From positions 62,001-126,000 of the forward strand of contig JAQWIT010000020.1 in the NCBI GenBank assembly GCA_029248745.1: 64,000 nucleotides of DNA, in the 5' to 3' direction. Of this stretch, positions 1-64,000 are shown in pieces. A model generated the notes under the pieces. That model saw only the letters and a list, made by a program, of their open reading frames with translations, did not search any database and was not told where the DNA came from. Source of the DNA: Gammaproteobacteria bacterium. Its GTDB lineage: Bacteria > Pseudomonadota > Gammaproteobacteria > Nitrosococcales > Methylophagaceae. How positions within the stretch are numbered: position 1 is the stretch's first letter; each line of letters begins with the position of its first letter. The position numbers were made by a program, and so were the translations under genes.

Positions 1-2
1 TC

Positions 3-371
3 GTAGATGAGGCCAGTGATCATAAAGCACTGAAAGTCGACCGTGATTTTGAACAAGTCTGGCGTGGTGTAGGACGCGTTATTGATAGTAAATATTTTGT
101 TGTACAAGATCGCGAACGTGACAAAGGCGTGTACTTTGTACAATACCTCGACCCATTTGTATTAGCTAAAAAAGTAGATGACAGTATTCTGGGTAAATTG
201 GCATTCTGGGAAGATGAAATGGATAAAACACCAGAGCTGTTCTATTACATTAAGTTAGTTAATGACGATGCCGATACGAAGATTATTATCAAAGATATTG
301 ATCAAGTGAGAACGTCTTCACCATCTGCACGCCGTTTGCTACGTCTTATTCAGGAAGAACTGGTCCGGTAA
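3..371 (+). CDS. bamC: Outer membrane protein assembly factor BamC (NlpB), C-terminal part, 5' truncated by the window edge
   Basis: Frame is open from base 3 (VDEASDHKALKVDRDFEQVWRGVGRVID...). BamC-like C-terminal domain, located upstream of an MBL protein and purC. Confidence 0.75.
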   Translation, partial: VDEASDHKALKVDRDFEQVWRGVGRVIDSKYFVVQDRERDKGVYFVQYLDPFVLAKKVDDSILGKLAFWEDEMDKTPELFYYIKLVNDDADTKIIIKDIDQVRTSSPSARRLLRLIQEELVR

Positions 372-1132
372 TGCGTTTTGCCTCGCTTGGCAGTGGTAGT
401 CGAGGTAATGGCACACTTGTATCGCATGGTAATACAACGTTATTAGTGGATTGTGGCTTCTCTGCAAAAGAGGCAGAAAAACGGCTAGAGCAAGTTGCCT
501 TATCAGCAAAAGACTTAACGGCGATAGTCGTAACGCATGAGCATGCTGATCATATCAATGGTGTTCGAGTCCTTGCACGTAAATACCAATTACCTATATA
601 TGCAACCGCTGGAACGGCAGGGTGTTTAACAGCTGATCTAAAAGACTACATTCATGAGTTTAGCTGTCACGAACAGTTTGAAATTGATGATATAGAAATA
701 AACCCATTTCCCGTGCCACATGATGCTCGTGAGCCCAGCCAGTTTGTGTTTAGTGATGGTGGTGCCAAAGTCGGTTTATTAACCGATGTAGGTATGATTA
801 CACCGATTATTGAGCAGGCTTTGTCTGGATGTCAGGCGTTATTATTAGAAGCGAATCATGATTTAACGATGCTTGATAATGGTGAATACCCAGATCATTT
901 AAAATACAGGGTGGGGAGTAAGATGGGGCACTTGAATAATCTGCAAGCCGGGTCTTTATTAAAGAAAATAGATACCACTGAATTACAACATATAATGGCG
1001 ATGCATTTAAGTGAGAAAAATAATCATCCTGATATTGTTAAAACCGTCTTTTCAGAAGCATTAGAATGTGAACAAGATTGGATCGGTATTGCAGATCAAA
1101 ACTTAGGTTTCACTTGGCGAGATATAGCATAA
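371..1132 (+). CDS. MBL-fold metallo-hydrolase (YycJ/WalJ-like)
   Basis: HEHADH metal motif; GSGSRGNGTLV N-terminus; overlaps the bamC stop by one base. Confidence 0.85.
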   Translation: MRFASLGSGSRGNGTLVSHGNTTLLVDCGFSAKEAEKRLEQVALSAKDLTAIVVTHEHADHINGVRVLARKYQLPIYATAGTAGCLTADLKDYIHEFSCHEQFEIDDIEINPFPVPHDAREPSQFVFSDGGAKVGLLTDVGMITPIIEQALSGCQALLLEANHDLTMLDNGEYPDHLKYRVGSKMGHLNNLQAGSLLKKIDTTELQHIMAMHLSEKNNHPDIVKTVFSEALECEQDWIGIADQNLGFTWRDIA

Positions 1133-1159
1133 AGCTAAAAACAGGTAAAAGAGAGAACA

Positions 1160-1870
1160 ATGGAAAAAAGACAAGAGTTATATGCAGGTAAGGCAAAAAG
1201 CGTTTACAAAACTGATGATGATGATTTCGTCATCCTAAGTTTTAGAGATGATACATCTGCATTTGACGGTGAAAAAGTGGAACAACTCAGCCGTAAAGGC
1301 GAAGTCAATAATAAGTTCAACGCTTTTGTAATGGAGTATTTGCAAAAGTCAGGTATTCCAACGCATTTTGAACGCTTGCTTAATGCCAATGAATCATTGG
1401 TCAAAAGCATGGAAATGATGGCTGTCGAATGTGTTGTTCGAAATGTTGCGTCGGGGAGTTTATGTCGACGTCTTGGCGTAGAAGACGGCCTTGAATTATT
1501 GCCACCTGTTTTTGAGTTTTTTCTAAAAAATGATGCTTTACATGATCCAATGATCAATGAGTATCATATTGAAACGTTTGGTTGGGCGAAAGCAGAAGAT
1601 GTAACGATAATGAAAGCATTAACATTCAAAGTAAACGATGCCTTGCAAAAGCTTTTTTCAGATGCCGGGATGATACTTGTTGATTACAAGCTCGAATTTG
1701 GCTTATTTAAAGGTGAGGTTATTTTGGGTGATGAGTTCAGCCCAGATGGCTGCCGTTTATGGGATGCAGAAACACGTAAGAAGTTAGATAAAGATCGCTT
1801 CCGTCAAGGACTGGGGGGCGTGATTGAAGCCTATGAAGAAGTTGCACTTCGAATTGGTGTACCACTATAA
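1160..1870 (+). CDS. purC: Phosphoribosylaminoimidazole-succinocarboxamide synthase
   Basis: 236 aa; [26 protein letters not shown] and [11 protein letters not shown] motifs typical of SAICAR synthase. Confidence 0.95.
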
Positions 1871-1901
1871 GCATTCACAATGCTAGATATGTTAGATACA
1901 A

Positions 1902-1927
1902 AAAAGCCGCGATGACTCGCGGCTTTT
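1902..1927 (+). terminator. Rho-independent terminator after purC
   Basis: Perfect 10-bp stem AAAAGCCGCG/CGCGGCTTTT with a 6-nt loop and flanking T/A runs; could act bidirectionally. Confidence 0.85.
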
Positions 1928-1955
1928 CTTTATGCTGGTTTTGCTAAATATTATA

Positions 1956-2640
1956 TTATTTACCAGCAAGTCTTCTTCTTGTTGCAACAAGGCCAGCTAA
2001 GACAGGCGCAAATAAGAATACTGCAGCCGGAATTTGAACAACAGTAGTTTGTTCAGGTTTTTCAAATGCAGTGTCATATCATGCTTGCTGACCAAAGCCG
2101 AAACTTTGTCCAGGTACAAAATTAGTGCCAGATGAAAAGTGGAACCATACACCGGTTAAATCAGCATATTGAATGCCTTCCCACGGTGTGGCAGAGGCAT
2201 TATCAAGAAAAGAAACATCAATATCAAAACTGAAAGTATTACCAGAGACAGTTAAGTCACTTGAAATGTCTGCTAATTCAGAACCTGCTAAGCTGCTGGT
2301 ATTGTTTTGAGCATTAGTATGAGTATGAGTAAGCCTTCATAACGGGATTAACAACAGAAAAAACAGCGCATAAAACTGCGAGTGTATTAGGGGTTATAGC
2401 TTTTGGATTAGCGCCTGAACTATTGATAACTAACCAAAACCCATCAGCAGCATTACCGTTAGCGGTTTTAGTATCAGAAACTGACCAAGTCAGGTGTTCT
2501 GTATCAGTGTTATAAGTTGAGGATAAGGCCGATCCGTACCACCAATACCGACTCTATTAGGAGCGCCTGTGTAAGCATGTGTTGCAGCTGATGCTGTTGT
2601 GACTGAGGCCGCAAAAGTGCAATACCACTAAGGAAATTTT
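1956..2640 (-). pseudogene. Decayed PEP-CTERM-like exported/surface protein
   Basis: The minus-strand 3' end reads ...VVQIPAAVFLFAPVLAGLVATRRRLAGK*, a sorting-signal-like tail (PxA motif, TM helix, RRR). The same frame has an in-frame TGA at 2079-2081. Upstream coding pieces (DGFWLVINSSGANPK..., SSLAGSELADISSDLTVSGNTFSF...) lie in different frames. Confidence 0.7.
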
Positions 2641-2781
2641 TTATTTAATTGTTCGATTCCGAGTTGATGATTAGTGGTAGATATACTGCTCCGTTACAAG
2701 CTGAACATGATGATTTGTTGATGTTATTAACACTATAAATGACAAAACAATCAAAAAGATATCGTACTTTAGTACGAAAAG

Positions 2782-3816
2782 TTAATTAAGACGGGCAGTC
2801 CAGCCGATAGAGGTTCCTGCTCGCATAGGTACTAAAGATTTACCGGAAAAGGGATAGTGTTCTGGTACTGTCCATGTTTGTTTTGTCAAAGTGACAGTAC
2901 GAGAATTTCGTGGCAAACGGTAAAAGTCAGGCCCAAAATGGCTAGAAAAATTTTCCAATTTGTCGAGTGCGTCAGCTTGCTCAAATGCTTCAGCATAGAG
3001 TTCAAGCGCGGCATGAGCACTATAAACACCTGCACAACCGCAGGCACTTTCTTTGGCATGTTGGGCGTGAGGAGCACTATCGGTACCTAAGAAAAACTGT
3101 GGATTACCACTGGTCGCTGCTTCAATAAGCGCCTGTTGATGTGTGTTTCTCTTCAAAACAGGTAAACAAAAATGATGGGGGCGAATACCACCTATCAATA
3201 AATCATTACGATTTAATAGCAAATGGTGAGGCGTGATGGTAGCCGCTATATTGTCTGGAGATTGCATAACAAAGTCGACAGCATCTGCCGTAGTGATATG
3301 TTCGAAAACTATACGTAGACTAGGATGCCGAAGCATTAGAGGTCCCAAAATGCGATCAATAAATATTTTTTCACGATCAAAAATATCGATATCGGCATCA
3401 GTGACTTCACCGTGAATCAATAAGGGCGTGCCTGAGCTTACCATTTCAGCCAAAGCGCTATCGCAGTGTTTTAAATCAGTTACACCCGCATCAGAGTTCG
3501 TTGTGGCTCCAGCCGGATAGAGTTTAACTCCGTGGACAAAACCACTCTCATGGGCTTTTTGAATTTCATCAGCTGTAGTGTTGTCTGTTAAATACAGCGT
3601 CATGAGTGGTTGAAACTCATGGTCTTCAGGAATGGCATTGAGAATTCTGTCTCTATAGGCTGAGGCTAGTTCTGTATTGACAACAGGTTGCACAAGGTTA
3701 GGCATCACGATAGCACGAGCAAAATAACGACTAGTATCTGTCACGGTTCGTTGTAATGCAGAGTCGTCGCGCAAATGTAAATGCCAGTCGTCGGGTTGGG
3801 TCAATGTTAATTGCAT
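2782..3816 (-). CDS. pyrC: Dihydroorotase
   Basis: 344 aa; [17 protein letters not shown] and GTDSAPH motifs. Confidence 0.95.
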
Positions 3817-4008
3817 TTTAGTAGGCCTTGAGGAGATGGCACTATTATGCCATAGGCCAGATTAGCTATGATACTTGATTAGCTTTATTAGTCGAATAGC
3901 GATGGCGCTGTAAGCGCTATTTTTCTTGACGTTAGGGCTTATAACTAGTACATTTACGAGCTTAAGTTTACGATTGTTTTACGTAATGAGAACCTAGAAG
4001 GGGAACAG

Positions 4009-5751
4009 GTGGAATTAAGCGGCGGTGAGATTCTAGTTCGTTGTTTAGAAGACGAAGGTGTTGAATTTCTATTTGGCTATCCTGGTGGTGCTGTGCTTCA
4101 TATTTACGATGCACTGTATCAGCAAGATGCAGTCAAACATATCTTAGTACGTCATGAGCAAGCTGCAACACATGCAGCCGATGGCTATGCGCGTGCAACA
4201 GGAAAACCAGGTGTCGTACTCGTTACATCAGGTCCTGGTGCGACTAATGCGGTGACAGGTATTGCAACAGCACATATGGACTCAATTCCCATGGTTGTCA
4301 TCACGGGCCAAGTGCCTTCCGCAGTCATCGGTAGTGATGCTTTTCAAGAAGTCGATGCCGTTGGTATCACACGCCCGTGCGTGAAACACAATTTCTTGGT
4401 TAAAGACATTAATGACCTAGCTGAAACGATGAAAAAAGCCTTCTATGTGGCAAGTTCAGGTCGTCCTGGACCGGTTGTTGTCGATGTCCCGAAAGATATT
4501 ACCGACCCATCAATAAAAGTGGATTACCATTATCCAGAAGAAATTGAAATGCGGTCATACCACCCCATAACTAAAGGCCACTCTGGTCAAATCAGGCGTG
4601 CGATTGATTTATTGTTATCTGCTGAAAAACCGATGATTTATACAGGTGGTGGTGTTATTCTTGGCGAAGCCGCTAAGGAGTTGCGTACGTTTGTGAGTAC
4701 ACTCAACTTCCCAGTTACAACCACATTGATGGGTTTAGGCTCAATTCCGTATGATGATAAACAGTTCCTCGGTATGTTAGGTATGCATGGTAGTTATGAA
4801 GCCAATATGGCGATGCATGGCTGTGATGTACTGATTGCTGTAGGTGCACGTTTCGATGATCGGGTTACAGGTAAGATTGCTGAGTTTTGCCCAGATGCTC
4901 AAATCATCCATATTGATATTGATCCCTCGTCGATTTCAAAAACGATTACAGTCGATATTCCAATCGTTGGTGATGTAGCAGACGTATTGCAAGAAATGAA
5001 TCAAGCTTTGCAAACGACTAAAAAGCAGACAGACAAAAAGGCCATTGCTGAATGGTGGGCCACCATCAATGACTGGCGTGCTAAGCAGTGCATGACCTAT
5101 AGCCAAGCAGGGAGTGAGATTAAGCCACAGCATGCAATTGAGCTAGTACATAAAATAACTCACGGTAATGCCTATGTCACATCAGATGTGGGACAACATC
5201 AAATGTGGGCTGCACAATACTATGGTTTTAGTGAACCGAACCGTTGGATAAATTCGGGTGGACTTGGCACGATGGGCTTTGGTTTACCCGCGGCTATGGG
5301 TGTTCAATTAGCTTATCCAGATGAGACTGTTGTTTGTGTAACTGGTGAAGGTAGTATTCAAATGTGTATTCAGGAGTTATCAACCTGCTTACAGTATGGC
5401 CTGCCTATTAAAATTATTGCTTTGAACAACCGCTACTTAGGAATGGTACGTCAGTGGCAAGAATTCTTTTATGAAAATCGTTACTCACATTCTTATATGG
5501 AATCATTACCTGACTTTGTGAAATTGGCGGAGAGTTATGGTCATGTTGGTATCAGAATTGAAGATCCAAATGAGTTAGAGTCAAAACTAGAAGAAGCCTT
5601 CGCGATGAAGGATCGTTTAGTTTTTGTTGATATCGTGACGGATCAGACGGAAAACGTGTACCCAATGATAGCCAATGGTAAAGCACATAATGAAATGCAT
5701 ATGTCACCACATTGCGAACTCCCACAAAGTCCAGAAAGGGAGCTGTCATAA
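4009..5751 (+). CDS. ilvB: Acetolactate synthase large subunit
   Basis: 580 aa, GTG start behind [21 protein letters not shown] and ThDP-binding region (TGEGSIQM...[13 protein letters not shown]). Confidence 0.93.
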
Positions 5752-6245
5752 TGCGTCATATCATTTCTATCTTAATTGAAAATGAAGCTGGTGCATTGTC
5801 ACGTGTTGCCGGTTTGTTTTCAGCACGTGCATATAATATTGAATCATTGACTGTTGCACCAACAGAAGATCCTTCGCTATCAAGAATGACAATTGTAACG
5901 TCAGGTACAGCACGCGTGATTGAGCAAATTACTAAGCAATTGAATAAATTGATTGATGTTGTGAAATTACAAGAACTGACCGATGGACCCTATATCGAAC
6001 GTGAAATGATGTTGCTGAAAGTAGAAGCAACAACAGAGGATGCGCAGCAACAGTTGAAACGCCTATTGGATGTATTTGAAGGCCATCTAATCGACCACAC
6101 ATCTACAACGATGACGATTCAACTGACTGAAACAGGTGAGCAGTTAGATTCATTTATTGCCGCCTTAACCGATTATGAGATTTTAGAAACAGTACGTTCT
6201 GGCCTATCTGGCATAGCACGTGGTGAGAAACACCTGAAAATCTAA
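5751..6245 (+). CDS. ilvH: Acetolactate synthase small subunit
   Basis: ACT-domain protein [33 protein letters not shown]; start set to the internal ATG at 5751, overlapping the ilvB stop. Confidence 0.92.
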   Translation: MRHIISILIENEAGALSRVAGLFSARAYNIESLTVAPTEDPSLSRMTIVTSGTARVIEQITKQLNKLIDVVKLQELTDGPYIEREMMLLKVEATTEDAQQQLKRLLDVFEGHLIDHTSTTMTIQLTETGEQLDSFIAALTDYEILETVRSGLSGIARGEKHLKI

Positions 6246-6279
6246 ACTAAAATCCAGACAAATTTGAAATACTTTCTAA

Positions 6280-7308
<1,029 letters not shown>

Positions 7309-7327
7309 GCGTTTTTAGCATACAAAG

Positions 7328-7361
7328 ACGGGGACAGTTATCTTGTAGTAGCTGTCCCCGT
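7328..7361 (+). terminator. Rho-independent terminator after ilvC
   Basis: Stem ACGGGGACAG/CTGTCCCCGT followed by TTTTG. Confidence 0.8.
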
Positions 7362-7427
7362 TTTGTTTGAGCTATCAGACCGTGGCATACTAGCCACTGA
7401 ATCAAAATAAACAAGGAATTAGCCTAA

Positions 7428-8171
7428 ATGGCAGCGAGTAAAAAACCACAACGTCGCGGTATTTATCTGCTACCCAATTTGTTTACGACTGCTGGGTTGT
7501 TTGCTGGTTTTTATGCCGTTATTGCAGCGATACGTGGGGATTTTGAATCAGCAGCCATCGCTATATTCATTGCGATGATCATGGATGGATTTGATGGCAG
7601 AATCGCACGGATGACCAATACACAAAGTGACTTCGGTGCTGAATATGACAGTCTAGCTGATATGGTGTCATTTTGTTTAGCGCCTGCTTTAGTGATATAC
7701 CAATGGGCTTTATTGGACATGGGCAAAGTAGGCTGGATGGCTGCTTTTATTTATGCAGCCTGTGGTGCCTTACGTCTAGCTCGGTTTAATACACAAATAG
7801 GGATTGCCGATAAACGTTACTTCCAAGGCCTTGCAAGCCCAGCTGCCGCAGCATGTATAGCAGGTTGGGTATGGGTTGGTAGTAGCGGCCATGTTGATAT
7901 CGATATCGCAAGTAACTTTGCACTACCATTAACGTTTGTGTGCGGAATTCTCATGGTGAGCACATTGCGTTACCACAGTTTCAAAGAGCTCGACTTGAGA
8001 GGCAAAGTCCCTTTTGTCGTGATTTTAATATTAGTCCTGAGCTTTGCTTTAGTAGCGATCGATCCGCCATTAGTTTTATTTATCGGTTTCCTCGCTTATG
8101 CTTTATCAGGCCCCGTTTTTACCCTAACAAAACTAAGACAACATAAATCAGACCGCCAGCAAGATAAATAA
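7428..8171 (+). CDS. pssA: CDP-diacylglycerol--serine O-phosphatidyltransferase
   Basis: CDP-alcohol phosphatidyltransferase motif MDGFDGRIARMTNTQSDFGAEYDSLADMVSF. Confidence 0.92.
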   Translation: MAASKKPQRRGIYLLPNLFTTAGLFAGFYAVIAAIRGDFESAAIAIFIAMIMDGFDGRIARMTNTQSDFGAEYDSLADMVSFCLAPALVIYQWALLDMGKVGWMAAFIYAACGALRLARFNTQIGIADKRYFQGLASPAAAACIAGWVWVGSSGHVDIDIASNFALPLTFVCGILMVSTLRYHSFKELDLRGKVPFVVILILVLSFALVAIDPPLVLFIGFLAYALSGPVFTLTKLRQHKSDRQQDK

Positions 8172-8409
8172 GGCCTTGGCAATAGGCTTATTTAAGCCTA
8201 AACTAGTCAATGGTGGACATTCAAACGACATATTACATTTCAAAAGCAGTACAATCTGCACCGCAATGTATTCGCACGTCTTTGTGTTGCCCAAACTCCC
8301 TGCTACGACTGCCCTAGTGGCATACAGACTTAGCACAAACCTCGCCAGCGATACTGCTGGCATCGCCCAAGTATTATATTTTAGAAGTCTGCAATAAGTG
8401 GAGCAGGAT

Positions 8410-9942
8410 ATGAGTGAACAATTAATTATTTTTGATACAACTTTGAGAGATGGCGAACAGAGCCCGGGCGCCTCAATGACCAAAGATGAGAAAGTACGCA
8501 TCGCGAAATCATTAGAGCGGATGCGAGTCGATATTATCGAAGCAGGGTTTCCTATCGCAAGTGTAGGTGATTTTGAGTCAGTGCAAGCAGTTGCTAGAGC
8601 AGTGACAGAAAGCCGTGTTTGTGGTTTGGCGCGTGCGCTAGGTAATGATATAGAGCGAGCAGGTGAGGCATTGAAAGATGCAAATGCGTCACGTATTCAC
8701 ACCTTTATTGCGACGTCACCAATCCATATGAAAATGAAGTTGCGTATGGAGCCAGATCAAGTCATAGAGAACGCGGTTAAAGCTGTACAAAGAGCACGGC
8801 AGTACACAGATGATGTTGAATTTTCACCAGAAGACGCGGGCAGAAGTGAACCAGACTTTTTATGCCGCATTTTAGAGGCAGTAATCGATGCAGGAGCCCG
8901 AACGTTAAATATTCCCGATACAGTGGGTTATAACGTACCACAGCAGTTCGGCCATTTAATTCACACCTTACGAGAACGTATTCCTAACTCAGATAAAGCA
9001 GTATTTTCTGTGCATTGCCACAATGATTTAGGTTTAGCAGTGGCGAATTCATTGTCTGCTGTCGCCAATGGTGCACGCCAAGTTGAATGTACCATTAATG
9101 GCCTGGGTGAGCGTGCAGGGAATGCTGCCTTAGAAGAAATCGTGATGGCCGTGCGTACACGCCAAGATTTGTTCAATTGCGATACCAATATCGATACGAC
9201 ACAAATTGTCGCAGCATCTCGCTTAGTGTCGGGTATTACTGGGTTTGCAGTGCAACCGAATAAAGCAATCGTCGGTGCCAATGCTTTTGCGCACGAGTCA
9301 GGAATTCATCAAGATGGTGTATTGAAAAACCGTGAAACATACGAAATCATGCGAGCTGAGGATGTCGGTTGGCATACCAATAGAATAGTTTTGGGTAAAC
9401 ATTCGGGTCGCAATGCATTTAGAACACGCCTAGAAGAATTAGGCGTTATTTACGAGTCAGAGACAGAGTTGAATGCCGTTTTTCAACGGTTCAAAGAATT
9501 AGCAGATAAAAAGCATGAAGTCTTCGATGAAGATATACAAGCCTTGGTCAGTGACACTGTAGCCCCGAACAATGAGCGTGTGAGATTGATTTCTTTAAAA
9601 GTCACCAGTGAAACAGGTGAAACGCCAGTCGCAATGATGACACTTTGTGTCGATGAAGAAGAAAAGCAAGTTGAAATGAGTGGTAGTGGGCCCGTTGATG
9701 CAGCATTTCGTGCCATTGAAGAAATAGTGCAAAGCCAAACAGAATTACAACTTTATTCTGTGAATAACATAACGAGCGGCACTGACTCGCAAGGCGAGGT
9801 TAATGTTAGACTTGAGAAAGGTGGCAGAATTGTCAGTGGACAAGGGGCTGATACCGATATCGTCATTGCATCGGCAAAAGCCTATATTCAGGCATTGAAT
9901 AAAATCATCATGCCTGTAGATAGGGCACACCCTCAGGTGTAG
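8410..9942 (+). CDS. leuA: 2-isopropylmalate synthase
   Basis: [23 protein letters not shown] motif; ATG at 8410 preferred over the upstream GTG at 8398. Confidence 0.95.
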
Positions 9943-9944
9943 AT

Positions 9945-10469
9945 ATGTTTGAGGCCAACCAGCTATCAGTATTATCTGAAATGGGCATTCCAGTCTGGCA
10001 GTTGCGCCAGGCCGGGATTGTCAAAGAGGAAGTACGAACGCCGGACACTGATAATCACGTTGAGATTGATACAGCCGGTTTATTAGCACGAGTCAATGCC
10101 TCAAATTGGTTATTTTGTCATGACGGGAAAGAGAGTCAGGAGTGTCAACGATTGTTACAGTCAATCTGTTCAGCGATGGGTATAAGCCAAGGTATTTGTC
10201 TGTTATCGTTATATGATCTTAAGGCAATAACATCTGAAACCATAGCGAGTTCAGAAAAGAAGCGGTTGATCCTGTTTGGTGAGTCAATTGTGAAACAGGT
10301 ATTTGGACCTGCCTCTACTGTTGAAAGTCTTCGTAATGAGCCACAACAAGCTTTGCAATCAAATTTAACAACCTTTGTCAGCTCAAGCCTGCAATCGTTA
10401 CTAGAAAACACCGCGAATAAGAAACAAGTCTGGCAGGATATACGACAAATAAAGCAGCTTGATAGCTAA
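9945..10469 (+). CDS. holD: Putative DNA polymerase III psi subunit (HolD-like)
   Basis: N-terminal MGIPVWQLRQ resembles the HolD chi-binding segment; immediately upstream of rimI, as holD is in other gammaproteobacteria. The rest is poorly conserved. Confidence 0.55.
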   Translation: MFEANQLSVLSEMGIPVWQLRQAGIVKEEVRTPDTDNHVEIDTAGLLARVNASNWLFCHDGKESQECQRLLQSICSAMGISQGICLLSLYDLKAITSETIASSEKKRLILFGESIVKQVFGPASTVESLRNEPQQALQSNLTTFVSSSLQSLLENTANKKQVWQDIRQIKQLDS

Positions 10470-10470
10470 A

Positions 10471-10974
10471 ATGGCACTGTCAGAACTGCCAAGTGAAAGT
10501 CATATAACACTCCGCAAGATGACTGTAGCAGACTTAACAGCTGTGAGTACCATAGAAAAACAGTCGACATTATTCCCGTGGACAGTTAAACATTTCGAGG
10601 ATTGTTTGAAAGCAGGCCATGAAGCGTGGGTCATTTGTGACAATGAAGACCATATTATTAGTTTTACAATTGTTCAGAAAGTCGTAGATGAATTACATTT
10701 ATTGAATATATGTGTACAACTCCAGCATCAAGGCCAAGGCTACGGTAAGGCGATGCTAAACCATGTTGTTCAGTTTGCTAAAGAATTAGGTTCTGTTTTA
10801 ATCGTTTTAGAAGTGAGGCGCTCAAATACTAAAGCGCAATCTTTATATACTCAGGCAGGGTTTAATGAGATGTCTGTGCGCCGAGATTATTACCCTGCTG
10901 AAGAAGGTAGGGAGGATGCTATTTTAATGGGACTCGACCTCAGGTTGTTGTCCTTATTTGGTGCAAGCTCATAA
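10471..10974 (+). CDS. rimI: Ribosomal protein S18-alanine N-acetyltransferase
   Basis: GNAT fold, LEVRRSNTKAQSLYTQAGF motif; alternative start at 10459. Confidence 0.85.
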   Translation: MALSELPSESHITLRKMTVADLTAVSTIEKQSTLFPWTVKHFEDCLKAGHEAWVICDNEDHIISFTIVQKVVDELHLLNICVQLQHQGQGYGKAMLNHVVQFAKELGSVLIVLEVRRSNTKAQSLYTQAGFNEMSVRRDYYPAEEGREDAILMGLDLRLLSLFGASS

Positions 10975-11051
10975 AGACTTGCTTTGGCATGGATGCTCAC
11001 ATAAACTAAATAACTGAACTATAAACACATCAAAATTTTAGGAGATTTACG

Positions 11052-11633
11052 ATGGCTTTTGAATTGCCAGCCCTACCATACGCAAATGACGCCCTTGAAC
11101 CAACGATTTCAGCTGAAACAATTGGTTTTCACTACGGTAAACATCATCAAACTTATGTCACAAACTTAAATAACCTAGTGCCAGGAACAGAGTTTGAAGG
11201 CCGTTCATTAGAAGAAATTATCATGAAAGCAGAAGGCGGCATATTTAATAATGCTGCGCAAATTTGGAACCACACTTTCTACTGGAACGGATTAACACCA
11301 AACGGAAACGATGCAGTAATGGGTGACTTAGCTGCAGCGATTGATGCGGCATTTGGTTCGTTCGATGATTTCAAAGCGAAGTTTTCTACCTCTGCTGCAA
11401 CTAATTTCGGTGCAGGTTGGACATGGCTAGTGAAAAACGCAGATTCCAGTTTAGAAATTGTGAATACCAGTAATGCTGGTTGCCCACTGACATCAGGCCA
11501 AACACCATTGCTAACATGTGATGTATGGGAGCATGCCTATTACATCGATTTCCGTAATGCACGACCAAAATATGTTGAAGCTTTCTGGGCTCTTGTAAAC
11601 TGGGATTTCGTAGCAGCAAACTATGCAGCATAA
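11052..11633 (+). CDS. sodB: Superoxide dismutase [Fe]
   Basis: 193 aa; [45 protein letters not shown]. Confidence 0.96.
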
Positions 11634-11709
11634 AGACTGTAACTATTTTATGGTGTAGCAATATTTTGCTAACAACCTGATAACACGATAAAATAAACAT
11701 ATTTTTGAC

Positions 11710-11737
11710 AATGGCAGTTTCATAAGAAACTGCCATT
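11710..11737 (+). terminator. Rho-independent terminator after sodB
   Basis: Perfect 12-bp stem AATGGCAGTTTC/GAAACTGCCATT, loop ATAA, then TTT. Confidence 0.85.
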
Positions 11738-11787
11738 TTTCGTTTTATAGTTTAGATATCACGGCCGATATCAAATGAGTTAATATC

Positions 11788-12984
11788 ATGACAGAATCAT
11801 TGATGCCAACATATGGACGCCTTGACATCGCCTTTACGAGAGGCGAAGGAGTCTGGTTATACGATGATAACGACGAAGCGTATCTTGATGCTTTGAGTGG
11901 TATCGCTGTCTGTAATTTAGGTCATTGCCATCCAGCGGTTTCACGTGCGATTTCTGAGCAAGCAAACACGCTCATACATACCTCAAATATATATCAGGTA
12001 CCGTTGCAGTCAGAGCTGGCAACAAAGTTGACGCAATTATCTGGTATGTCTCAAGCCTTTTTTTGTAATTCAGGTGCAGAAGCTAATGAAGCTGCTATAA
12101 AAATAGCGCGTAAATATGGCCATAGCAAAGGCATTGATAAGCCGGTCATTATCGTCATGGATAACAGCTTTCATGGTCGGACAATGGCAACGCTAACGGC
12201 AACAGGTAACGCGAAAGTGCATGCGGGTTTTGAACCCTTGCTTCCCGGTTTCGTACGTGTGCCTTATAACGATGTCGATGCTTTGAAAATGGCTATCAGC
12301 CATTGGCCTGAAGCAGTAGCAGTTATGCTTGAGCCTGTCCAAGGTGAGGGTGGCATTAAAGTGCCTGATAGCGATTACTTAGATGAAGTTCGCTCATTAT
12401 GTACTAAAGCAAAACTGTTGATGATGTTAGATGAAGTACAAACAGGCATCGGCAGAACAGGGAATTGGTTCGCGTACCAACAGACTGAAAATGCATTACC
12501 TGATGTGTTGATGCTCGCTAAGGGGCTAGGTAATGGCATCCCAATTGGTGCCTGTTTAGTGTCTGGTCCAGCAGTAGGTATTCTAGAACCGGGTAATCAT
12601 GGCTCAACTTTTGGTGGTAACCCATTAGTTTGCCGTGCAGCATTAACAGTCCTGAATACTATAGAGTCCAGTAGCTTACTGTCACATGTAACATTGATGA
12701 ATGAGCAGATTATGGCGGCTTTTAAACATGCTTTGGGTCATATTGAACAAGTACAAATACGGTCAAAAGGATTTATGTTTGGTATTGAGCTCCCTATTGG
12801 GTGTACAGAGCTTGTCCAACAAGCGCTCGATAAAAGAGTACTTATTAATGTCACTGCTGACAAAGTGATTAGACTGTTACCACCTTTAATTCTGACTGCA
12901 GATGAGGCCAATAAGATGGTCAGCACCGTCAGTGAATTGATATTGACATTTATGGCTGAAAACACGGTGGAGAGCGTGGCATAA
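11788..12984 (+). CDS. argD: Acetylornithine aminotransferase
   Basis: 398 aa class-III PLP aminotransferase; [24 protein letters not shown]; followed by argF. Confidence 0.93.
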
Positions 12985-12985
12985 G

Positions 12986-13888
12986 ATGAGACACTTTTTA
13001 ACATTAAAAGATTTGAGTTCAGCAGAATTGGAACAACTCATCCAACGTGCGATTACTTTAAAAAAAATGCACAAAAAGGGTGAAATATATGAACCCCTCA
13101 ATAACAAAGTGCTTGGAATGATTTTTGAAAAATCATCGACACGGACACGTGTTTCTTTTGAATCGGCGATGATTCAATTCGGTGGTGGCTCCATTTTTTT
13201 ATCACCAAATGATACCCAATTAGGACGGGGCGAACCGATTGAAGACTCTGCTAGAGTCATTTCTAGTATGGTCGATGTCGTGATGATAAGAACCTTTGAA
13301 CATGACAAGGTAGAACAATTTGCACGTTATTCTTCTGTACCCGTCATTAATGCCTTAACGGATGATTATCACCCTTGTCAGTTATTGGCCGACATGCAAA
13401 CGTACCTTGAGCAACGTGGTAGTATTAAAGGTAAGACGGTGACCTGGGTAGGGGATGGCAATAATATGTGTCATTCGTATATTAATGCAGCTGAACGCTT
13501 TGGTTTCGACCTGAACATTGCGACGCCAGAAGGTTATAGTCCAAACCAAGAGATTATTGATAATACACAAGCAAAAATCGATTTATTTAATAATGTTAGT
13601 GATGCAGTAACACAGTCAGACCTTATTGTGACCGATGTCTGGGCTAGCATGGGCCAAGAAGAAGAACAGAAAAAACGCGAAGTTGCCTTTGCAGACTTTC
13701 AAGTCAATGATGATGTAATGGCCTTAGCGAATGACGATGCTTTATTTATGCATTGCCTACCGGCGCATCGTGGTGAGGAAGTCTCTGCATCGGTCATTGA
13801 TGGGAAACAATGTGTCGTCTGGGATGAGGCTGAAAATAGGCTACACGCCCAAAAAGCATTATTAGAGTTTTTGAACGCTAACAGTTAA
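12986..13888 (+). CDS. argF: Ornithine carbamoyltransferase
   Basis: 300 aa; [24 protein letters not shown] motifs. Confidence 0.95.
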
Positions 13889-14549
13889 GTTGTTCGCTTA
13901 AGGTATTTAAACGTTCAACGGTGCCAATATCAGACCATTGGCCTGTAAACACTTCCCCCGATGCTTGCTGAGCATGAATGGCTTTCATTAAGATGGGTTT
14001 TAAAGGCATGGTTTGAGCCGACAATCCATTAAACAAAGAGGGGTCATAGATGCCAATACCACTGTAGGTATACTTCGGATCACCTCCTTCAGATAGCAAA
14101 CCCGATGTGATTGCAAAATCACCATTAGGATGATGCTCAGGGTTTTTGACTAACACCAAATGACATTGTGTATGCTGTTCCAGTGTTTTATTAGCCAACT
14201 GTTCAAAGGGATAATCTGTCCAAATATCACCATTAACGACCAAGAAAGGTGAGTCCCCCAGTAGCGGTAAAGCATTGACAATACCACCAGCGGTTTCTAA
14301 GCGACCTTCATGTTCATTTGAGTACTGAATCGTGGCACCATAGCGTTTACCATCTCCTAAGAGTGCCGGAAATTGTTCGCCTAGATGAGCATGATTAATC
14401 ACTAAATCACGTAAACCTACCTGTACGAGTGCATCAATCGTGTATTCAATTAAGCGTTTATCACCTGCTTTTAGCAAAGGCTTAGGTGTTGTATCGGTCA
14501 ATGGCTGCATTCGTTCACCACGGCCTGCAGCTAAAATTATGGTTTTCAT
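13878..14549 (-). CDS. murU: N-acetylmuramate-1-phosphate uridylyltransferase family nucleotidyltransferase
   Basis: [36 protein letters not shown]; pairs with the upstream amgK-like kinase. Confidence 0.85.
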
Positions 14550-15526
14550 TTTGAAAGGGCGTTTATTTGGTTATTTGAAGACAAAAAGTCAGCGAGTGGT
14601 TGTAAATTATCATAACGCCGACAAACTTGTAAGATATAGCGCAAAGTTTGCGGTAAGTCATCGATATAATTAGGTTTATTATCACGATAGTTAAGGCGAC
14701 AAAAGATACCGAGCACTTTCAAATGCCTTTGTAAACCCATTAAATCGAACCAACGCGTGAAGGTTGTAATATCACAGTTGGGTAAAAGCTCGTGCTGTTG
14801 AGCAGCACTAAAATAATAGTGTATCCATGCTTCGAGCTTATCTTCCGGCCAGGAGATATAACAATCCCGTAACAGTGATACTAAATCGTAAGTAATGGGG
14901 CCAATAACTGCATCTTGAAAATCAATGATCCCTGGGTTATGTTTTGCATCAACCATTAAATTACGAGAATGGTAATCACGATGAACAACCGATTGTGGCT
15001 GGGATAGCGCATTATCGATTAGGGTATCGAATAGAGGTTGTAAAAAAGCAGGCGGAGATAATTCAAAGTGTCGTTCTAAAAACCATTCTGGGAATAAATT
15101 TAATTCGGTTTGTAACAACTTGGAATCATAACGTGGCAAGTCAATGCCAGTCGGGTCACTGCACTGTATCTTAATTAAACTATCAATGGCGTCCCGATAT
15201 AAATTATCAGCCGAATGATTATTTAGCATATCGAGATAGGGCTGAGTTCCTAAATCCGATAAAAGTAAAAGCCCCATTTCTGAATTCTGGGCGATAATAT
15301 TCGGCACATGAAGAGATTGCGAATTCAAAAACTGACTGACTTTTATGAAAGGGGCTATATCCTCTTGCGAAGGTGGCGCATCCATCACAATCCAGGTCAA
15401 CTCAGCTTGGCTAACACGAAAGTAACGCCGAAAGCTGGCATCGCTTGAAGCGGGTGTGATTGTGAAGTCTTCGCTATTAAGTACGTCACTTAGCCAAGAT
15501 TTGATTGTGCTGAGTCTCTGGTCCAT
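14546..15526 (-). CDS. amgK: Aminoglycoside-phosphotransferase family sugar kinase, AmgK-like
   Basis: VVHRDYHSRNLMVD...GIIDFQDAVIGPITYDLVSLLRDCY; 4-bp overlap with murU. Confidence 0.85.
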   Translation of the reverse strand: MDQRLSTIKSWLSDVLNSEDFTITPASSDASFRRYFRVSQAELTWIVMDAPPSQEDIAPFIKVSQFLNSQSLHVPNIIAQNSEMGLLLLSDLGTQPYLDMLNNHSADNLYRDAIDSLIKIQCSDPTGIDLPRYDSKLLQTELNLFPEWFLERHFELSPPAFLQPLFDTLIDNALSQPQSVVHRDYHSRNLMVDAKHNPGIIDFQDAVIGPITYDLVSLLRDCYISWPEDKLEAWIHYYFSAAQQHELLPNCDITTFTRWFDLMGLQRHLKVLGIFCRLNYRDNKPNYIDDLPQTLRYILQVCRRYDNLQPLADFLSSNNQINALSK

Positions 15527-15534
15527 TACTTTAC

Positions 15535-16134
15535 CTATCGATGAGTTGATTGTTCGGATAGGACATTAACACCGGCATTGTTTAGTAAACGCGTTAATTG
15601 AATCAAGGGTAAGCCTACTAAACTATTAGGATCATCACCGCTTAGTTTATCGAATAAACAAATACCGAGCCCTTCAGATTTAAAGCTGCCTGCACATTGA
15701 TAAGGCTGCTCTGCCAATAAATAGGCTTCTATTTCATTATCAGTTAAGGTGCGAAACGTAACATCGAAAGGCTCGACTAGAGATTGCATCTTGTCTCGAC
15801 GGGCATCATACAGCGCCAAGCCTGTTACAAAACGAACTGTTTTACCGGAGGCTAACTTAAGTTGTTCAAGTGCTTTGTCATGAGTGCCTGGTTTTCCGAG
15901 AATGTTTCCATTGATGACAGCAACTTGGTCTGAGCCAATGATCAGTGCATGCGAATGGTCAGCAGCAATGGCCATCGCTTTTTGCTGTGCTAATCGTTCA
16001 ACTAAGGCTGTTGGTGTTTCTTTTTGTTGCGGACTTTCATCTATATCGGGTGATACGGTAATAAAGGGAAGATTTAACTTACCTAATAATGTTGCACGAA
16101 AAGGCGAACTTGAGCCAAGAACGAGGGTTTGCAT
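15535..16134 (-). CDS. maf: Maf-family nucleoside triphosphate pyrophosphatase
   Basis: LVLGSSSPFRATLLGKLNLPF, IGSDQVAV; start at internal Met (MQTLVLGSS). Confidence 0.9.
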   Translation of the reverse strand: MQTLVLGSSSPFRATLLGKLNLPFITVSPDIDESPQQKETPTALVERLAQQKAMAIAADHSHALIIGSDQVAVINGNILGKPGTHDKALEQLKLASGKTVRFVTGLALYDARRDKMQSLVEPFDVTFRTLTDNEIEAYLLAEQPYQCAGSFKSEGLGICLFDKLSGDDPNSLVGLPLIQLTRLLNNAGVNVLSEQSTHR

Positions 16135-16161
16135 AAGTATTCGCTCCACTAATAGAGAAGG

Positions 16162-17823
<1,662 letters not shown>

Positions 17824-17872
17824 CTAAAAAAGAACCTTGTTAATATGAAGAGACTTTAATTACTATACCGTT

Positions 17873-18784
17873 GTGATGATACGACCTCAACAACCTGACA
17901 ATGCCAAGTTGATGCGATGGGCAACTTATGCCTCAGTAACGACAGCGATCGTTCTAATTATTGCCAAAATAATAGCTTGGTTTATGACAGACTCCGTCAG
18001 TATTATGGCTACGTTATTAGACTCGAGTTTAGATGTATTAGCGTCAGTGATTAACTTAGTTGCTGTTAGACATGCACTGCAACCTGCAGATAATGAACAC
18101 CGGTTTGGACATGGTAAAGCAGAAGCTTTATCGGGGATTGGCCAGGCTCTGTTTATTGCGGGGTCTGCTGGTTTCTTATTGTTACAAGCTATTGGCCGTA
18201 TTATTAACCCACAGGCGATTATTACTGAAATAGAAGTTGGTGTCGGCGTCATGATTTTTTCAATTGCTGCAACCTTGCTACTCTTATCCTTCCAGAAATA
18301 TGTCGTTAGTAAAACGGGTTCAACAGCGATTAAAGCGGACGCACTCCACTACAAGACGGATTTACTCGTCAACGGTAGTGTGATTATTGCGCTGTTTTTA
18401 ACTGTCTATGGTTGGTCTTATTTCGATGCTATTTTTGGAATATGTATTGCGATATTTATCCTATATAGCGCATGGCAAATCGTTAAAGAAGCAATTGATT
18501 TATTAATGGATCACGAAATTGATGATCAAGAGAGAGATAAAATTCGTGACATTGTATTACAGCATGACCAAGTTCTGGGTTATCACGATTTAAGAACACG
18601 CCGTTCGGGCACGCGAGTTTTTGTGCAGCTCCACTTAGAATTAGATGCCGAGCAAACACTCGCTTCAGCACATGAAATTGCGGATACGATTGAAAAAAGA
18701 ATTGCAGTGTTATTTGATGATGCAGAAGTTTTGATTCATGAGGACCCCGTATTACGGAGTTCAGAAGGGCAAGGGTCGGTATAA
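17873..18784 (+). CDS. fieF: Cation diffusion facilitator transporter (FieF-like)
   Basis: 303 aa; LLDSSLDVLASVINLVAVRHALQPADNEHRFGHGKAEALSG. Confidence 0.88.
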   Translation: MMIRPQQPDNAKLMRWATYASVTTAIVLIIAKIIAWFMTDSVSIMATLLDSSLDVLASVINLVAVRHALQPADNEHRFGHGKAEALSGIGQALFIAGSAGFLLLQAIGRIINPQAIITEIEVGVGVMIFSIAATLLLLSFQKYVVSKTGSTAIKADALHYKTDLLVNGSVIIALFLTVYGWSYFDAIFGICIAIFILYSAWQIVKEAIDLLMDHEIDDQERDKIRDIVLQHDQVLGYHDLRTRRSGTRVFVQLHLELDAEQTLASAHEIADTIEKRIAVLFDDAEVLIHEDPVLRSSEGQGSV

Positions 18785-18786
18785 TC

Positions 18787-19407
18787 ATGCAAGATTTCAT
18801 CAGCATGGCATCGCCGGCCTTTAGTATTAACATCGTTTACATTATTGCGATAGCAACAGTAATTGTGCTGTTCATTCTATTGTTTTTATTACTGCGAAAT
18901 CGTCATCGAAATAATACTTATAAAATCAGTAAAATATTATCTCCTCTCACCCGTTCACGCGTCAATAATATTATTATCCCAGATGGAATTGGCGGCTTGT
19001 TAGAGATTGAGCAACTTAGATTAACGGACCAAGGAATTTTAATTGTCGAAACTTATCAAATCAGTGGCCATCTTTTTGGGGCAGAAGAAATAGACCAATG
19101 GACGCAATTACTCAATGGTCGCAGTTACAAGTTTGCCAACCCGCTCAGACATATTAGAACATCACGCCAAGCCATCATGAGTCTGATAGCCGATACGCCG
19201 ATTTTCTATTGCGTGATTTTCAGTGGTGAGGCGAGTTTCCCAAAAGGTAGGCCAGAAGGGATTTCCGTTGTTGAGTCATTAGTGGATGATTTGAAAGCAA
19301 TCAGTTTTCAAGCAAAACAAACACAAACAACACAACAAGCTTGGGATAAACTACTACGTATCGCGCGTAAAAATGGACGAGCAGCCAAGCTAGGAGAGGA
19401 AATTTAA
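18787..19407 (+). CDS. NERD (nuclease-related domain) protein with N-terminal TM helix
   Basis: NNIIIPDGIGGLLEIEQLRLTDQGILIVETYQISGHLFGAE... is NERD-like. Confidence 0.7.
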   Translation: MQDFISMASPAFSINIVYIIAIATVIVLFILLFLLLRNRHRNNTYKISKILSPLTRSRVNNIIIPDGIGGLLEIEQLRLTDQGILIVETYQISGHLFGAEEIDQWTQLLNGRSYKFANPLRHIRTSRQAIMSLIADTPIFYCVIFSGEASFPKGRPEGISVVESLVDDLKAISFQAKQTQTTQQAWDKLLRIARKNGRAAKLGEEI

Positions 19408-20319
19408 ATGTCTGATAAACCATTAGTTGTGGCAATTTCATCCCGGGCATTATTCAACCTAGATGAAAGTCACCACATCTATGAAGAGCAGGGCACACAG
19501 GCCTATTGTGAATATCAGATAGAGCATGAAGATACCCCACTAGCACCCGGTGGTGCATTTACATTAGTCAGTAAGTTACTGGCTCTGAATGAAGGAAGTC
19601 CAGCCAAAAAACCCAATGTTGAAATTATTTTATTATCACGTAACAGCTCAGATACAGGACTAAGGGTATTTAATTCCATCCAACATCATGGCTTAGCAAT
19701 CAGTCGGGCTGTTTTCACTTCAGGCAGTAGTCCATACCGTTATGTGGCTCCTTTTGGCGCTAATCTGTTTTTATCAACGAGTCCAGAAGATGTTAGAAAA
19801 GCATTAAACGAAGGCGTTGCAGCAGCGACTATCCTGCCCGCCAAAGCCAGTCAAAATAAGAAAGATGACAAGCCCCAATTACGAATTGCTTTTGATGGTG
19901 ATGCGGTGTTGTTTTCGGACGAGTCAGAGCGTATCTATAAAGAAAAAGGCTTACAAGCATTTACGGAAAATGAACAGCAAACAGCAAAAAACCCATTAAG
20001 TGGTGGCCCTTTTAAAGCATTCTTAAAAACATTAAATCACTTGCAAACACAATTTCCTGAAGAAGATTCCCCATTAAGAACGGCCTTAGTAACAGCCCGA
20101 TCAGCACCGGCCCATGAACGTGTCATTAGAACACTACGTGCATGGGGAATACGCATCGATGAGGCAATATTTTTAGGCGGTATGGAGAAGGGACCATTTT
20201 TAAAATCTTTTGGTGCAGATATCTTCTTCGATGATCAACAAGGACATTGTGATTCAGCACGAGAGCATGTTGCGACAGGCCATGTGCCACATGGTATTGC
20301 CAATGAAGATATGGAATAA
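19408..20319 (+). CDS. 5'-nucleotidase (cytosolic NT5C1-like family)
   Basis: ISSRALFNLDESHHIYEEQG, IAFDGDAVLFSDESERIYKEKGLQAF, GGMEKGPFLKSFGADIFFDDQ. Confidence 0.85.
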   Translation: MSDKPLVVAISSRALFNLDESHHIYEEQGTQAYCEYQIEHEDTPLAPGGAFTLVSKLLALNEGSPAKKPNVEIILLSRNSSDTGLRVFNSIQHHGLAISRAVFTSGSSPYRYVAPFGANLFLSTSPEDVRKALNEGVAAATILPAKASQNKKDDKPQLRIAFDGDAVLFSDESERIYKEKGLQAFTENEQQTAKNPLSGGPFKAFLKTLNHLQTQFPEEDSPLRTALVTARSAPAHERVIRTLRAWGIRIDEAIFLGGMEKGPFLKSFGADIFFDDQQGHCDSAREHVATGHVPHGIANEDME

Positions 20320-20359
20320 ACAAGGATGGTAGCTAAATAAAACCTGAGGTTTAAAACTG

Positions 20360-21485
20360 GATTAAAGGCCTTAGTGATGAAGATATGTCTGGCTTTGCGA
20401 TTACTGTGACTGATCTGACGGCAAAAATTGATAGTTATGATACGTCAGCAGTTGATGTCGCCCGGTTGATTCCAAAAGATCCTGCTTTAACGAGCAGGCC
20501 ATTAAAAATGGCTAATACCTTTCGGTATCACCTCAGTTCGCAAAAAATAAGCACTGTTTCCCGTGCGATTATGGTGCTTGGTTTTGAGAAAGTACGATCT
20601 TTAAGGATTTCATTGGTCTTAGTCGATTCTTTACAAGCAGGACAACAACGTGACAAATTGACCTCTGAAATTACACAACCTTTTCATGCCGCAATTCAGG
20701 CACAAGAATTAGCAGCTAACTTCACAGAGGGGTGGCAGAGTGAGCAGTTAATGACGTACTACTAAAAATGGACGCTATGTACAGCATACCTGTTAAAGAG
20801 CTCAGGACTTTTGTATAAGCCAATGCCAAGCTTGCGAGTGAAAAAACACAACTTTATGGTGTTAGTAAGGTGAGTAAGGTTATTCCTCAAGCGGGTGATG
20901 ATGAAGCAGAACAAGTCATCGTATTAGAAGAAACGCTAAATGGAGCGGAAGAAGCGTATTCCACTTATCTAGACCAGCCCCAGTTACAATCAGCCATTCA
21001 GCAAGATATGGCTGCTGCATTTGATGAAAAGACAAACATTATTATTATATTGGAGACGGCCTTAGAAGGATTACATCGTGGTGTAGGCACAGATAGGCCC
21101 TCATTTGCTATTTTGTCGAAAGTTCGAGAACAGATTATATGTAAATATGCGCCTGGTGAAAGCAATGAGAAGTTATCTCAACAATTCCAAATAGATATCT
21201 CACGGGACAATAGAATATTTGAGCAGATAGTTGATGACAAGAAAGCAAGTCATGTATTAGAAGAATCGACTTCGACTAAAGGGAACTTGTCTAACAAGAA
21301 CTTGGCTATTAAGTTATCCACCCTATTTGGCTATGCCCACAGTAGTGCGAGGTAAAGTCATTGGTTTATTTATTGCCGATCAGAATGCCAGTGGCCGGGA
21401 AATAACAGATAATGATTTCATTTCATTTCAACAGTTTTGTCAGCAGGCGAATATGGGGCTGACCTTTTTAACGATGCAAGGCTAG
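20360..21485 (+). pseudogene. HDOD-domain signalling protein, decayed
   Basis: WIKGLSDEDMSGFAITVTDLTAKIDSYDTSAVDVARLIPKDPALTSRPLKMANTFRYH... HDOD similarity runs into a stop at 20763-20765 and resumes in other frames (KMDAMYSIPVKEL..., then the ORF at 20870-21355, then VVRGKVIGLFIADQNASGREITDNDF...). No in-frame start at the 5' end. Confidence 0.75.
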
Positions 21486-21547
21486 TTTTCTAACACAGAC
21501 CTGTTTATAATATCGGACTTTCTTCGGGCCCGAACCGAAACGATTAT

Positions 21548-21632
21548 GCGAGAGTGGCGGAATTGGTAGACGCGCTAGATTTAGGTTCTAGTGGGGTAAC
21601 CTGTGAGAGTTCGAGTCTCTCCTCTCGTACCA
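21548..21632 (+). tRNA. tRNA-Leu(UAG)
   Basis: Acceptor GCGAGAG/CTCTCGT (G-U at position 1), anticodon stem-loop CTAGA-TTTAGGT-TCTAG, long variable arm, T-arm GAGAGTTCGAGTCTCTC, encoded CCA. Confidence 0.95.
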
Positions 21633-21692
21633 TTTCGAAATACAGGCGATGATTGCATCGCCTTTATTTCAACTCCCAAATTGAGGTTAAGA

Positions 21693-22997
21693 ATGCAAGT
21701 TACTGTGGAAAATGTCAGCGAGCTTGGTCGCCGGATGACGGTGACAGTTGAAGATGCGAATATTGAGCAAACTGTAAATGATCGCTTAAATGCGCTTCGT
21801 CCAAATGTGAAAGCGGCAGGTTTTCGTCCAGGCAAAGTGCCGATGAAAATGGTTGCACAAATGCATGGTGCTTCAGCACGCAATGAAACGATTGACGGCG
21901 TCATTCAAAACAGCATGCAAGAAGCCTTTACACAAGAAAAAATTCAACCTGCTAGCCGACCTTCTATCGAAGAGATAAAGGAAGAGGGCGAATCATTTAT
22001 CTTTGTGCTGAGCTATGAAGTGTTCCCAGATATTAAAGACGTCAACATGAAAGGCGCTAAAGTTGAAAAAGTCACTGCAGAAGTTGAAGATGCAGATGTG
22101 GATAACATGTTAGAAACATTGCGTGAGCAGCGTGCAACCTGGGAGACATTGAAGCGTGGTGTAAAAGACGGCGAGCAAATCACAGTTGATTTCGTGGGTA
22201 CTATTGGTGGAGAAGCTTTCCAAGGTGGTACAGGTACAGATGTTGCTATTGAGATTGGCTCTGGCAATATGATTCCGGGTTTTGAAGACCAGTTGTTGGG
22301 TAAAAAAGCAGGCCAAGAAACAACAGTTAAAGTCACCTTCCCTGAAGATTATCAAGCACAAGAATTAGCAGGTAAAGAAGCTGAGTTTGCTGTCACTGTT
22401 AAATCAGTGGCTAAGAAAAAATTGCCTAAGTTAGATAAAGAATTCGCAGCACTCTGTGGTGTCGAAGCAGGTCTAGCAGCATTGAAAAAAGAAGTACGCG
22501 CCAATATGGGCCGTGAACTTGAGAATGCGTTAAAGCAAAAAAACAAAAAAACTATAATGGATATGTTGACTGAAAAGAATGAAGTTAACCTTCCAGAAGC
22601 GCCTGTTCAACGAGAAGCAGAACATTTAATGGAGCAAGCAAAAAACAACTTGAAACAGCAAGGTGTCAATATTGAAGGTATTCCATTTACAACAGACGGT
22701 TTCATGGATTCTGCAAAACAACGTGTTGCATTGAGCTTATTAATTGGTAAGATTATCAGCGATAATGAAATTCAAGCGGATGAGGAAAGCGTAAAAGCGG
22801 TCATTGATCTAATGGCAAGCAGTTACGAAGATCCAGAAGACGTTGTGAATCATTACATGAATGATCCACAGAAGCTATCTGAAGTTCAAATGATGGTGGT
22901 TGAAGATATGGTAGTTGAGCACGTCCTTGGACAAGTTAAAGTTGAACAAACAGCATCAACATTTAGCGAGGTCATGAACGCGAGCAACGCTGCTTAA
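21693..22997 (+). CDS. tig: Trigger factor
   Basis: MQVTVENVSELGRRMTVTVE; PPIase domain GEQITVDFVGTIGGEAFQGG; upstream of clpP. Confidence 0.95.
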   Translation: MQVTVENVSELGRRMTVTVEDANIEQTVNDRLNALRPNVKAAGFRPGKVPMKMVAQMHGASARNETIDGVIQNSMQEAFTQEKIQPASRPSIEEIKEEGESFIFVLSYEVFPDIKDVNMKGAKVEKVTAEVEDADVDNMLETLREQRATWETLKRGVKDGEQITVDFVGTIGGEAFQGGTGTDVAIEIGSGNMIPGFEDQLLGKKAGQETTVKVTFPEDYQAQELAGKEAEFAVTVKSVAKKKLPKLDKEFAALCGVEAGLAALKKEVRANMGRELENALKQKNKKTIMDMLTEKNEVNLPEAPVQREAEHLMEQAKNNLKQQGVNIEGIPFTTDGFMDSAKQRVALSLLIGKIISDNEIQADEESVKAVIDLMASSYEDPEDVVNHYMNDPQKLSEVQMMVVEDMVVEHVLGQVKVEQTASTFSEVMNASNAA

Positions 22998-23021
22998 TAA
23001 TCTCGTACCAACTGACAGAAG

Positions 23022-23054
23022 ATAGCCCGCGCTCATTCGCTGAGTGCGGGCTAT
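23022..23054 (+). terminator. Rho-independent terminator after tig
   Basis: ATAGCCCGC ... GCGGGCTAT then TTTTGTTT. Confidence 0.8.
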
Positions 23055-23086
23055 TTTGTTTATACAACTGACTAGAATGGAAAATT

Positions 23087-23725
23087 ATGACTAACACGAT
23101 CTTGAATCAGACAATGCCGAATATTGATAATGCACTTGTACCAATGGTAGTGGAACAAACCTCAAGAGGTGAGCGTTCATACGATATTTATTCTCGTCTT
23201 TTAAAAGAACGTGTGATTTTTTTAGTCGGTCAGGTTGAAGACCATATGGCTAATCTTGTTGTGGCCCAACTGTTATTCTTAGAATCAGAAAACCCGGACA
23301 AAGATATCCATCTCTATATCAACTCACCAGGCGGTGCCGTGACAGCAGGTCTGGCAATTTACGACACCATGCAGTTTATTAAACCGAATGTGAGTACCCT
23401 TTGTATTGGCCAAGCCGCTAGTATGGGCGCTGTATTATTAGCTGGGGGTGAGTCAGGTAAACGTCATTGCTTGCCGAACTCACGCATCATGGTCCATCAA
23501 CCATTAGGTGGTTTCCAAGGCCAGGCATCAGATATAGAAATTCACGCACAAGAGATTTTATCTATACGTGAGCGCTTAAATGGTATCTTAGCGAATCATA
23601 CTGGCCAAGATATCGAACAAATTCAAAAAGATACTGATCGCGATAACTTTATGAATGGTGAACAAGCACTAGAATATGGTTTAATTGATTCAGTACTCAG
23701 TAATCGCCCTGAAGAAAAGTCATAA
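23087..23725 (+). CDS. clpP: ATP-dependent Clp protease proteolytic subunit
   Basis: [35 protein letters not shown]. Confidence 0.97.
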
Positions 23726-23764
23726 TCTGTCGATAAGAAGTTTGGAAACGAAGGATGTTTGAAG

Positions 23765-25039
23765 ATGAGTGAAGATAACAACGACGATAAACTACTGTAT
23801 TGCTCTTTTTGTGGCAAAAGTCAGCATGAAGTCAAAAAACTGATTGCAGGCCCGTCTGTTTTCGTCTGTGATGAATGTGTCGATTTGTGTAATGATATTA
23901 TTCGCGAAGAAATGTTAGAAACCACACCAGAAGAAGAACAAGAACATCTACCAACACCGCGCGATATCAATGAAGCGCTTGATAACTATGTGATTGGCCA
24001 AGAAAAAGCCAAACGTGTGTTATCAGTAGCGGTTTATAACCATTACAAACGTCTACGTTTCGGCGCCAAGAAAACGGATGATGTTGAGCTATCTAAAAGT
24101 AATATTTTAGTTATTGGACCAACAGGTAGTGGTAAGACCTTATTAGCAGAAACCCTAGCTCGCCAACTTAACGTGCCATTTACCATGGCAGACGCAACAA
24201 CGTTAACTGAAGCTGGTTATGTTGGTGAGGATGTTGAAAACATTATTCAAAAGTTACTGCAAAAATGCGACTATGATGTTGAAAAAGCAGAAACGGGCAT
24301 TGTGTATATTGATGAGATCGATAAAATTTCACGTAAATCAGATAACCCATCGATTACCCGTGATGTCTCAGGTGAAGGCGTACAACAAGCCCTATTGAAA
24401 CTAATTGAAGGTACAACAGCATCAATTCCGCCTCAAGGTGGTAGAAAACATCCACAACAAGAATTCCTACAAGTTGATACCAGCAAGATTTTATTTATCT
24501 GTGGTGGCGCGTTCGCAGGTTTAGATAAAGTTATTCGAAATCGGTCTCATAAGGGTGGTATTGGTTTTTCAGCAGAACTACAAAGTATTGATACTGAGCG
24601 TGATGCATCTGAGATGTTAAAAACAATAGAACCAGAGGACTTGATTCGATATGGCTTGATCCCTGAGTTTGTTGGACGTTTACCTGTCGTGGCGACCTTA
24701 TCGGAACTCGATGAGGATGCGTTAGTCCAAATTTTAACGGAACCAAAAAATTCATTAACCAAACAATATCAAAAAATGTTTGAAATGGAAGAGGCGACCA
24801 TTGAATTCAGAGACGATGCACTGCGTGCGATAGCACACAAAGCGATGGAGCGTAAAACCGGTGCACGTGGTTTAAGATCTATTATTGAAAATGTATTACT
24901 CGATACTATGTTTGATTTACCATCAACAGAGAACGTATCTAAAGTGGTCATCGATGAAAATGTGGTTAATGGTGAGAACGCCCCAATATTAATTTATCAA
25001 GACCAAGCGAAAGACTTAGCGGCAAGTGATAACAGCTAA
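23765..25039 (+). CDS. clpX: ATP-dependent Clp protease ATP-binding subunit ClpX
   Basis: Zinc-binding N-terminus [11 protein letters not shown]...[22 protein letters not shown]; alternative start at 23759. Confidence 0.97.
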
Positions 25040-25090
25040 TACAAGTTATTAGTAATTATTATTTAAATGACATTTTTTAATATCGTTTTG

Positions 25091-25118
25091 CTTGAATATT
25101 TCCATTACGTCTCCATAT
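25091..25118 (+). promoter_or_regulatory. Candidate sigma-32 heat-shock promoter for lon
   Basis: CTTGAA - 14 nt - CTCCATAT, close to the sigma-32 consensus, ~65 bp upstream of the lon ATG. Confidence 0.55.
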
Positions 25119-25181
25119 AGTGAGATATGAAAAATAGATGTGTTGATTTTCAGGCATCATCAAGTCGCAGAGGTCTAAAAG

Positions 25182-27605
25182 ATGGATAAAAAAACAACAG
25201 AACCCACTCCTTTAATCGAAATGCCGGTTTTACCCTTGCGGGATGTTGTCGTCTATCCATATATGGTCATCCCATTGTTTGTTGGTCGTGAACGATCAAT
25301 TAGATCATTAGAAGTTGCCACAGATGAAAATAAACAAGTTTTATTAATAGCTCAAAAAAACTCATCCGAAGAACAACCTGATGCAAATGATTTGTATGAC
25401 ATTGGTACTTTAGCCAACATTCTGCAACTATTAAAACTCCCTGATGGCACAGTCAAAGTACTAGTAGAAGGAATTGCACGTGCCAAAGTCGCCCGTTTCG
25501 ATAATGAAGGTGATTACTTAAAGGCCGATGCAGTTGAGCTCATAATTGAAGAGCCAGAAGAGCGTGAAGCTGATGTATTGATGCGTTCACTCATGAGCCA
25601 GTTTGAACAATACGTTAAATTAAATAAGAAAATTCCACCTGAGGTTATTTCATCATTATCGGGTATTAATGAAGCAGGCCGCATGGCAGATACAGTTGCG
25701 GCTCATATGACATTAAAACTAGAGAACAAACAGCACCTGTTAGAAATTGATGATCTCAACGAGCGGATTGAAAAATTAATGGTTTTTCTCGAGTCTGAGA
25801 TTGATATTCAACATATTGAAAAACGTATTCGCAGTCGTGTTAAAAAGCAAATGGAAAAAAGCCAGCGCGAATATTATCTTAATGAGCAAATGAAAGCCGT
25901 TCAGAAAGAATTAGGTGAGTATGATGAAAGTACCAATGAAATTGAAGAATTAACGGCACGTATCGACAAAGCATCCATGCCGGCAGAAGCCAAAACCAAA
26001 GCAGAATCAGAGCTTAAAAAGCTCAAAATGATGTCTGCGATGTCTGCTGAAGCAACAGTGGTTCGCAGTTATATAGAGTGGCTGACTGATTTACCGTGGA
26101 AAAAACGTTCACGTGTCCATCAAAACTTGGATAAAGCCGAACAAGTACTTGACGAAGACCATTATGGCCTAGAAAAAGTAAAAGAACGTATCCTCGAATA
26201 CTTAGCTGTGCAACAACGTGTAAAGAAAGCCAAAGGCCCTATTTTATGTCTTGTTGGTCCTCCAGGTGTAGGAAAAACGTCTGTAGCACAATCTATCGCA
26301 CGCGCTACAAACAGAAAATATACCAGAATGGCTTTAGGTGGCGTACGAGATGAAGCAGAAATTCGTGGTCACCGCCGAACCTATATTGGCTCGATGCCAG
26401 GTAAAGTGATCCAAAATATCACTAAAACAGGCGTTAAAAACCCATTATTTTTATTAGATGAAATCGATAAGATGGCTCAGGATTTTCGTGGTGACCCTGC
26501 ATCAGCATTATTAGAAGTCTTAGATCCTGAACAAAATGCTCATTTTGTCGATCACTATATGGAAGTCGACTACGATTTAAGTGATGTAATGTTCGTTTGT
26601 ACGGCGAACTCGCTGAATATTCCTGATGCTCTACGAGATAGAATGGAAATCATCCATCTGTCTGGCTATACCGAAGATGAAAAGTTTAATATCGCCATAA
26701 AATACCTAGTACCAAAGGCATTAAAGGACAATGGCCTTAAAGCTGAAGAAGTGACACTAAAGGATGATGCTTTAGTAGAAGTCATTCGTCGTTATACTCG
26801 CGAAGCAGGTGTGCGACATTTACAGAGAGAGATCTCAAAAATATTCAGAAAAGTTGTTAAAGAGATTCTACAAAGTAAAGCAGTCAAAACAGTTGTGATT
26901 ACCAAAGATAATTTAGAAGATTATTTGGGTGTTTATCGTTTTCAATACGGGCTTGCTGAAGAAACAGATCAAGTCGGTCAAGTGACTGGCCTAGCATGGA
27001 CAGAAGTCGGTGGGGAATTACTCACCATCGAGACGGCTATCATGCCAGGTAAAGGAAAAGCGACCTATACTGGTAAATTGGGCGATGTGATGCAAGAATC
27101 AATTCAAGCAGCAACCACGGTTGTACGTTCAAGATCAAAAGACTGGGCAATTGATCCTGATGTGATGCAGAAGCATGATGTGCATTTCCATGTACCTGAA
27201 GGTGCAACGCCAAAAGATGGCCCAAGCGCAGGTATCGGTATGTGTACAGCATTAGTCTCAGCGGTAACGGGTATTCCTGTTAAGGCCAATGTTGCGATGA
27301 CGGGTGAAATCACTTTGAGAGGGGAAGTATTACCGATTGGTGGTCTAAAAGAAAAATTGTTGGCAGCATTACGTGGTGGTATTGATACGGTATTAGTACC
27401 AAAAGATAATGTAAAAGATTTGAAGGATATTCCGGATAACATTAAAGAAGGTTTAACCATTATTCCTGTTCATTGGATTTCAGAAGTATTGGAACATGCG
27501 CTCCGAACGTTGCCTAAACCAATAGATGGGGAAACAGAGAACGATGCTTTGTTAGCAAAAGAGCACGCGAGCTATCATGGTGTAGGTTCCGAAAATAGGC
27601 ATTAA
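25182..27605 (+). CDS. lon: Endopeptidase La (Lon)
   Basis: 807 aa; GPPGVGKTS, DGPSAGIGMCTALVSA catalytic Ser motif. Confidence 0.97.
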   Translation: MDKKTTEPTPLIEMPVLPLRDVVVYPYMVIPLFVGRERSIRSLEVATDENKQVLLIAQKNSSEEQPDANDLYDIGTLANILQLLKLPDGTVKVLVEGIARAKVARFDNEGDYLKADAVELIIEEPEEREADVLMRSLMSQFEQYVKLNKKIPPEVISSLSGINEAGRMADTVAAHMTLKLENKQHLLEIDDLNERIEKLMVFLESEIDIQHIEKRIRSRVKKQMEKSQREYYLNEQMKAVQKELGEYDESTNEIEELTARIDKASMPAEAKTKAESELKKLKMMSAMSAEATVVRSYIEWLTDLPWKKRSRVHQNLDKAEQVLDEDHYGLEKVKERILEYLAVQQRVKKAKGPILCLVGPPGVGKTSVAQSIARATNRKYTRMALGGVRDEAEIRGHRRTYIGSMPGKVIQNITKTGVKNPLFLLDEIDKMAQDFRGDPASALLEVLDPEQNAHFVDHYMEVDYDLSDVMFVCTANSLNIPDALRDRMEIIHLSGYTEDEKFNIAIKYLVPKALKDNGLKAEEVTLKDDALVEVIRRYTREAGVRHLQREISKIFRKVVKEILQSKAVKTVVITKDNLEDYLGVYRFQYGLAEETDQVGQVTGLAWTEVGGELLTIETAIMPGKGKATYTGKLGDVMQESIQAATTVVRSRSKDWAIDPDVMQKHDVHFHVPEGATPKDGPSAGIGMCTALVSAVTGIPVKANVAMTGEITLRGEVLPIGGLKEKLLAALRGGIDTVLVPKDNVKDLKDIPDNIKEGLTIIPVHWISEVLEHALRTLPKPIDGETENDALLAKEHASYHGVGSENRH

Positions 27606-27630
27606 TGACTTGAGAGGCAGTGGGTAAATA

Positions 27631-28320
27631 ATGGCAGACATTACCAAACAACGATTAGTCGGGGCATTGCTTGTATTATTTGTCATTCTGATTGCTGCAA
27701 CAATCTTAGTTAAAAACGCTAATGATAATGTGGCTGAAACGACAGAGGTCGATTTGCCTGTCTTTGAATCATCAATTGAAACTTATGAAAATGAAGTTAT
27801 TGAAACGGAACAAGAAGCCATACTTGACCCGCATAGCTTGGGTGAAGATGTTGCAGCAGCGATAAAAGATACCGCGATCAAGAAAGCGTTGAATGCTAAA
27901 GCTGAGCCTTTAAAGCAATTTGTTGAACAGGCTAAACAAGCTGTAGAACCTGTAACGGCCGTTAAGACAACACCAGAATCAACAATAGAGAACGTTGCCG
28001 TTAAAGCGCCAGAACCAAAACCAACTCCGAAAGTAGTTTCCACACCGAAACCAAGAGCAGTAATGAAAAAAGAAGATACTGGAACAAGATGGCTTATCCA
28101 ATTGGCCAGCTTTGGGGTAAAAGATAATGCAGTAGCCTTACAGAAAAAAGTGAGGAAGTTGGGCTATCAGTCTGATATTCAATCAGCAAAAAATAGCCAA
28201 GGAAAATTGATTCACCGTGTCCGAATCGGACCTGAAACGAATAATAAACAAGTGGATGTCATTGTCAGTAAAGTAAAACAACACCTTAAGCTCATGCCAC
28301 AGCTCATCAAACTGCAATAA
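27631..28320 (+). CDS. SPOR-domain protein (DedD-like)
   Basis: N-terminal TM helix, Lys/Pro-rich linker, C-terminal SPOR domain RWLIQLASFGVKDNAVALQKKVRKLGY; followed by cvpA-purF. Confidence 0.8.
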   Translation: MADITKQRLVGALLVLFVILIAATILVKNANDNVAETTEVDLPVFESSIETYENEVIETEQEAILDPHSLGEDVAAAIKDTAIKKALNAKAEPLKQFVEQAKQAVEPVTAVKTTPESTIENVAVKAPEPKPTPKVVSTPKPRAVMKKEDTGTRWLIQLASFGVKDNAVALQKKVRKLGYQSDIQSAKNSQGKLIHRVRIGPETNNKQVDVIVSKVKQHLKLMPQLIKLQ

Positions 28321-28409
28321 TTTTATTTGATATCCTAAAAAGGTCTGCTTTATCAGGTGCTATTCTGGTAAAATCTCAGTTTTACAGCAACGAGCAAGCT
28401 ACTTAAACC

Positions 28410-28898
28410 ATGTTATGGATTGATTATGTCATTATTGGCATCATTGCATTGTCGGCAATCATCAGCATCGTTAGGGGATTCGTCAAAGAGGTTCTCTCAT
28501 TAGTAGCATGGATATTGGCCTTCTGGGTTGCGTTGACATTTTCTCCCCAATTCTCTGTTTTACTATCAGACTATATTTCCACACCATCTATTAGTTTATT
28601 TACCGCTTTTTCCGGCTTGTTCATAGTGACGCTGATTTTAAGTGCTTTGGTGAATAATTTGATTGCGGCCATTGTCGTAAAAACGGGGTTAAGTGGTACA
28701 GACCGAATGTTAGGCGTACTGTTTGGACTATTGCGAGGCGTAGCAATAGTAACTTTATTAGTACTACTGGCTGCTGCGACACCTATGCCGAATGATGCAT
28801 GGTGGCAAAATGCAGTATTGATTGAACATTTTGAAAAGCTCGCCATTTGGGTTAGGCAATTTTTGCCCGACGGTTTAGCGCAATACGTTAATTTATAG
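28410..28898 (+). CDS. cvpA: Colicin V production family protein CvpA
   Basis: Four-helix membrane protein immediately upstream of purF. Confidence 0.88.
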   Translation: MLWIDYVIIGIIALSAIISIVRGFVKEVLSLVAWILAFWVALTFSPQFSVLLSDYISTPSISLFTAFSGLFIVTLILSALVNNLIAAIVVKTGLSGTDRMLGVLFGLLRGVAIVTLLVLLAAATPMPNDAWWQNAVLIEHFEKLAIWVRQFLPDGLAQYVNL

Positions 28899-28911
28899 TT
28901 AGGTAAGAGAT

Positions 28912-30420
28912 ATGTGCGGAATCATTGGCATTGTAGGACATTCTGAGGTTAATCAAGCACTGTATGATGGCTTGACCGTGCTACAACACCGAGGTCAAGA
29001 TGCGGCAGGTATTGTAACTTGCAACGAAGAGGGCAAGTTTTACCTCCGTAAGGCCAATGGTCTTGTAAAAGATGTCTTTCATACCCGCCATATGCGTAAC
29101 CTAAATGGCAATATGGGGATTGGGCATATTCGTTACCCAACTGCAGGCTGTTCAACGTTAGCAGAAGCACAGCCTTTTTATGTTAATTCGCCTTTTGGTA
29201 TCGCATTAGCACATAACGGAAACTTAACTAATACTAAAACCTTAAAAGAAGAGCTGTTTCAAGCTGATCGTCGACACTTAAACACTGACTCAGATTCAGA
29301 AGTATTACTGAATGTATTGGCGCATGAATTACAAAAAGAATGTGATTTAACGCCAACAGCTGAAAATATTTTTAATGCTGTTAAAAAAGTACACCATCGG
29401 TGTAAAGGGGCTTATGCCGTTGTAGCTATGATTGCAGGAGTCGGTATAGTGGCTTTCCGTGACCCTTATGGCATCCGTCCTGTTGTGATAGGTAAGGGTG
29501 AGAATAATGGTAAATTCGATTATATCGTGGCCTCTGAAAGTGTCGCAATTGATACATTAGGCTATGACTTAATCAGAGATATTGAGCCGGGTGAATGTGT
29601 CTTTATAGACAAAGAGAGTAATTTTTATTCAGAGCAATGTGCTGAACCTGAAGTTATGTCACCGTGTATCTTTGAATATGTTTACTTTGCACGGCCAGAC
29701 TCAATTATAGATGGTATTTCAGTACACCGTAGTCGTAGCAGAATGGGTTCGAAACTCGCTGAGAAAATCTTACGTGAGAACCCAAATCATGGTATTGATG
29801 TCATCATTCCTATTCCAGATACCAGCCGGAGTGCCGCATTACAATTATCTTATGATTTGGGTGTGCAATATCAAGAAGGTTTTATTAAGAACCGCTATAT
29901 TGGCCGAACCTTCATTATGCCTGGGCAAACGCAACGTAAAAAATCAGTCAGACAAAAATTAAATGCTATTGATATCGAGTTTAAAGATAAAACAGTATTG
30001 TTAGTCGATGATTCAATTGTGAGAGGGACGACGTCGCAACAAATCGTCGAAATGGCACGTGAAGCAGGCGCACGTATGGTATATTTTGCCTCCGCTGCAC
30101 CACCTGTTCGCTATCCAAATGTTTATGGTATAGATATGCCATCTCCGGAAGAATTTATCGCGCACGATCGCAATGTTACACAAATAGCTGAAGAATTAGG
30201 CGTCGATTGGCTTGTTTACCAAGATTTGGAAGACTTGATTGATGCGGTTAATGATGAGAAAAACATCGCATCTTTTGACACTTCATGTTTTGATGGCCAA
30301 TACATTACCGGTGATATCGATGAATCCTATCTTTATTACATCGACGCGTTACGCAACGATAATTCAAAACAATTAGCTGAAAAAATTAACGCAGTTATTG
30401 AACTACACAACAATGCCTAA
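28912..30420 (+). CDS. purF: Amidophosphoribosyltransferase
   Basis: [52 protein letters not shown]. Confidence 0.97.
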
Positions 30421-30524
30421 GGCGATCTGGGTTGGCTGATTGACTAAAACAGATATTTACACTTAATAAACCATTTAGTTTGTCTTTGCGGTTTAAGGCA
30501 TTTTCTTATATAATTTCGTCGATT

Positions 30525-31049
30525 ATGCGCCCTAAATTACCAAAAGAGATCGAACCTTTACGTTTAGCGCAAAATGGGCTGAAATTGAGTGGCGAACTTT
30601 TTGTGAAAGATATGCCGCGGTTATGCGAGAGCTTAACCGATAACGAAGGCCAAATCCGTGTTGATTTAGCCTTTGATATGGATGAAATTGGTACGCCTTA
30701 CATGGCGGGTCGATTAACTGCAGACGTATCGATGATGTGCGAGAGATGTCTGTCCCCAATGACGGTTAACTTATCTGTTGACTGTTTATTAGCGATGGTA
30801 ATAAGCGAACGAAAAGTAGCAGCATTGGCTGAGCAATATGATCCTTGGCTGCTTGAAAGTAATGCTTCTGTGCCATTAAATGCAGTGATCGAAGATGAAT
30901 TGATGTTGGCTTTGCCATTAGTGCCTCGCCATAGAGAAGCCTGTTTACCAAGCGATGCTTGGTTTTCTGGCGATGAGCGTGATGTTGATGAAGAGGAGCC
31001 TCAAAAAGTGTCACCTTTCGCAATATTATCGCAATTAAAAGACAAGTAA
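30525..31049 (+). CDS. yceD: YceD family (DUF177) protein
   Basis: CERCLSPM motif; immediately upstream of rpmF; start set at the internal ATG. Confidence 0.85.
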   Translation: MRPKLPKEIEPLRLAQNGLKLSGELFVKDMPRLCESLTDNEGQIRVDLAFDMDEIGTPYMAGRLTADVSMMCERCLSPMTVNLSVDCLLAMVISERKVAALAEQYDPWLLESNASVPLNAVIEDELMLALPLVPRHREACLPSDAWFSGDERDVDEEEPQKVSPFAILSQLKDK

Positions 31050-31103
31050 TAAGCCTGTAGATACGGGTTAAAGTAATTATATTTTTAGTGTTAGGAGTAC
31101 AAC

Positions 31104-31289
31104 ATGGCTGTTCAAAAAAGTAAAAAAAGTGCATCACGTCGCGGTATGCGTCGTTCACACGATGCATTAACAGGTGCAACTTTATCTGTTGATTCAACGA
31201 CAGGTGAATTACATCGTAGACATAACGTATCTGCCGATGGTTATTACCGTGGCCGTAAAGTTGTTGCAGATAAAAGCGATGAAGGCTAA
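31104..31289 (+). CDS. rpmF: 50S ribosomal protein L32
   Basis: [22 protein letters not shown]. Confidence 0.96.
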
Positions 31290-31295
31290 ATTCGG

Positions 31296-32315
31296 TTGAA
31301 CCATACCATTTCAATTGATGCAATGGGCGGGGACCATGGGCCAGATATTATTATTCCTGCCGCGGTCAGTGCATTAAAACGTCATCCAAATGTAAAATTG
31401 ATTTTGGTGGGTGACGAAGAGGTACTAAAAGCAAAACTGCAGACACATCAACTTGAAAATGAAACACGGCTAGAAATTCATCACGCCTCTCAGCAAGTCG
31501 CAATGGACGAGTCGCCTGCGTTGGCATTAAGAGGAAAAAAAGATTCGTCGATGCGCGTTGCCATTAACCTTGTTAAAGAGGGGGCAGCAGCAGCGTGTGT
31601 GAGTGCCGGTAATACGGGCGCATTAATGGCAACAGCCAAGTTTGTCTTGAAGACATTGCGTGGCATTGATAGACCGGCCATTATTTCAGCTTTACCTACT
31701 ACAAGAGGGCATACTTATATGCTCGATTTAGGCGGGAACGTTGATTCAAGTGCCGAACAATTAGTCCAGTTTGCGATTATGGGGTCTGTGTTAGCAAAGT
31801 CGATTGAAGGGCGAAAAAACCCAAGCATTGGTTTACTGAATATTGGTTCTGAAGACATAAAAGGCAACGAGCAAGTCAAAAAAGCAGCTAGCCTGTTGAA
31901 TGAAACTGATTTGAACTACGCTGGCTTTGTCGAGGGCGATGGCTTGTACCGAGGCGAAGTGGATGTTGTTGTTTGTGATGGTTTTGTAGGTAACATTGCG
32001 TTGAAGTCGAGCGAGGGTGTCGTTCATATGATGAAACATTATCTTCGCGAATCCTTTACACGCAATATTTTCACCAAATTAATTGGTCTGATTGCTTCAC
32101 CCGTTTTAAAGCATTTTAGTAATCAATTAGATCCACGAGCCTATAACGGTGCTAACTTTATTGGTCTAAATGGCATTGTGATTAAAAGCCATGGTGGTGC
32201 AGATGAGGTGGCTTTTGCAAATGCAATCCATATTGCGATTTTAGAAGCAGAGCTCGATGTGCCTAAAAATATTAGCGCACATTTAGATGTCATCATACAA
32301 GGCCAAGCCGCGTGA
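31296..32315 (+). CDS. plsX: Phosphate acyltransferase PlsX
   Basis: [23 protein letters not shown] start. Confidence 0.94.
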
Positions 32316-33274
32316 TTTATTCTCGAATTGCCGGTACGGGCAGTTATTTACCTGAAAAAATTCTTTCCAATCATGATTTGGAACAAATGGTTGAGACAAG
32401 CGATCAATGGATCCAAGAACGGACAGGTATCAAAAAGCGTCATATTGTTGCTGATAAAGAAACAACGACAGATTTAGCATTTAATGCTGCTGAAAGAGCC
32501 ATTGAGGCGGCAGGTATTGCTAATGCTGAAATCGACTTAATCATTATTGCTACGACAACACCAACGCGTGTTTTTCCTAGCACGGCTTCCTTAGTCCAAC
32601 AACGATTAGGTATTAGAGGCTGTCCTGCTTTTGACGTTCAAGCTGTCTGTACAGGATTTGTATACGCCTTGACTGTTGCCGATAAGTTTATAAAATCAGG
32701 TTCAGTTAAAAATGCTTTGGTCATTGGTGCAGAATCGCTATCACGTATTGTAGATTGGAAGGACAGAAACACCTGCGTTTTATTTGGTGACGGAGCAGGT
32801 GCCGTTGTACTACAAGCATCTGAAGAAACCGGTATTTTATCAACGCATATTCATTCTGACGGTCATTATAATGAGTTGCTTTCTGTCCCAACAGGCCCTG
32901 GCACAACACAAGGTAATGAGGCAGAGCCCTTTATTGAAATGCAAGGGAATGAAGTCTTTAAAGTCGCTGTTAAAACATTGAGTAGTATTGCTGACGAAAC
33001 ACTTACAGCTAATAATTTGGCTAAAAGTGATATTGACTGGTTGATCCCGCATCAAGCGAATATCCGTATTATCGCTGCGACGGCTAAGAAATTAAGCTTA
33101 TCAATGGACCACGTTGTTGTGACTGTCGATGAACATGGCAACACATCAGCGGCATCGATACCTCTTGCATTAGATACAGCAGTGAGAGATGGGCGAATTC
33201 AACGCGGCGAAACATTATTACTAGAAGCTTTTGGTGGCGGATTCACCTGGGGCTCGGCACTATTAAATTATTAA
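32312..33274 (+). CDS. fabH: Beta-ketoacyl-ACP synthase III
   Basis: [13 protein letters not shown] catalytic Cys; [13 protein letters not shown] end. Confidence 0.96.
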
Positions 33275-33292
33275 ATATATGAGGTTAAGGCC

Positions 33293-34234
33293 ATGAGTTT
33301 GGCTTTTGTATTTCCAGGACAAGGTTCACAATCAATCGGTATGCTAGACCAACTAGCAACAGAATACCCACTCGTTCAAGAGACATTTATCGAAGCATCT
33401 GATGCATTGGGTTACGATATATGGGAACTGGTAACATCTGGCCCTGACGTAGCTCTGAATCAAACTGAAAGAACCCAGCCAGCGATGTTAGCAGCAGGAA
33501 TAGCTGTTTGGCGAGTTTGGCAATCTTTAACCAATATCCATCCGGATTATTTAGCTGGACACAGTCTGGGTGAGTACACAGCTTTAGTTGCAGCGGGCGC
33601 ATTATCATTTACAGATGCCATTAAATTGGTCGAAATGCGAGGCCAATTCATGCAGCAGGCCGTGCCAGAGGGTCAAGGTGCGATGGCGGCTATTCTAGGC
33701 TTAGATGACAACGCAGTAAAAATGATCTGTATAGACGCTGCAGATGAACAAGTTGTCGAAGCGGTCAATTTCAATTCACCTGGGCAAGTGGTTATTGCCG
33801 GTAACGTTGAAGCTGTGACCAAAGCGACAGAGTTAGCCAAAGAACAAGGTGCAAAACGGGCATTATTGCTGTCTGTCAGTGTCCCATCCCATTGTGCATT
33901 AATGAAACCAGCTGCTGAAAAACTAGCTGAGGCCATAACGGACATACCGGTTCATAAAACACGCATTCCTGTTTTACATAATGTGAATGTATCGGCAGCT
34001 GCTGATGAAAATGAGATTAAAGCGTTGTTAATACAACAATTACATAATCCTGTTCGCTGGGTAGAAACCATTCAAGCCCTATCTGATACAGGCGTAGATA
34101 AAATTGTAGAATGTGGACCGGGTAAAGTGTTGGCAGGGTTAACGAAAAGAATAGACAAGACGATCACAGGATTGCCTGTCTTTGATCAACGTTCATTGGA
34201 AAAAGCAGTACAAGCCTTGGGAGAGGAAGTATGA
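33293..34234 (+). CDS. fabD: Malonyl-CoA-ACP transacylase
   Basis: FVFPGQGSQSIGML; AGHSLGEYTALVAAGAL. Confidence 0.96.
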   Translation: MSLAFVFPGQGSQSIGMLDQLATEYPLVQETFIEASDALGYDIWELVTSGPDVALNQTERTQPAMLAAGIAVWRVWQSLTNIHPDYLAGHSLGEYTALVAAGALSFTDAIKLVEMRGQFMQQAVPEGQGAMAAILGLDDNAVKMICIDAADEQVVEAVNFNSPGQVVIAGNVEAVTKATELAKEQGAKRALLLSVSVPSHCALMKPAAEKLAEAITDIPVHKTRIPVLHNVNVSAAADENEIKALLIQQLHNPVRWVETIQALSDTGVDKIVECGPGKVLAGLTKRIDKTITGLPVFDQRSLEKAVQALGEEV

Positions 34235-34974
34235 GTTTAGAGGGAAAAGTTGCATTGGTAACAGGTGCAACACGAGGAATTGGTCGCGCCATTGCATTAC
34301 GTCTAGGTAAGCAAGGAGCAACAGTTGTTGGTACGGCAACCTCTGAAGGCGGAGCAGAAACGATCTCTGAGTTTTTGAAAACAGAAGGTATCCAAGGCAC
34401 TGGCATGGTACTTAATGTAACCGATGCGGATTCAATTGAAGCTGTTGTTTCAGAAACAGAATCTTCATTCGGAGCACCTGCAATTTTGGTCAATAATGCA
34501 GGTATCACTCGTGATAATTTATTAATGCGAATGAAAGATGACGAGTGGAACGATATTATTAACACCAATTTGACGCCGATCTTTAAATTATCGAAACGTT
34601 GTCTACGTGCAATGACCAAAGCAAGAACAGGCCGTATCATCACAATCACATCTGTTGTTGGTGTGATGGGTAATGCGGGTCAAACCAATTATGCTGCAAC
34701 AAAAGCAGGGGTGATTGGCTTTAGTAAATCATTAGCGCGAGAAGTCGGACCAAGAGGTATTACTGTGAATACAGTAGCCCCAGGTTTTATTGATACGGAT
34801 ATGACGAGTGGTTTGGCGGAAGCACATAAAACGGCTTTACTAGAACAAGTACCGGTTAAACGCTTAGGTTTACCGGAAGAAATAGCTGGCGCTGTTAGTT
34901 ACCTTGCCAGTGAAGACGCTGCTTATGTGACGGGAGAAACAATCCACGTCAATGGCGGCATGTATATGAATTAA
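34231..34974 (+). CDS. fabG: 3-oxoacyl-ACP reductase
   Basis: SDR fold TGATRGIGRAIA; YAATKAG. Confidence 0.96.
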   Translation: MSLEGKVALVTGATRGIGRAIALRLGKQGATVVGTATSEGGAETISEFLKTEGIQGTGMVLNVTDADSIEAVVSETESSFGAPAILVNNAGITRDNLLMRMKDDEWNDIINTNLTPIFKLSKRCLRAMTKARTGRIITITSVVGVMGNAGQTNYAATKAGVIGFSKSLAREVGPRGITVNTVAPGFIDTDMTSGLAEAHKTALLEQVPVKRLGLPEEIAGAVSYLASEDAAYVTGETIHVNGGMYMN

Positions 34975-35110
34975 TTGGTTAATTTAAGAAAATAACGACC
35001 AATGACAATTTTAAATAGGCCTTGAAAAACAAATTGGCTTGTTTATACAGAGCGTGCAATATAAAATGCGTGCACGTTTAAGTATTTAACCACCAAAGGA
35101 AACATACGTT

Positions 35111-35347
35111 ATGAGTGATATCGAAGCCCGAGTAAAAGACATTGTTGTTGAACAATTGGGTGTCAACGCAGATGAAGTGACAACTGATGCTTCATTTATC
35201 GATGATCTGGGTGCTGATTCATTAGATACAGTCGAATTGGTTATGGCACTTGAAGAAGAATTCGAATGTGAAATTCCAGACGAAGAAGCCGAGAAAATCA
35301 CAACAGTAAAAGAAGCGGTAGCCTACGTTAATTCTGTTCAGTCTTAA
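35111..35347 (+). CDS. acpP: Acyl carrier protein
   Basis: [20 protein letters not shown]. Confidence 0.97.
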
Positions 35348-35367
35348 TTTCGCTTCAAGCAAAACTT

Positions 35368-35403
35368 ATAGCCGCCTAGTATGGTCACATACTAGGCGGC
35401 TAT
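35368..35403 (+). terminator. Strong hairpin terminator/attenuator between acpP and fabF
   Basis: Perfect 16-bp stem ATAGCCGCCTAGTATG/CATACTAGGCGGCTAT with GTCA loop; weak U-tract (CTTGTTT). Confidence 0.75.
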
Positions 35404-35444
35404 CTTGTTTATAATATTTTAGATTTTTACAAAAGGAAATCCTG

Positions 35445-36683
35445 ATGTCAAAACGACGTGTTGTGATAACAGGTCTAGGCGTGGTGACGCCTGTTGGCTT
35501 AAATGTAAATGAAACTTGGGATAATATTCTAGCTGGTAAGAGTGGTGTTGCACCTCTGACCTCGTTTAATGTTTCTGACTTTTCAGTCCGCTTTGGTGCC
35601 AGCGTCAAAGACTTTGACATTACCAGTATCATCCCGCGTAAAGATGCTAAAAAGATGGATACTTTTATTCATTATGGTATCGCGGCAAGTAAAGAAGCGA
35701 TTGAAGATGCAGGTCTTGAAATTACTGATGAAAACGCTGAACGCATAGGTGTTGCCATTGGCTCAGGTATTGGCGGTTTACCAGGAATAGAAGCAGGTTA
35801 TGATGGCTACTTAAGCGGTGGCACTCGAAAAATTTCTCCTTTTTTTGTTCCGAGCAATATCATTAACATGATCTCAGGTAACCTTTCTATCATGTATGGA
35901 ATGAAAGGCCCAAATACAGCGATTGTCACAGCCTGTTCAAGTGGTACCCATAATATCTCATCGGCAGGTCGTATAATTCAGTATGGTGATGCCGACGTCA
36001 TGATTGCCGGTGGTGCTGAAATGTCGACTTCCAAAACAGGATTAGGTGGTTTCGCAGCTGCGCGCGCTTTATCAACACGCAACGATAATCCAGAAGCGGC
36101 AAGTCGACCATGGGATAAAGACAGAGATGGTTTTGTTCTTGGTGATGGTGCTGGGGTTGTTGTATTAGAAGAATATGATCATGCAGTAAAACGGGGTGCT
36201 AAAATTTATGCTGAGCTCGCAGGTTCAGGCATGAGTTCGGATGCTTTCCATATGACGATGCCTTCAAAAGGCGGTGAGGGTGCAGCACGATGCATGGTCA
36301 ATGCAATGAAAGATGCAGGACTAAACCCAGAACAAATCGATTACATTAATGCACATGGTACTTCAACACCCGCCGGTGATGTCGCTGAAAGCAAAGCAGT
36401 AAAAACTGCACTGGGTGACCATGCATACAAAACTGCTGTTAGTTCAACGAAATCGATGATTGGCCATCTTTTAGGGGCGGCAGGTGGCGTAGAAGCTGTC
36501 TTTAGTGCTTTAGCGATACGTGACCAAGTAGCGCCTCCGACAATTAATCTAGAGAATCAAGATTCTGCTTGTGATCTTGATTACGTACCACATACCGCAA
36601 GACAAATGGATATTACGGTTTCTATGTCAAATTCATTTGGTTTTGGTGGCACTAACGGTACTCTGATTCTTAAAAAAGTGTAA
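35445..36683 (+). CDS. fabF: Beta-ketoacyl-ACP synthase II
   Basis: [41 protein letters not shown]. Confidence 0.96.
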
Positions 36684-36692
36684 CCGACGACA

Positions 36693-37511
36693 ATGGTTTT
36701 AATCAATGGTAAAACCGGCGATAAAATCAGTATCCAAGATCGTGGTCTACAATACGGTGATGGCGTTTTTGAAACGATAGCTCATCGTAATAATAAAGCC
36801 GAGTTTCTCGAACAGCATTTATCAAGATTGATTGAAGGCTGCAAAGTCCTATCTATTGCTTTTGAGCAGATTGAGACTTTGAGAGAGGAGTTAGAACGTG
36901 TTTTTCAGTCACTGGAAGATCAGACTGCAGTAATAAAGATTATTATCACACGTGGTACAGGACGTCGTGGTTACTTTTCAGACAATACTGAAATTCCTAC
37001 AAGAATTATATCTTCACATCCCTTCCCAAGTCATCCTGAACAATATCAAACAGAAGGTGTATTACTTCGTTTCTGTGAACAAACGTTATCGACTAATAGT
37101 CGGCTTGCAAGCATTAAACACCTTAATCGATTAGAACAAGTATTAGCTAGAAATGAATGGGATGATCCTGATATACCAGAAGGTATCATGTCCGACGATG
37201 AGGACAATATTATCGAAGGCACCATGAGCAATATTTTCATCGTAGAAGAAGGTAAATTGTTCACGCCCGTTGTAACACGTGCAGGCATTGCTGGTGTGAT
37301 GAGAGCGCAAGTCATTCAGTTGGCAACACGAAGTGGCTTATCCGTACAAGAGCGCACTATAACGCGCCGCCAACTTGCTGAAGCAGAAGAAGTATTTGTT
37401 TGCAATAGCATCATTGGTATTTGGCCGGTTTATGCGATCTCAAACAAAATGTATCCAGTGGGTTTTATTACCCAGTTTTTACAAAAAGCCTTAGCAGAAT
37501 GCGATAAATAG
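36693..37511 (+). CDS. pabC: Aminodeoxychorismate lyase
   Basis: Class IV PLP aminotransferase DRGLQYGDGVFETIA, between fabF and mltG. Confidence 0.88.
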   Translation: MVLINGKTGDKISIQDRGLQYGDGVFETIAHRNNKAEFLEQHLSRLIEGCKVLSIAFEQIETLREELERVFQSLEDQTAVIKIIITRGTGRRGYFSDNTEIPTRIISSHPFPSHPEQYQTEGVLLRFCEQTLSTNSRLASIKHLNRLEQVLARNEWDDPDIPEGIMSDDEDNIIEGTMSNIFIVEEGKLFTPVVTRAGIAGVMRAQVIQLATRSGLSVQERTITRRQLAEAEEVFVCNSIIGIWPVYAISNKMYPVGFITQFLQKALAECDK

Positions 37512-38515
37512 TGATGTTTCGCTGGCTAAGTTTATTATTTTTATTAGCTTGTCTTGTTGCGGTGGGACTAGGCTACCAAGAATATCAACGATTTGTGTCG
37601 ACTCCCATTAAACTTGAGTCAACACAAATATTCACCATAAAATCAGGTCAAAACCTCCAACAGGTGGGTTCTACACTATATAAACAGGGATTATCAGAAT
37701 TTCCAGGTGAATACCTCTATTGGTATGGACGTTATCAAAAATCGGCACATTCAATTAAAGCTGGTGAATATACTCTCTCATCAGGGCAAACATTGCCAGA
37801 TCTATTAAACTTATTTATTGAAGGTAAGGTAGTCCAATATGCCTTTACCATCATAGAAGGCATGACTAGCCAGCAGCTATTAGATGCAATTGCTAAAGAT
37901 TCAAGATTAGAACAAACATTAAGTGCCATCACCTTAGTTGAATTAATGGAAAAACTAGATGGCAACCGACGTCATGGGGAAGGGGAGTTCGCACCTGAAA
38001 CCTATTATTTTCCAGCCGGAACAACGGACATGGAATTGTTGAATAGGGCTTATCGCAGGATGCAGGCTGATTTAACTCACGCTTGGCACAATAAAGCAGA
38101 TCAGCTTCCTTATAAAACGCCCTATGAAGCTTTAATTATGGCTTCGATCATTGAAAAAGAGACAGGTATTGCAGAAGAAAGGCCTGAAATAGCGGGCGTT
38201 TTTGTGAGACGATTGAATATAGGGATGAGGTTACAAACAGATCCTACAGTTATCTATGGCATGGGTGATAAATACAAAGGTAATCTTCGCCGTAAAGATC
38301 TAACAACTGATACCGTATATAATACTTATATTCGATTTGGCCTACCTCCAAGTCCAATAGCATTGCCAAGTAAAGCAGCTATTCATGCTGCATTGAATCC
38401 TAAAAAAGGCACAAGCCTTTATTTTGTAGCAAGAGGTAAAGATGGAAGACATGTGTTTTCGAATACCCTGGTAGAACACAATAAAGCAGTTAGACGATAT
38501 CAGTTGACGAAATGA
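37511..38515 (+). CDS. mltG: Endolytic transglycosylase MltG (YceG)
   Basis: IIEKETG...RLNIGMRLQTDPTVIYG. Confidence 0.92.
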   Translation: MMFRWLSLLFLLACLVAVGLGYQEYQRFVSTPIKLESTQIFTIKSGQNLQQVGSTLYKQGLSEFPGEYLYWYGRYQKSAHSIKAGEYTLSSGQTLPDLLNLFIEGKVVQYAFTIIEGMTSQQLLDAIAKDSRLEQTLSAITLVELMEKLDGNRRHGEGEFAPETYYFPAGTTDMELLNRAYRRMQADLTHAWHNKADQLPYKTPYEALIMASIIEKETGIAEERPEIAGVFVRRLNIGMRLQTDPTVIYGMGDKYKGNLRRKDLTTDTVYNTYIRFGLPPSPIALPSKAAIHAALNPKKGTSLYFVARGKDGRHVFSNTLVEHNKAVRRYQLTK

Positions 38516-39135
38516 TGAACGGGAAATTTATTAGTATCGAAGGTGTAGAAGGCGCGGGTAAGTCGACACAAATCAGTTTTATCCATGACTACCTTGTCGA
38601 AAAAGGTAAAACCGTCGTCATGACGCGTGAACCTGGTGGCACAGAACTGAGTGAAAAAATCCGTGAACTCTTATTAACGCCATCAGAGCTTGCTATGGGT
38701 GTCGATACAGAATTACTACTCATGTTTGCTGCCCGTGCTGAACACATTAAACAGCTAATAGCCCCAGCATTAGCACGTGGAGATTGGGTGCTTTGTGATC
38801 GTTTTGTTGATGCGACTTTTGCTTATCAAGGTGGTGGCCGAGGTGTTGATCAACAACGAATCCAACAATTAGCGGATTGGACACTGAAGGATCTCCTACC
38901 AACATTGACTTTACTTTTTGATTTACCCGTTGAGCTAGGCTTGAAACGAGTCGTGGAACGCAATGAAGCTATCGATCGTTTTGAACAAGAAAAGGTCACT
39001 TTTTTTGAACAAATTAGGGCGAGCTATCTAGAGAGTGCTCTTCAGAACCCTGAACGGATTAAGGTGGTAGATGCCAGTGTTTCTATTCCCGAGATTCAAC
39101 AACAACTGACCAAACTACTGTCACCATTACTATAA
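38512..39135 (+). CDS. tmk: dTMP kinase
   Basis: FISIEGVEGAGKSTQ; TREPGGTELSEKIRELLL. Confidence 0.95.
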   Translation: MMNGKFISIEGVEGAGKSTQISFIHDYLVEKGKTVVMTREPGGTELSEKIRELLLTPSELAMGVDTELLLMFAARAEHIKQLIAPALARGDWVLCDRFVDATFAYQGGGRGVDQQRIQQLADWTLKDLLPTLTLLFDLPVELGLKRVVERNEAIDRFEQEKVTFFEQIRASYLESALQNPERIKVVDASVSIPEIQQQLTKLLSPLL

Positions 39136-39136
39136 G

Positions 39137-40078
39137 ATGTTGTACCTCTGGCAAAATCAAGTTTGGCAACGCTTTCGACAGCAGTATGAACAGCAATGTA
39201 TTCCTCATGCCATAATATTAACTGGCCCGTCTGGTCTAGGACAGACTGCGCTTGCCGAGCAAATGGCAATGCATGTGTTATGTGAAAAGCAGAATGCTGA
39301 ACTACCTTGTGGACAATGTCATAGTTGTGAATTATCCATTGCCGGTAATCATCCTGATCATACTGTTATCGAGCCTGAAGAAACCGGCAAAGCCATAAAA
39401 ATCGAACAAATACGAGATTTAAAACAAAAACAGACATTGACTACCAATGTGTCGGAATGGAAAACAGCCATCGTAATGCCGGCTGAAGCGATGAATGTAA
39501 ATGCCAGTAACAGCCTTTTAAAATTATTAGAAGAGCCACAGCCCAACACATTACTTATCCTAATTAGTGCAGAACCAGCAATGCTTCCGATCACAATATT
39601 AAGTCGCTGCCAAAAAGTGCCAATAGATACACCAAATAAGGAAGAAGTGATAGCTTGGATTCGGAGCCAAGGTGATTTCGATGAGGCTAATATCGAGAAA
39701 GCGTTAACATTGGCCGATTCTGCACCATTATCAGCTTTATCTTTGCTGACAGATGATAGCCTAACAATACTTGAACAAGTCTCTATGGATTTCACGAAAT
39801 TATTGCAACATAAAGCCAACCCAGTGCAATTAGCACAGCAATGGCAACAATATGACTTAGCGTTGGTACTTCGTTATTTACAGTTAAGATTGAAAGATCG
39901 CATTGTTAAGCAAAATGTAAGAAGCAATTCCCAAAATTGGCAGATCTATGATTGCATTATCAAAGCAATAAAGTTACTATCTTCCTCAAATAACATTAAC
40001 AAGATATTGTTAATAGAGCAGTTTATGGTTTCGGTAATGGACGTTCCAACATCACAAAATGGAGTAGTAAACCACTAG
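39137..40078 (+). CDS. holB: DNA polymerase III delta-prime subunit
   Basis: HAIILTGPSGLGQTALAEQ; CGQCHSCELSIAGNHPD zinc motif; LEEPQPNTLLILIS. Confidence 0.92.
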   Translation: MLYLWQNQVWQRFRQQYEQQCIPHAIILTGPSGLGQTALAEQMAMHVLCEKQNAELPCGQCHSCELSIAGNHPDHTVIEPEETGKAIKIEQIRDLKQKQTLTTNVSEWKTAIVMPAEAMNVNASNSLLKLLEEPQPNTLLILISAEPAMLPITILSRCQKVPIDTPNKEEVIAWIRSQGDFDEANIEKALTLADSAPLSALSLLTDDSLTILEQVSMDFTKLLQHKANPVQLAQQWQQYDLALVLRYLQLRLKDRIVKQNVRSNSQNWQIYDCIIKAIKLLSSSNNINKILLIEQFMVSVMDVPTSQNGVVNH

Positions 40079-40100
40079 CGTTAAAGGCCAACAAAACATT

Positions 40101-40454
40101 ATGGCGATGAATCCCAGAAAAGGTTTTTTGTCACTAAAAATTTCAGACGATAATCTCTTATATCATGCATATATGCCATTTTTAAAATATGGTGGATTAT
40201 TTATACCGACCAATAAAATTTATCAGTTAGTCGGAGAAGTATTTATCTTGCTAACCTTGATGAGTGAAGCCGATAAAGTCCCTGTTGCCTGTAATATTGC
40301 TTGGATTACGCCAAAAGGTGCCCAAAATAATTATGCTGCACCCATAGGGGTTCATTTGATTGACGTGGATGGTGCTGCCACTGCTGTAAAACATAAAATA
40401 GAAAATTATTTAGCTGAAAAGCCCAACTCTGATAAACCCACCCATACAATGTAA
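40101..40454 (+). CDS. pilZ: PilZ-domain type IV pilus assembly protein
   Basis: GGLFIPTNKIYQLVGEVFILLTL; between holB and tatD. Confidence 0.85.
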   Translation: MAMNPRKGFLSLKISDDNLLYHAYMPFLKYGGLFIPTNKIYQLVGEVFILLTLMSEADKVPVACNIAWITPKGAQNNYAAPIGVHLIDVDGAATAVKHKIENYLAEKPNSDKPTHTM

Positions 40455-40495
40455 ATACATTGTCTAAGTCTCTGCCACTCTTTAGGATTTAAAAT

Positions 40496-41272
40496 ATGTT
40501 GATCGACTCTCATTGCCACCTGGATATGTTGGTTCAAGAAAAGGGTGGAATTGAGGCTGCGATTCAAAATGCTAAAGCCAATCAAGTCGACCACATTTTA
40601 TGTATCTCAATCGACAAAGCGAGCTGCCAAAATGTTTTATCACTCGTCAAAACAAATAATTATCTATCTGCCAGTGTAGGTATTCATCCGAATGTTGATC
40701 AAACAGAAAATTTCACGACAGATGAATTAGTGGAACTAGCCAAGCACGAAAAAGTAATTGCTATTGGTGAAACAGGACTAGATTACTTTCGAAATGAAGG
40801 TGATTTGGCATGGCAAAGAGATCGTTTTAGCACCCACATTGACGCCGCTAAACAGCTAAAAAAACCATTGATTATCCACACACGAGAAGCACGGGATGAC
40901 ACAATGGCAATGTTAGAAAATGAACAAGCACGTGAGGCTGGCGGTATCATTCATTGCTTTACTGAAGATTGGGACACGGCTAGACGTGCTTTAGATATTG
41001 GTTTTTATATTTCTTTATCCGGCATTGTGACATTTAAAAATGCTAAAACATTGCAAGAAGTTGCTAAGATGTTGCCGTTAGACCGCATTTTAATTGAAAC
41101 AGACTCACCTTACTTAGCACCGATGCCACATCGAGGCAAAACTAATCAGCCTGCTTTCGTTAAGCATGTTGCCGAATTTTTAGCCGAGCTACGTGGTGAT
41201 ACAGTTGATAATATTGCGTCAACAACGTCTGCGAACTTCTATCGTTTATTTCCAACAGTTAATTCAATATAA
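40496..41272 (+). CDS. TatD-family metal-dependent hydrolase (YcfH-like)
   Basis: MLIDSHCHLDML; ETGLDYFR; ETDSPYLAP. Confidence 0.93.
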   Translation: MLIDSHCHLDMLVQEKGGIEAAIQNAKANQVDHILCISIDKASCQNVLSLVKTNNYLSASVGIHPNVDQTENFTTDELVELAKHEKVIAIGETGLDYFRNEGDLAWQRDRFSTHIDAAKQLKKPLIIHTREARDDTMAMLENEQAREAGGIIHCFTEDWDTARRALDIGFYISLSGIVTFKNAKTLQEVAKMLPLDRILIETDSPYLAPMPHRGKTNQPAFVKHVAEFLAELRGDTVDNIASTTSANFYRLFPTVNSI

Positions 41273-41289
41273 CGTGGCAAGATAAGGTT

Positions 41290-41901
41290 AGCCTTAAACG
41301 GTTTTTAATTAGCTGCTTATTAGCATTTTTAACGGCATGTTCAAGTTCCCAGCCCGCTTTATCACCGTTAGCGGATGACGCTGTTATTCTGGCTTACGGT
41401 GATAGTTTAACATTTGGTACTGGTGCAAATTCAGACACTGAAAGTTACTCAGCTGTGTTTATCACAACCGACGCAACGCAAGGTGTTTATGCTGGAGTAC
41501 CGTGGGAAATAAGCATTGAAGGGTTAGATCGCCTTACAACTATGCTCGAACAATATTAGCCAGATTTGGTTATTCTATGCCATGGGGGCAATGATTTAAT
41601 TCGACGTTTAGATAAACATCAATTAAAAAGCAACCTGACTCAAATGATTGAGCTGATTCAGCAACATAATGCTCAGGTTATGGTGATCGCTGTCCCAACC
41701 TTAGGGTTGGGGCTGACTGTGCCAGATTTATATACTCAAGTGGCGACACAACATCAACTTCCAATAGAAATTGATGTGCTAGTCGATGTAAAGTCTCAAC
41801 ATGCGTTAAAATCTGATCCTATTCATCTTAATGCGGAAGGTTACCGTATTATGGCGAATCAAATTTATCAGTTATTACAACAAACGGGCGCAGTGAATTA
41901 G
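41290..41901 (+). pseudogene. tesA: GDSL arylesterase / TesA-like lipoprotein interrupted by an in-frame stop
   Basis: Lipobox-like LLAFLTACSSS, GDSLTFGTG, HGGNDL and DPIHLN are all in one frame but interrupted by TAG in ...LEQY*PDLVILCHGGND (just before 41566). No ATG/GTG/TTG start seen in frame. Confidence 0.8.
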
Positions 41902-42113
41902 TTTTCCTTGCTCGGGCCATATTCCTGAAAGATCAGTTCTAAATCATATTCGCAACCACCACAGCCAGATTGAGCGCCTGTTTTACGCGAAACCATATCA
42001 ACCGTATCGTAGCCTTCTTCAATAAGTTGTAGTACTTTACGTTTAGTCGTACCGCTACAATCGCAGATAATCATATCAAGATCGTTTTTAGTATCCAGTT
42101 TAATGTCACTCAT
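41898..42113 (-). CDS. bfd: BFD-like (2Fe-2S)-binding protein
   Basis: MIICDCSGTTKRKVLQLIEEG...GCGGCEYDLELIF Cys motifs. Confidence 0.75.
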   Translation of the reverse strand: MSDIKLDTKNDLDMIICDCSGTTKRKVLQLIEEGYDTVDMVSRKTGAQSGCGGCEYDLELIFQEYGPSKEN

Positions 42114-42455
42114 AAGTTGAAGATTAAAAAAGAACAGATAGGTATCATACCTGCTTAACTCATTAATGAAAGTGACTTATAACATTAAATTATAATGAAA
42201 CAAGATGAAATATTTTCTTGTTTGTAAGAACATGCACTAGGCTGAAAAAAATTAATGTTTTCAGTATTAACAGCCGATAAATAGAAACATAATCACGTGA
42301 AGCAAAATCAGGCATGGTACACGTAGAAACACAATCAATACAGCGCAGTCGATATTGGTTTTAATATTCAAAGATAAAATATACTCACGGAAATCAGAAT
42401 AACAAGTTATCAAAATTCATATTAAGAAGCTTACAACTTAAGTTGAGCCATGATA

Positions 42456-42460
42456 TGGTT
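42456..42460 (+). repeat. Target-site duplication TGGTT (left)
   Basis: 5-bp direct repeat abutting the left inverted repeat; identical copy at 45538-45542. Confidence 0.85.
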
Positions 42461-42484
42461 CGAGACGCGACACATAATGTGAGA
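42461..42484 (+). repeat. Left terminal inverted repeat
   Basis: 24/24 match to the reverse complement of 45514-45537. Confidence 0.95.
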
Positions 42485-42592
42485 CTGTAATATCATATTA
42501 ATCATTATGTTACAAAAGTTAGCGACACAAAAGATGAGTAAGTTCGACACATATTTTGTTCTGAGAGTGCATTTTGCGACACATAATTTGAG
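42467..42592 (+). repeat. Array of four direct end-repeats with core CGACACAtAA..TGAG
   Basis: GCGACACATAATGTGAG (42467-42483), GCGACACAAAAGATGAG (42522-42538), TCGACACATATTTTGTTCTGAG (42544-42565), GCGACACATAATTTGAG (42576-42592). Confidence 0.8.
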
Positions 42593-43112
42593 CACTTGAT
42601 GGCGAGTTAAAGTTTAAAGTGATGAAGCATTAGATTAAATTTAAGGGCTGCTTTCGACCCACAGCGCACGGTGAGGCTCTTAATATCAGTAAAAAAGAAC
42701 CTCAACAATTGGATACATTGGTTGCGCCCTATTATTAAAAACAAAAGTAAAAAATTGAGGATTAAGCGGCTAACATTATTTTTTGTTTTAGTGTCTTACC
42801 ACGGTTCGTCATAATTTGTCGCTTGTGATTATACGATCATAACTACCACGTAGAACAATCTTTAACCTCTAACAGCTAAGCCTTTCAGCGCGGTTGCACC
42901 TCTCGATATAATAAAATTAAATTGCTGTACAAAGAGTGGTTCATTATCTGGATGGAGATATTGATTAAGACATTATTTGAATGTCTCAGTTTATGCTTGA
43001 TTATTTTAGTACACAGAATTAAACTCCGCCGAAGTATCAGAATGAAAGCGAATTTTAATACCCATTTAAAACAAGTGATACTGCTCACCATTACATTTTT
43101 AAAGGCAATAAT

Positions 43113-44144
43113 GTGGAAAAAATAAAATCAAGTTGTATTGTCTCTAGTGGCGCATTTTCTGTTAAAAAATCGGCAATAAAACAATACGATCCTTTTAATA
43201 AGAAGTCTCCAGTTGTCGGCGACCTCGTATTCGGTGAAGTTAGTGCGCTTGGGCATCATCGCGTTATAGAGAGTAAGTCGGGTAGGCAACATACTCTCAA
43301 TATAGGTACGCGGGCAATTTTTGTCTTTGGTAATCGTTATGCTCCTGATCAATTTGAAGGAATAGTTCCTGACTCATCACAGGAATTTGTTGAGCTTTTT
43401 AGTCAAGGTGGTGTAATCGGTGAGGTGAAAACACAAAATCAATTGGTTGGAGTTACAACGAAAATAAAAGTTTTGGGGTACGTTTGTGATAATGAAAGCA
43501 AAGTAATAAACACAACCGATCATGTGCTTATAACTGCAAAGAATGAGACTCGGAACAAAAAAGGATCGAAAATTATTCTCTGTGTTGGTACGACAATGAA
43601 CAGTGGAAAAACTCATGCTGCGGCTGCATGTTGTTATGCACTTTCATCAATGGGGAAAGGTGTCAGAGCCGCGAAAATTACAGGTACGGCGAGCTTAAAA
43701 GACATTTTGTTAATGAATGATTGTGGTGCAGAGCATGTCGCAGATTTCACTTATTTTGGCTACCCATCCACCTATCAGATGAGGGAAGCCCAATTATTGA
43801 GCATGTTTCGCACCTTTGATATGAAGTATGGTAATGATCCAGCAAATTATATTGTTATTGAGTTTGCAGATGGCATATTTCAAAGAGAAACAGCTATGTT
43901 ATTAAAAATGCCAGAGATACGGCAACGTATAAGTAAACTTGTATTTTGCGCCCCAGACTCAACTGCTGTATTTGGTGGTATTCAGGCTTTACGAGATAAA
44001 TTCGGCTTAGTTCCAGATGCTATCTCTGGTTTATGTTCTAGTTCTCCTTTAGCTATACGCGAAATACAAGAGTTTACTGATATTCCTATACTTCAGAGCA
44101 TGGAAAAAGATTATAAAAAAATATTCAGCATTGTAGGAAGCTAA
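43113..44144 (+). CDS. Uncharacterised P-loop NTPase (BioD/MobB-like fold suspected) with N-terminal beta-rich domain
   Basis: 343 aa; Walker A GTTMNSGKTHAAAACCYAL, downstream IVIEFADGIFQRETAMLL; N-terminal VGDLVFGEVSALGHHRVIE...GNRYAPDQFEG. Confidence 0.75.
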   Translation: MEKIKSSCIVSSGAFSVKKSAIKQYDPFNKKSPVVGDLVFGEVSALGHHRVIESKSGRQHTLNIGTRAIFVFGNRYAPDQFEGIVPDSSQEFVELFSQGGVIGEVKTQNQLVGVTTKIKVLGYVCDNESKVINTTDHVLITAKNETRNKKGSKIILCVGTTMNSGKTHAAAACCYALSSMGKGVRAAKITGTASLKDILLMNDCGAEHVADFTYFGYPSTYQMREAQLLSMFRTFDMKYGNDPANYIVIEFADGIFQRETAMLLKMPEIRQRISKLVFCAPDSTAVFGGIQALRDKFGLVPDAISGLCSSSPLAIREIQEFTDIPILQSMEKDYKKIFSIVGS

Positions 44145-44338
44145 TGCGAGGCTCTATGCCTCCTAGAGGAGATATGGATGAAACTATTTTTTCGATGTCT
44201 AAGGGTGGAATGGAACTTTTAGCTTCATAATTCACATTTATAAGTTCACTGACCGATTTTGGCAAAAAAAGCTATCGGGCCTGTATCGGCTTAGGTCTCA
44301 GCGACTACCACTTAGTCGTCATCAAAACCATCAGCTTC

Positions 44339-44554
44339 CTATTCAATTAGTAAATCATCAATAGGCTTAACTTTTTCTACTTCTACAAGTTTAGAAGCTG
44401 GTTTTCCATTAACTTTGCAAAGCTGTTTTTTTGCTGCTTCCCAGCCAGACTTAAACTGTTTCTCAACTTTCTTTTGTTGTTCAGCATCAAGTTCGAGATG
44501 CTGGAGCAGAGTTTGAGGCAGCTCTGGCATTGCAGACGCGCTACCGTTATTCAC
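44339..44554 (-). pseudogene. Gene fragment, C-terminal 3' remnant of unknown function
   Basis: ...ELPQTLLQHLELDAEQQKKVEKQFKSGWEAAKKQLCKVNGKPASKLVEVEKVKPIDDLLIE*; looks like the tail of a larger protein abutting an unrelated fragment at ~44520-44550. Confidence 0.45.
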
Positions 44555-44739
44555 GAGACTTAGAGCCTGCGCTTGAATTTTATGGAGGGCAGAATACCCG
44601 TAGCTTGGGTCCAGTATTAATGGGAGATATAAAGTTTGGTCTAGGCAAAAAGTTACATTGGGAAGCCGGTGTTGTGTTCGGTCTTGATAATAAATCCCCT
44701 GACAATACTTGGCGTTTTTTAACAGAGTATGAATTTTGA
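44524..44739 (+). pseudogene. C-terminal fragment of an outer-membrane beta-barrel-like protein
   Basis: LQTRYRYSRDLEPALEFYGGQNTRSLGPVLMGDIKFGLGKKLHWEAGVVFGLDNKSPDNTWRFLTEYEF*; alternating beta pattern ending in aromatic F. Confidence 0.45.
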
Positions 44740-44797
44740 TGATATTAAGGGTTTCTTAAGTAAGTCTCCCTATGATTAGAGCTCCTTTAATTTAGGA

Positions 44798-45481
44798 GTG
44801 AAATCGATGTCAATCGAAGAAAAGAAAATACTGCCTTTCTCTCAAAAATATAATTCTGAACATGCCCAACAGTATTTTGTAAAACATAATAATGGTTTGT
44901 GGCGACGTCTCTCTAATTGGCGTGATCATCAAGTGGCTAGGAAAGCACTTAATATAGCAGGTGAGCCTCAGACTGTCCTAGATATGCCATGTGGCACTGG
45001 ACGTTTTTGCGCTTTGCTTGCGTAAGACCCAAAAAGAGAAATTCGTATAATGGATTACAGCCAAGATATGATCGATACTGGTATAAAGTTGCGTACCAAC
45101 CCGGTTGTAGAGCGAATTACTAGTCTGGGACAAGGTTCAGCATTTAACATCAAATTGGCGGACAAATCTGTTGAAAATGTTTTTTGTATCAGGTTACTTC
45201 ATCACATTGGCGGACGAGATGATAGACTGAAAGTCTTGTCTGAATTATATCGGGTAAGTACATCAACAGCGATTATTTCTCTGTGGGTAGATGGTAATTT
45301 TAAATCCTGGAAACGCCAGAGGATGGAAAGTAAAAGGTTAACTCGCCAATATCAAAATAGGTTTGTCATACCAAGGAGAGTTATAGAGCAGGAAATGGAA
45401 GCAGTTGGTTTTAAAATAAAAAATAAAATTGATTTTTTGCCCTTATTTTCAATGTGGAGAACTTATATCCTTGAGAAATAA
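44798..45481 (+). pseudogene. Class I SAM-dependent methyltransferase interrupted by one in-frame TAA
   Basis: ORFs 44798-45025 and 45050-45481 share the same frame: ...VLDMPCGTGRFCALLA*DPKREIRIMDYSQDMIDTG.... Only the stop at 45023-45025 separates them. Confidence 0.85.
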
Positions 45482-45513
45482 TAAGGTAATTAGATATTAA
45501 GCTCTGTCGTGAA

Positions 45514-45537
45514 TCTCACATTATGTGTCGCGTCTCG
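45514..45537 (-). repeat. Right terminal inverted repeat
   Basis: Exact inverse of 42461-42484. Confidence 0.95.
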
Positions 45538-45542
45538 TGGTT
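45538..45542 (+). repeat. Target-site duplication TGGTT (right)
   Basis: Identical to 42456-42460. Confidence 0.85.
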
Positions 45543-45800
45543 GACTAGAGCCCTTTTTCTTTATAAAAATATATTCGCATAATATATATTATGTTAAATT
45601 AGGTATTTTACAGCACCCTCTTGTTCAGAAACCGCATTTAATAAACAAAGTCATTAAAACGGTTAAACCAAAATTCGTTTCTTAGGGATAGATAACTACC
45701 CTGGAGTACTCAGATTTTAAATTCTGAATGGCAATACTTGACACACCTACAAGACAGTCATAATCTGCAAGAAACACTTTATTAAGGAAATACATTAAAG

Positions 45801-46187
45801 ATGGCATGGCGAGAAGATAAAGACGAACGTACCTATAGTGAGCAAGAAGTTAAGTTATTCTTAGAAGCTGAGCTCCCCCACTGGTATTTAGAAAATGGAT
45901 GGATAAGACGCAAATACAAAACCAGTGGTTGGAAATCTACGTTGATGGTCGTAAATACAGTGGGTCACTTAGCCGAAGCAGGTTTCCATCACCCTGATAT
46001 GACTATGTCTTATGCCTTTGTCATTGTTAAATTAATGAACCACGCCGCTAAAGGTATTACTGATAAAGATTTTGAACTGGCAAAACAAATAGAAGAAGTT
46101 GTCACGTGGCAACCAGGTTTAGACAAAGGTGCTTTAGTCGGAACACCCGATGACCCACTATTTAAATATATAAAGTACGATAAATAA
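45801..46187 (+). CDS. 4a-hydroxytetrahydrobiopterin dehydratase (pterin-4a-carbinolamine dehydratase family)
   Basis: VNTVGHLAEAGFHHPDMTMSYAFVIVKLMNHAAKGITDKDFELAKQIEEV. Confidence 0.88.
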   Translation: MAWREDKDERTYSEQEVKLFLEAELPHWYLENGWIRRKYKTSGWKSTLMVVNTVGHLAEAGFHHPDMTMSYAFVIVKLMNHAAKGITDKDFELAKQIEEVVTWQPGLDKGALVGTPDDPLFKYIKYDK

Positions 46188-46217
46188 GACTAAACTGCTA
46201 ATCACAAGGAGACTGTA

Positions 46218-46427
46218 ATGAATGAAGATAATTTAAATATGCAGATTAGACAGTACCTTAAAAAGGTCGGTATTACATCTCAACGGACTATCGAACAGGC
46301 AATACAAATGCAAATAGGTTCTGGTCAGTTAACCGGTTCAGAACAATTTAATATCAAAATGGTGTTATCCATTCCTGAATTAGATATTAATCAAGAGATA
46401 AATGGCGAGATAAAACTTTCTAAATAA
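46218..46427 (+). CDS. Small conserved protein (DUF6494-like)
   Basis: MNEDNLNMQIRQYLKKVGITSQRTIEQAI...; family assignment from recall. Confidence 0.6.
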   Translation: MNEDNLNMQIRQYLKKVGITSQRTIEQAIQMQIGSGQLTGSEQFNIKMVLSIPELDINQEINGEIKLSK

Positions 46428-46443
46428 GTTTATAGGCTAAGTT

Positions 46444-46827
46444 ATGGCAATTGAGTTAGACGAATCATTAAATGTGTTTGGTGAATCATTGCTACCCTGT
46501 AGTGAAGATCCAATTACTGGCTTTTTTAGAGATGGCTGTTGTAATACTAACGATGATGATATTGGCTCGCATACTGTTTGTATAGAAATCACAACTGCAT
46601 TTCTCGAATACTCACGCTTTAAAGGTAATGACCTAAGTACGCCGGTACCGGAATTTGGTTTCCCAGGGCTAAAGCAAGGCGATCGTTGGTGCTTGTGTGC
46701 ACAACGTTGGTTAGAGGCTCATCATCAAAATATGGCACCTAGGGTTCATTTGATGCGAACACATCAAAAAGCACTTGAGATCATCCCGATTGAATTATTA
46801 AAAGAATTTGCCATCGACTTAAACTAA
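46444..46827 (+). CDS. DUF2237 family protein
   Basis: NVFGESLLPCSEDPITGFFRDGCCNTNDDDIGSHTVC; WCLCAQRWLEA. Confidence 0.85.
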   Translation: MAIELDESLNVFGESLLPCSEDPITGFFRDGCCNTNDDDIGSHTVCIEITTAFLEYSRFKGNDLSTPVPEFGFPGLKQGDRWCLCAQRWLEAHHQNMAPRVHLMRTHQKALEIIPIELLKEFAIDLN

Positions 46828-46867
46828 ACGCGTATCATAGCGACCTTCTTCAAGACTAGGAAAAGTA

Positions 46868-47293
46868 ATGAAAACATGTGGTATAGAACTTAAAGGCAGT
46901 GAAGCAATCATATGCCTAATGAGCTTGGATAATGGTTTATACACACTCAACGATTGTCGGGTAAAAAAACTGGCTATTGCTGACGCGACGAGTCAAGAAC
47001 AAATACAGAAATTTCAATTTGATTTTGCTAAATTAATGGCAGACTACCAAATCAGTAATGTCGTCGTTAAAGAACGATTAACACGCGGAAAATTTGCCGG
47101 TGGTGCCGTTAGTTTTAAATTAGAAGCAACGATTCAACTCATAGATGCTATAGATGTGACGTTATTATCATCTTCTAAAACAAAAGAAATTCTTAAGCAT
47201 AGTCATACAACGCTCAACTTTAAAGAAACAGGCTTAAAGCAATTTCAAGAACAAGCCTTTATGACAGCGTTCGCTTACCTTGTAAGCCAATAA
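46868..47293 (+). CDS. DUF3010 family protein
   Basis: CGIELKGSEAIICLMS; KERLTRGKFAGGAVSFKLEATIQL. Confidence 0.8.
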   Translation: MKTCGIELKGSEAIICLMSLDNGLYTLNDCRVKKLAIADATSQEQIQKFQFDFAKLMADYQISNVVVKERLTRGKFAGGAVSFKLEATIQLIDAIDVTLLSSSKTKEILKHSHTTLNFKETGLKQFQEQAFMTAFAYLVSQ

Positions 47294-47300
47294 AACGTAC

Positions 47301-49220
47301 TTAAGCTGCTGTTTCACGAACTTCAAAAAACACTTTAACATCCGCTTTATCTTGAGTGATAGGCATGGGTGGTAAACTGCGTAAAAAGTACTTGCCGTAG
47401 GGTTTAGTTAAAAAACGAGGGTCACATAAAACTAAAACACCATAATCTGAATGATCGCGAATAAGTCGGCCTATCCCCTGCTTTAGCTGAATCACAGCAC
47501 TCGGAATTTGAATAGCCGAAAAAGGGTTACCACCCCGCTCTCTTAAATAATCAATTTTGGCCTGTAAAATAGGGTCATCAGGTGCTGAAAAAGGAATTTT
47601 ATCTATTAATACACAAGATAACGCCTCACCTCGTACATCAACGCCTTCCCAAAAGCTACTTGTACCCAGTAATACTGCATTACCATGCTCACGAAACTCA
47701 CTGAGTAAATTACTTTTAGAACTTCGACCTTGTACCATTAAGGGATAATCGATATTAGCCAGGGCATCAGCGACACTGTTTAGAGCCCGGTAACTGGTAA
47801 AGAGCAAGAAAGTCCGCCCTTGGCTATAAGTAATCATATCCTTACTAATTTGAATAATATGACTAAGATAATCATCGTGACTTGGATCAACAGGAATATT
47901 GGGCATATACAATAAACTTTGTTTTTCGAAATCAAATGGGCTTGGCCAGACAACACTGTCAGCTTCTGAAATGCCTAGTTGGTCGCTAAAATTATTAAAC
48001 TTACCTGCAACCGTTAACGTCGCAGATGTGAAAATCCAGGATTGAGGCTTTTGATCGATCCATTGCTGGAAATGTTCACTAATATTTTGTGGCGTGGCAT
48101 GTAATGTCATGCCATTTTGACGGACATCACCCCACAGTACCAGTTGACTATCTTCTTGTTTTGAATCGAAAAAATGTAATGTCTGTAGTAATACTTCGCT
48201 TCGGTTATGACATTGCTCTAACCCTTTACCCCGTTCTGCAGCGAGGCTTAACTGTTGAGACAAGCCTTCCATCGTGTCAATGAGATCAGTTAGTTTATTC
48301 TCAACACCCATTTTCTCAAGTAAGCTCATCCAGGGTACACGTTGTTCCTTATCACCTAAGCTTGAATGAAAAGTACGGAGTGCTGATTCCGTCTTATCAG
48401 CATGGTCCTGAAGTAGCTGCATATCGGGGGCATCTTGCGCCATTTCACGTACGGTATCACGACATAGTTCTTGAATCTGATGGCTACTGATCCGATTACC
48501 CAAGAACTGCGTGGCAATATTGGGCAGTTGATGTGCTTCATCAATAATATAGGCATCAGCATTAGGTAAGACTTCACCTTGGCCATTAGACTTTAGAGCC
48601 ATATCAGACATTAATAAGTGATGGTTCACGACTACAATATTCGCTTCCTGAGCACGCTTACGGGCTTCACTGATGAAGCACTCGGCAGAGTTAGGACAGT
48701 CAGAGCCCAGACAATTATCAATCGTTGAGGTCACTCTGGGCCATAATGCAGATCCCTCCTCTAGTACATCATCTTCACTTAAATCACCTGATCGAGTTTC
48801 GCCGGACCAGATCATCAAGTCATACAAAAGATCTGAATGTGATGTAAGCAAAGGATCGTGTTGTGCTTGATGCAACCGGTAATGGCATAAATAATTACTT
48901 CGCCCTTTTAATAGTGCAGCTTGAAAAGGCATTGCCAGCGCCTTACGCAAAGTAGGAATATCTTTATGAAATAATTGGTCTTGTAAGTTTTTCGTTCCAG
49001 TTGAGATAATAACCTTTTGCCCTGACAGAATAGCAGGGACCAAATAAGCAAAGGTTTTACCTGTGCCGGTACCCGCTTCAGCAATCAGGACAGTACTCTT
49101 TGATAAGGCCTCAGAAATCGTATTGGCCATTTCTTGTTGTTGGGGGCGTGGTGCGTAGCCTTTAATATGCTGTGACAACAGGCCACCCTCGCCAAAAGCC
49201 CGACTAATTTCTTCTTCCAT
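47301..49220 (-). CDS. ATP-dependent DNA helicase, DinG/YoaA family
   Basis: 639 aa; AEAGTGTGKTFAYLVPA; Fe-S Cys pattern CLGSDCPNSAECF; DEAHQL. Confidence 0.93.
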   Translation of the reverse strand: MEEEISRAFGEGGLLSQHIKGYAPRPQQQEMANTISEALSKSTVLIAEAGTGTGKTFAYLVPAILSGQKVIISTGTKNLQDQLFHKDIPTLRKALAMPFQAALLKGRSNYLCHYRLHQAQHDPLLTSHSDLLYDLMIWSGETRSGDLSEDDVLEEGSALWPRVTSTIDNCLGSDCPNSAECFISEARKRAQEANIVVVNHHLLMSDMALKSNGQGEVLPNADAYIIDEAHQLPNIATQFLGNRISSHQIQELCRDTVREMAQDAPDMQLLQDHADKTESALRTFHSSLGDKEQRVPWMSLLEKMGVENKLTDLIDTMEGLSQQLSLAAERGKGLEQCHNRSEVLLQTLHFFDSKQEDSQLVLWGDVRQNGMTLHATPQNISEHFQQWIDQKPQSWIFTSATLTVAGKFNNFSDQLGISEADSVVWPSPFDFEKQSLLYMPNIPVDPSHDDYLSHIIQISKDMITYSQGRTFLLFTSYRALNSVADALANIDYPLMVQGRSSKSNLLSEFREHGNAVLLGTSSFWEGVDVRGEALSCVLIDKIPFSAPDDPILQAKIDYLRERGGNPFSAIQIPSAVIQLKQGIGRLIRDHSDYGVLVLCDPRFLTKPYGKYFLRSLPPMPITQDKADVKVFFEVRETAA

Positions 49221-49376
49221 CGTTATAAACCAAACCGAATGTTAAACGTCCAAACAACGATGGACCCCAAAATAAAAAACAAGCCCAAAGATTTTAATGC
49301 ACGCCAACGATATTGCTTAATGAGCTAGGTTTAAAAATAACGACCTCATCAGGTTTTAGCAAGTATTCAAATAAAA

Positions 49377-49408
49377 AACGGCCCATATAGCAAACCATAT
49401 AGGCCGTT
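49377..49408 (-). terminator. Rho-independent terminator for the fae-like gene (minus strand)
   Basis: Minus strand AACGGCCTATATGG-TTTG-CTATATGGGCCGTT followed by TTTTAT. Confidence 0.8.
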
Positions 49409-49430
49409 GTTTATAGAATGTATCGCTGGC

Positions 49431-49973
49431 TTATTTAGCTAACGCTTTTTCATAATACTTATGAACAAGTTTGTCTTGATTCTCTAATAAGTAATCAATG
49501 CTTGGTTCAAAGTTCATTGCTTTTTCAATCGCTTTACGTGTTGCTTCACGATGGATATTGAATAATGCTTCATGATCCAAGTCTTCAACCGACGTAATTT
49601 GTGGGTTTAACCAAACAGAAACGATGATACCTAAATCGTTAGCTTTCTCTCGTGGAATAGTACCGTTACGTACAGCATCTAAAACACCATTTGCAATCGC
49701 ACCTTGAACTGTACCCATTAGGATAGTCGTGTATGCATTACTCTTAACAGTCACTTTACTGACCATTAATGTCGCTGGTCGAACCATCACATCTGTATTC
49801 ATCAATGCTAAAACACGTGAATGACCTTTTACTTGGTCACCCATTAAATTAGCAAAAGCAGAACCGAAAGGACCATCCAACTCACCAATCATGACTTCAG
49901 GTTCAGCCGCCGTAAATGGAGGACCGCCGGCTAATAGACATTCACCTGTACGCATTACAATTTTTTCACTCAT
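49431..49973 (-). CDS. Formaldehyde-activating enzyme (Fae) family paralog
   Basis: GECLLAGGPPFTAAEPEVMIGELDGPFGSAFANLM...RPATLMVSKVTVKS...GAIANGVLDAVRNGTIPREKANDLGIIVSVWLNP; start at internal ATG after AAGGGGAA. Confidence 0.85.
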   Translation of the reverse strand: MSEKIVMRTGECLLAGGPPFTAAEPEVMIGELDGPFGSAFANLMGDQVKGHSRVLALMNTDVMVRPATLMVSKVTVKSNAYTTILMGTVQGAIANGVLDAVRNGTIPREKANDLGIIVSVWLNPQITSVEDLDHEALFNIHREATRKAIEKAMNFEPSIDYLLENQDKLVHKYYEKALAK

Positions 49974-50154
49974 GGATTGATTCCCCTTTTCGATTAATAA
50001 AAGTCCACCAAATGCGCCTGAATCTAATAGGACAGGGCATTTGATAAAGTGCGACAATTATCCTTGTCTCAGTGAATTGTCGCAAGCAACATTGCTTTAT
50101 AGTTAGTACAAACAAGGTTAATATGGGTGATATTTTTTTGTCTTGAGCTACGTC

Positions 50155-50577
50155 ATGTCTGAATTAGAGTCCCATTACATCCGCATTGGCGGTGAACCAG
50201 CAGTTCGCCATCTAGCCAAAACTTTTTATCAAATCATGTCTGATACGCCCCAAACAAGGCGGGTTCGCGACATGCACCCTGTTGATATCGCGATGAGTGA
50301 AGAAAAACTTTATCTTTTTTTAACAGGTTGGTTAGGTGGCCCAGATCTCTATATTGAAAAATATGGTCACCCTCGATTACGACAAAGGCATATGCCCTTT
50401 TCGATTGGTATAGAAGAACGTGACCAATGGTTATATTGCATGGCGCATGCGCTTGCAAGCTTAGATCTTGATGAGCTATTTGCACAACAGTTGATGGGAT
50501 CATTTGCGCAAACAGCGAATTTCATGCGAAACCGTGAAGAGACTGAATCCACATCAAACACAGGCGTAAAAATATGA
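50155..50577 (+). CDS. Group II truncated hemoglobin
   Basis: HYIRIGGEPAVRHLAKTFYQIM...LYLFLTGWLGGPDLYIEKYGHPRLRQRHMPFSIG. Confidence 0.88.
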   Translation: MSELESHYIRIGGEPAVRHLAKTFYQIMSDTPQTRRVRDMHPVDIAMSEEKLYLFLTGWLGGPDLYIEKYGHPRLRQRHMPFSIGIEERDQWLYCMAHALASLDLDELFAQQLMGSFAQTANFMRNREETESTSNTGVKI

Positions 50578-51323
50578 ATATTGGCGCACTCATTATTGGC
50601 GATGAATTGCTATCAGGTAAGAGGCAAGATCAGCATTTCAATCGTTTGCAATCAGTATTAGCACAACGTGGCCTCGAACTGAGTTGGACCATCATTGTTG
50701 GAGATGAACCTGAGCAATTAGAGCGTTTTTTAAACTTTAGCCTTTCGACGAAAGATCTCGTTTTCAGTTTTGGCGGCATTGGCGCTACGCCCGATGATAG
50801 GACGCGGCAAACGGTAGCGAGAGTGGCCAATGTCGATCTAGAACCTCACCCGCAGGCGACAGCTGAAATCGAAGCCCAATACGGTGAGCAGGCTTACCCT
50901 AATCGTATCTTAATGGGACACTTACCTGTGGGTAGCCGTATTATTCCTAATACGATTAACCGTGTGCCAGGTTTTTCATTTGCTGACCATCATTTTATGC
51001 CTGGCTTCCCTGAGATGGCTTGGCCAATGATTGAATGGGTACTTGACAATTTATATCCTGATTTACGTAATTTATCACCACAAGATGAGCAAATCATTTT
51101 CGTCCCACATGGCCGTGAATCAGATTTGTTACCTGTGATGATGAAAATCGTTGAAAACTATCCGACCATACGTTTCTCTAGTTTGCCACACATGGGCGAA
51201 ACACCACATATCGAATTGAGCTTACGCGGTCACACCGAACAGATTGATGAAGCGATGGCCTTATTAAAAAGTGCCATAGAAAACGCCAACTTGAGATGGA
51301 TAAATCAACTTGACAAGGCATAA
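50574..51323 (+). CDS. Competence/damage-inducible CinA N-terminal (MoaB/Mog-fold) family protein
   Basis: IGALIIGDELLSGKRQDQHFNRL; VFSFGGIGATPDDRTRQTVA. Confidence 0.88.
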   Translation: MNIGALIIGDELLSGKRQDQHFNRLQSVLAQRGLELSWTIIVGDEPEQLERFLNFSLSTKDLVFSFGGIGATPDDRTRQTVARVANVDLEPHPQATAEIEAQYGEQAYPNRILMGHLPVGSRIIPNTINRVPGFSFADHHFMPGFPEMAWPMIEWVLDNLYPDLRNLSPQDEQIIFVPHGRESDLLPVMMKIVENYPTIRFSSLPHMGETPHIELSLRGHTEQIDEAMALLKSAIENANLRWINQLDKA

Positions 51324-52222
51324 AACCAAATTGGCAAAGTGAGTAAACTGAATAATGTCGTGCTAGTCACAGCCGCTGCATAAAGTTCTGTATCGAGCTG
51401 ATAACGTTCACTTATAACAATGCCAAAAACCATCGTAGGCATCGCAGCAACAATCACCACCTGTTCTATCAACTCATTTGAAAGCCCAATAAAGTGACTT
51501 AATGACAAAACGACGATCGGCACTAAGACTAAACTGGTCACAATCACAGGTAATAATAAAGGTGCAAAGCGCCAATTCAAACTCTGCCAGCGAATACTCA
51601 TACCTAAAACAATTAGCATCAAAGGCACAACACCACCGGCTAACGTCGCTAAAAAACCATGCAGAAAATCAGGCTGCCTTAAGCCACTCATATTAAGCAA
51701 GACACCAACAGCGACAGCCCATAATGGCACTACTTTTGATAGCGATCTAGTAGGTCTTAACTCACCTTTGTTATCCCCAAAATGATTAGCAATCAACATC
51801 CCGAAAGATAACAAAATAGGTGTACAAGCAAATAGGTCGTATTGTAAAACCGTAGAGCGAGTTGCAGGACCAATGACTTGGTCTAGAACAGGTAACCCCA
51901 AATAAGTAGCATTAGGAAAGGCAGCAGCTAATAACAAGGCACCTTTTTGGCGAGGTAGACAATTTAAACGTTTTAAAAAAAGCCAAATAATGAACAAACC
52001 ACTACCAACACCGCAAGCAGCCAGAAAAGAGATATATAAAGACGATAAGTTTAACGGTGCATGCCAAATAACATCGATCACCATTGCGGGTAACAATAGA
52101 TAAAAGACTAAATCTGTTAAGGCTCGCCGATGCCCTGTTGGTGAAAGATGGTCAGGCGCCATCCTTTGCCAAGCATTACCGCAAGCAATCAGTAAAAACA
52201 TTTGGAGTAAGGCAATTAGCAT
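51305..52222 (-). CDS. AEC-family (auxin efflux carrier-like) transporter
   Basis: 305 aa membrane protein; AAAFPNATYLGLPVL; AAMPTMVFGIVISERYQLD. Confidence 0.85.
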   Translation of the reverse strand: MLIALLQMFLLIACGNAWQRMAPDHLSPTGHRRALTDLVFYLLLPAMVIDVIWHAPLNLSSLYISFLAACGVGSGLFIIWLFLKRLNCLPRQKGALLLAAAFPNATYLGLPVLDQVIGPATRSTVLQYDLFACTPILLSFGMLIANHFGDNKGELRPTRSLSKVVPLWAVAVGVLLNMSGLRQPDFLHGFLATLAGGVVPLMLIVLGMSIRWQSLNWRFAPLLLPVIVTSLVLVPIVVLSLSHFIGLSNELIEQVVIVAAMPTMVFGIVISERYQLDTELYAAAVTSTTLFSLLTLPIWFYALSS

Positions 52223-52326
52223 AAAAAAGTCATCAAAAAGAATTAAGGGGGTAATCCTACCAATATCATCTATATCGTCAAAGCAAAATTAATTCATGGT
52301 ATCAGTCGCTAACTGATAGCCAAACC

Positions 52327-52981
52327 ATGTTACTGTCAAAAAGTCTAAGCGCTTGAGCTGCCTCTTGCTCATAGGATTTGTATTGTCCTGGCCTACCTAT
52401 TCTGAGCGTGATTTGACGGAATAACAGCTCAATACAATCGAGCAAAAATATAACAAATTTGCTAGACAGCGCCTTGTGGATTGGCAGCAATTAATAACAG
52501 AAAATCAAGACTTAACAGAGCAAGAAAAACTAAATCGAGTAAATGAATTTTTTAATGCAAATATACAGTTTATAGATGATCAAGTACTTTGGGATTCAAA
52601 AGATTACTGGACAACGCCTATAGAGACGTTATCTAAAGGTGGTGACGATTGTAAAGATTATGCCATTGCCAAGTACTTTACGGTAAAAGACTCGGCATCG
52701 ATTAAAGTAAACTTCGCTTAACTCATGATAAAGCGGTTGAACTGAATGAGGCCCATATTGTGTTGACGTATTTTGAAAATAGCCACGCTGAGCCTTTGGT
52801 ACTAGACAGCCTGACAATAGACTTTAAGTATGCATCACAAAAAACTGATTTAATTCTAGTTTATAGTCTTAGTGGTAATGGTTTATGGTTAACAAAGCCC
52901 AAAGAAAATAAACGTATTTCAGATGCTGCTAGATTGAGTTCATGGCAAAACTTATTACTTAAAATCGAAAATGGTGATTAA
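52327..52981 (+). pseudogene. LapG-like bacterial transglutaminase-like cysteine proteinase (BTLCP), decayed
   Basis: Signal-like MLLSKSLS | LSCLLLIGFVLSWPTYSERDLTE * QLNTIEQKYNKFARQRLVDWQQL...GGDDCKDYAIAKYFT | KLRLTHDKAVELNEAHIVLTYFENSHAEPLVLDSL.... In-frame TAA at 52422-52424 and a frameshift near 52680-52720. Confidence 0.8.
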
Positions 52982-55900
52982 CTTTCTTTGACTTGTAAGG
53001 GTTTATCGACGAGCCTATCAGAAATACTTTCATGTACAGACAGCAATGCAGGGATAACCAATAAAACCAGCACTGTCGCAAACATCAGTCCAAAAGATAT
53101 GGATACCGCCATAGGGATTAAGAACTGGGCCTGTCGAGATGTTTCAAATAATAAAGGTGTTAAGCCACCTATCGTTGTCAGCGACGTTAATAAAACAGCC
53201 CGCAAACGATGACTAGCAGCCTCAATAATCGCTTCTGTGGTTGCCATGCCCTTTTCACGAAGTTGCTTATAGAAGGTGACCAGAATAATCGAGTCGTTAA
53301 CAACAATACCTGATAAGCCAAAGATCCCAAACAATGACAAAATCGTGAGATCAATCCCCATCACTGCATGACCGAATAAAGCGCCAATCAACCCAAAAGG
53401 AATGGCTGCCATTACAACAAGGGGCCAACCATAGGAAGAAAATACCCAAGCGAGGATGAGATAAATCAAAATAAGTGCTAGCATCAAGCCTTGCTTCATT
53501 TCTTTGATAGTCTCTGCTTGATCTTCTGCTCTACCTTCAAAGCCCGCTTTAACACCATAGCGCTGCGTCAAATCTGGTAAAAAATCTTGTTTCAGATCAT
53601 CAATGATATTGTTCGCGTTATTGAGTTTAGTATCGACATTAGCAGTGATATGGATCGCCAATTGGCTATCTGTATGTCTTAACACGTCAAAACCACGACG
53701 TGCTTCAAACTCGACCACAGACGACAGAGGTACACTGCCTCCTTGTGATAGTTGCAGCATAAAATTCTCAAGCGTGGCGAGTGTATTACGCTCACTATCC
53801 GGCAACATGACACGCACTTCGACTTCATCATCACCATCTTGGAAAATTTGAACTAAACGCCCATCAAAAGCCGTCCGTAACTGTCGCCCTACATTATTGA
53901 CCGTTAATCCTAAGACTTCGCCTTGGCCTTTAATTTTGTATATTAATTGTTCCTGACCATAAGGCATATCGTCTTCGATAGCATTGACGCCAGGCAACAG
54001 TTTTAGGGCCTCAGAAACTTCTTGCCCGGCTTGTTTCAACACCTCAGCAGAAGCACCTGTTAAGCGGACATCAATATCATTGCCAGGTGGCCCAGCACGT
54101 GATTCTGATAAGGTAAATGTTTCAATGCCTGCAGGTAAAGTGATCCGTTGTCGCCATTCAGCCATAAAGGTTTTATTTCGAACATCACGTGCATCAGGTG
54201 ATGTCATTTCTACTTGAATAGACCCAAAGCGTTCTGCTGTTTGTGCCGACCCACGTCCCGCAGTGCTAGCACTGCCTAATCGTGTCACATCAAGTACAAC
54301 TAAATCACCTCCTAAAGCGGTTTCTGTCTCATCAAGGCTTCGGTTAAGCTCGTCTAAGAAGTCCGCGACAACATGCGATGGCGTCCCAGCTGTAAAGCGT
54401 GCATTAGCATAGATTTTTACGCCTTCTGGTGATGGGAAAAACGTAAATAAAATGCGTCCACCGGCCAATAAGCCAATAACGATGATTAACAAAGCAACAG
54501 TACTGACAATCGTCACACCACGGTATTCAATTGCCTTAGTGACTAACGGTTTAAAACAATCATCTCTCAGCGTATTAAATTTGGCATCAAGCCATTGTCG
54601 TCGTGGCTGTGGCTTTTGATGATGAATTTTATGAAAAGCATGGCGTAAATGCCCTGGTAAGATTAAAAAGCTTTCAAATAACGAAGCGATAATCACACAG
54701 ACGACAACGAAAGGAATATCAAACAAAATGTTACCAATCGTCCCACCAATCAACATCAAAGGCAGGAATGATGAAATCGTCGTCAATGATGAGGCGACGA
54801 CAGGTGCCAACATACGTCTCGCACCACCCTCTGCTGCCATTAAGGAACCTTCCCCCATCTGGTAATGTGCGAGCCCATCCTCCCCGACAACAATGGCATC
54901 ATCTACGATGATGCCAAGCGCCATGATCAAGCCAAATAGGCTTATCATATTGATCGTACCACCAAACAGGTACATGACAAACAATGTCGCCATAAAAGAA
55001 ACAGGAATCCCAACCGCGACCCAAATGGCAACACGGCCATGTAAAAACAGAAATAAAACACCAATCACTAGCACCAGACCGCCAAGGCCATTGGTCAATA
55101 ATAAATTCATGCGTTCCGCAATAAGTTCCCAACTTGCGTCATAGACTTTTAAATTCACTCCCCTGGGCAAATAAGGCCTAGTTTCAGCGACCCATTCCTG
55201 CAGAATTTCAGCAGATTTTAAGGAATCAGCGCTTTCTGTTCGCTGTAAACGAATTTCAACGGCGGGCCGTTCTTCATAGAATAAGCTCACCTGATTCCGC
55301 ATCGGTCGACGTTCAATCATTGCAACATCGTCTAATAGGACTAAGCGGCCGGAATAATCTATTTTTAAGGGTAATTGAGCAAAAGCTTCAGCATCTCGTC
55401 TCTGATCTAAACTGCGTAGTAAACGTGCTGTATCAGCATTACCCACCTCTCCTGCGGGTAAATCACGGCTCAACTCAGCAATACGCTCAGCAACATCATT
55501 TAAATCTAGTCCTAATGATGCTAATTTCTGAGTCGACAACTGTATCGCCATTTCTTCTTCTGGTAACCCAGTAATTGTGACCCTAGAAATACCACGATCT
55601 AAAAGTTCGTGCTCTGCCTCACGAACAAAATGGCGTAACTCATCGAGTTCACCTTCAGTTGTAATTAAGAGACGTGCAATGGGTTCATATGCGGTGACTA
55701 AACTGATTTTGGGTATTTCAGAGTCACCGGGTAAATTACGCAGCTGAGCCACTTCTTCCTTAACCTGATCTAAGGCAGCGCCCATTTCAGTGCCTTCTTC
55801 AAACTCTAAAGCAACAACCGCACTACCATATGAGGATGTAGAGGTCATTTTTTCCACGAAGTCGATGGTACGGAGCTCTTGCTCTAGCCTTGAGGAAATA

Positions 55901-56100
55901 GCATCTTCAACATCTTCAGCACTGGCGCCACGCCATTCAACACGAACGGTAATGGTGTCGAGGACAAAGTTCGGGAAAAACTGCGTATTCAAACGCGTTA
56001 AGGAGGCCAACCCTGCAAGAACGACAACCAGCATTAACAGGTTTGCAGCAACCTTATGTTGTGCAAAAAGTCCGATAAAGTCCGACTTATGAGCCGTCAT
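52978..56100 (-). CDS. RND-family efflux transporter permease (AcrB/MdtB-like)
   Basis: 1040 aa; RND topology, LIMALGIIVDDAIVVGE, GIVVNDSIILV. Confidence 0.95.
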   Translation of the reverse strand: MTAHKSDFIGLFAQHKVAANLLMLVVVLAGLASLTRLNTQFFPNFVLDTITVRVEWRGASAEDVEDAISSRLEQELRTIDFVEKMTSTSSYGSAVVALEFEEGTEMGAALDQVKEEVAQLRNLPGDSEIPKISLVTAYEPIARLLITTEGELDELRHFVREAEHELLDRGISRVTITGLPEEEMAIQLSTQKLASLGLDLNDVAERIAELSRDLPAGEVGNADTARLLRSLDQRRDAEAFAQLPLKIDYSGRLVLLDDVAMIERRPMRNQVSLFYEERPAVEIRLQRTESADSLKSAEILQEWVAETRPYLPRGVNLKVYDASWELIAERMNLLLTNGLGGLVLVIGVLFLFLHGRVAIWVAVGIPVSFMATLFVMYLFGGTINMISLFGLIMALGIIVDDAIVVGEDGLAHYQMGEGSLMAAEGGARRMLAPVVASSLTTISSFLPLMLIGGTIGNILFDIPFVVVCVIIASLFESFLILPGHLRHAFHKIHHQKPQPRRQWLDAKFNTLRDDCFKPLVTKAIEYRGVTIVSTVALLIIVIGLLAGGRILFTFFPSPEGVKIYANARFTAGTPSHVVADFLDELNRSLDETETALGGDLVVLDVTRLGSASTAGRGSAQTAERFGSIQVEMTSPDARDVRNKTFMAEWRQRITLPAGIETFTLSESRAGPPGNDIDVRLTGASAEVLKQAGQEVSEALKLLPGVNAIEDDMPYGQEQLIYKIKGQGEVLGLTVNNVGRQLRTAFDGRLVQIFQDGDDEVEVRVMLPDSERNTLATLENFMLQLSQGGSVPLSSVVEFEARRGFDVLRHTDSQLAIHITANVDTKLNNANNIIDDLKQDFLPDLTQRYGVKAGFEGRAEDQAETIKEMKQGLMLALILIYLILAWVFSSYGWPLVVMAAIPFGLIGALFGHAVMGIDLTILSLFGIFGLSGIVVNDSIILVTFYKQLREKGMATTEAIIEAASHRLRAVLLTSLTTIGGLTPLLFETSRQAQFLIPMAVSISFGLMFATVLVLLVIPALLSVHESISDRLVDKPLQVKES

Positions 56101-57328
56101 TGACCGCCTCTACACGCAACCCGGTAATCGCATTAGGTAATTGCGTACTAACAACGCGGTCACCTTCCTGCAAAGTATCACTGCGGATTAATAATTGTGT
56201 TTGGCCTTGGCTATTTTCATATTCACCAACGCGAGTGATTTTAACGGCTTCTAGGTAACCATCATTGATACGATAAACACGATTTAAGCCATATAAAGCA
56301 TTAAAAGGCATGACAATGACATTGTCTTGTGATCCTAGTGAAAGGGATAATTCGATAAACGTACCTAAAGCCAAAATATGGTCATCTTCAATTAAGCTGA
56401 ATAAACCATCGACACCACCACTGTCTTGGCGTGTTTCACCAGATAAACGATTTAATTCAAATGCTAAAGTATGTCCATCCAAATTGGCAATGGCTTTTGG
56501 TGTCTTACCTTGTGCTAGATCATCTCTAATTTGTTTAAGATAACGCCCAGGAATTTGGGCTCGGACTTCTAAATGGCCTAAGTCATAAATTGATAATAAA
56601 TTATCGCCAATGCGAACACGGTCACCCAGCGAGACATTTAAATTAGCAATACGACCACTAAAAGGCGCTTTAATGAAAGCACGGTCGACATCCAACTGAG
56701 CTTGAGCGAGTATGGCGTTGGCTCTAGTTTGTTGTGCTTTCAAACCAGCTAATCTTGCTGGGTGTTCAGAAATATCATATTCCAGCCTTTTCAGTGTGAC
56801 CACTTGTCGCTGTTGATTAGCAACCGCATCATCAAGAGAAGAACGTGTCACTAGGCGTGAAGCATCTAATTTTTTTGCTCGGGTAACGGCCTTTTCTGCT
56901 AAGTCTAGTAACGCTTTTTCATTAGCTAATAAACTTTTATCGCGTTTTTGGCGCGCTCTTTCACTGGAAATAGCAGCATTAATCTCTGCCAAATCAGCTC
57001 TGCGCTGCTCAAGAAGTAAGTCCGCATCACTATTATCAAGTGTGATTAACACATCACCTTCGGAAACAACTGCACCTTCTAAGATATTCACTTGGGAGAC
57101 ATCGGCTGAGATAGCGGCATTTAACGAAGCACGTCGCGGCGTTTCTACACGGCCGTAAAGCGTAATTTCAGGTGAAATCTGTTCTAGTTTGACCGGCACT
57201 GTTTTGACACGCCAGACCTTTTCCGGCCGTTGTAATTGTTTCTTTTCAGGCTTCGACGCACTTAACGCCATAAAAATTGCGATAGCAATAATCAAAATGA
57301 CAACGAGCAATAAAACACGTTTTAACAA
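56087..57328 (-). CDS. RND efflux periplasmic adaptor subunit (HlyD/AcrA-like)
   Basis: GRVETPRRASLNAAISADVSQVNILEGAVVSEGDVLITLD; APFSGRIANLNVSLGDRV. Confidence 0.92.
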   Translation of the reverse strand: MLKRVLLLVVILIIAIAIFMALSASKPEKKQLQRPEKVWRVKTVPVKLEQISPEITLYGRVETPRRASLNAAISADVSQVNILEGAVVSEGDVLITLDNSDADLLLEQRRADLAEINAAISSERARQKRDKSLLANEKALLDLAEKAVTRAKKLDASRLVTRSSLDDAVANQQRQVVTLKRLEYDISEHPARLAGLKAQQTRANAILAQAQLDVDRAFIKAPFSGRIANLNVSLGDRVRIGDNLLSIYDLGHLEVRAQIPGRYLKQIRDDLAQGKTPKAIANLDGHTLAFELNRLSGETRQDSGGVDGLFSLIEDDHILALGTFIELSLSLGSQDNVIVMPFNALYGLNRVYRINDGYLEAVKITRVGEYENSQGQTQLLIRSDTLQEGDRVVSTQLPNAITGLRVEAVNDGS

Positions 57329-57463
57329 ATGTTTCTCCTAAAAGCACAAGACGAATAGATTCAAACAGTTTGAATTCTACTGCAAATCACACTTAGTGGC
57401 CTGCTTATTACATAAATTTACAATTAATTTTTAACCGTGTTATTAGTTGAAAGAAACTGATGG

Positions 57464-57850
57464 TTAAGATTGTAATGTTTTTGCCACTGTAATACATTCT
57501 ATAATATCACTTGGCAACGACGGCATCCCCTCTATTTCCTTCAAACGTGTCAATAAACCACATTGGTTCGCTGTTTGGATACTTAACCCTGGACGAGCAT
57601 CCATTTCTAACATTAGTGGCCCTTGACGCCGATCCAGAACAATATCAACACCAATATAGCCTGAGCTAACTAAGTCATAGCATTGGGCTGTTAATTCTAA
57701 AATCAGTTCCCAACTCGGTATTTCAACACCCGCAATAGAAAAACTAGTATCAGGATGTTCAGAGATGAATTGCTCATGCATTACCACTCCCAAAGTTTTC
57801 CTCATATTCACGCGCTTGGTCCGTTTTAATATTGCTTGATAAACCCTGGA
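57464..57850 (-). pseudogene. C-terminal remnant of alpha-L-glutamate ligase-like ATP-grasp protein
   Basis: FISEHPDTSFSIAGVEIPSWELILELTAQCYDLVSSGYIGVDIVLDRRQGPLMLEMDARPGLSIQTANQCGL; ATP-grasp N-terminus missing. Confidence 0.75.
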
Positions 57851-58400
57851 TAGTTTCATCCGGTTCATCTGCAGTAAAACGCAGTAATAATTCACGCGTA
57901 AAAGTTTTAATATCAGCAAATTTTTGTCGAACTCCAACTAATAAAGCCTCAACGATTGTCGCTGTTGCTTCAGAATAACCGGGTATTTCAGGATAATAAA
58001 CAGGATCTTGCTGACCATGTATCACAGGGTTATGTGTTTTGAACTGATTATCATCACGTGCTAAGTCCACTTGATAATAAAGTACTTTATCACCATTAGC
58101 TCGCCGATTGGCCTATTCAGAAGTACGGTTCTCATACTGACTTTCATAGGCTAAGCCATATTTTCCTGACACGAAGTTTTCGTCAGCAATGACAAAGCCT
58201 TCAGGTGCATTCGGCAAGGCAAAGCGAATCTTGACAGGTCCTTCTTCGGGTTTAAAGACAACGCGTGTTTCTATGCTCCAGACCTCAACCTCCTCACTTG
58301 GAAACGAAGGCAAACCCAGGGTATTGGCTTTATTACATACTAAACTGAAAGCAAAGAATAGCAATGCTAAAGCTAAGAACTTAACATGCAAATCTTTCAA
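57774..58400 (-). pseudogene. N-terminal remnant of 'inactive transglutaminase fused to 7TM' protein, with in-frame stop
   Basis: ORFs 58113-58400 and 57774-58070 share one frame: ...YESQYENRTSE*ANRRANGDKVLYYQVDLARDDNQ...YYPEIPGYSEATATIVEALLVGVRQK.... The 7TM part is absent. Confidence 0.75.
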
Positions 58401-58969
58401 TTTTTAGCCTCTTTTTCAGATTGCGCATCGTTAAAAAGTTGTTCACAGTGTTTTAGAACAATAGCTAAAGTAAAAGTTGAAGACGCATCGACTAGAATGC
58501 CATTTTGCAGGATTCGCCGACCGATAAGGACTGGATAATTAAAGCGTGCTCGGTCAACCAAACTAAATTCGCCATGATAAAGATGACTGTTTGGATAAAA
58601 ACTGAGTAGTACAATCGGTCTCGAAGTCTCATCCCGGTGGTGAGATTTGATTTTGGCTTCCCGCTTAACCGGTAATTCAATTGTTTTTGTCACAACGTCA
58701 TTCTTTTTATCCTCGGTACTAAACCTTACCCAAGACTGGCCGTCACGTATAAATCGTTGGATATTGTGCGCTTGGAGCGAGGATATTTTTGAGCCAGTAT
58801 GAAGCTTAGCCCTTAATTAGGTTTGCCAAGGTTCAAGAACAACATATTCAAACCAGCCAGCATTGACAGGAGCTGGCTTGCCAGGAATAGCCGCCGAAGC
58901 ATAGGCATTAACGCAAAAAAAAGACAAACAAGCGATGATAAGAAGGTGCCAAACTGAATTGATTTGCAT
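58397..58969 (-). pseudogene. RimB-like retropepsin-type aspartic protease, with in-frame stop and lost catalytic Asp
   Basis: MQINSVWHLLIIACLSFFCVNAYASA...EYVVLEPWQT*LRAKLHTGSKISSLQAHNIQRFIRDGQSWVRFS...FYPNSHLYHGEFSLVDRARFNYPVLIGRRIL. TAA at 58817-58819; catalytic DTG reads HTG. Confidence 0.8.
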
Positions 58970-59000
58970 CACTTAACTCGACTCCTTTTATAAAACTTAC

Positions 59001-61859
59001 TTAATCATCAGTCACGATTGCAACACGCACAGCGTCCAATACCAATTGACCTGATAATAATGCCTCAGCCAAAACAAGCTCTGACTCTTTTAAGTGAACC
59101 AATTCTTCAGGGCGAATGGCAGTATTAACCTTAGTTAATCTTTGCAAGCGTTCTTGCTCTGGTAACATCGTAGCATGCATCGCTGATACGGCTGTATCGA
59201 TAATCGTTGCGTGCTGTTGCTCAGCTAAGCTTTTTGCCTTATCGACCAAAAGATTAATCATGGGTCTAGCCTGTTTTACCAATTCTTGTTTGGTAACTTT
59301 TGGAATCCGACCCACATAAGTGTTAAATGTTTCCTCATCTAATACAGTATTAAAATCACGGCCTTTATCATCCGTCACGACACGTAAATAGGAGTGAGAT
59401 AGAAATCGCCCTGCCTGAAGTGATTTCGGTGCAGGGACACTGATCTTAAAAATAGCTTCTAATAATAAAGTACCGGCAGCTAGGTCTTCATAGGCTAAGG
59501 TACAAAACGCTGTATTACCAAAATCACTACTTGTAATCATATCTAAACTGCCCAGCACCATCGGATGTTCCCAACTTAAAAAAGCCATATCTTCACGATG
59601 CAGTGCACGATGACGTTTATAAGTAGCAGTCATTCCATCTTCTGGCAAGCTGGGGAAGTGACTTTCTAGCATTTCAGCACCTTGATTCAGGATGATGCTA
59701 TCTGCACTATGTGTTTGCTGTTCAACACCATATTCATCAAACACTTTATCCATAAACTTGGCAAGTTCTAGACTTTGGCTGCCATCTTCTAAATCTGCGG
59801 TAAGTTCATTCGCAATAGGTAATTTACAGGAGTTTAGCTCTAATAAACGGTTACGACCTTCAGTTAACGCCGTTTCAGCAGTCGATACTAAGTCTTGAGT
59901 GTGACTAATTAAATCCGCTAAACGATTTTCGTCGTGGGCCTCTTTTAAACAACGTGATAATTCAGCTGCCACAGTTTGGTAAACACTACCTCCCGCTGGA
60001 AAGACCCGTTCAAACGCATTTAAGCCTTCGTGATACCAACTTAGTAATACCTCTTGAGCTGAGTTCTTATAATAAGGCACATGCAATTGAATCTCATGTT
60101 GTTGTCCAATACGATCCAAGCGACCAATACGTTGTTCAAGAAGATCAGGATTCAGTGGTAGATCGAATAACACTAAGTGATGAGAAAATTGGAAGTTACG
60201 TCCTTCACTGCCAATTTCAGAACAAATAAGGACCTGCGCGCCCTCTTCATCATCCGCGAAATAAGCCGCAGCACGATCTCGGTTGATCAAGGATAAACCT
60301 TCATGAAAGACGCTACTGCGTTTACCGTGTTGCAGGCGTAAACACTGCTCTAAATCGTGTGCCGTTTCTGCTTCGGCACAAATCACCAACACTTTTTCTC
60401 GGCGATGCCCAGCCAACCATTCAGCTAGCCAAGTGACACGGGGATCATGACTTAACCAATCATCGCCCAACAAGCGTTCTGCCTGCAATAGCGCTAAGGG
60501 TTCACCATTCAGAGCTTGGTCGTTATAATCCTCAGGTGCTGTTAAAACATGACGGTGTAAATGACGCTGAGGAAAACCGGTCACCACATCACGGGTGTTT
60601 CTAAATAATAAACGCCCGGTACCATGTAAATCTAATAAAGCATCGATGGCTTTTTGTTTTTCAGCTTCAAAATCTTCTGCCGCGTGCAAAGCAGTGACAG
60701 CATCCTTACCTAAATAATCTCTGATATCGGAATTAAGGTCTTTTATAACATCAACCGTATCGCAAGCTAACAAAGCCGACACTAAATCACTAACCGGTTT
60801 ATAAGTCGCTTCCTGTTTTTTAAATTCAGCCAAATCATAATAGCGTTCTGGATCTAGTAAGCGTAGGCGGGCAAAATGACTATCGACGCCTAACTGTTCG
60901 GGTGTTGCAGTCAATAACAATAAGCCAGCTACTTCTCGCGCTAGGCCTTCAATACATTGGTACTCGATACTAACTTCTTGTTCAGACCATTGTATATGAT
61001 GCGCTTCATCTACAATCATTAAATCCCAATCGGCAGCACATGCTTGATGATAAATATCTGGGTTTTCTTGATCAGTCAGCATCGAGAGCTGACATAACAC
61101 TAGCTGAGCACTCTCGAAAGGGTTACCTTCATCAGCCTCAGTGATAGCATCAAAACGCCCACAATCCATGATGGTGAAATGCAAATTGAATCTACGTAAT
61201 AATTCAACCAACCATTGATGAACGAGACTATCCGGCACAACGACTAATATGCGTTGCGCTCTACCCGTTAACAACTGCTGGTGGGAAATAAGACCTGCTT
61301 CAATCGTTTTCCCCAAGCCTACTTCATCTGCCAATAAAACACGTGGCGCAAAACGCTGACTGACCTGATGAGCGATATACAATTGATGTGGTAACAATTG
61401 AACACGCGGTCCCATCAGACCAAAAACCGAAGATTGTTCTAGACGATGCTGATGGGCTAACGCTTCGGTCCGTAATTCAAATTGACGGTTTTTATCTATC
61501 TGGCCAGCAAACAAGCGATCTTGAGGTTGGCTAAATTGAGCATGACTACTTAAATCTAATTCATGAAGACTAACTTCTTGGCCATTTTCGTCAGTGCCGT
61601 GGTAAATAATACAACCATTTAAATCATGTTGAGCCGTAATGGTAAAAGCCACCCCTTCTTCTGTTATAACCGTATCGTTAACAGGATAAATAACCCGGCT
61701 TAACGGGGCATTATCAGCAGCATAAGTTCGCTCTTCATTAGCAGCCGGAAAGCTGAGAACAACCCGACGGCCGCTACTATCCTTAATAATACCTAACCCT
61801 AACTCTGCTTCACTATTACTGATCCAGCGTTGCCCAATGACGAATGTTGACTCTGACAA
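59001..61859 (-). CDS. rapA: RNA polymerase-associated protein RapA (SWI2/SNF2 ATPase)
   Basis: 952 aa; LLADEVGLGKTIEAGLI, DEAHH, RIGRLDRIGQQHEIQ. Confidence 0.95.
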   Translation of the reverse strand: MSESTFVIGQRWISNSEAELGLGIIKDSSGRRVVLSFPAANEERTYAADNAPLSRVIYPVNDTVITEEGVAFTITAQHDLNGCIIYHGTDENGQEVSLHELDLSSHAQFSQPQDRLFAGQIDKNRQFELRTEALAHQHRLEQSSVFGLMGPRVQLLPHQLYIAHQVSQRFAPRVLLADEVGLGKTIEAGLISHQQLLTGRAQRILVVVPDSLVHQWLVELLRRFNLHFTIMDCGRFDAITEADEGNPFESAQLVLCQLSMLTDQENPDIYHQACAADWDLMIVDEAHHIQWSEQEVSIEYQCIEGLAREVAGLLLLTATPEQLGVDSHFARLRLLDPERYYDLAEFKKQEATYKPVSDLVSALLACDTVDVIKDLNSDIRDYLGKDAVTALHAAEDFEAEKQKAIDALLDLHGTGRLLFRNTRDVVTGFPQRHLHRHVLTAPEDYNDQALNGEPLALLQAERLLGDDWLSHDPRVTWLAEWLAGHRREKVLVICAEAETAHDLEQCLRLQHGKRSSVFHEGLSLINRDRAAAYFADDEEGAQVLICSEIGSEGRNFQFSHHLVLFDLPLNPDLLEQRIGRLDRIGQQHEIQLHVPYYKNSAQEVLLSWYHEGLNAFERVFPAGGSVYQTVAAELSRCLKEAHDENRLADLISHTQDLVSTAETALTEGRNRLLELNSCKLPIANELTADLEDGSQSLELAKFMDKVFDEYGVEQQTHSADSIILNQGAEMLESHFPSLPEDGMTATYKRHRALHREDMAFLSWEHPMVLGSLDMITSSDFGNTAFCTLAYEDLAAGTLLLEAIFKISVPAPKSLQAGRFLSHSYLRVVTDDKGRDFNTVLDEETFNTYVGRIPKVTKQELVKQARPMINLLVDKAKSLAEQQHATIIDTAVSAMHATMLPEQERLQRLTKVNTAIRPEELVHLKESELVLAEALLSGQLVLDAVRVAIVTDD

Positions 61860-61875
61860 ATGCTCACCCTCAAAA

Positions 61876-63258
61876 CTAACGAATTTTGCGAGCGCGTATA
61901 GAACGCCCTTTTACTTTACCTTGTGCCAAATAATTCATGGCTTGTCGTAATGCTGTGCGCTCAACCGCCACATAACTCGACATATCAAAAATATCGATTT
62001 TACCAATTTGGGACCCCATCAAACCTGCATCACCGGTTAGCGCACCGAGAATATCACCAGGCCTAACTTTATTTTTGCGACCTACATCAAGCTGAATCGT
62101 CACCATTTGTGGTTGTAGACTAAAACCAGGATCACGATCTAATGAAGTGGGTACATCAATAATGCTTGGCTTTTTCTGATAATCACCAATTGCTTTGACA
62201 CGTACATGTTCAAATTCGGTGAATAAACTTAAGGCGATGCCCTTCTCACCTGCACGGCCTGTACGCCCTATTCGGTGTACATAAATCTCAGGATCACGCG
62301 GTAGCTCATAATTGATCACGGCTTGTAGGGCCTTAATATCTAAACCACGTGCCGCTACATCAGTTGCAACTAAAACAGAACAACTATTATTAGCAAATCT
62401 GACCAGTACTTGATCACGTTCACGCTGATCTAAATCACCATGAATGGCTAACGCTTCGATCTGATGTTCACGTAACCAAACTGCCACCTCATCACATTGT
62501 TTTTTGGTATGACAAAAAACAACGGTAGATTCAGGCTGATAATGCTCAAACAACGCCAGTAAGCTATTGTTCCGCTGATGTTTTTTGACTTCGTAAAACA
62601 ACTGCTCAATCACATTCGGTTGATGATCGGATTCTACTGTCACCATCAACGGTTTTTTCTGAAAACGTTTGCTGATGTGCTGAATCGTATCAGGGTAGGT
62701 AGCAGAGAATAGTAGAGTCTGACGCGACGAGGGGGTTTGCTCAAAAATCTCTTGCATCACATCGATAAAGCCCATATCTAGCATGCGGTCTGCTTCATCA
62801 AGCACCAATGTCGTCAAACCATCGAGCTTTAAGGTGGATTTTCGCAAATGATCTTGAATCCTACCTGGTGTCCCCACCACGATATGGGCACCGTGTTCTA
62901 AAGAGCCCACTTGTGGCCCAAAAGGTTTACCACCACATAGTAAAATCAACTTAATATTCGATGTCGCACGCGCTAAACGGCGAATTTCTTTACCAACTTG
63001 ATCTGCCAATTCACGTGTTGGGCATAATACCAGGGCCTGAACACCAAAAAAGCGTGGATTGATCTTATTCAATAACCCCAAACCAAAAGCGGCTGTTTTA
63101 CCGCTGCCTGTTTTAGCCTTGGCGATCACATCTTTCCCTTGCAGGATGGCAGGCAAACTTTGCGCCTGAGTAGGCGTCATTTTATGATAGCCCAAAGAGC
63201 TTAAATTAGTGAGCTGCGCCTTAGAGAGCGAAAGAGAAGAAAAAGCGGCTTGAGCCAT
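61876..63258 (-). CDS. dbpA: ATP-dependent RNA helicase DbpA
   Basis: DEAD-box motifs AKTGSGKTAAFGLG, DEAD, HRIGRTGRAG; C-terminal RRM-like region (KVRPGDILGALTGDAGLMGSQIGKIDIFDMSSYVAV). Confidence 0.94.
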   Translation of the reverse strand: MAQAAFSSLSLSKAQLTNLSSLGYHKMTPTQAQSLPAILQGKDVIAKAKTGSGKTAAFGLGLLNKINPRFFGVQALVLCPTRELADQVGKEIRRLARATSNIKLILLCGGKPFGPQVGSLEHGAHIVVGTPGRIQDHLRKSTLKLDGLTTLVLDEADRMLDMGFIDVMQEIFEQTPSSRQTLLFSATYPDTIQHISKRFQKKPLMVTVESDHQPNVIEQLFYEVKKHQRNNSLLALFEHYQPESTVVFCHTKKQCDEVAVWLREHQIEALAIHGDLDQRERDQVLVRFANNSCSVLVATDVAARGLDIKALQAVINYELPRDPEIYVHRIGRTGRAGEKGIALSLFTEFEHVRVKAIGDYQKKPSIIDVPTSLDRDPGFSLQPQMVTIQLDVGRKNKVRPGDILGALTGDAGLMGSQIGKIDIFDMSSYVAVERTALRQAMNYLAQGKVKGRSIRARKIR

Positions 63259-63356
63259 GAAGAAAGATCACGATTGGAAAAAGCCACGATCATACCAGAG
63301 CGATGACTTCATAAATGAAAAGATTTAAATTTAACAATCCAATTTTAAAATACGAA

Positions 63357-63758
63357 CTATAATGGCAATCCCGCTTCCTTCCATGCTTCAAGACCACCTT
63401 TAAAGATGTACGTTTTCGGCACGCCAACACTGTCCATATACTGCACCACAGGCATGGGAATTAAACCTTTCATCGGGACTAGAATAACGGGCTTCGACGT
63501 AACAGATAATTCAGCTGTCCCATTAATAAAAGAAATACCCGGCATATTGACGGCACAAGAGATATGACCCTTATCAAAAGTGGTCTTTTCAGCTAAATCA
63601 ATCAACAGCGCTTGTTCTTGTTCAATAAGCTCAGCTGCTCGCTTAGCATCAATCTCTTCAGTTTCACCACCGAAAGCTTTACTGGTCTTTTTAGACAGTA
63701 AAACGATAACCACAATCGCAATCAGTCCTATCCACCAATACTGCGGCACTAATTCCAT
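63357..63758 (-). CDS. Membrane-anchored rhodanese-like protein
   Basis: N-terminal TM, DAKRAAELIEQEQALLIDLAEKTTFDKGHISCAVNMP...FKGGLEAWKEAGLPL; catalytic Cys not found at the expected loop. Confidence 0.8.
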   Translation of the reverse strand: MELVPQYWWIGLIAIVVIVLLSKKTSKAFGGETEEIDAKRAAELIEQEQALLIDLAEKTTFDKGHISCAVNMPGISFINGTAELSVTSKPVILVPMKGLIPMPVVQYMDSVGVPKTYIFKGGLEAWKEAGLPL

Positions 63759-63949
63759 ACTAAACCTTTATCTGAAAGTATTATATTCTGCATTATGGGC
63801 CACGACGGTATCTATTAGCAATGGCTTCTTTTAAATCAGAAATCAATTATTCTGCCCCCATTGATTGTATGGAATAAACTAAATAACAATATTGAAAACA
63901 TTATCCTAACACGTATTAAAGTAACGCTTAAAACGTTAAAATTGCTGTT

Positions 63950-64000
63950 ATGTCCAAATCAATTCAAACGATTCATCATCCTTCAAATACCGAATTCGAG
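63950..64000 (+). CDS. Possible start of a CDS running off the window (MSKSIQTIHHPSNTEFE...)
   Basis: Open ATG frame to the window edge; too short to identify. Confidence 0.3.
   Translation, partial: MSKSIQTIHHPSNTEFE

Follow-up and report, generated by a model that had tools for sequence, protein, structure and literature searches.

Most circular bacterial chromosomes keep a dif site for the resolution of dimers. MITEs, mobile insertion cassettes and transporter IS combine terminal inverted repeats (TIRs) with a passenger gene and are mobilised in trans, and transposons of the Tn3 family have 38-bp inverted repeats starting with GGGG and encode TnpA. Among Tn7-like transposons the configurations of the ends vary widely, and some have tips other than TGT (PMC11406308). 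The IS1202 family is a DDE family with Tn7-like ends that selects the XerC side of dif; its ISAjo2 group consists of dif-site hunters with 24-26 bp TIRs, TGT/ACA tips and a 5-bp target site duplication (TSD), which insert 3-6 bp from XerC, carry an extra copy of the inner part of the TIR 7-10 bp from each TIR and, in some members, include passenger ORFs (PMC10132070). The element described here lies beside a chromosomal dif site and recalls these systems in some features while departing from each of them in others.

Ends, site array and interior of the element

In the window (the whole 64-kb stretch of DNA that was analysed), we read directly a non-autonomous, TIR-bounded element of 3,077 bp at positions 42461-45537. 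The left TIR (42461-42484, + strand, CGAGACGCGACACATAATGTGAGA) and the right TIR (45514-45537, - strand) are 100% complementary, and the pair is perfect over 24 bp without further extension. The element ends have the sequence CGAGACGCGACACA, and the tips are CGAGAC...GTCTCG and not TGT/ACA. Immediately outside them stands TGGTT, at 42456-42460 on the left and at 45538-45542 on the right, a 5-bp TSD for which there is no empty site as confirmation because the flanks are not conserved among relatives.

Running inward from the left tip, four copies of GCGACACAtAAtNTGAG in the same orientation start at 42467, 42522, 42544 and 42576, with start-to-start spacings of 55, 22 and 32. The outermost, L1 (42467-42483, +, GCGACACATAATGTGAG), is within the left TIR and is followed by L2 (42522-42538, +, GCGACACAAAAGATGAG), L3 (42544-42560, +, TCGACACATATTTTGTT) and L4 (42576-42592, +, GCGACACATAATTTGAG); L3 is weaker (TCGACACATATTTTGTTCTGAG), its TGAG being shifted by 5 bp. 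The right end has a single site (45515-45531, -, again GCGACACATAATGTGAG), contained in the right TIR. With up to 3 mismatches allowed, the consensus matched four times in 64 kb, always at the element, compared with an expectation of 0.56 matches; four matches were not reached in any of 100 shuffled sequences. In a matrix scan of the 64 kb the five end sites ranked first (18.6-28.0) and the next best place scored 13.1, the absolute scores being partly circular since the matrix was made from the five sites themselves. The four directly repeated left sites of the earlier note are thus upheld, by direct reading and by their top matrix scores. That note had also given the right end one clear and one weak copy; the clear copy is the site in the right TIR, whereas neither the weak one (45497-45512) nor an inverse copy placed at 42811-42824 is among the best-scoring sites within the element. 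No significant DNA fold and no Rfam match were found in the left array.

The only intact gene of the element (43113-44144, +) encodes a 343-aa P-loop protein, distantly DUF1611-like and without a Pfam match. Its relatives on plasmids share 26-35% identity, and two of them are annotated as DUF1611. Relatives with 60-82% identity occur in Gammaproteobacteria MAGs and in contigs assigned to cyanobacteria, Chloroflexi (Anaerolineae), KSB1 and Sabulitectum (L040-L049); such identity across contigs assigned to distant phyla suggests that the DUF1611-like family has been spreading horizontally, and seemingly recently. The other genes are broken: a 3' fragment of a small host-type gene (44339-44554, -; homologous to L205 6272-6649 and L204 2954-3349), a 3' fragment of an envelope-protein gene (44530-44739, +; matching a 259-aa gene in L024) and a Methyltransf_11 methyltransferase gene with an in-frame stop near 45023 (44798-45481, +; intact relatives in L207 and L208). 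Intact relatives of all three occupy separate loci in the genus. Open reading frames and a Pfam search revealed no transposase gene within the element, which also contains no replication gene. Matches at 42657-42713 and 44214-44263 were considered as transposase remnants and rejected; they are pieces of the intergenic repeat targeted by IS30. A copy of this repeat, host-type, REP-like and forming a hairpin, occupies 42649-42713 and is free of IS in the window. Elsewhere, IS30-type elements sit in the same hairpin-type intergenic repeat in L125 (742-1968) and L007 (from 1693).

A second left end and a neighbouring dif site

Another species of the same genus (genome G012) carries the left end of the element. 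The first 198 bp from the tip are 97% identical and include all four sites, with order and spacing kept. The homology starts exactly at 42461, and because the DNA in front of the tip is unrelated, the boundary can be set at this position. The remainder of the element and its flanking DNA have no match in G012, and the left end has therefore moved as a unit. After 198 bp the G012 copy is broken by an IS30-type element, inserted within the hairpin-type intergenic repeat, and the contig then stops; the right end was not found in this assembly. Taken together, the matched TIRs, the TSD and the absence of a transposase in the window, with the left end present also in G012, identify a non-autonomous TIR element with a passenger gene.

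On the right, the element is adjoined by the chromosomal dif (45572-45599, +; TATTCGCATAA-TATATA-TTATGTTAAAT), an adjacency that is new here and was absent from the earlier note. The site matches the dif pattern exactly, is the only match in the 1.73-Mb assembly at up to 2 mismatches, and is where the cumulative GC skew peaks and reverses. The half turned towards the element is that of XerC, at 34 nt from the right tip of the element and 29 nt past the TSD. The chance of landing within 34 bp on either side of a single site in 1.73 Mb is about 4e-5, a figure computed after the fact. Insertion directed by dif is a reasonable reading, drawn from one clear example.

The dif site is visibly beside the window's copy only. 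In G012 the left end lies 7.8 kb beyond holB-pilZ-tatD-tesA, genes which are also found to the left of the element and dif in the window, and the G012 contig that carries dif runs on to phhB, as in the window. This places both copies in the same terminus region, the two G012 contigs being joined by inference only. In a further genome (G003) different genes follow the orthologous MCP gene; going by this gene order, the G012 copy may be several kb away from dif.

The flanks of dif are mostly unrelated among relatives and are freely replaced by unrelated DNA in the genus. Three genomes (G012, G003 and G001; L131, L141 and L147) nevertheless have a common type of block, TTCTCATNNNTGACGNAATTCTCATCCTTAATGACGTTCTACA, whose final ACA lies 33-37 nt from the XerC half of dif. 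The block has repeated CTCAT/TTAATGACG, with a second copy 883 bp farther out in G003, and could be either a conserved dif-associated motif or the ends of sister elements, and a partner end for it did not turn up. When up to 20 kb upstream of dif in relatives was scanned for inverted-repeat partners of the 120 bp on the XerC side, no clear pair of TIRs emerged, and we therefore do not claim a general rule of docking at 34 nt.

Other features were seen around dif. A perfect palindrome, TCAGATTTTAAATTCTGA, stands at 45710-45727 of the window. In a sister genus (L158-L170) similar palindromes occur beside dif and are accompanied, about 90 nt away on the XerC side, by a dif-like accessory block, TTTGTCATAACGCATATTATNNGAA, and on the opposite side by GTGAGTACTTA. 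In G030 (L153) and G012 (L131), restriction-modification-like gene sets adjoin dif on the XerC side, and the last gene before dif is a related gene of about 300 aa.

Transposase searches and likeness to known families

We looked for an enzyme that might mobilise the element. The genome of the window has no TniQ and no Mu-transpos_C gene, and its only rve match is a 133-aa fragment, with no intact gene. Searching 369 genomes of the class for the TIR with up to 3 mismatches returned this element only, and searches of viral contigs, plasmids and phages with the array or the TIR returned nothing useful; one viral contig (L191) with a single exact site was set aside, as a second strong site was absent. 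Within the genus, TniB/TniQ genes are confined to G008 (L129, C18, a 3.7-kb contig) and a TnsB/TniA-like frame, of 549 aa, to G002 (L211, C353). These genes are all partial, and the two contigs, both short, show no matching ends. A 559-aa rve protein of G008 was rejected as a candidate, being Mu-like and surrounded by phage genes. No autonomous relative of the element was found, and the TnsABC/TniABQ locus with matching ends that the earlier note proposed to look for did not appear in the genus, the class sample, the viral contigs, the plasmids or the phages.

The element shares with the ends of Tn7-like and TniABQ (Tn5053, Tn402) transposons several same-orientation sites of about 20 bp, unequal ends, a 5-bp TSD, a terminal 6-8 bp outside the first site and a target outside one end (PMC11406308). 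It differs from them in its CGAGAC tips, where TGT...ACA is typical with known exceptions, in having four sites on the left and only one on the right, where multiple sites are expected at both ends, and in the lack of tns/tni genes: neither the element nor its own genome encodes TnsB/TniA with TnsC/TniB and TniQ partners. We do not assign it to the Tn7 or Tn5053 family because these defining proteins, right-end multiplicity and the usual TGT/ACA tips are missing. Like the IS1202/ISAjo2 elements, it has its position on the XerC side of dif, a 5-bp TSD, a comparable TIR length and an internal repeat of part of the TIR; unlike them, it lies 34 nt and not 3-6 bp from XerC, has non-TGT tips and a larger left array (four sites at 22-55 bp spacing), and is without their transposase of about 400-500 aa. 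The element does not match the Tn3 family, since it has a 24-bp inverted repeat, a CGAGAC start and no TnpA. It resembles MITEs, mobile insertion cassettes and transporter IS in combining TIRs with a passenger gene, and is set apart from them by its asymmetric multi-site left end and its adjacency to dif.

How the element may have moved

Our preferred explanation, to which we assign a probability of about one half, is a non-autonomous, passenger-carrying TIR element that a DDE transposase, TnsB/TniA-like in its working, recognised through several copies of GCGACACAtAAtNTGAG and mobilised in trans, inserting it beside dif. The outermost copy within each TIR would set the point of cleavage, and the three extra copies would distinguish the left end from the right and, as in TnsB arrays, provide places for further transposase protomers. 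Insertion would have occurred beside dif with a 5-bp stagger, and the simplest cause of the location would be an attraction of the transposition machinery to dif or to dif-bound Xer proteins. Mobilisation in trans by a TnsB/TniA-type enzyme, as suggested in the earlier note, is plausible from the sequence: the unequal arrays, the outermost site in the TIR, the 5-bp TSD and the want of an internal transposase all fit, while the failure to find a cognate transposase or autonomous partner, the single right-end site and the non-TGT tips speak against it.

Some of these features would also fit movement by an ordinary family of DDE IS whose TIRs are simple and whose TSD is 5 bp long; nested or repeated capture of ends would then have left the extra left copies behind, and the proximity to dif would be a coincidence or reflect the insertion tolerance of a gene-free spot. 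The perfect 24-bp TIR and the tips without TGT agree with such a history, for which one right-end site suffices, as does the free exchange of dif flanks for unrelated DNA in the genus. Yet the extra copies, irregular as they are, are conserved in spacing between two species and share one orientation, and they are not preceded by the repeated TIR tips (CGAGAC) expected from nested ends; we regard this history as rather unlikely, though deserving of attention. Descent from dif hunters of the IS1202/ISAjo2 type in a broad sense, by loss of a transposase that contacts XerC at dif, would account for the 5-bp TSD, TIRs in the range of 24-26 bp, an extra inner-TIR copy, the XerC side of the chromosomal dif and, from some members, passenger ORFs (PMC10132070). 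We nonetheless find it improbable, given the distance and tips noted above, four left sites at 22-55 bp spacing where those elements have a single extra copy 7-10 bp from each TIR, and a genome with no such transposase. Still more improbable is that the repeats serve a regulator, of the passenger gene or of a former plasmid, as operator or iteron-like sites. The left sites do precede the passenger gene by about 500-650 bp, but one copy is inside each TIR, the right one far from the start of that gene, the spacing is irregular and there is no replication gene.

A bolder version of the preferred reading, movement in trans by a TnsB/TniA-like enzyme, would make the element a member of an undescribed lineage of dif-seeking transposons in this bacterial family, with TnsB-like multi-site ends, CGAGAC tips and docking about 34 bp from the XerC half, perhaps sensing Xer-bound dif in the way that Tn5053 senses resolvase-bound res. 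We consider such a lineage unlikely on present evidence; the ACA-ending blocks of G012, G003 and G001 could be the ends of its sister elements. If the attraction to dif is true, transposons with elaborate ends would use dif as a safe harbour, at a spacing unlike that of the known dif-hunting insertion sequences. Why the arrays at transposon ends are asymmetric could be asked of a transposase-less copy such as this one, a compact natural substrate whose ends are sharply unequal, and its place next to dif calls for a test of dif sensing.
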